Below, one piece after another: positions 1-21,648 of a stretch of DNA of 21,648 nt. Made by a program: the position numbers and the translations under genes. The notes beneath the pieces were generated by a model. It was not told the DNA's origin and ran no database searches. It saw only the letters and a program-made list of their open reading frames with translations. Source of the stretch: a virus; the IMG/VR virus record IMGVR_UViG_3300009104_000137, positions 1 to 21,648 of that record; one strand, written 5' to 3'. Within the stretch, counting starts at the first letter, position 1. Each line of letters begins with the position of its first letter.

Positions 1-227
1 AAAAAGAACAGCCTGTCTTGAGTCTTGACGGTAAAGAGTACGTTATCGAAGACATGACAGATGAAGAGAAGCAAATGATTAATCATATTAATGATATGCA
101 GAACAAAATCAATACCAATGTGTTCATACATGAACAGTTAGAAGTTGGTAAAGAGGCGTTCATTGTCAGGCTTCGAGAATCACTTACTGCTGAAAAAGAA
201 CCCGAAGAGGTAGAAGCAGAAGCATGA
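1..227 (+). CDS. DUF6447-like small phage protein, 5' end outside window
   Basis: The frame is open from base 3 and probably starts upstream of the window; the first start-like codon inside is TTG at 18. Visible residues run L-D-G-K-E-Y-V-I-E-D-M-T-D-E-E-K, then a helical stretch, and end in an acidic Glu-rich tail. A DGKEY-type beta start followed by an acidic loop and a helix that closes with an A-x-x-V-R-L-like segment is the layout I know from the DUF6447 family of small phage proteins, whose function is unknown. The stop overlaps the next start as ATGA (224-227), so the two are probably translationally coupled. The family call rests on pattern memory only. Confidence 0.6.
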   Translation, partial: KEQPVLSLDGKEYVIEDMTDEEKQMINHINDMQNKINTNVFIHEQLEVGKEAFIVRLRESLTAEKEPEEVEAEA

Positions 228-667
228 TTGTAAGAAGGTGTAGTCAGGGTCATCGTGTGCGTATTTTTAAAAATACTACACCTAGTCTTACAAGGACTAG
301 AAAGTACAGCGATGGCAGTACGGAGACCCTGACTTACCCTTCGTCTTATAATTATTTTGTTGAAGTAGATGGAGATATATTGAAAAAAACAAATAGTTTT
401 AAAACTGCTGAAGAGTTTTATAGCGGTGAGTGTGCCAAGAAACACGATGATCCACATGGTCGTATGTTAATTGGTGGGCACCATATGATAGGCGGGATAG
501 CTACCGCGCAGTCTGATTACCCTACCTCAGATAATACAAAGTCTGAGATACAGTCATTTTATGATATGCGCAATGTAGACTATAGTACCGGCGATTCTAA
601 GGCGGTACTATTAAGCAAGATAAAGGTGAATGATTTTACAGGAACAAAAACATTGGAGAATAAATGA
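224..667 (+). CDS. hypothetical phage protein, 147 aa
   Basis: I do not recognise this protein. The ATG overlaps the upstream stop (ATGA) and its own TGA overlaps the next ATG at 664, an arrangement typical of a translated operon. It begins with a basic stretch (RRCSQGHRVRIFKN), continues with a Ser/Thr/Tyr-rich region and a short beta-like segment (YNYFVEVDGDIL), and has a Gly-His-rich patch (MLIGGHHMIGG) near residues 82-92. No signal peptide or membrane segment is seen. Its place between small virion-module genes suggests a minor structural or accessory virion protein, but this is inference from position only. Confidence 0.7.
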   Translation: MIVRRCSQGHRVRIFKNTTPSLTRTRKYSDGSTETLTYPSSYNYFVEVDGDILKKTNSFKTAEEFYSGECAKKHDDPHGRMLIGGHHMIGGIATAQSDYPTSDNTKSEIQSFYDMRNVDYSTGDSKAVLLSKIKVNDFTGTKTLENK

Positions 668-840
668 AATATGTTTTAGGTGAGACGGTATCAAACTTTA
701 CTATTATAAAAGATGGTGTTGATTTAAAAGGCAGGTTCCATGATGTTCTTGATAACCACCCCCTTACTTACCATTGGTCGGACGGTGTCAAGAAAATGAT
801 TTCTTTAAAGTTGTACGATGAAGTAATGAAAGATTCCTAA
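664..840 (+). CDS. small hypothetical protein, 58 aa
   Basis: ATG at 664 overlaps the previous TGA; the frame runs to TAA at 838-840. The translation begins MKYVLGETVSNFTIIKDG and continues with a segment containing DNHPLTYHWSDG, reading like a compact beta-rich globular domain with no membrane segment. I do not recognise a family. The start overlap, the tight fit before the gene at 847 and the neighbour-like codon use support real coding. Role unknown. Confidence 0.6.
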   Translation: MKYVLGETVSNFTIIKDGVDLKGRFHDVLDNHPLTYHWSDGVKKMISLKLYDEVMKDS

Positions 841-846
841 GTAAAA

Positions 847-1029
847 ATGCAGAAAAAGGTAATAAGAGATCGGCAGGAAAAGATCACAATAGATACTCCT
901 TACGGAACTATTGAATCTGACTCTGGTAATCATTTGGTTGATGTCGCGACAATAGTTTTTATTATACTCGTTTGTATGTTATTAAAATTTAAAGGAGCAT
1001 TATTGTTAAAAAGGATGTTTAATAAATAA
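847..1029 (+). CDS. small single-pass membrane protein, 60 aa
   Basis: ATG lies 7 nt after the previous stop. The first 30 residues are charged (KKVIRDRQEK...), followed by one hydrophobic span at about residues 32-48 (VDVATIVFIILVCMLLKF) and a short basic tail. A charged cytoplasmic head with a single helix fits small phage membrane proteins found near lysis genes. Its TAA overlaps the next ATG (TAATG at 1027-1031). It could be a holin accessory or an unrelated inner-membrane peptide; nothing in the sequence decides. Confidence 0.6.
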   Translation: MQKKVIRDRQEKITIDTPYGTIESDSGNHLVDVATIVFIILVCMLLKFKGALLLKRMFNK

Positions 1030-1139
1030 TGGATATAGGTGTATTAAATGAACTTGGGTATGTGGAAGTAGTTGAGATATCAATTTGGATTGGTCTAATG
1101 TATTACGGAAAATGTTGGATAGATAATAGGTTTAAATAG
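1029..1139 (+). CDS. micro-ORF, 36-aa possible membrane peptide
   Basis: The ATG at 1029 overlaps the preceding stop (TAATG) and the frame ends with TAG at 1137-1139, just before the GTG of the next gene. The middle (VVEISIWIGLMYYGKCWI) is moderately hydrophobic and could lie in a membrane. The overlap and complete filling of the gap argue for translation, but at 36 aa the case is weak. No function is assigned. Confidence 0.4.
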   Translation: MDIGVLNELGYVEVVEISIWIGLMYYGKCWIDNRFK

Positions 1140-1141
1140 GC

Positions 1142-1510
1142 GTGAAAAAACTATTATTAATATTAGCATTATTCAGTTGCAGTGATGATTACATGACAAT
1201 GGAACGTAACATTATTAATGCTGACAATAGGGTGCCGGTATATTTTTACGCTGATGCTGAACAGGCCGATAATACCAATTCATGGAGACCGGTGTTTACT
1301 TATTATGTTTATTTAATGGATGAGGGTGAGTATGATGCTTATTTCCACGCTTATTGTATAGACGGCGATTCAGTTATATGGTCTGGAATACAGCCAATAA
1401 GGCTGGAGGGTGGTAAGAAAATATGGGGTGAGTATGTTAGCAGTGTCAATTTTTCACCCCAGAATATAGCCAATGTTACTCCAATGGCTTATGTAAGTGT
1501 GGAGTATTAA
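1142..1510 (+). CDS. putative phage-encoded lipoprotein, 122 aa
   Basis: A GTG start opens a short lipoprotein signal: MKKLLLILALFSCSDD, with a lipobox-like LFSC and the lipidated Cys near residue 13, followed by Ser-Asp-Asp. The mature part is mostly beta-like with aromatic residues (VFTYYVYLMDEGEYDAYFHAYCIDG) and has no second membrane span. It should be exported and anchored by lipid, in the outer or inner membrane. Close to lysis-like genes, a lipoprotein could be an outer-membrane spanin partner or a superinfection-exclusion lipoprotein; it is larger than most Rz1-type spanins and not proline-rich, so the spanin idea is weak. The acidic CSDD start resembles the lipoprotein export signal described for Bacteroidota. 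Confidence 0.6.
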   Translation: MKKLLLILALFSCSDDYMTMERNIINADNRVPVYFYADAEQADNTNSWRPVFTYYVYLMDEGEYDAYFHAYCIDGDSVIWSGIQPIRLEGGKKIWGEYVSSVNFSPQNIANVTPMAYVSVEY

Positions 1511-1531
1511 TTATATAAATGGTAAGAATTT

Positions 1532-1846
1532 ATGACAGATGTATATTCAGATTACGGCTCCACAGGGGTCATGGTTTTGTTATTTTCTGGGATGCTGTAT
1601 TGGTTTAGGGGATTTGTAGAAAGGCTTGTAAACAATAAACTGGAAGACCTTGAAGAAGAAATACAGCAGAATAGGAAAATACTGGTAAAATTAATAGATA
1701 GATGGAATGTAGCAGATGCCTCAAGGGATAAGAGATATGATAATCTTGTTGATAACGCAGAGCGTAGGCATGAAAAATTAACACATGAGTTAAGAACTCA
1801 GAGTGAGGCTTTAAATTGGCTAAAAGGTAAGCTTGATAATAAATGA
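1532..1846 (+). CDS. membrane-anchored coiled-coil protein of the lysis region, 104 aa
   Basis: An N-terminal hydrophobic segment (about residues 11-30, GVMVLLFSGMLYWFRGFVE) is followed by a long charged helix to the C terminus with heptad-like spacing (NKLEDLEEEIQQNRKILVKLI...HEKLTHELRTQSEALNWLKGKL). One N-terminal anchor plus a coiled coil is the shape of inner-membrane spanins and of XhlA-like holin-associated proteins. The next small genes include a second coiled-coil/membrane protein and a muralytic enzyme, which supports a lysis role. No sequence-level family match is claimed. Confidence 0.6.
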   Translation: MTDVYSDYGSTGVMVLLFSGMLYWFRGFVERLVNNKLEDLEEEIQQNRKILVKLIDRWNVADASRDKRYDNLVDNAERRHEKLTHELRTQSEALNWLKGKLDNK

Positions 1847-1935
1847 AGAAGATGAAAAAGACTAGCATAGGAAGTGGACGCGGTACTAAAAGAAAGTATA
1901 AAAGTTATCGCGGACAAGGCGGTAGAAAAAGATGA
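1843..1935 (+). CDS. 30-aa extremely basic micro-protein
   Basis: ATG at 1843 overlaps the preceding TGA (ATGA), and its own TGA at 1933-1935 overlaps the next ATG at 1932, so it fits exactly between two genes. Of 30 residues, 13 are Lys or Arg and 6 are Gly (MKKMKKTSIGSGRG followed by TKRKYKSYRGQGGRKR), with no acidic residue. It should be unstructured and nucleic-acid or membrane binding. Short Lys/Arg/Gly peptides occur in many environmental phage genomes without known function; packaged-DNA neutralisation or a lysis role are guesses. Confidence 0.55.
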   Translation: MKKMKKTSIGSGRGTKRKYKSYRGQGGRKR

Positions 1936-2192
1936 ACAAAAAAGAAGTTGACATCTACGACCTCACACTATCAAATCAAAACCGTCTTGAAGAGTTAACA
2001 TTGATGAACGCAAAACAAAGTTCTGATATGCACTATGTAAAAGAATCATTAGATGAGGTAAAGACTTTAATTAAAGAACAGAATGGTCGAGTAAGGGAAT
2101 TAGAGGGCGGTATGTCAGGCATAAAAGCCATAGGTGGTATGCTGTCTGCTGTATTCTCGGGTTTATTTGGTTATCTGTTCACGAAAGGGTAA
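1932..2192 (+). CDS. XhlA/holin-like protein, coiled coil plus C-terminal membrane helix, 86 aa
   Basis: Residues 1-60 form a charged helix with heptad character (SNQNRLEELTLMNAKQSSDMHYVKESLDEVKTLIKEQNGRVRELEGG). Residues 63-84 are a hydrophobic, Gly/Ala-rich tail (IKAIGGMLSAVFSGLFGYLF). This topology is that of hemolysin XhlA-type proteins that accompany phage holins and endolysins. The start overlaps the previous stop. The muralytic gene lies one gene downstream. The role in membrane permeabilisation is inferred from topology and context. Confidence 0.6.
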   Translation: MNKKEVDIYDLTLSNQNRLEELTLMNAKQSSDMHYVKESLDEVKTLIKEQNGRVRELEGGMSGIKAIGGMLSAVFSGLFGYLFTKG

Positions 2193-2195
2193 AAC

Positions 2196-2423
2196 ATGGA
2201 CATTAAAAAAGTATTAATTGAGTTGGCAGAAGCGCAGGCTGATAAAGTAAAAGATGAAATGATGAGTCAGCTTAGTTCCAGTGATATGGAAGAAAAGATA
2301 GCTTCGGCAATAAATGCTAAGATAGACATACCATTTGTATCAGAAGATAAGGAGCAAATATTCTTTGAAAAAGTTGTTGACGTTGTTACTGATTTGTTGC
2401 ACGGTATTCTCAAGGGGAAATAG
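2196..2423 (+). CDS. small amphipathic helical protein upstream of endolysin, 75 aa
   Basis: A good SD (AAAGGG, 6 nt before the ATG) precedes the start. The protein is largely helical and acidic in the first half and ends in an amphipathic, hydrophobic helix (EKVVDVVTDLLHGILKGK). The central A-K-I-D-I-P-F-V-S-E-D-K pattern feels familiar from small proteins beside phage lysis genes, but I cannot name a family. It may aid holin/endolysin function. Its final codons contain the SD (AAGGGGA, 2412-2418) for the next gene. Confidence 0.55.
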   Translation: MDIKKVLIELAEAQADKVKDEMMSQLSSSDMEEKIASAINAKIDIPFVSEDKEQIFFEKVVDVVTDLLHGILKGK

Positions 2424-2424
2424 T

Positions 2425-2892
2425 TTGCTGAACGAACCGCAAATTAAAGACCTCATTGAGCGGGTCTTAAAGAAGATGGATTTGCATTCACCTGAAGCAT
2501 CCGATCTTGTCTACAAGACTGGTAAGGTGGAAAGTGGTTATAAATACATAAGGCAGATAAAGGGGCCCGCGAGAGGACTTTTCCAATGCGAATCATGGGT
2601 GGCGGTAGATATATGTAAGAACTATCTTGCCTATCGTAAAGGTCTTATGCGCAAGGTGGCTGACGCTACCAAGGTAAAGCTCTCTTATTTTGTAGAACCA
2701 AAAGAAGAGGACTGGAGTTATATACTGGAAACAAACATCGCCGCTCAAATAGCGATGTGTCGCTTGCATTATAGACGCATACCCAAACCACTCCCATCAA
2801 GTTTAGAGGGGCAGGCCAAATACTGGAAGAAATATTATAATAGTATGGCTGGTCGCGGTACTGTAGAGGATTTCTTGGTGAGGTCAGCATAG
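2425..2892 (+). CDS. SLT-type lytic transglycosylase / endolysin, 155 aa
   Basis: The fold signature is lysozyme-like: a helical N terminus, then K-V-E-S-G-Y at residues 34-39 with Glu36 as the likely catalytic acid, and A-R-G-L-F-Q at 49-54, matching the ESG...GLFQ motif pair of the soluble lytic transglycosylase (SLT) domain. It would cleave the MurNAc-GlcNAc bond of peptidoglycan, either at lysis or, if packaged, at entry. I chose the TTG at 2425 because AAGGGGA lies 6 nt upstream and it directly follows the previous stop. The same frame is open upstream to a TTG at 2335 and would add a Lys-rich, Leu/Ile-rich leader resembling a signal sequence, but that overlaps the 75-aa gene by 89 nt and has no SD. 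Confidence 0.7.
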   Translation: MLNEPQIKDLIERVLKKMDLHSPEASDLVYKTGKVESGYKYIRQIKGPARGLFQCESWVAVDICKNYLAYRKGLMRKVADATKVKLSYFVEPKEEDWSYILETNIAAQIAMCRLHYRRIPKPLPSSLEGQAKYWKKYYNSMAGRGTVEDFLVRSA

Positions 2893-3305
2893 TGCCTAAA
2901 CAGCGTTATACAATCAGGGATTTTTCAGGTGGTATGAATTCTAAGCGAGATTCCCGCGATTTGCAGGAAAATGAATGTGCTTTTATTCAGAACATGTCTA
3001 TTGATTCATTAGGTAAAATAAAGACAGCTGGTAAGCTATATGCCCATATAGAGAATCAGGATGGTAGTACCGATCTTGGTGAATATATTGTTGAAAGAAC
3101 CGCTGGTTTTACAGGTGGTGGTGGTTATGGATTGTTTTATTTTGAATCTGACCATAGTAGGGATGCTGAATCTGTTATTGAAGATACAAAGCACCCGGGG
3201 TCATCAAATGATTTAGCAATAGGAACGTCTGCTGGTCAAATAGGATTTTATAAGGTTGAAAGTGGCGGTATTAGTTCAACAGCCCCAGAAGGTGGTGGTG
3301 CATAA
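2892..3305 (+). CDS. N-terminal part of a split tail nozzle-like protein, 137 aa
   Basis: The GTG overlaps the preceding TAG and has GAGG 8 nt upstream. The start P-K-Q-R-Y-T-I-R-D-F-S-G-G-M-N-S-K-R-D and N-E-C-A-F-I-Q-N-M-S-I-D are typical of the beginning of podovirus tail-tube/nozzle proteins: an FSGG-N..RD stretch, then a list of residues anchoring to the adaptor. The sequence stops after a Gly-rich tail (APEGGGA) at 3305. The next ORF, 2 nt on and in the -1 frame, contains what reads as the remainder. In the related proteins I remember, these two parts are one chain. The split may be real, a sequencing error or recoding. Confidence 0.6.
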   Translation: MPKQRYTIRDFSGGMNSKRDSRDLQENECAFIQNMSIDSLGKIKTAGKLYAHIENQDGSTDLGEYIVERTAGFTGGGGYGLFYFESDHSRDAESVIEDTKHPGSSNDLAIGTSAGQIGFYKVESGGISSTAPEGGGA

Positions 3306-3307
3306 TT

Positions 3308-5944
3308 ATGGCTACACCATCTGAAAGTTATATGACATTATATGGTGGAACTAATGCTTCTAATAGTACTATCTATACCAGTAATCTTATAAAGATTGGA
3401 GACAATATAAGAATATCAGGTACCGCAAGTAATAATGGTGTTTTTAGTGTTACAGATATTACCACATCTGGAAGTGATGTATATTATGTATTAAAGGGAA
3501 ATCCAATAATTGGAGAAACTTCTAATACTAATAGAGATGTGCAAATAGAAGTTATACGGGCACCGGGTGATAAACTTATAGCTCTTGGCGATGTGGATAG
3601 CGCTGGTGGTGTTGATGTCTGGTCAAATAATGCAGTTTCCGATTATACTACTAAGGATAATGGGTGGACAGCATCAGCTATATCCCCAACGCTTGATGGA
3701 GATGATGCTAAGTATATATATCATTTTGCTGATGAGGCATTACGTGTTTGTAATACCAATCTTCAGAATACAAGCCATGTAAAATGGTATGGTTATATAC
3801 AGAGACATCAGTTTGCATATGCGGCTGTTGATGCGTCGGATGGTAACAAAGGTAGTAGTCTTGTATTTTCCGAATGGCAGGATCATCCTAATACATTAAG
3901 GCCACCAAGGGTAACTGGTAGTTTTACTTATTGTTATGTCAATTCTCCAGCTGTTGGTGAATCTGGTGGTACTAATCCCACTTTAACAGATAGTCCACAT
4001 GATCCTACGCAAGAAACAAATTATTTTAGTGAAAATCGTGGCGTTGCTATAAAAAAATTAAATTCAGGTAATTCAAACAGTCCTTTAGAAATAAATGATA
4101 CTGGTGGTATAGCCGCAAACCTTACAGATACAGACTTTAATTTTCAAGATGCAGATAATAATGCTATTTTAGATCAAAGTATTTTAGGTGAAGTAATTAC
4201 TATAGATGAAGACATTGGCACTGCTCCGAGAGAATATTTATTTTGTACTAAAACGTCTGGTGCCGCTGGCGCAGGAATCACATATAGCAGAGCCTATGGT
4301 GGGGCATTAAGTGGTACAGCTCCGGATAGTTATGCAGATGAAAATACTCCAATAATAGAACGTGGAATTGGATTTAACATAGGTGTTAGTGATGGTACTG
4401 CTACTGGCACTTGGCAAGCAGACACCTATGATTTTTATCAGTCATTTGTTTATGATGGAAATCAGGAATCGTTACCAATGCAAATGAGTGATGGTGATGA
4501 TGGTACAAATCTTGATGCTGGTACACATACTGCCGCAGGTGGAAAGTCTTTACGTGTTTCTGTATATGCAGATTTAGCGTATAGCGGAAGAATATCTGGT
4601 GGAAGAATTTATGTAAGGAAACAAAACAGTGACGATGATCTTATATTATTGGTTGATATTGATATCGTTAAAGGTGTACGTACCTCTATTGATGGTGATC
4701 ATAATAACTGGACATATGAAACCGGTAAAGGATATTATGTTACAGCTGATGCAACTGGTAATTCAATAGACCCAAATCTTGATACATATAATACTATAAA
4801 TGGATTTGCTCCCGACGTTAGGTTTGTTTCTATTGGTGGTAAGAATGAATCCTATCAGGCTTCTGTCGTTGCTGGACGCAGGGCATTCATAGCAAATGTA
4901 AGGACATTCGGGTTTACTGGTGAACTTGAGCGTTTTGGTGACCGGATAATGTATAGTGAGGTAAATAAATTTGATACATTCTTACCTGATAATTTTATAG
5001 ATGTATCTAAAGGTGACTATGGTGAGTATACTGCTCTTGAAGTATATGCTGATAGGTTACTTGCTTTTAAACATAACCTTGTACATATAATTAATATAAC
5101 AAACCCGAGCCCATCGAACTGGTATCTTGAGGATACTATAAAATATTACGGTGTTACATTTCCATTTAGTGTTACTAGAACAGAATATGGCTGTGCTTGG
5201 GTAAACGAAGCTGGATGTTTTTTATATGATGGTAACAGAGTAAGGAATCTGGTAGAGAAGAAGCTGGATATTAGTTCTGCGGCAAACTCTAGTGTTGGTG
5301 CTTGGTATCTTCAGGGTCGGGGTAGTGCTAATCGTAAGGCTCCAATGATAGGTTATGATGCAATGAGTAATTCATTAATAATACAGCGTGACCCGAGCGA
5401 TGGTTCTACGAATAGTAATCAGGCTTACATATATGATTTTGATAGCAATGGCTGGGTATATAATACTACAATGTTTACAGATAGTGAGAATACAACTAAT
5501 TTTGTTACTGATTGGAATAATAATTTAACTATTGGTATAAATGTAACCTTAGATACTAGTGATGTAAACTTTTTTAAATACCTACCAATCCCAGCTACTA
5601 GTACCAGTCAAGAACTTATAACTAGGGATATAGATTTTGGGCAACCGGGGTTAACTAAAAAGATATATAAAGTAATAGTAACGTATAAATCTGATGGCGC
5701 TGAAACAACACCATTTACATATGCTATTGATGGTATACAAAATTTTTCTGGTGCTGGTGGTGGTACTTTTACAGGTAACTTTGTTGATACTTCTGGGGTA
5801 TGGGATGTTGTAGCACTAACCCCATCATCTATTATATCATGTCAAAGCATTCAAATAAAGTTTGCGCCGGGTACTACAGGAGTTTTTGAGATAAATGATA
5901 TAACTATAGAATATAGGGTACTACAAAATAAGGCATACTCATAA
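3308..5944 (+). CDS. tail nozzle-like beta-propeller protein, 878 aa
   Basis: This large, beta-rich, Gly/Asp/Asn/Thr-rich protein has no membrane segment. Residues 20-80 contain a small IRISGTASNNGVFSVTDI-type module common in phage tail proteins. Next come G-D-K-L-I-A-L-G-D and Y-I-Y-H-F-A-D-E-A-L-R, then repeated blade-like segments (for example DRLLAFKHNLVHIINI and GCFLYDGNRVRNLVEK), and a C-terminal F-E-I-N-D-I-T-I-E-Y-R strand. This is the usual build of T7 gp12-like nozzle proteins that close the short tail. GGTGGTG 7 nt before the ATG is a weak SD. Translation may be coupled to the preceding fragment. Its TAA overlaps the tail-fibre ATG. Confidence 0.65.
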   Translation: MATPSESYMTLYGGTNASNSTIYTSNLIKIGDNIRISGTASNNGVFSVTDITTSGSDVYYVLKGNPIIGETSNTNRDVQIEVIRAPGDKLIALGDVDSAGGVDVWSNNAVSDYTTKDNGWTASAISPTLDGDDAKYIYHFADEALRVCNTNLQNTSHVKWYGYIQRHQFAYAAVDASDGNKGSSLVFSEWQDHPNTLRPPRVTGSFTYCYVNSPAVGESGGTNPTLTDSPHDPTQETNYFSENRGVAIKKLNSGNSNSPLEINDTGGIAANLTDTDFNFQDADNNAILDQSILGEVITIDEDIGTAPREYLFCTKTSGAAGAGITYSRAYGGALSGTAPDSYADENTPIIERGIGFNIGVSDGTATGTWQADTYDFYQSFVYDGNQESLPMQMSDGDDGTNLDAGTHTAAGGKSLRVSVYADLAYSGRISGGRIYVRKQNSDDDLILLVDIDIVKGVRTSIDGDHNNWTYETGKGYYVTADATGNSIDPNLDTYNTINGFAPDVRFVSIGGKNESYQASVVAGRRAFIANVRTFGFTGELERFGDRIMYSEVNKFDTFLPDNFIDVSKGDYGEYTALEVYADRLLAFKHNLVHIINITNPSPSNWYLEDTIKYYGVTFPFSVTRTEYGCAWVNEAGCFLYDGNRVRNLVEKKLDISSAANSSVGAWYLQGRGSANRKAPMIGYDAMSNSLIIQRDPSDGSTNSNQAYIYDFDSNGWVYNTTMFTDSENTTNFVTDWNNNLTIGINVTLDTSDVNFFKYLPIPATSTSQELITRDIDFGQPGLTKKIYKVIVTYKSDGAETTPFTYAIDGIQNFSGAGGGTFTGNFVDTSGVWDVVALTPSSIISCQSIQIKFAPGTTGVFEINDITIEYRVLQNKAYS

Positions 5945-7194
5945 TGGCTGACGATAGAGAATTAAGAAGATTATTAAACACGAAGCAGGATGTGGTAGAG
6001 TTTAAAGGTGAGCCATCTATAAGCGGTATGGCTGAGGGTCAGATTGCTATTACTAAGAGTAACAATAGCCAGCTTGCTGTACATAGGAAAAAATATGGCA
6101 AAATATGGAAATCATATATGTCACACAATGGTGATCAATATATTGAAAGAAATTTAAAAGTTAATGGAAAAACAATATCGAGTAGTGTTGGGATAAATAC
6201 TGTAATCCCAGATGGTGGTGTTGGGTTTGCTAAGTTTGCAATGAGCGGTACTACTACAAACGCAGATGGCCCACATGTTCAATATACTACATCGGCAGAT
6301 AGTTATCCTGTATTTCAGCAGTTAAACTGGGGACATGATAATATTTCTCTAAATTTTGATGCTTATTATGATGGAGCATGGAAGAGTAGTGACGCTGGTT
6401 CAAATTTCCAATTCTATAAAATTGGTGATATATTTAAATTAATGTATGATTCTGGAATTGCACAGGGTAGTGCAGTTACTTGGAATAATGGTATTACATT
6501 AAACACCAGCGGTCAGGCTGGTATTGGAACAGCGAGTCCTGATGATGCACTTCATGTAAAAGGAAATATATTTATTGAAGATGCTTCACCAGAAATTACT
6601 TTTGAAACAGGTGCTGGTAAATATAATTGGCAAATTGCGGCGCAAGAAAACACTGACCAAGCTTTCGAAATTGGTCTTGGTAGTGCTGATGACGACGCAT
6701 CTAATGATACGTTTTCACCAAAACTTACTATTGAATCTTCAGGTGACGTCGGCATCGGGGTAACAAACCCAGCCCATAAGATTGATGTAGTTGGTACTGC
6801 CGGATTAAGTACTGGTACAGCTTGGACAAACACATCTGATGTAAGGATAAAGACTAATGTAGAAACAGTTACTGGCGGTCTTGATAAAATAAATCAGTTA
6901 CGACCAGTATCTTTTAATTATATCAGTGATTATGCTGATATACATCAAGAAATAGATGCTTCTAAAAAATATAATTCTTTTATAGCGAATGAATATGCAG
7001 AGGTTTTTCCTGACGCTGTCAGTGTTGGCGGAAACCTTGAACGTATAACACCATCATCTGATATAGGAGAGCCTAATGAGGTAGAAGTATTAATTGAGGA
7101 TTTATTGCAGTTTACCCCACATGATTTACATGTGTATTTAGTAAAAGCAGTTCAGGAACTATCAGCAAAAGTTACAGCATTGGAAAACAATTAG
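5944..7194 (+). CDS. tail fibre/spike with C-terminal S74 intramolecular chaperone, 416 aa
   Basis: The N terminus resembles an attachment domain with the G-Q-I-A-I-T-K pattern. The middle has two copies of the trimeric-fibre repeat G-I-G-x-x-x-P-x-x-x-x-x-V-x-G (about residues 193-208 and 270-285). From residue 297, T-S-D-V-R-I-K-T-N starts a Peptidase_S74 domain: Ser298 and Lys303 fit the Ser-Lys dyad that releases the chaperone after it has helped trimerise the fibre. Downstream, L-R-P-V-S-F-N-Y and F-I-A-N-E-Y-A-E-V-F-P-D-A-V are standard for this domain, and the end is a coiled coil (VYLVKAVQELSAKVTALENN). It should bind the host receptor. Start by TAATG overlap. Confidence 0.85.
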   Translation: MADDRELRRLLNTKQDVVEFKGEPSISGMAEGQIAITKSNNSQLAVHRKKYGKIWKSYMSHNGDQYIERNLKVNGKTISSSVGINTVIPDGGVGFAKFAMSGTTTNADGPHVQYTTSADSYPVFQQLNWGHDNISLNFDAYYDGAWKSSDAGSNFQFYKIGDIFKLMYDSGIAQGSAVTWNNGITLNTSGQAGIGTASPDDALHVKGNIFIEDASPEITFETGAGKYNWQIAAQENTDQAFEIGLGSADDDASNDTFSPKLTIESSGDVGIGVTNPAHKIDVVGTAGLSTGTAWTNTSDVRIKTNVETVTGGLDKINQLRPVSFNYISDYADIHQEIDASKKYNSFIANEYAEVFPDAVSVGGNLERITPSSDIGEPNEVEVLIEDLLQFTPHDLHVYLVKAVQELSAKVTALENN

Positions 7195-7203
7195 GATAAA
7201 ATT

Positions 7204-9054
7204 ATGGCATACAAAAGTTTAATAGATTATTATGGTGGCGGAATGGTTAAGCCGTCCGATGGTTACCAGTTAGGTGGTCTTGTTGCTGGAGCTAGACGGC
7301 AGAGAGATTACTCTGGTGAACTTAGAAATCTACAGCAACTGGCAGAACAATCAGCGAAAAGGAAACAAAAGGCACAGCGTAAGGGTGGTATACTAAAGAC
7401 AGCGCTGGGTATTGGCGGTACATTATTAGGCGGCCCTATGGGGGCCGCAGTTGGTTCTGCATTAGGTCAAGCATTAGGAGAGAAGTCATATAAAGATACA
7501 AGTTTTAAGGGTGGTAAGTATGCTCAGGATATTCGCGGACAGCTTGGTGAACAGGAAAAAGCCTATAAGGGACAGTCTGGTGCTAGAATAGGATTAGCTG
7601 GATTAGCTGGTTATATGGGTGGTAAAGCTGGAGGTATGTTTGGTAAGGCCGCCAGTGGTATAAAGGGTGGTGTAGGCCAGATAAAAGATATAGCAGGATT
7701 CTTAAAAGAAGGCGGTACTATGGGTGATGTATTAGGTGGCTATGCTCAGAAAGCTGGAGAATCAGGTATCTTTGGAGACTCTCTTTTATCAAGAGGATTG
7801 TTAGGTGCTGGTGCTAAGGCCAGTATTGCACCTACTGTTACTAAAAGAGCAACTGAACTAGCTACACCATCAGCATCAATGGAAAATTTATTAACAGCTA
7901 GAGAAGGTAGATATAAAATACCGGGTTCGACAGAGGGAGAATGGGCTGTACCGGATTCTGACTATGCTAGAAGTGTATTAACACCTACTGTTGGATATGA
8001 CGATCTTGCTGAGGGGCCAGATATTGAAGAGGTTGAAAAAATGCCATTTGGGTCAACTCTTAGAGAAATATGGGGCTCACAAACAGATGAAGAGAAAGCA
8101 CAAGAGGCGGCGAGATATCAACCTTGGGAAGCTCCAGCGGCTCATAGCCCTAGTTTGGCTACACCATCTTTTGGAGAAGAATTAATTGCTGGTGTATACA
8201 GTGATCCGGTTAGTGGGGCAGTGCCCCAACAACAACCGGCACAATCAATGGCTGGTTCTTTAATGCCGGATATGCCCCCAGCTGGATTCTCGGGGCAGGA
8301 TTTAATGATTGGAGAAGAAGGGCCGGATGCTATATTTGAACCATTTCTTTTACCGTCATTATTAGGCAGTGATTTTCCGGGTTATCAACCAGACACTGGT
8401 AGTTATAGAGAGTTCGCAAGTGATTGGATGCCAGCGGAATTGCAAACAGCTGGTGGAGTTAGGGGATATCAAAGCGGTGGACAGGTTGGTTATGGTACTG
8501 CTACTGATCCATTACAAGCATTAGAACAAATGGGTATGGGAGATGTTGCTAAAGACCCAAAGCTAGAGGATTATATAGAAGATTTACCTCAGTTTACAAT
8601 GGGTTATAAACAACAATTAGGCGATGTAATGGCTGGGGGTCGATCTAGTTTAATGGATATATCACAGCAGTCAAGAATGCAACAGGCTGGAACTGGTTTT
8701 GCAGGGGGTGGAGCTGGAGCAGTAGGTCAAGCGCGGGCAAGGAAAGAATTACAAAGGGGTGTAGGAACCCAACGAAGAGGTATTGTAGAAAGCTATCAGG
8801 CTGACCTATTAAGTGCCCTTGCTGATATAGAAGCTAAGGGTGGTTTTGAATTTGGTAATGGTGTAGATCAAAATCAAAATACTTATGCTTTAGGTGAAGC
8901 TGGTGTTGGGATGGAAGCATCCGGCATACCAGAAGGCTGGCCTTCAAGACAGGCTTTTGACAGTTGGCGTGATGCTGGAGGCGATCCTGACACTGCTGTA
9001 AACTATGGCTGGCAAGCCACTCAACCGGGTGCCACACCGGGGTATAAACCGTAA
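7204..9054 (+). CDS. Gly/Ala-rich internal virion (ejection-type) protein, 616 aa
   Basis: AGGA 7 nt upstream supports the start. The N terminus has an odd Gly-rich motif (DYYGGGMVKPSDGYQLGGLV) that recurs later as GYQSGGQVGYG. Residues 60-95 and 125-150 are Gly/Ala zipper-like hydrophobic stretches (GGTLLGGPMGAAVGSALGQALG; GLAGLAGYMGGKAGGMFG) suited to membrane insertion, separated by basic segments. The middle is Pro/Gln-rich and low in order; a helical region near residues 450-550 ends with RARKELQRG. Followed by two other large proteins before the strand switch, it is placed like the inner core proteins of podoviruses that exit the virion at infection. Role inferred from position and composition. 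Confidence 0.55.
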   Translation: MAYKSLIDYYGGGMVKPSDGYQLGGLVAGARRQRDYSGELRNLQQLAEQSAKRKQKAQRKGGILKTALGIGGTLLGGPMGAAVGSALGQALGEKSYKDTSFKGGKYAQDIRGQLGEQEKAYKGQSGARIGLAGLAGYMGGKAGGMFGKAASGIKGGVGQIKDIAGFLKEGGTMGDVLGGYAQKAGESGIFGDSLLSRGLLGAGAKASIAPTVTKRATELATPSASMENLLTAREGRYKIPGSTEGEWAVPDSDYARSVLTPTVGYDDLAEGPDIEEVEKMPFGSTLREIWGSQTDEEKAQEAARYQPWEAPAAHSPSLATPSFGEELIAGVYSDPVSGAVPQQQPAQSMAGSLMPDMPPAGFSGQDLMIGEEGPDAIFEPFLLPSLLGSDFPGYQPDTGSYREFASDWMPAELQTAGGVRGYQSGGQVGYGTATDPLQALEQMGMGDVAKDPKLEDYIEDLPQFTMGYKQQLGDVMAGGRSSLMDISQQSRMQQAGTGFAGGGAGAVGQARARKELQRGVGTQRRGIVESYQADLLSALADIEAKGGFEFGNGVDQNQNTYALGEAGVGMEASGIPEGWPSRQAFDSWRDAGGDPDTAVNYGWQATQPGATPGYKP

Positions 9055-9067
9055 AAGGAGATAGAAA

Positions 9068-10195
9068 ATGCCAAGTGAATATGAAATATATAGAGCTTAT
9101 GCCGGAATGAATCAACCTAAGTCGGGGTTTGATTATTTCATGGAAGGTTTAAAAGAAATACAAGCAGGTGCTAGGGCTGATAAGCAGTTAGCTTTACAGG
9201 AGCGTTCTCAGGACAGGGCCGATGAAAATATGCGGATCAATAAGGAACAGAATGCTTTAAATAATCAACGCATTCAAGAAGCTAAAAAAGATAAAGAGTT
9301 AAATGATTTGATTGGCGCGGCGAGAACAGATTATCAGAAAGCGCAGATATACAGGTCTATGGGTGGTGGAAAGTATGATGATATAGCCGCAGACCTTGAG
9401 CAGAACTGGCAAAAGCAGGAAAGCAATAAAGGTATATATAGGGAATCGTTTTATGGTACTGAAGAAGAGCAGGCCCAGAAATTAGCTGATTTTTTAAAGT
9501 CTGCTGATCCATCTAACCCACTGTATGATAAAGCTGTTGTAAGAAGAAATAAATTATTAGGTGATATTGCTGATACGGCGGATGAAATACTTGCCGATCC
9601 AGAATTTGGGGCTAGTTATGAACGCTTTAGTGATACTATAAAAACACAAGGAGAATCAGAAGAAAACATAGAGATTGCCAGAAAAGGTTTGATACAGATT
9701 GAAAAAGAATATCGGGCAAAGCAACAAAGGTTCTTTAAAGATAAAACAAAGAGAACTTCACCTATAGGGGCTGTTGAAGTTGAAGATCATGATCCGGTCG
9801 TTGATTACTTATTAGAGGGTACTGAAACTGGCAAGATTTTTGCTGGTATTGAAGAGCCCGCTGGTGGCGATGCGGTTGCTGAAGTTGGTGGTCAGGTTAT
9901 TGCCGCAGGTGGAGTAGAACCACAGGCGGTAGCGGTTACTCCAGATGTTGAAAAAATTAGACAGTCCGATTTATCTGGTAAAGTAAGTGGTAAAACAACA
10001 CAGCAACGCGCTCAGATAATAGGTAAAATATTAGGCCGTGATGTTTCTGAAGAAGAATCTGAAGAACTAATACGAGCTTCTATTAGGGCTGGTATAGGTG
10101 AGAGTGCAGAGGAATTTTTACAGGGCTTGGGAACTGGTATTGCTAAAAAGAGATATCCAGCTGTGAGGGCGGCGACAGCAAGACAGGCCGGTTAA
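9068..10195 (+). CDS. helical internal virion-type protein, 375 aa
   Basis: A strong SD (AAAAGGAG) precedes the ATG. The first 100 residues are strongly helical and charged with long runs of Gln/Arg/Lys/Glu (QLALQERSQDRADENMRINKEQNALNNQRIQEAKKDKEL), likely a coiled coil. The later part includes a Gly/Val/Ala-rich linker around residues 265-300 and an acidic helical end. No membrane segment is apparent. By position between two hydrophobic large proteins, it may be the soluble member of an ejection complex (compare T7 gp14-gp16). No direct homology is claimed. Confidence 0.55.
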   Translation: MPSEYEIYRAYAGMNQPKSGFDYFMEGLKEIQAGARADKQLALQERSQDRADENMRINKEQNALNNQRIQEAKKDKELNDLIGAARTDYQKAQIYRSMGGGKYDDIAADLEQNWQKQESNKGIYRESFYGTEEEQAQKLADFLKSADPSNPLYDKAVVRRNKLLGDIADTADEILADPEFGASYERFSDTIKTQGESEENIEIARKGLIQIEKEYRAKQQRFFKDKTKRTSPIGAVEVEDHDPVVDYLLEGTETGKIFAGIEEPAGGDAVAEVGGQVIAAGGVEPQAVAVTPDVEKIRQSDLSGKVSGKTTQQRAQIIGKILGRDVSEEESEELIRASIRAGIGESAEEFLQGLGTGIAKKRYPAVRAATARQAG

Positions 10196-10198
10196 TGA

Positions 10199-13100
10199 AT
10201 GCCCCCTACTTCTAAAGATTATTTAAACATGCTGTCTGGGGGGCAATCTCCCAGAAATGAAAAGTTATATGGATTCATACCCGGAGGTTGGTTACCAGAC
10301 TGGGTAAAGCAGGGTTATAATCAAAGCATAGAGGGCATGGCCCAACAGGTTATGAGTGGTGAGCCTGTGTTTAATGTTGATCAAGAATACGATCCCAATA
10401 TGATGGAGGATATTGGTGCTACTGTTCTGAGTTTCCTAACCCCTACCGATATAGCATCTATGTTTTTAGGTGGTGGGATTGGTACTGCCGCTATAAAGAA
10501 GATAGCTGTAGAAAAGATTGTTAAAGCTGGCGGTAGAAGAGGATTAGCAAAAGGCGCTGTTAACAATGCTTTTGATAGGGTAAAGGAACAAGCAAAACTA
10601 AAAGCAGTTACAGGTGCAACCGGTCTTGGGTTTTATTCTGGACTTCAATCTAGCTTAGGTCAAAAAGTAACCAATGATGATGTTGACCTTGTGTCTACAT
10701 TAAAAGATGCTACAGTAGGAGCCACATTGGGTGCGGCCACTGGTGGGTTAGGAACGAAAGCCGGACAGCTCGCGAGGGCCAGAGGCATGGGTTTGAGGCA
10801 GGCTAAAGCAGTAGAAAAGGGTGCTGAAGTAGGAATATTTGGAACGGCAGGCCCAGTTCTGGTGGGAGAACTTCCATCGGCAGACTCTTATATACATGCC
10901 GCCGGTGTAATCGGCGGTCTTGGGTTAAGCCGAGCTATTGCTAAGAAGGTAATTACACCATCAAAACAGGCGCTTAAAGGAGCTGAGTATGAAAATAAAT
11001 TAGCAGAAAGCGCAGAGGCTTTGTCAAGGGAGCGGGCAGGAATGCTCAGGGGTGAGGAGGTATGGACTAATAAAGATGGTAGGGAAGTTAAAATATTATC
11101 TGATTGGACTTCAAGCCGTCGCAATGATAAAGTTTTAGAATTACAGGATATAAAGACAGGAGAAAAGTTTAGTAAGCCAAAGCAGGAATTTTTTCAAACT
11201 GAGAAGTGGTTTAGAAAGACAGACAGTGCGGGGAAAAATGTTGGGTTGCAGATGAGAAAACAATTCTTTGGCTTAGGTAAAAAAGAGCTTGGGCTATCGG
11301 ATATAGAATTAAAGATCGAAGTTGATCGTGCTCTTGGTAGGGAAACAAAATTAAGAAAACACAAAACAAAGGGAAGGGAATATCATACAGGATATAATAA
11401 GCTAGATGGTTCAGGTAAGAAAGGATACGAGCAAAGAAGAATTTTAAATGAAAATTTAGAGTCTAGATTATATGTTAAAGATAAAATTAAAGATTGGAAA
11501 TCTAAAGGCATCGTTATAAAAGAAGCGTCTGAGAAATCATTAATGCAAAAAGCATTGCCACCAGAGATATATAAAAAAATATTAGGTATGAAATCAGCAG
11601 TAGTTGACCCTGTTAAAACAATGGTTATTGACCCCTTAAAACCAAAGAAGGCAAGAGTCGGTGATGACCCAATAACGCAGGAGTTAATAAAGGTTTTTTA
11701 TAGTATGGACGCCGGTACTAATCTCATGAATAAGCGGTTATTTTATTTATTTGATAATGCTAGGTATATAACAAAAGATGGTAAAAAAATAAAGGGTTTA
11801 CATAATTTAAGTAAAAAACAGAGAGAAGAATTAGGTAAAGATTTAGACAGTCCTGAACTAGCTGATGCAAATAGGGTGAAAGACTATCGTCGGATACTTA
11901 CTGCTGGTTATAATATGGCAAAAAAATCAGGTATTGATGTAGCACCATTTGAAAAGAATTATTTTCCATTGGTTATTCGTTCTAAAATATTTCGCACCCT
12001 TAGGGACGATCTATATAAAATAATACCAAAAGATGAGCGTATGCTTGGTGATAATTTATCAAAACAACCAGCACTGGAGGATAGGTTAGTATTGGCAATG
12101 AAATCTGGTGAGTTATCACCAGACACCATAAGCGCATTAAAGCATGTTAGGAAAATGATAGAGAAGCAGGAGAACAAAAGAGCTACCTATGCTGAAGCTT
12201 TTCAGTCTATGCGCGATGAAGTGTTTAGTGAATTTATAGTTGTTAATAAGAATTTAGAAATTGCCAGACAGAAAAAAAGATTACCAGAGCAATTTTATGA
12301 AAGAGATGCTGGTGTGGTGCTAACTGATTATTCAAGTAATTTGTCTAAAAAAATTGGTTATGTTAAAAATGCTGGCAAGAAAGGTGAGGAGGTATATAAT
12401 AGAATAAACGCGTTGCACAATAAGGGCTTACATGAAGAAGCTAATTTGTTACGTAAAGCATTTGATTCTTATACCGGTAAAATTGAAATTGATAGAAAAC
12501 ATAACTGGAATCCAAAAGCAAAAAATGTTTTAAATGATCTGGTAAATTTTCAAGTAGCTACTAAAATAGGGTTAGGATTTGCTACTATTCCAAACTTTAC
12601 ACAGGTATTTATATCTAGTGTTCTAAAATCTGGGTATGCCCCATTCTTTCGAGGTACTTATAAATTTTTATCTGATCAAACATATAGAGATCAAATAAAA
12701 AAATATACAGGTGCAGGCTCTTTAGAACTTCATCAGATTCTTATGGATTATCGCCCCAAAGATATTACCCTAATGTCTCGGTTTGCTGACTGGACAACCA
12801 CAGGTATAAAGATACCCGGAACAAAAGCGGCGTTAGGTTTTAAGGGTATAAATAGGGTTAATGCAATAGTGTCAGCATATACTGGATATGAGGCCGCGCT
12901 TAAATGGCAAAAGATTGCACAAACAACAAAGAATCCATCTAGAAAAAGATGGGCCATGAGTAACCTAAAAGATATGGGTGTAACAGATATAAATAAAAGA
13001 TTAACACCCCGCAACATGGCCCGCGCAATGTATGAGTTTTCCAGAGACACCCAGCTACAGAAAAATGTTCTACGGGAACCTGACTTTGCAAATGATCCTA

Positions 13101-13822
13101 AGTGGAGGCCGTTCTTTTTATTTAAGAGATTTGGATATAGGCAGGCTGAGTGGATTGCATCAGAGTTCAAGAAAGAAGTTATAGATAACAAGAACGCCGC
13201 GTTTGCCTTGAGACTTGCGGCTGGTGGAATGGCAGGTGGGTTGTTTGTAAACGCCGCCAAGAGAATGCTTGCTGACCTACTAGCTGGTACGGATATATAT
13301 GATGAGCAGTATAAGGTAGGCGAAGGTGGGTTTGGTTTAAATGATGTGTTGGATAATTTTGGCGCCGTAGGAGCTTTTGGTATTGTGTCTGACATTATTG
13401 CTTCCGAAAGCACATGGCGAGCATTAGAGTTTGCGGCTAAACCTGCAATAGCTCAGGATGCTATGAAATCCTATGTTGCCCTGCAAAAATTATTAAAAGA
13501 TATGGATGAGTTTGGATTGGGATGGCACGTAGCTCAACGTGCTATAAAAAATGTAGCCCCAATTGGCGGTACTATTCCCAGAAGGATTGCCCAGCAGTTT
13601 GAAACAAAAGGACAACGAAAGTCATATGTTAAATATAGATACAGTAAGATACACCCCAGAATACTTGATTACATGAGTGATGGAAATAATAGGATGGCGC
13701 AACGATTAATCAGGGAGTGGAACAGATCGTTCCCAGAGCGTCCTATTATGTATGATGATATTGGCCCGAAGGCAATCAACCGCAGGCTGATGAATAAATA
13801 TAAGAAAAGGATGAACCCCTAG
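10199..13822 (+). CDS. large internal virion / DNA-ejection protein, 1207 aa
   Basis: This is the longest gene of the window and the last of the + strand module. It has several hydrophobic Gly/Ala stretches near residues 90-110, 165-185 and 210-245, a basic central domain with E-K-N-Y-F-P-L-V-I-R (about residue 585) like the YFPR signature of large polyvalent phage proteins, and amphipathic or hydrophobic regions near residues 780-800 and 1000-1030. The C terminus is very basic (RRLMNKYKKRMNP). Length, hydrophobic segments and position fit gp16-like proteins that form a trans-envelope channel. I see no lysozyme motif in it; that function is at 2425. ATG at 10199 lies 3 nt after the previous stop. 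Confidence 0.6.
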   Translation: MPPTSKDYLNMLSGGQSPRNEKLYGFIPGGWLPDWVKQGYNQSIEGMAQQVMSGEPVFNVDQEYDPNMMEDIGATVLSFLTPTDIASMFLGGGIGTAAIKKIAVEKIVKAGGRRGLAKGAVNNAFDRVKEQAKLKAVTGATGLGFYSGLQSSLGQKVTNDDVDLVSTLKDATVGATLGAATGGLGTKAGQLARARGMGLRQAKAVEKGAEVGIFGTAGPVLVGELPSADSYIHAAGVIGGLGLSRAIAKKVITPSKQALKGAEYENKLAESAEALSRERAGMLRGEEVWTNKDGREVKILSDWTSSRRNDKVLELQDIKTGEKFSKPKQEFFQTEKWFRKTDSAGKNVGLQMRKQFFGLGKKELGLSDIELKIEVDRALGRETKLRKHKTKGREYHTGYNKLDGSGKKGYEQRRILNENLESRLYVKDKIKDWKSKGIVIKEASEKSLMQKALPPEIYKKILGMKSAVVDPVKTMVIDPLKPKKARVGDDPITQELIKVFYSMDAGTNLMNKRLFYLFDNARYITKDGKKIKGLHNLSKKQREELGKDLDSPELADANRVKDYRRILTAGYNMAKKSGIDVAPFEKNYFPLVIRSKIFRTLRDDLYKIIPKDERMLGDNLSKQPALEDRLVLAMKSGELSPDTISALKHVRKMIEKQENKRATYAEAFQSMRDEVFSEFIVVNKNLEIARQKKRLPEQFYERDAGVVLTDYSSNLSKKIGYVKNAGKKGEEVYNRINALHNKGLHEEANLLRKAFDSYTGKIEIDRKHNWNPKAKNVLNDLVNFQVATKIGLGFATIPNFTQVFISSVLKSGYAPFFRGTYKFLSDQTYRDQIKKYTGAGSLELHQILMDYRPKDITLMSRFADWTTTGIKIPGTKAALGFKGINRVNAIVSAYTGYEAALKWQKIAQTTKNPSRKRWAMSNLKDMGVTDINKRLTPRNMARAMYEFSRDTQLQKNVLREPDFANDPKWRPFFLFKRFGYRQAEWIASEFKKEVIDNKNAAFALRLAAGGMAGGLFVNAAKRMLADLLAGTDIYDEQYKVGEGGFGLNDVLDNFGAVGAFGIVSDIIASESTWRALEFAAKPAIAQDAMKSYVALQKLLKDMDEFGLGWHVAQRAIKNVAPIGGTIPRRIAQQFETKGQRKSYVKYRYSKIHPRILDYMSDGNNRMAQRLIREWNRSFPERPIMYDDIGPKAINRRLMNKYKKRMNP

Positions 13823-13836
13823 CAGTTAGAAACTGC
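13822..13836. terminator. perfect hairpin at the convergent strand junction
   Basis: GCAGTT-AGA-AACTGC forms a 6-bp perfect stem with a 3-nt loop. It overlaps the TAG of the 1207-aa gene and the TAA of the opposing nuclease gene. No T-run follows on either strand, so it is not a textbook intrinsic terminator. Its position between converging transcripts still suggests a bidirectional stop or RNA 3'-end stabiliser. Confidence 0.35.
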
Positions 13837-14299
13837 GGAGTTCAGAAATCGGAAGATTAAAGCAATCGGCGCGAACTGTGTAATTATTTCGCGGGTCTAG
13901 TTCACCCTTCTTTTTGAAAGAACATTTGGCAAAGTATTCATCTTTAGTAATCCAGCCAAGTATCCATCCTTTAGACATATCATTTAAGACGCGGACAAAT
14001 ATATACTCATCACAATCTTGATGAGTGTTGTACTCAGCAATGGAGCACTCATAGTATGGAAGGGGTTTTACACTTGTCCGCTTAGTCTTAACGTCTGCTC
14101 TTATGTCTTCTTTATATATAATATCATAATCATAGGTGTCGCAGAGTAATCCACCTATATTATCAAGTATAAGTAATTCACCAACAAAGCCGGCGAGGTT
14201 ACCGGCACCCTTTGTGATGCTATGTTTAATGGCACCCATCTCTACGGCGCGCTGTTCCGCCTGATATATCTGGTCTTCATTTATATTTACCTCAACCAT
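13826..14299 (-). CDS. PD-(D/E)XK-type endonuclease-like protein, 157 aa
   Basis: The protein has the order expected of the PD-(D/E)XK fold: a helix with Glu41 (G-F-V-G-E-L-L-I-L), an acidic Y-D-Y-D at 57-59, then D69-V-K71 in R-A-D-V-K-T-K-R-T. The remainder is beta-like (YIFVRVLNDMSKGWILGWIT). Small proteins of this type are common in phages, sometimes labelled restriction-endonuclease-like. It may act in DNA recombination, junction resolution or host DNA degradation; the substrate cannot be read from the sequence. It is the last gene of the - strand operon and overlaps the membrane-protein gene upstream by 8 nt. Confidence 0.6.
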   Translation of the reverse strand: MVEVNINEDQIYQAEQRAVEMGAIKHSITKGAGNLAGFVGELLILDNIGGLLCDTYDYDIIYKEDIRADVKTKRTSVKPLPYYECSIAEYNTHQDCDEYIFVRVLNDMSKGWILGWITKDEYFAKCSFKKKGELDPRNNYTVRADCFNLPISELRSF

Positions 14300-14504
14300 T
14301 CACAATAAATAAAACTATTACAAAAAATATAGTTAGACTTATAAAAAAATTATTGTCAGGAAAACTACCAATATTTTTAATTGGTTTATTTAAACTGGCA
14401 AACAATGGATTTTTATTTTTAGGTACTGCAATAGTAAACAAGGCCAGATAGCCTTCCAGCCAGTATAGTACCGCATTTATTATATCCACAATATAATCTA
14501 TCAC
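14292..14504 (-). CDS. small two-span membrane protein, 70 aa
   Basis: A GTG start overlaps the preceding TGA (GTGA). Two hydrophobic segments are visible: about residues 5-27 (IVDIINAVLYWLEGYLALFTIAV) and 52-68 (NFFISLTIFFVIVLFIV), joined by a basic loop. It would be an inner-membrane hairpin protein. Holin topology is possible, but the lysis cluster is on the other strand far away; superinfection exclusion or host-takeover roles are equally possible. No family recognised. Confidence 0.5.
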   Translation of the reverse strand: MIDYIVDIINAVLYWLEGYLALFTIAVPKNKNPLFASLNKPIKNIGSFPDNNFFISLTIFFVIVLFIVNG

Positions 14505-14746
14505 TGCTCTAGTTCTCTTAATACTAGAGTTTCATATTCTGTTTTCTTCATTTTCCTAAACTTGGTCTTGGCGCTCTTTGTCATTTCCAGCCAGCATATA
14601 TCTAATGCTTCAACTCTGGTATCATAACCGGTAGCCGCACCGCAAAACTGGCGCTCAATACCATCCTTTGCCTGCAATCTGGGGTTCCAGTCTGATTTTC
14701 CACACATAGAGCAGTGCCTTCCAATTTTTGTACAGCTTGACCCCAA
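14501..14746 (-). CDS. small Cys-rich zinc-finger-like protein, 81 aa
   Basis: TTG start with a strong SD: on the - strand AGGAGG lies 5 nt before TTG (SD at about 14750-14757). The N-terminal half has Cys5, Cys12-x-x-Cys15 and Cys35, suggesting a small zinc site; the C-terminal third is a basic helix (KSAKTKFRKMKKTEY). I do not recognise the family. The SD and start codon fall inside one arm of a 12-bp inverted repeat, so translation may be controlled by RNA folding. Confidence 0.55.
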   Translation of the reverse strand: MGSSCTKIGRHCSMCGKSDWNPRLQAKDGIERQFCGAATGYDTRVEALDICWLEMTKSAKTKFRKMKKTEYETLVLRELEQ

Positions 14747-14793
14747 AAACCCCTCCTAGAATCCGTTATATGGAACTAAAAGGGGTTTTTTGG
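14743..14793 (-). promoter_or_regulatory. inverted repeat sequestering the SD and TTG start of the 81-aa gene
   Basis: On the + strand CCAAAAACCCCT (14743-14754) is complementary to AGGGGTTTTTTGG (14781-14793) with one extra T, leaving a loop of about 26 nt. In the - strand RNA the 3' arm contains the GGAGGGG SD and the TTG start. When paired, ribosome access should be blocked. The stem is followed by T-runs on either strand, so a bidirectional terminator reading is also possible. Confidence 0.45.
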
Positions 14794-14809
14794 TACAAGT
14801 GTCCATCGT

Positions 14810-14848
14810 GAAATGATCGCTCCGTATTCGGGCGATTAGACACCTTCT
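14810..14848 (-). other. compact nested hairpins in the gap before the 81-aa gene
   Basis: GTGTC and GACAC flank an inner hairpin ATCGC-T-CCG-TATT-CGG-GCGAT (8 bp with a one-base bulge). The element lies in the roughly 114-nt untranslated gap 14747-14860, between the end of the 75-aa gene and the start of the 81-aa gene, next to the SD-sequestering repeat. It could be an RNA-protein binding site or a processing site. I see no tRNA signature in it. Confidence 0.35.
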
Positions 14849-14860
14849 CGAGGATAGGCC

Positions 14861-15088
14861 TTAGAAACCGGCCTGTTGGCCTTTTTTTGACTGAAATTTC
14901 TCTTGTGGTTCCGTCCATTTGACAAAAAGCATAGTCTTTCCACCCTTTGTCTCGCGTTTCCACAATGCGAACTCTTTCATTGAGCCATCAACTTTACCTT
15001 TACCAGTATAGTCTGGGCGCTTGTCGCCATTTTCTTTATAGTCATTTTGAAACAGGCTTGCTGTTCCGTCTTCATGTTCGTAAGCCAT
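14861..15088 (-). CDS. small conserved-type phage protein, 75 aa
   Basis: AAGGAG 8 nt upstream supports the ATG. The layout (AYEHEDGTASLFQNDYKENGDKRPDYTG-G-.-.-.-G, then an aromatic/basic strand WKRETKGGKTMLFVKW) matches a widespread type of small phage protein with a G-S-L-F-x-N-D-x-K motif followed by G-x-x-x-G and a beta strand. The function of that group is unknown to me; a small OB-like or nucleic-acid-binding fold is plausible because it sits with replication genes. No Cys or membrane segment. Confidence 0.6.
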   Translation of the reverse strand: MAYEHEDGTASLFQNDYKENGDKRPDYTGKGKVDGSMKEFALWKRETKGGKTMLFVKWTEPQEKFQSKKGQQAGF

Positions 15089-15118
15089 TTACTTACTCCT
15101 TTTCACTTTGTTTATGAT

Positions 15119-15187
15119 TCAAGTTTTGATAACCTCTTTGCCCAACCATCTAATACCAACCAAACGATCGCTTAAAGAAGTTATCAT
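15119..15187 (-). CDS. 22-codon micro-ORF inside a junction inverted repeat
   Basis: The ATG at 15187 overlaps the preceding stop (ATGA) and the frame closes at TGA 15121-15119. The peptide begins MITSLSDRLVGIRWLGKEV. Its two ends lie in the arms of the 12-nt inverted repeat 15128-15185. Overlap with the upstream stop is the only sign of translation; no good SD is seen. It may be a leader peptide or chance. Confidence 0.25.
   Translation of the reverse strand: MITSLSDRLVGIRWLGKEVIKT
15128..15185 (-). repeat. 12-nt inverted repeat in the junction before the 75-aa gene
   Basis: GATAACCTCTTT (15128-15139) faces AAAGAAGTTATC (15174-15185), 11 of 12 bases pairing and the twelfth a possible G-U in RNA. 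The loop is 34 nt and contains the palindrome CGATCG. It fills the gap between the nuclease-like gene and the 75-aa gene. No T-run follows, so attenuation, processing or protein binding is more likely than simple termination. Confidence 0.5.
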
Positions 15188-15510
15188 AATTCTTTTTTAA
15201 TTAATGATAGTAACATCATATACTGTTCCAGCGGTACTACCATGAATGGGTCTTCCCTGTCACCGCGTATTACTACACCGCTTTCCTGTTTCTCAGGCTT
15301 TACCCATATGGCAATACTCTTACGGCGCTTACACCCATAATATTTTCCTTCGATCTCAACGTCGCCCTTTTCATGCTGGGCTCCACCGCGATCACGGTTA
15401 AAGGCATCAAGGTTAAATTCCTTAGCCATGCGCACCACCTGCCGTTGCAGTTCTGCGCCCCGCTGACGGTTGCGCTTACCCCGCCGTATGTTCTTTGGAT
15501 TTTTTCGCAC
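15184..15510 (-). CDS. PDDEXK-like (Holliday-resolvase/VRR-type) nuclease candidate, 108 aa
   Basis: The very basic N terminus (MRKNPKNIRRGKRNRQRGAE) leads to a helix with Glu20 (GAELQRQVVRMAKEF), then R-D-R-G-G-A-Q-H-E-K-G-D50-V and Y-Y-G-C-K61-R-R-K. This is the order E...D...(E/D)-x-K seen in small archaeal Hjc-like and phage resolvase-like proteins. The acidic residue expected two before Lys61 is Gly59, so the active site may be altered or use another residue (Glu52 or Glu54). A late D-R-E-D-P-F-M-V-V-P-L-E-Q-Y segment also resembles that group. GTG start overlaps the primase-finger stop (TAGTG). Confidence 0.5.
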   Translation of the reverse strand: MRKNPKNIRRGKRNRQRGAELQRQVVRMAKEFNLDAFNRDRGGAQHEKGDVEIEGKYYGCKRRKSIAIWVKPEKQESGVVIRGDREDPFMVVPLEQYMMLLSLIKKEL

Positions 15511-15932
15511 TATTTAAAAATGTCTTCTTTTGATTCTTCGAGCTCGGTTATTCTGTTTATTGCTTTCGCCACTTCTCTTATTGCTCCCGCCATATCATAA
15601 AGACCATCAACTGTGTTTTTATATCGCATATTAATACCGTATTTCTTACCTAATTGCTTAACGGCCTCAGTAAAGGTCACGTTTTCATATTTCACAATGA
15701 AACTGAAAACGTTCCCGCCTGATCCGCAACCAAAACAATGGAAAATCTGTTTATCTATCCCCACACTGAAAGATGGTGTTTCCTCAGAATGAAAAGGACA
15801 TAAGCCGAAATAATTCCGGCCTCTTCTTTTCAAGTCGACATGCTGGGATATAACATCATAGATATTGGCAGTATTGCGGATGAGTTCAATTGTTTCTTCA
15901 GCAATACGATCTGTTTTTTTATTTTTACTCAT
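15510..15932 (-). CDS. stand-alone CHC2 (DnaG-type) primase zinc-finger protein, 140 aa
   Basis: Cys45-P-F-H48 ... Cys66-F-G-Cys69 with L-C-P-F-H-S-E-E-T-P-S-F-S-V between is the CHC2 zinc ribbon of bacterial DnaG primase, which recognises template for primer synthesis. The following G-G-N-V-F-S-F-I-V-K-Y-E-N-V-T-F-T-E-A-V-K-Q-L is also standard. After about residue 105 the protein ends in helix; there is no TOPRIM catalytic domain. A partner primase or helicase may lie outside the window, or the protein may be a loader or inhibitor. I chose ATG 15932 because AAAGGAA is 6 nt upstream; an in-frame ATG at 15956 would add 8 basic residues. Confidence 0.8.
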   Translation of the reverse strand: MSKNKKTDRIAEETIELIRNTANIYDVISQHVDLKRRGRNYFGLCPFHSEETPSFSVGIDKQIFHCFGCGSGGNVFSFIVKYENVTFTEAVKQLGKKYGINMRYKNTVDGLYDMAGAIREVAKAINRITELEESKEDIFK

Positions 15933-16152
15933 TATTATTCCTTTCTTTTTTCGCATCTTCTATACGACCTTCAAAATGTGCCATGAATTGTTCAACATCA
16001 TCTTTCATAATCAGGTACTCTTCAAAAAACCTCTGCATAGTAGTAATGTTTTTATCTAGGTACATCATTCCATTCCAGAGATTCTCAACATCACCTGAAA
16101 GTTGTTTTACGGTTGGACGTTTCTTTTTTCTTGTTGCTGTAGGATTTTTCAT
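15925..16152 (-). CDS. small coiled-coil protein, 75 aa
   Basis: A basic N terminus (TATRKKKRPTVKQL) is followed by a helical, charged region (DVENLWNGMMYLDKNITTMQRFFEEYLIMKDDVEQFMAHFEGRIEDAKKE) with heptad-like hydrophobics. There is no membrane segment or Cys pair. It lies between the CHC2 protein and a second helical protein, overlapping both slightly. I do not recognise it. A scaffold or adaptor in the replication module is a guess. Confidence 0.5.
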   Translation of the reverse strand: MKNPTATRKKKRPTVKQLSGDVENLWNGMMYLDKNITTMQRFFEEYLIMKDDVEQFMAHFEGRIEDAKKERNNNE

Positions 16153-16352
16153 TGCTGTCTCTCTTTTTCTTTTTCAAGCGTTTCTTTGATGTGCAGTAAT
16201 TCCTTTATCAAGTTTGTATAAGGCCGCTTCCATTTCGATTTCACTCTTGGTATGTTGAGTTTCTCAGTATTATATAAGGCGGTTAGTATTAAATCTATTT
16301 CAGATTCACTGAATTTTATTAATGCATGACCCACCATATCCTGTTTGTCCAT
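16149..16352 (-). CDS. small helical protein, 67 aa
   Basis: The ATG follows GGCGGGA on the - strand, a reasonable SD 8 nt away. The protein is mostly helix: a hydrophobic first half (HALIKFSESEIDLILTALYNTEKL) and a charged coiled-coil end (LIKELLHIKETLEKEKERQQ). Its TGA overlaps the ATG of the next gene. Unrecognised; part of the tightly packed series of small helical proteins here. Confidence 0.5.
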   Translation of the reverse strand: MDKQDMVGHALIKFSESEIDLILTALYNTEKLNIPRVKSKWKRPYTNLIKELLHIKETLEKEKERQQ

Positions 16353-16354
16353 TA

Positions 16355-16525
16355 CTATTCCCGCCTCTCTAAAATCTTTATAATATCAAACACCTCATTT
16401 ATCCTGTCATTTGTCAACAGGTACCTGTCTTTAGCTACCGCCTCATGACCTGTTAATTTACCATCAAGATCAACAATCCTCTTTTCCAGTAACTTCAATC
16501 GTTCTTCTGTTTCTTTATTGGTCAT
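16355..16525 (-). CDS. 56-aa coiled-coil protein
   Basis: The ATG at 16525 overlaps the TGA of the OB-fold-like gene (TGATG); the frame ends at TAG 16357-16355, 2 nt before the next ATG. The sequence begins MTNKETEERLKLLEKRIVDL and ends ILERRE; almost every residue fits a helix with a/d hydrophobics, so a coiled coil is likely. Exact filling of the gap supports it as real. Function unknown. Confidence 0.55.
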   Translation of the reverse strand: MTNKETEERLKLLEKRIVDLDGKLTGHEAVAKDRYLLTNDRINEVFDIIKILERRE

Positions 16526-16983
16526 CAGAATGGTACCTCATTTATCAACGATACAGCACGTGCTACTGGATAGCTTATACGGTCACTGGTTTCATTTATG
16601 AATGACTTATCCCAGACCGTTATACGTACACGTTTATGGGAAACATCACTCTTAGTAATGTAGGGTAAGTTTACCTTGCCATCCTTTTTACTGTATGTAC
16701 CAAGTAACTGCATGAACTTGGCGAAACCCCAGTTCTTATTTGATTCATATTCATAGCCGTTCACCTGTTTATACCTGAAGATACCATTATCTATCACTTC
16801 CATGTTCTTATGCTCACCATCTGTAACTCGATAGACAGGTTTAAATATATCTGCTATGAATAATCCACACTTTATGTCGGTAACTGTGCTCATGTCTATA
16901 ATAATCGCGTCATAGTTACCGGCTGGAAGTTTACCCCTGTCAGAATCACCAGAGAGGTCGTAATAAGCCGGTGAGTCTGTCAA
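16525..16983 (-). CDS. DUF669-like / OB-fold ssDNA-binding candidate, 152 aa
   Basis: TTG start directly after the previous stop, with AAGGA 7 nt upstream. The pattern L-P-A-G-N-Y-D-A-I-I-I at 19-29, an extended beta region (IADIFKPVYRVTDGEHKNMEVIDN), an aromatic W-G-F-A-K-F-M-Q-L-L-G-T and a late R-V-R-I-T-V-W strand match how DUF669-type phage proteins look, several of which bind single-stranded DNA. The expected acidic tail of typical SSBs is missing; the end is E-V-P-F. It is embedded among nuclease and primase-like genes, which supports a recombination/replication role. Family call moderately uncertain. Confidence 0.45.
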   Translation of the reverse strand: MTDSPAYYDLSGDSDRGKLPAGNYDAIIIDMSTVTDIKCGLFIADIFKPVYRVTDGEHKNMEVIDNGIFRYKQVNGYEYESNKNWGFAKFMQLLGTYSKKDGKVNLPYITKSDVSHKRVRITVWDKSFINETSDRISYPVARAVSLINEVPF

Positions 16984-17238
16984 TCAATAATCCTTACCAA
17001 AAAGATTCTTGAAGATATTTTTACCATCATCATCTTTCTTGTGTTCTTTAGACAGTATTCTCTTCTTCCATTTTTTCAGGCGCAGTATTTCACCGGATAA
17101 ATAGACACACATATCCAGAGCTTCTTCAACCGCTTCTTGAAGGAAGTCCCGATCGTCAGAATCAGGTATCTCATCAGGGTATTTTTCCTTACCCTTTTCA
17201 ATCCGCTCAGCGACAAGTTTTATAATCTCGTCATTCAC
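16984..17238 (-). CDS. MazG-like helical nucleotide-hydrolase candidate, 84 aa
   Basis: The first 50 residues carry R-I-E-K-G-K-E-K-Y-P then a disordered acidic loop and F-L-Q-E35-A-V-E38-E39-A-L-D42-M-C-V-Y-L, close to the ExxE...D metal-binding half of all-alpha NTP pyrophosphohydrolases (MazG/dUTPase-like). The second ExxD helix of full MazG is not evident and the end is basic (RLKKWKKRILSKEHKKDDDG). Phages often carry such short MazG-like proteins, thought to adjust nucleotide or ppGpp pools. A pure helical adaptor is the alternative. Confidence 0.5.
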   Translation of the reverse strand: MNDEIIKLVAERIEKGKEKYPDEIPDSDDRDFLQEAVEEALDMCVYLSGEILRLKKWKKRILSKEHKKDDDGKNIFKNLFGKDY

Positions 17239-17711
17239 TATTTACGTCCCCTTTTAAAGAAGCTATCAAGTAAAGTATCAACCTTATCTTTCTTCTCTTC
17301 TTTTTCTATCCGCTTTACTTCAGGTTTCTTTGCTACCTTTGGCTTGGCTGGGCTTTTAGGTATAGTGACCTCTGTTTCGCGAGGAGCTTGTTCCTTTTTA
17401 ACCACCTTCTTCTTGACTTTCTTCTTCGGTGCCGGCTTTTTCTTAACCGCCTTCTTAGGTTTCTTCTTAACTACTACAACTTCTTCTTCCTCTTCTTCCT
17501 CTTCCTCAATCTCTTCCTCTTCTTCTACTTCTTCCTCTTCAATCTCTTCATCTTCATACTCTACTTCTTCTTCTACTGGTTCAGGTTCAGGAATATCAAT
17601 ACCGCCATTGGTAATAACGGCGATAGCCAATATCTTTACCTTTTCTTCCAGTTCACTGACGCGCCATGTTAGCGCATCTATTTTTTTATCATGTTCTAAT
17701 GCTATTCCCAT
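17238..17711 (-). CDS. block-charged (Glu-rich then Lys-rich) low-complexity protein, 157 aa
   Basis: GGAG precedes the ATG by 5 nt. Residues 1-38 form a short coiled coil and hydrophobic segment (HDKKIDALTWRVSELEEKVKILAIAV). Residues 40-78 are nearly all Glu/Val/Pro. Residues 81-107 are nearly all Lys/Pro/Val/Ala. The last 50 residues are mixed charged and end SFFKRGRK. Such a diblock polyampholyte is expected to be disordered and could self-associate or bind nucleic acid through the basic block. The underlying DNA is a GAA/GAG and AAG repeat tract likely to vary in length by slippage. No family recognised; the basic block superficially resembles histone H1-like tails. Confidence 0.6.
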   Translation of the reverse strand: MGIALEHDKKIDALTWRVSELEEKVKILAIAVITNGGIDIPEPEPVEEEVEYEDEEIEEEEVEEEEEIEEEEEEEEEVVVVKKKPKKAVKKKPAPKKKVKKKVVKKEQAPRETEVTIPKSPAKPKVAKKPEVKRIEKEEKKDKVDTLLDSFFKRGRK

Positions 17712-17713
17712 TA

Positions 17714-18157
17714 TTACTCCTTATCGTATTCATCTTTTATGTCATTGATCTTATCAATTGAAGCCTTCAGATTGCCTTGATTTATTTTACCGGCATCTAA
17801 CGCTTCGAGAACTGCTTTAAGGTCGTTATCCTTCAAGCCATTAGCTTCAAGGTGTATTATTGCCCTAGTATGTTCTTCGGCTGTGACACTTTCAATATCA
17901 CTCAATCGCCCTGTGATAATATCTTCACATTCTTTTCTACTCATTAAAGCTAGGGCTGATTCTTCTTTCATAACTTCCCTGAAGTCGGCACCATTCATAA
18001 CATACTCAACGTACATCTCTATGAATCCTACCTCTGTTGGCTTTAGATGAGCCTTATCATTATTCCTTAGCTTGTGCTTATACAGTTCAAGCGCAAAGAA
18101 ATGCCTGACTTTTCCTCTATTTATATTATCCCAGTCAGGTTGTTGTTCTTCCTTCAT
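17714..18157 (-). CDS. hypothetical helical protein, 147 aa
   Basis: The start overlaps the stop of the Cas4/RecB-like gene (ATGA). It opens with W-D-N-I-N-R-G-K-V-R-H-F-F-A-L-E-L-Y-K, then a helical domain (TEVGFIEMYVEYVMNGADFREVM) and an acidic helical C terminus. No Cys pairs or membrane segment. The N-terminal R-G-K-V-R-H motif hints at nucleic-acid contact. Position between the RecB-like nuclease and the block-charged protein suggests a DNA-metabolism role. I do not recognise it. Confidence 0.55.
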   Translation of the reverse strand: MKEEQQPDWDNINRGKVRHFFALELYKHKLRNNDKAHLKPTEVGFIEMYVEYVMNGADFREVMKEESALALMSRKECEDIITGRLSDIESVTAEEHTRAIIHLEANGLKDNDLKAVLEALDAGKINQGNLKASIDKINDIKDEYDKE

Positions 18158-18894
18158 ATTCCTATGTCCTTTTTTATTTTCTTTCTACCACTTATTCCAC
18201 CACCGCATTCCTTGAAGTAGGAACAGTATTTTACATTGCATTCCCACTCCTCAACCGGTGATGTTCCAAACTCAATTGGCGGTATACCATCGTTAATAAA
18301 TTCGGCAAGCATATTCCAATATGCTTCAGCACTATCTATATATTCCAGTGGTACTTCCACCTCTTTCATTCTAGAATTATTTTTATTGTAAAATAGTAAC
18401 GCTAGACCATCAACATCCTTACCCTGTTCCCTAAAGTACAGTCCATAAGTCCCTAACTGATAGCAGTAATTATCTTTAGGTTTGCCGCTACCATATTTAC
18501 CAAACATACTTTTCCACGACCAGTCATTACAGGTCTTTATATCGTACAGGATGTTATCATCAATCATCATAAGGTCTATAAAACTACGGACATTAAGTCG
18601 CGGTACTTCTATTTCTTTTTCCACATAGATTGCACTGCCATTCTTGCGAGCGTACTCCTGACAGGCGAATTGAATATCCTCATGTACAAGGTCACCAATA
18701 CGGAATAAACGCATGGTATTGCTATCCTTCTCACTGCCTTCTATTTTTTCTACGCTCTGGAAATAATGTTTACGCATACACAGTCCAGCACCGGATGCAT
18801 GGTACCAGTCTTCTTTACCCATGTAACGCTTATGGAAGTGTTTATCTCGTAAACCAAGTATATAATTATCGTACAGGTCTACTACATCAATCAT
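18154..18894 (-). CDS. Cas4/RecB-like PD-(D/E)XK exonuclease with likely Fe-S cluster, 246 aa
   Basis: Motifs appear in family order: S-G-A-G-L-C39-M-R-K; R-I-G-D-L-V-H71-E; F-I-D107-L-M-M; Y-D118-I-K120-T (the D-x-K core); and Y-Q146-L-G-T-Y150 (QxxxY). Near the C terminus C219, C224 and C230 join C39 to give the four-Cys set that holds a 4Fe-4S cluster in Cas4 and AddB-type nucleases. It should resect DNA ends in phage recombination/replication. Length is normal for the family. There are no CRISPR repeats or cas1/cas2 here, so this is a phage nuclease rather than an adaptation gene. SD-like GGAGAG lies upstream, after a 10-bp hairpin. Confidence 0.8.
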   Translation of the reverse strand: MIDVVDLYDNYILGLRDKHFHKRYMGKEDWYHASGAGLCMRKHYFQSVEKIEGSEKDSNTMRLFRIGDLVHEDIQFACQEYARKNGSAIYVEKEIEVPRLNVRSFIDLMMIDDNILYDIKTCNDWSWKSMFGKYGSGKPKDNYCYQLGTYGLYFREQGKDVDGLALLFYNKNNSRMKEVEVPLEYIDSAEAYWNMLAEFINDGIPPIEFGTSPVEEWECNVKYCSYFKECGGGISGRKKIKKDIGI

Positions 18895-18927
18895 TTTATA
18901 TCGTCTCTCCGTTTTATCAATTAAATG

Positions 18928-18967
18928 AAATGCGGGGCTGGGAAACCAAAAAACCGACCCCGCATTT
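18928..18967 (-). repeat. 10-bp hairpin, arms AAATGCGGGG / CCCCGCATTT
   Basis: Perfect 10-bp inverted repeat with a 20-nt loop in the 148-nt gap before the RecB-like gene. On the - strand the loop carries a six-T run inside the structure rather than after it, unlike an intrinsic terminator. Its core arms (ATGCGGGG/CCCCGCAT) recur exactly at 19657-19730. A short frame MRGRFFGFPAPHFI starts at the ATG of the 5' arm. In the 5' leader of the nuclease gene it may be a regulatory or processing element. Confidence 0.6.
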
Positions 18968-19017
18968 TATCCCAACTAGAAAGGAAATAACAGTATGGGA
19001 TGCAATTCATAGCAATT

Positions 19018-19046
19018 AATTTAATGTTATTTGTTTTTACTTTCAA
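19018..19046 (-). promoter_or_regulatory. possible sigma70-like promoter for the RecB-like gene
   Basis: On the - strand TTGAAA (19046-19041) is followed after 17 nt by TAAATT (19023-19018), five and four matches to the -35 and -10 consensus. It overlaps the stop of the 72-aa gene and would give a leader of about 115 nt containing the hairpin. In AT-rich DNA such matches occur by chance. Confidence 0.25.
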
Positions 19047-19261
19047 TTGGAAACGAGCTTTTTCTGCTCTTTCCTCCAATCTATTAGTTTCTCCATCTCT
19101 TCATCTCGCAGTCCCTCAACAATATTGACTGCCTTCATCAAACCGATCATGACCATTGTATTTTCTGCATAAGGATGGTTTTTCATTTTCCTATTGCGGT
19201 CACGTATCTTTTGAATCTCTTTTCTAATATTCTTTAATACCACTTCTGCTTTTAAGTCCAT
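19043..19261 (-). CDS. small helical protein, 72 aa
   Basis: The ATG at 19261 overlaps the end of the Cys-pair gene by 38 nt. The protein is highly charged and helical (KAEVVLKNIRKEIQKIRDRNRKM...AVNIVEGLRDEEMEKLIDWRKEQKK), suited to a coiled coil. Its TGA precedes the gap holding the promoter-like sequence and hairpin. Similar short helical proteins recur in this module. Function unknown. Confidence 0.5.
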   Translation of the reverse strand: MDLKAEVVLKNIRKEIQKIRDRNRKMKNHPYAENTMVMIGLMKAVNIVEGLRDEEMEKLIDWRKEQKKLVSN

Positions 19262-19439
19262 GTTCTCTCTCTATGTAAAGATCGCCACCGTCAAAAAGTT
19301 GTTCACACCTCGGACATTTCATGAACCATTCCATTTTAACGGTGGACGACATTATATCTTTATATGCCTCTCCATATGATTTTAGTAGGACTGGATCGTC
19401 CTTATCAGTTGTACAGGTAGGGCAGTAGTCAATGTACAT
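19224..19439 (-). CDS. small zinc-ribbon-like protein, 71 aa
   Basis: I place the start at 19439 (MYIDYCPTC), 1 nt after the stop of the upstream gene and with GGAA about 6 nt before it. A longer open frame to 19565 would overlap that gene by about 125 nt. Two Cys pairs, C-P-T-C near residues 6-9 and C-P-R-C near 44-47, make a four-Cys zinc ribbon; the end is charged. It could bind nucleic acid or protein. It is one of a cluster of small Cys-pair proteins in this part of the genome. Confidence 0.55.
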   Translation of the reverse strand: MYIDYCPTCTTDKDDPVLLKSYGEAYKDIMSSTVKMEWFMKCPRCEQLFDGGDLYIEREHGLKSRSGIKEY

Positions 19440-19440
19440 A

Positions 19441-19644
19441 TCAAGTTCCACTATCCCGTTTTTGCCGTGTAACATAATTCTTCGCCAAGAGCATACGGTG
19501 CACAGCACGTGCAATCTCTCTCCTCGCTGATGGTGCTGAAATATTAGCACTTTCATAGTCGGCAAGAACTAAGATAATATCAACTTCTACTGCCGGTATG
19601 CTTCCTGTTTTATCCTCATAATATACATCCATAGTCATACTCAT
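19441..19644 (-). CDS. hypothetical protein, 67 aa
   Basis: The ATG at 19644 overlaps the TGA of the micro-ORF upstream (ATGA); in-frame Mets at residues 3 and 5 are alternatives, the former 8 nt from GAGG. The protein begins MSMTMDVYYEDKTG and continues with a hydrophobic segment (VEVDIILVLADY), then a helix (SARREIARAVHRMLLAKNYV) and a basic tail. Unrecognised. The stop is followed after 1 nt by the zinc-ribbon gene. Confidence 0.45.
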   Translation of the reverse strand: MSMTMDVYYEDKTGSIPAVEVDIILVLADYESANISAPSARREIARAVHRMLLAKNYVTRQKRDSGT

Positions 19645-19730
19645 TTCCTCAGTTTTATGCGGGGATATCTCGTGTGGAGCAAAGGAGGTTCACTCTTTTT
19701 AGGTTGTGAGCTAGGAGAGTACCCCCGCAT
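19641..19730 (-). CDS. 29-aa basic micro-ORF spanning a junction hairpin
   Basis: The ATG overlaps the previous stop (TAATG), GGAGG lies 7 nt upstream, and the TGA overlaps the next ATG (ATGA). The peptide starts MRGYSPSSQPKKSEPPLL and ends RYPRIKLRK: Pro/Lys/Arg/Ser-rich, likely disordered. The start codon lies in one arm of the ATGCGGGG/CCCCGCAT repeat. SD plus two overlaps favour translation; it may act as a leader peptide that couples translation through the hairpin. Confidence 0.4.
   Translation of the reverse strand: MRGYSPSSQPKKSEPPLLHTRYPRIKLRK
19657..19730 (-). repeat. 8-bp inverted repeat ATGCGGGG / CCCCGCAT with a 58-nt loop
   Basis: The arms equal the core of the hairpin at 18928-18967. 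On the - strand the loop has inner pairs (ACTCT/AGAGT) and contains ACCTCCTTT (19689-19681), the complement of a full SD and identical to the anti-SD tail typical of 16S rRNA. The upstream GGAGG of the micro-ORF could pair with it. It looks like a translational control element. Confidence 0.5.
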
Positions 19731-19894
19731 TATATTTCCTCCGGTACTATTTCGTACCCTTCACAATTAGTGTAATTTTCACAAAGTAATCCATATTCAG
19801 AAACATCACCCTTGCCATACTCTTGCCATATCAATGACTCTCCGCACTTCGGGCAATCCTTTTCTGATATATCTCCACCAATTATGTAATTCAT
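19730..19894 (-). CDS. 54-aa zinc-ribbon-like protein
   Basis: The ATG at 19894 overlaps the preceding TGA (ATGA) and has AGGAAA 5 nt upstream. The sequence contains D-C-P-K-C-G-E-S-L-I-W near residues 13-23 and L-L-C-E-N-Y-T-N-C-E-G-Y near 36-47, a compact four-Cys zinc ribbon. It ends PEEI with an SD for the next micro-ORF in its last codons. A nucleic-acid or protein adaptor is likely; no specific family is claimed. Confidence 0.6.
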   Translation of the reverse strand: MNYIIGGDISEKDCPKCGESLIWQEYGKGDVSEYGLLCENYTNCEGYEIVPEEI

Positions 19895-20031
19895 ATCTTT
19901 TCCTGTATCCTAAACTTTTTACCAAAGGTAGCCGTTGTTACCCAAACCTCATCATGATAATAGCACAGGTACATGCCAATAGGGTAAACAACAACAAAAC
20001 TGGCAAACAGTATGAGTAGTAAAATAATCAT
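19891..20031 (-). CDS. 46-aa single-pass membrane protein
   Basis: The start is ATG 20031, overlapping the TGA of the long upstream frame (ATGA), with GGGG about 6 nt upstream. Residues 2-24 are hydrophobic (IILLLILFASFVVVYPIGMYLCY) and the rest is a short soluble tail ending in basic residues. It should be an inner-membrane peptide. Its SD and start sit in the 3' arm of a 9-bp stem, so expression probably depends on translation of, or refolding within, the upstream structured region. Confidence 0.55.
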   Translation of the reverse strand: MIILLLILFASFVVVYPIGMYLCYYHDEVWVTTATFGKKFRIQEKI

Positions 20032-20540
20032 ATGAGCCCCGTGTTTTTCCTCAGGGTAGAGGTCGACATCTCGCCCAGTTCTCGGTTCTCTCCGAGGAGA
20101 GGCTCATATAAATTGGGGCTCGCAGTCAGGGCGGTATTACACCGCAGTCTGACTAATTGCTCTGCCCACACACCATGTTTACAGAACAATAGAGCCCCTT
20201 TATTATTGTGTCGAGAGGGGGATTCGAACCCGCCGATTTGCCTACTACCATCAATTTGATGGCTACTTGCCCTTATTGACTGCGCTGAGTGTCCACTGCC
20301 ATTTTTTAGGGTACTCATTACAGTATGCACCTGTCGAGATGGTGCAATACGCATTTCCATAGGTTTAGCAAGTCTCCCGACTATGTTGTTAAATTTTAGC
20401 GGGACACCATTAAATAGATTAAGCCCTGAACAAAATCTAAAATCCGACGTCCCACTATTGGCTCCCACCAAAGAGCCGATTTTAATTTGATTAATTCTTT
20501 CCATGTTAATACTACTACGCTCGAGCAAAATAGTTCCCAT
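20028..20540 (-). CDS. 170-codon ORF over a highly structured region (coding status uncertain)
   Basis: For coding: the ATG directly follows the stop of the upstream gene (TAAATG), the TGA overlaps the next ATG, no stop interrupts 170 codons, and purines dominate first codon positions in the 5' half. Against: no clear SD, no recognisable domain, odd Ser/Arg/Asn-rich composition, and the frame reads through tRNA-like sequence (the GGFESPSRH stretch is the translation of a T-arm). The region appears more GC-rich than its neighbours. It may be a real unknown protein, an RNA gene with a chance frame, or both. If real, an internal ATG (MERINQIKIG) is an alternative start. Confidence 0.3.
   Translation of the reverse strand: MGTILLERSSINMERINQIKIGSLVGANSGTSDFRFCSGLNLFNGVPLKFNNIVGRLAKPMEMRIAPSRQVHTVMSTLKNGSGHSAQSIRASSHQIDGSRQIGGFESPSRHNNKGALLFCKHGVWAEQLVRLRCNTALTASPNLYEPLLGENRELGEMSTSTLRKNTGLI
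20030..20109 (-). promoter_or_regulatory. 9-bp stem sequestering the start of the 46-aa membrane gene
   Basis: ATATGAGCC (20030-20038) pairs perfectly with GGCTCATAT (20101-20109). In the - strand RNA the 3' arm carries GGGG (SD) and the ATG. The 62-nt loop includes a CTCTC-CTCG-GAGAG hairpin and a CCTC/GAGG hairpin. GAGCCCC at 20034-20040 can instead pair with GGGGCTC at 20115-20121, giving a competing fold. Confidence 0.5.
20115..20198 (-). ncRNA. 84-nt stem-enclosed RNA-like element
   Basis: On the - strand GGGGCTC and GAGCCCC close an 84-nt unit by a perfect 7-bp stem followed by A, a tRNA-like length and acceptor. Inside is GTCAG-ACT-GCGGT-GTAAT-ACCGC-C-CTGAC, an almost unbroken two-part hairpin, and a GGGCAGAGC stretch recalling a D-arm 3' half. 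There is no T-loop, so it is not a canonical tRNA. The strong nested pairing supports a folded RNA. Confidence 0.35.
20209..20300 (-). pseudogene. tRNA 3'-half-like segment (class II, Leu/Ser-like), degenerate
   Basis: The - strand reads GGTAGTAGGCAAATCGGC followed by GGGTTCGAATCCCCC and then TCTCGACA: T-loop TTCGAAT with conserved G53/C61, a 7-nt acceptor 3' side and discriminator A. The part before the T-arm resembles the anticodon-stem/variable-arm portion of leucine tRNAs. One T-stem pair is C-C. The nearest 5' acceptor (GTGGACA near 20300) pairs at only 5 of 7 positions; GTCGGGA at 20381-20375 pairs at all 7 but makes a 173-nt unit. No U33 anticodon loop fits well. A tRNA relic, an attachment-site copy of a host tRNA end, or part of a larger RNA are possible. 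Confidence 0.4.
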
Positions 20541-21053
20541 TTATTTTATTAAATTTGTTACGACCATTAGGGGTCTATGTTCACACCGTCGACAAACCAT
20601 GCGTGTATCTTTTCTATCTGTCTCTGATGCAAAGCCACATTCTACACATTCCAGTTTATACATTTGCGGTCTAGCTACCTGTTCCACCTGTACATCGCCC
20701 TTCTTCTTAAAGTCCCAACTATTCAGGCACATTCTCCAACTTTTAATCTTTGACCTGCCCTTAAACCAACCTACTGATTCATAGTGGGCATAGAATAATT
20801 CAGCACTACTCTCAGGGTCTTTAATTCCTTTTTCTTTAAAATAATCCACCACCATCTTAATATCTTTAGGTTTATCCTTATATTTCCTTATATTTTTAGG
20901 TTTGTCCTCAAAAAACTCAGGGAAATATTTATCAAGCTCAGCTTCATCTTCAGGTGTTTTTATCAGCCACGTAGTCCACTGTGATTCATTTATGTCAGGT
21001 ACACTGATCATATATGGAAACCTGAGTGCCTTATGTATCTTACTCTCAGCCAC
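20541..21053 (-). CDS. protein with C-terminal zinc ribbon, about 170 aa
   Basis: I choose GTG 21053 (AESKIHKALRFPYMISVPD), which overlaps the end of the 82-aa gene by 8 nt; the frame is open upstream to an ATG at 21182 but that would overlap the 82-aa gene by 137 nt. An N-terminal strand region and W-T-T-W-L-I-K lead to a Lys/Asp-rich middle (KPKNIRKYKDKPKDIKMVVDYFKEKG) and a helical section that looks DNA-binding (FYAHYESVGWFKGRSKIKSWRMCLNSWDF), similar to replication-initiator helices where W-x-x-x-G...W recur. The C terminus has C-V-E-C and C-R-R-C about 20 residues apart, a zinc ribbon. Function not identified; DNA binding is likely. Confidence 0.55.
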   Translation of the reverse strand: MAESKIHKALRFPYMISVPDINESQWTTWLIKTPEDEAELDKYFPEFFEDKPKNIRKYKDKPKDIKMVVDYFKEKGIKDPESSAELFYAHYESVGWFKGRSKIKSWRMCLNSWDFKKKGDVQVEQVARPQMYKLECVECGFASETDRKDTRMVCRRCEHRPLMVVTNLIK

Positions 21054-21294
21054 CCCAGTTTGACCCTGTATAAGATTTTGTCCACACCCTAATTTTATCA
21101 TCATTATTACTGGGTGGTCGGTATTCAATACAATATGTTCTCTTGGCGCTCTGAAGCTGATTAACTGCATAGTACAGTTCATCGGGCATTGCCCAAATAG
21201 TTAATGCCCTGAAATTTGATGGTCTCTTGTCAAATTTTAATTCATATTTACTATTAGAATCCGGCGGTACTTTGCCATTTTTTACTCTATTCAT
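21046..21294 (-). CDS. hypothetical protein, 82 aa
   Basis: GGAGAG 6 nt upstream supports the ATG. The sequence begins MNRVKNGKVPPDSNSKYELK, followed by a helical segment (FRALTIWAMPDELYYAVNQLQSAKRTY) and a beta-like, basic end (YCIEYRPPSNNDDKIRVWTKSYTG). No Cys pairs or membrane span. I do not recognise it. It is coupled to the zinc-ribbon gene downstream by overlap. Confidence 0.55.
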   Translation of the reverse strand: MNRVKNGKVPPDSNSKYELKFDKRPSNFRALTIWAMPDELYYAVNQLQSAKRTYCIEYRPPSNNDDKIRVWTKSYTGSNWGG

Positions 21295-21304
21295 TTGTCT
21301 CTCC

Positions 21305-21421
21305 TTATTTGTTAAATAATGTACTTATAATCATGTAAAAGATAAACACTCCCATCGCCAAAAGAAAGATAGCGGTGGCAAACACCATAAGGTTACTGAT
21401 CCAGTTAGCTATTGTAATCAT
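21305..21421 (-). CDS. 38-aa single-pass membrane peptide
   Basis: An SD AAGGAGA lies about 5 nt before the ATG, which immediately follows the stop of a micro-ORF (TAAATG). The peptide is one hydrophobic helix: MITIANWISNLMVFATAIFL then LAMGVFIFYMIISTLFNK. It should insert in the inner membrane. Such phage micro-membrane proteins may modify host envelope functions; no specific role is visible. Confidence 0.55.
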   Translation of the reverse strand: MITIANWISNLMVFATAIFLLAMGVFIFYMIISTLFNK

Positions 21422-21454
21422 TTATCTCTCCTTTAGACAGGGACAGTCAACCAT
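21422..21454 (-). CDS. 10-codon micro-ORF MVDCPCLKER
   Basis: The ATG lies 1 nt after the previous micro-ORF's stop; AAGGGG is about 9 nt upstream and the stop directly precedes the ATG of the 38-aa membrane peptide. It has a C-P-C motif. It lies across one arm of the inverted repeat 21436-21504. SD and spacing are suggestive, but at 10 codons it may be a leader or chance. Confidence 0.25.
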   Translation of the reverse strand: MVDCPCLKER

Positions 21455-21504
21455 TTTAAACAACCCCTTTACTGTTATTTAATTCCAGTTGCATTGTCCC
21501 TGTC
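21436..21504 (-). repeat. 10-bp inverted repeat GACAGGGACA / TGTCCCTGTC
   Basis: Perfect 10-bp arms separated by 49 nt, in the gap between the 40-aa Cys-pair gene and the 38-aa membrane gene. No T-run follows. The loop encodes the ends of two SD-led micro-ORFs. Architecture matches the other long-loop junction repeats of this module. Confidence 0.55.
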
Positions 21505-21506
21505 AT
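21456..21506 (-). CDS. 16-codon micro-ORF MTGTMQLELNNSKGVV
   Basis: AAGGA lies 5 nt before the ATG, which is 1 nt after the stop of the Cys-pair gene; the stop is 1 nt before the next micro-ORF's ATG. The SD and spacing are as good as for the accepted genes here. The peptide is unrecognised and could be a translational leader. Confidence 0.3.
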   Translation of the reverse strand: MTGTMQLELNNSKGVV

Positions 21507-21507
21507 A

Positions 21508-21630
21508 TTATTCCTTTATTACCTCAGGGTCTTCTTCTTTTAAAATACAGGTGAGACAGGTACGTTCATCCATATCACCAGTATAACCATTAAATTTATC
21601 CCCACATTCAATACAGGTTGCTTCGATCAT
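21508..21630 (-). CDS. small Cys-pair (zinc-ribbon-like) protein, start possibly beyond window
   Basis: From ATG 21630 the product is 40 aa. The frame is open to the window edge, and there is no properly spaced SD at 21630 (AGG abuts the ATG), so the true start may lie outside. It carries T-C-I-E-C-G and T-C-L-T-C-I about 20 residues apart, a minimal four-Cys zinc knuckle, and an acidic end (KEEDPEVIKE) containing the SD for the next micro-ORF. Role unknown. Confidence 0.55.
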   Translation of the reverse strand: MIEATCIECGDKFNGYTGDMDERTCLTCILKEEDPEVIKE

Positions 21631-21648
21631 CCTAACTATATCTGTAGC

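Follow-up and report, generated by a model that had tools for sequence, protein, structure and literature searches.

Results

The locus and its row of folded modules

The window, a complete IMG/VR virus record of 21,648 bases (IMGVR_UViG_3300009104_000137), carries a block of small genes on its minus strand. Among these genes sits the flagged stretch, a stop-free frame of 170 codons that we call the slot. The slot starts at TAAATG, directly after the stop codon of the upstream gene, and ends at ATATGA, overlapping the next ATG. Thus, the preliminary description rightly saw this frame as coupled to both neighbours and as different in composition from its surroundings (GC of about 0.45 versus about 0.37 to 0.40 in the flanks). 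The coordinates of all features are collected in Table 1.

The 513 nt fold into a row of separate closed-stem modules (U0, U1, U2, C', and A) and not into one RNA. Their structure exceeds what dinucleotide shuffles give. The individual stems named in the preliminary description are all present on the minus strand, spread over U1, U2, C', and A. U2 contains TGCACC/GGTGCA, CCATCAAATTGATGG, and the T-arm-like hairpin GGGTTCGAATCCC, on which an acceptor-like stem is directly stacked; in this one sequence the resemblance to tRNA is in look only. C' contains GTCAG..GCGGT/ACCGC..CTGAC. The stem CTCTC-CTCG-GAGAG is possible in A; judged across the five contigs, however, CTCGG-AGAGAA-CCGAG within the closing stem of 10 to 13 bp is the favoured pairing.

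In a fixed-window scan, z fell below -3 in 15% of the 13 windows at the locus versus 2.4% elsewhere. Such z-scores by themselves do not strongly single out the region, and the case is carried by comparative evidence. A consensus-fold scan of the early region placed the stem at 14.8 kb, module H, and module A at the top, with module B lower. The 14.8-kb stem, which leads that scan, is probably a bidirectional terminator.

Table 1. Features of the locus and of related contigs (window coordinates unless a contig is named; z against dinucleotide shuffles for the slot)
Feature	Position	Strand	Description	z
Slot	20028..20540	-	stop-free frame, 170 codons, 513 nt	-5.4
U0	20460..20477	-	small hairpin GGCTCTTTGGTGGGAGCC; single sequence	-3.1
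U1	20397..20457	-	closed hairpin TAGTGGGAC..GTCCCGCTA, inner TAGATT/AATCTA; single sequence	-4.5
U2	20209..20381	-	branched; 7-8 bp closing stem GTCGGGAG/CTCTCGAC; single sequence	-3.2
C'	20115..20198	-	three-way junction, closing stem GGGGCTC/GAGCCCC	-5.9
A	20028..20111	-	10-13 bp closing stem TATGAGCCTC/GRGGCTCATA, two hairpins	-3.5
46-aa membrane-protein-like gene	19891..20031	-	start codon at end of module A; purifying selection	
B	19657..19730	-	sister module; 11-bp closing stem from ATG, YACAAC-loop hairpin, single-stranded ACCTCCTT	
H	15124..15189	-	closed module after RusA-like gene, conserved TTGGTTGG	
F	21436..21504	-	69-nt long imperfect hairpin GACAGGGACA..TGTCCCTGTC	-5.9
F in G2	L005 1373-1441		copy of F	
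ParB-like gene in G2	L005 1626-2348		separates F from the MITIANW gene	
Module upstream of Cas4-like gene	L048 3500-3583		in short stop-free frame; closing stem GAAGGGGATAGT/GCTATCCCCTTC	
Module upstream of Cas4-like gene	L053 5853-5931		in short stop-free frame; closing stem ACGGGGCAGGTA/TACTTGCCCCGT	
Stem in YIDYCPTC gene	19345-19285	-	11-12 bp stem CCACCGTTAAA..TTTGACGGTGG	
Terminator-like hairpin	19000-18925	-	variable hairpin before it, around CCTTCCTTTCT	
Strong stem (14.8 kb)	14736-14799		A and T runs on flanks; probable bidirectional terminator	

Relatives and exchange of modules

Relatives were found via the proteins of the gene block. Four close contigs bear the slot, namely G2 (IMGVR_UViG_3300025264_000107), G3 (3300009104_000128), G4 (3300030109_004096), and G6 (3300024518_001358), and more distant contigs were also found. 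A fifth close contig, G5 (3300025112_000227), ends before the slot; five-contig counts hence refer to the window, G2, G3, G4, and G6. A DNA search of named phage genomes gave no match, and GTDB contigs with the neighbouring protein included no relative.

All five slot-bearing contigs share this frame, which begins and ends alike in each, but its content is exchanged: U0, U1, U2, C', and A in the window, C' and A in G2, C and A in G4, C, D, and A in G3, and C, E, and A in G6. C and C' have the sequence of the closing stem in common while their interiors are unrelated. D and E were found once each, and the fold of E is weak (z of -1.8). Module C of G3, G4, and G6 encodes a hydrophobic segment.

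The flagged stretch itself was confirmed, and the feature continues outside it, in modules B, F, and H. Short frames likewise tile B and F, linked by stop and start codons that overlap or are adjacent. F is identical at 67 of 69 positions between the window and G2, yet the two contigs have it on opposite sides of the MIEITCIECG-type gene: G2 before it, the window after it. It is possible that F is a mobile element; no target duplication was recognised at it. In G2, a ParB-like gene separates F from the MITIANW gene; the window has no such gene at that place.

Covariance models of A and B gave no convincing copies outside the five contigs, and their weak matches were mostly the same sites on the opposite strand. 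Sequence patterns for F and C' recovered only the already known contig G2. A match of contig L014 to the pattern of unit A was discarded as a chance match in unrelated GC-rich DNA.

Selection on the RNA fold

The aligned sequences give good support for selection on a folded RNA in A, B, and H and moderate support in C and C'. In module A, all 21 pairs are retained in the five contigs. Variation reaches just 2 of its 42 paired columns, yielding G.U each time, versus 19 of the 43 unpaired ones (p=2.7e-5). Since these pairs hardly vary, the evidence for A is conservation and not covariation. The closing stem of module B holds standard pairs in 55 of 55 cells, with two-sided changes at pairs 5, 8, and 10. 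On the MAFFT alignment, six pairs of B show two-sided changes, and its covariation score was reached by none of 500 shuffles. Module H keeps 8 of 8 closing pairs in the five contigs, four of them with two-sided changes, within a consensus of 26 pairs. C' is retained in G2, where a G-C pair is replaced by A-U, wobbles occur, and the register is shifted, and the three sequences of module C agree with its fold, if weakly. Over the tested helices, there were 10 G.U wobble cells and no A.C, which argues that the folded strand is the sense RNA.

The octamer ACCTCCTT of B is an exact anti-Shine-Dalgarno (anti-SD) motif, kept in 5/5 contigs beside a variable, covarying hairpin. Its frame relative to the ATG of B differs between contigs. 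Furthermore, ACCUCCUU of B could pair with the SD behind the module, clearly better than shuffled loops in G6 only; an anti-SD pseudoknot is thus suggestive for G6.

Two other structures lie nearby. The stem within the conserved YIDYCPTC gene is kept in 5/5 contigs, and coding conservation by itself may explain it. The variable hairpin before the terminator-like hairpin reads TCCCA..TGGGA in the window and GACCG..CGGTC in relatives.

An open frame without selection on its peptide

The slot frame has no internal stop in 5/5 contigs; the remaining two forward frames contain 5 to 20 stops. The chance of an open frame is 0.0037 for U0-U2, 0.22 for C', 0.16 for C, 0.10 for D, 0.35 for E, and 0.19 for A. 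The combined chance is about 1e-6, a value that is only a guide because the modules were picked after the frame was seen.

Purifying selection on the slot peptide, the mark of a protein-coding gene, was not found. The dN/dS values were 0.47 to 1.05 for A, 0.57 to 0.85 for C, 1.25 for C', and 0.74 to 0.96 for B, single ratios that are rough for such short modules, and substitutions were spread over codon positions. In contrast, the neighbour genes had dN/dS values mostly of 0.04 to 0.36 (0.73 for one pair) and a third-position bias. The dS of A was 0.26 between the window and G4 (1.4 to saturation in neighbours) and 0.19 between the window and G2 (0.15 to 0.90 in neighbours). AlphaFold predicted disorder for the 170-aa product (mean pLDDT of 38.5 from an alignment of five rows), and no Pfam or PHROG family matched it.

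The slot is apparently kept for its fold and its freedom from stops, with a peptide that appears neutral in these comparisons. Aligning homologous contigs, a check put forward in the preliminary description, thus gave stems that are kept or compensated and a peptide that drifts. The dual coding suggested there holds in a weak sense only: the frame must remain open, but its peptide does not seem to be under selection.

Analogous modules in distant phages

Analogous modules also occur in three phages that are more distant, again in stop-free frames that adjoin or overlap the genes on both sides. L048/L057 and L053 share a homologous module upstream of a gene for a Cas4-like nuclease (about 50% identical as protein). 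In a structural alignment made by hand, 12 of 12 pairs of this module are kept, eight with two-sided changes. L047 has two consecutive modules, with z of -6.0 and -4.0. The linking frames span 39, 38, and 64 codons, each singly open by chance at 0.04 to 0.32; that of L048 encodes a membrane-helix-like peptide. This recurrence is the best evidence that folded modules within linking frames form a pattern rather than a peculiarity of a single locus. Among the matches listed, still more distant contigs with the Cas4-like family have their genes mostly end to end there.

Comparison with known RNA families

Rfam gave nothing over the window at the gathering score and nothing meaningful over the region at E<=5; no known class was recovered, including GOLLD, ROOL, and tmRNA. 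With the stems kept or compensated, the suggestion that an open frame here contains a structured RNA not described before has stood up. ARAGORN detected no tRNA in the window, and there are no tRNA genes in the window or in relatives L002-L013, contigs that may be fragments. The notion of a large ornate RNA of the GOLLD/ROOL type was not borne out: no covariance model matched, no tRNA gene lies nearby, and the locus consists of independent modules of about 20 to 170 nt that differ between relatives.

Several other identities were rejected. U2 was recognised as tRNA or tmRNA by neither ARAGORN nor Rfam, where only a 13-nt T-arm fragment scored (E=0.16, 9.7 bits versus a cut-off of 47). An attP-like copy of a host tRNA 3' end was dismissed, the exact 23-mer being absent from GTDB contigs (exact matches only). 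MITE (transposon-like) and attC (integron-like) elements were set aside because each module has its own, covarying terminal stem, and inspection by eye showed neither target duplications nor core sites in common.

Discussion

Sequence comparison establishes the folds, the covariation in sister modules, the swapping of modules, and the open frame without peptide selection. On this basis, we tentatively propose, with somewhat less than even confidence, that the slot is a set of independent folded mRNA modules in a translatable, apparently peptide-neutral frame and that these act in cis as translation-gated coupling elements. Ribosomes crossing the slot would melt the modules and make the start of the next gene accessible. 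When upstream translation is absent, the modules would fold and hide that start. A stop-free frame would allow coupling to continue and avoid a long untranslated gap.

The 3' strand of the closing stem in module A carries the SD-like GRGG together with the AUG at which the next frame starts, and in the predicted fold the stem spans both in 5/5 contigs, so that it would sequester them. The start behind A has a predicted mean unpaired probability of 0.30 to 0.37, toward the low end of the values for the tested starts and below most of them. In other words, the downstream start is predicted to be masked within the upstream frame, and that frame, ending at ATATGA in 5/5 contigs, reaches the masked start. 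The anti-SD motif of B could likewise pair with the SD behind it. If A masks the next start and B binds an SD, the modules would be cis-acting, translation-gated elements. A downstream start that is masked by the upstream frame and opened by translation is a described mechanism of coupling (PMC6728339). Therefore, although the pairing of B is suggestive in G6 only, we favour translation-gated control in cis. Against coupling, C', C, D, E, U1, and U2 inside the slot mask no known start. Furthermore, in G6 the start behind A is that of an 11-codon frame rather than directly that of the membrane-protein gene, so that control of this gene is not what is conserved.

Four other explanations can be considered, in falling order of probability. 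The modules may be elements of mRNA processing or stability, cut by a double-strand-specific RNase or protecting segments of the transcript. F, U1, H, and the modules of L047/L048/L053 are indeed long irregular hairpins at gene borders, but A and C' are branched and some of their unpaired positions are conserved, and simple processing sites need neither a stop-free frame nor the invariant ACCTCCTT and YACAAC of B; we regard this explanation as unlikely, if the strongest of the four. It is more doubtful that the modules are trans-acting RNAs, released or imitating host RNAs as mimics or decoys, for instance to counter a defence, with swapping as an arms race. Such a role would fit the rapid turnover of modules in one slot, the exchange of interiors under a retained closing stem, the T-arm-like hairpin of U2 on its acceptor-like stem, and the exact anti-SD motif in B. 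However, it leaves the stop-free frames unexplained, and U2 fails the tests for tRNA and tmRNA.

We give little credence to selfish or mobile folded cassettes that are tolerated because the frame stays open. F has been moved or copied, and D, E, and U0-U2 are presence/absence modules of frame-preserving length, but A, B, and H stay put with folds kept by selection; moreover, the terminal stems differ between modules, unlike those of one transposon family, and no target duplication was recognised. Least probable of all, and very much so, is a plain small protein gene whose RNA structure is incidental. The continuous frame, the ends shared by five contigs, and the hydrophobic segment in C would agree with it, whereas dN/dS of 0.47 to 1.25 with no third-position bias, the keeping of stems, the predicted disorder, and the failure to match Pfam or PHROG argue against it.

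Translation-gated coupling in cis thus remains our preferred reading, and the slot of these uncultured phages suggests a translation-linked RNA element of a kind not described before. More speculatively, and with rather low probability, the modules may be RNA cassettes of a new class, interchangeable and in part mobile. These would stay translatable in the stop-free frames that link genes but work as RNA, perhaps after release and in trans on host functions, and their interiors would be swapped while the closing stem is retained. What looks like a small 'hypothetical protein' of a phage, intact frame included, can be an RNA in disguise, where the fold and the absence of stops are selected and not the peptide. 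Such loci are likely annotated as genes and overlooked by searches restricted to intergenic DNA. It can now be tested whether phages control their operons with exchangeable RNA modules that ribosomes have to traverse.

Among known systems, the early mRNA of T7 carries RNase III processing sites, which are irregular hairpins between phage genes; F, U1, H, and the modules of L047, L048, and L053 resemble them in general shape only. Unlike these sites, our modules lie in stop-free frames, several are branched, and some have conserved single-stranded motifs. GOLLD and ROOL are ornate phage RNAs, akin to the slot as structured phage RNAs of unknown function (PMC12286853). Whereas they are single large RNAs, often near tRNA islands, the slot consists of short independent modules in a reading frame with no tRNA and no Rfam match. 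The manA and wcaG motifs are likewise structured mRNA elements, found in marine phages (PMC2864571). They precede metabolic genes, while the slot's neighbours are small uncharacterised genes, and here too Rfam gave no match. Coupling by new initiation that depends on upstream translation shares with the slot the hidden downstream start and the overlapping stop and start codons (PMC6728339). In contrast to that system, the upstream frame of the slot seemingly has no peptide function and is built of exchangeable RNA modules.
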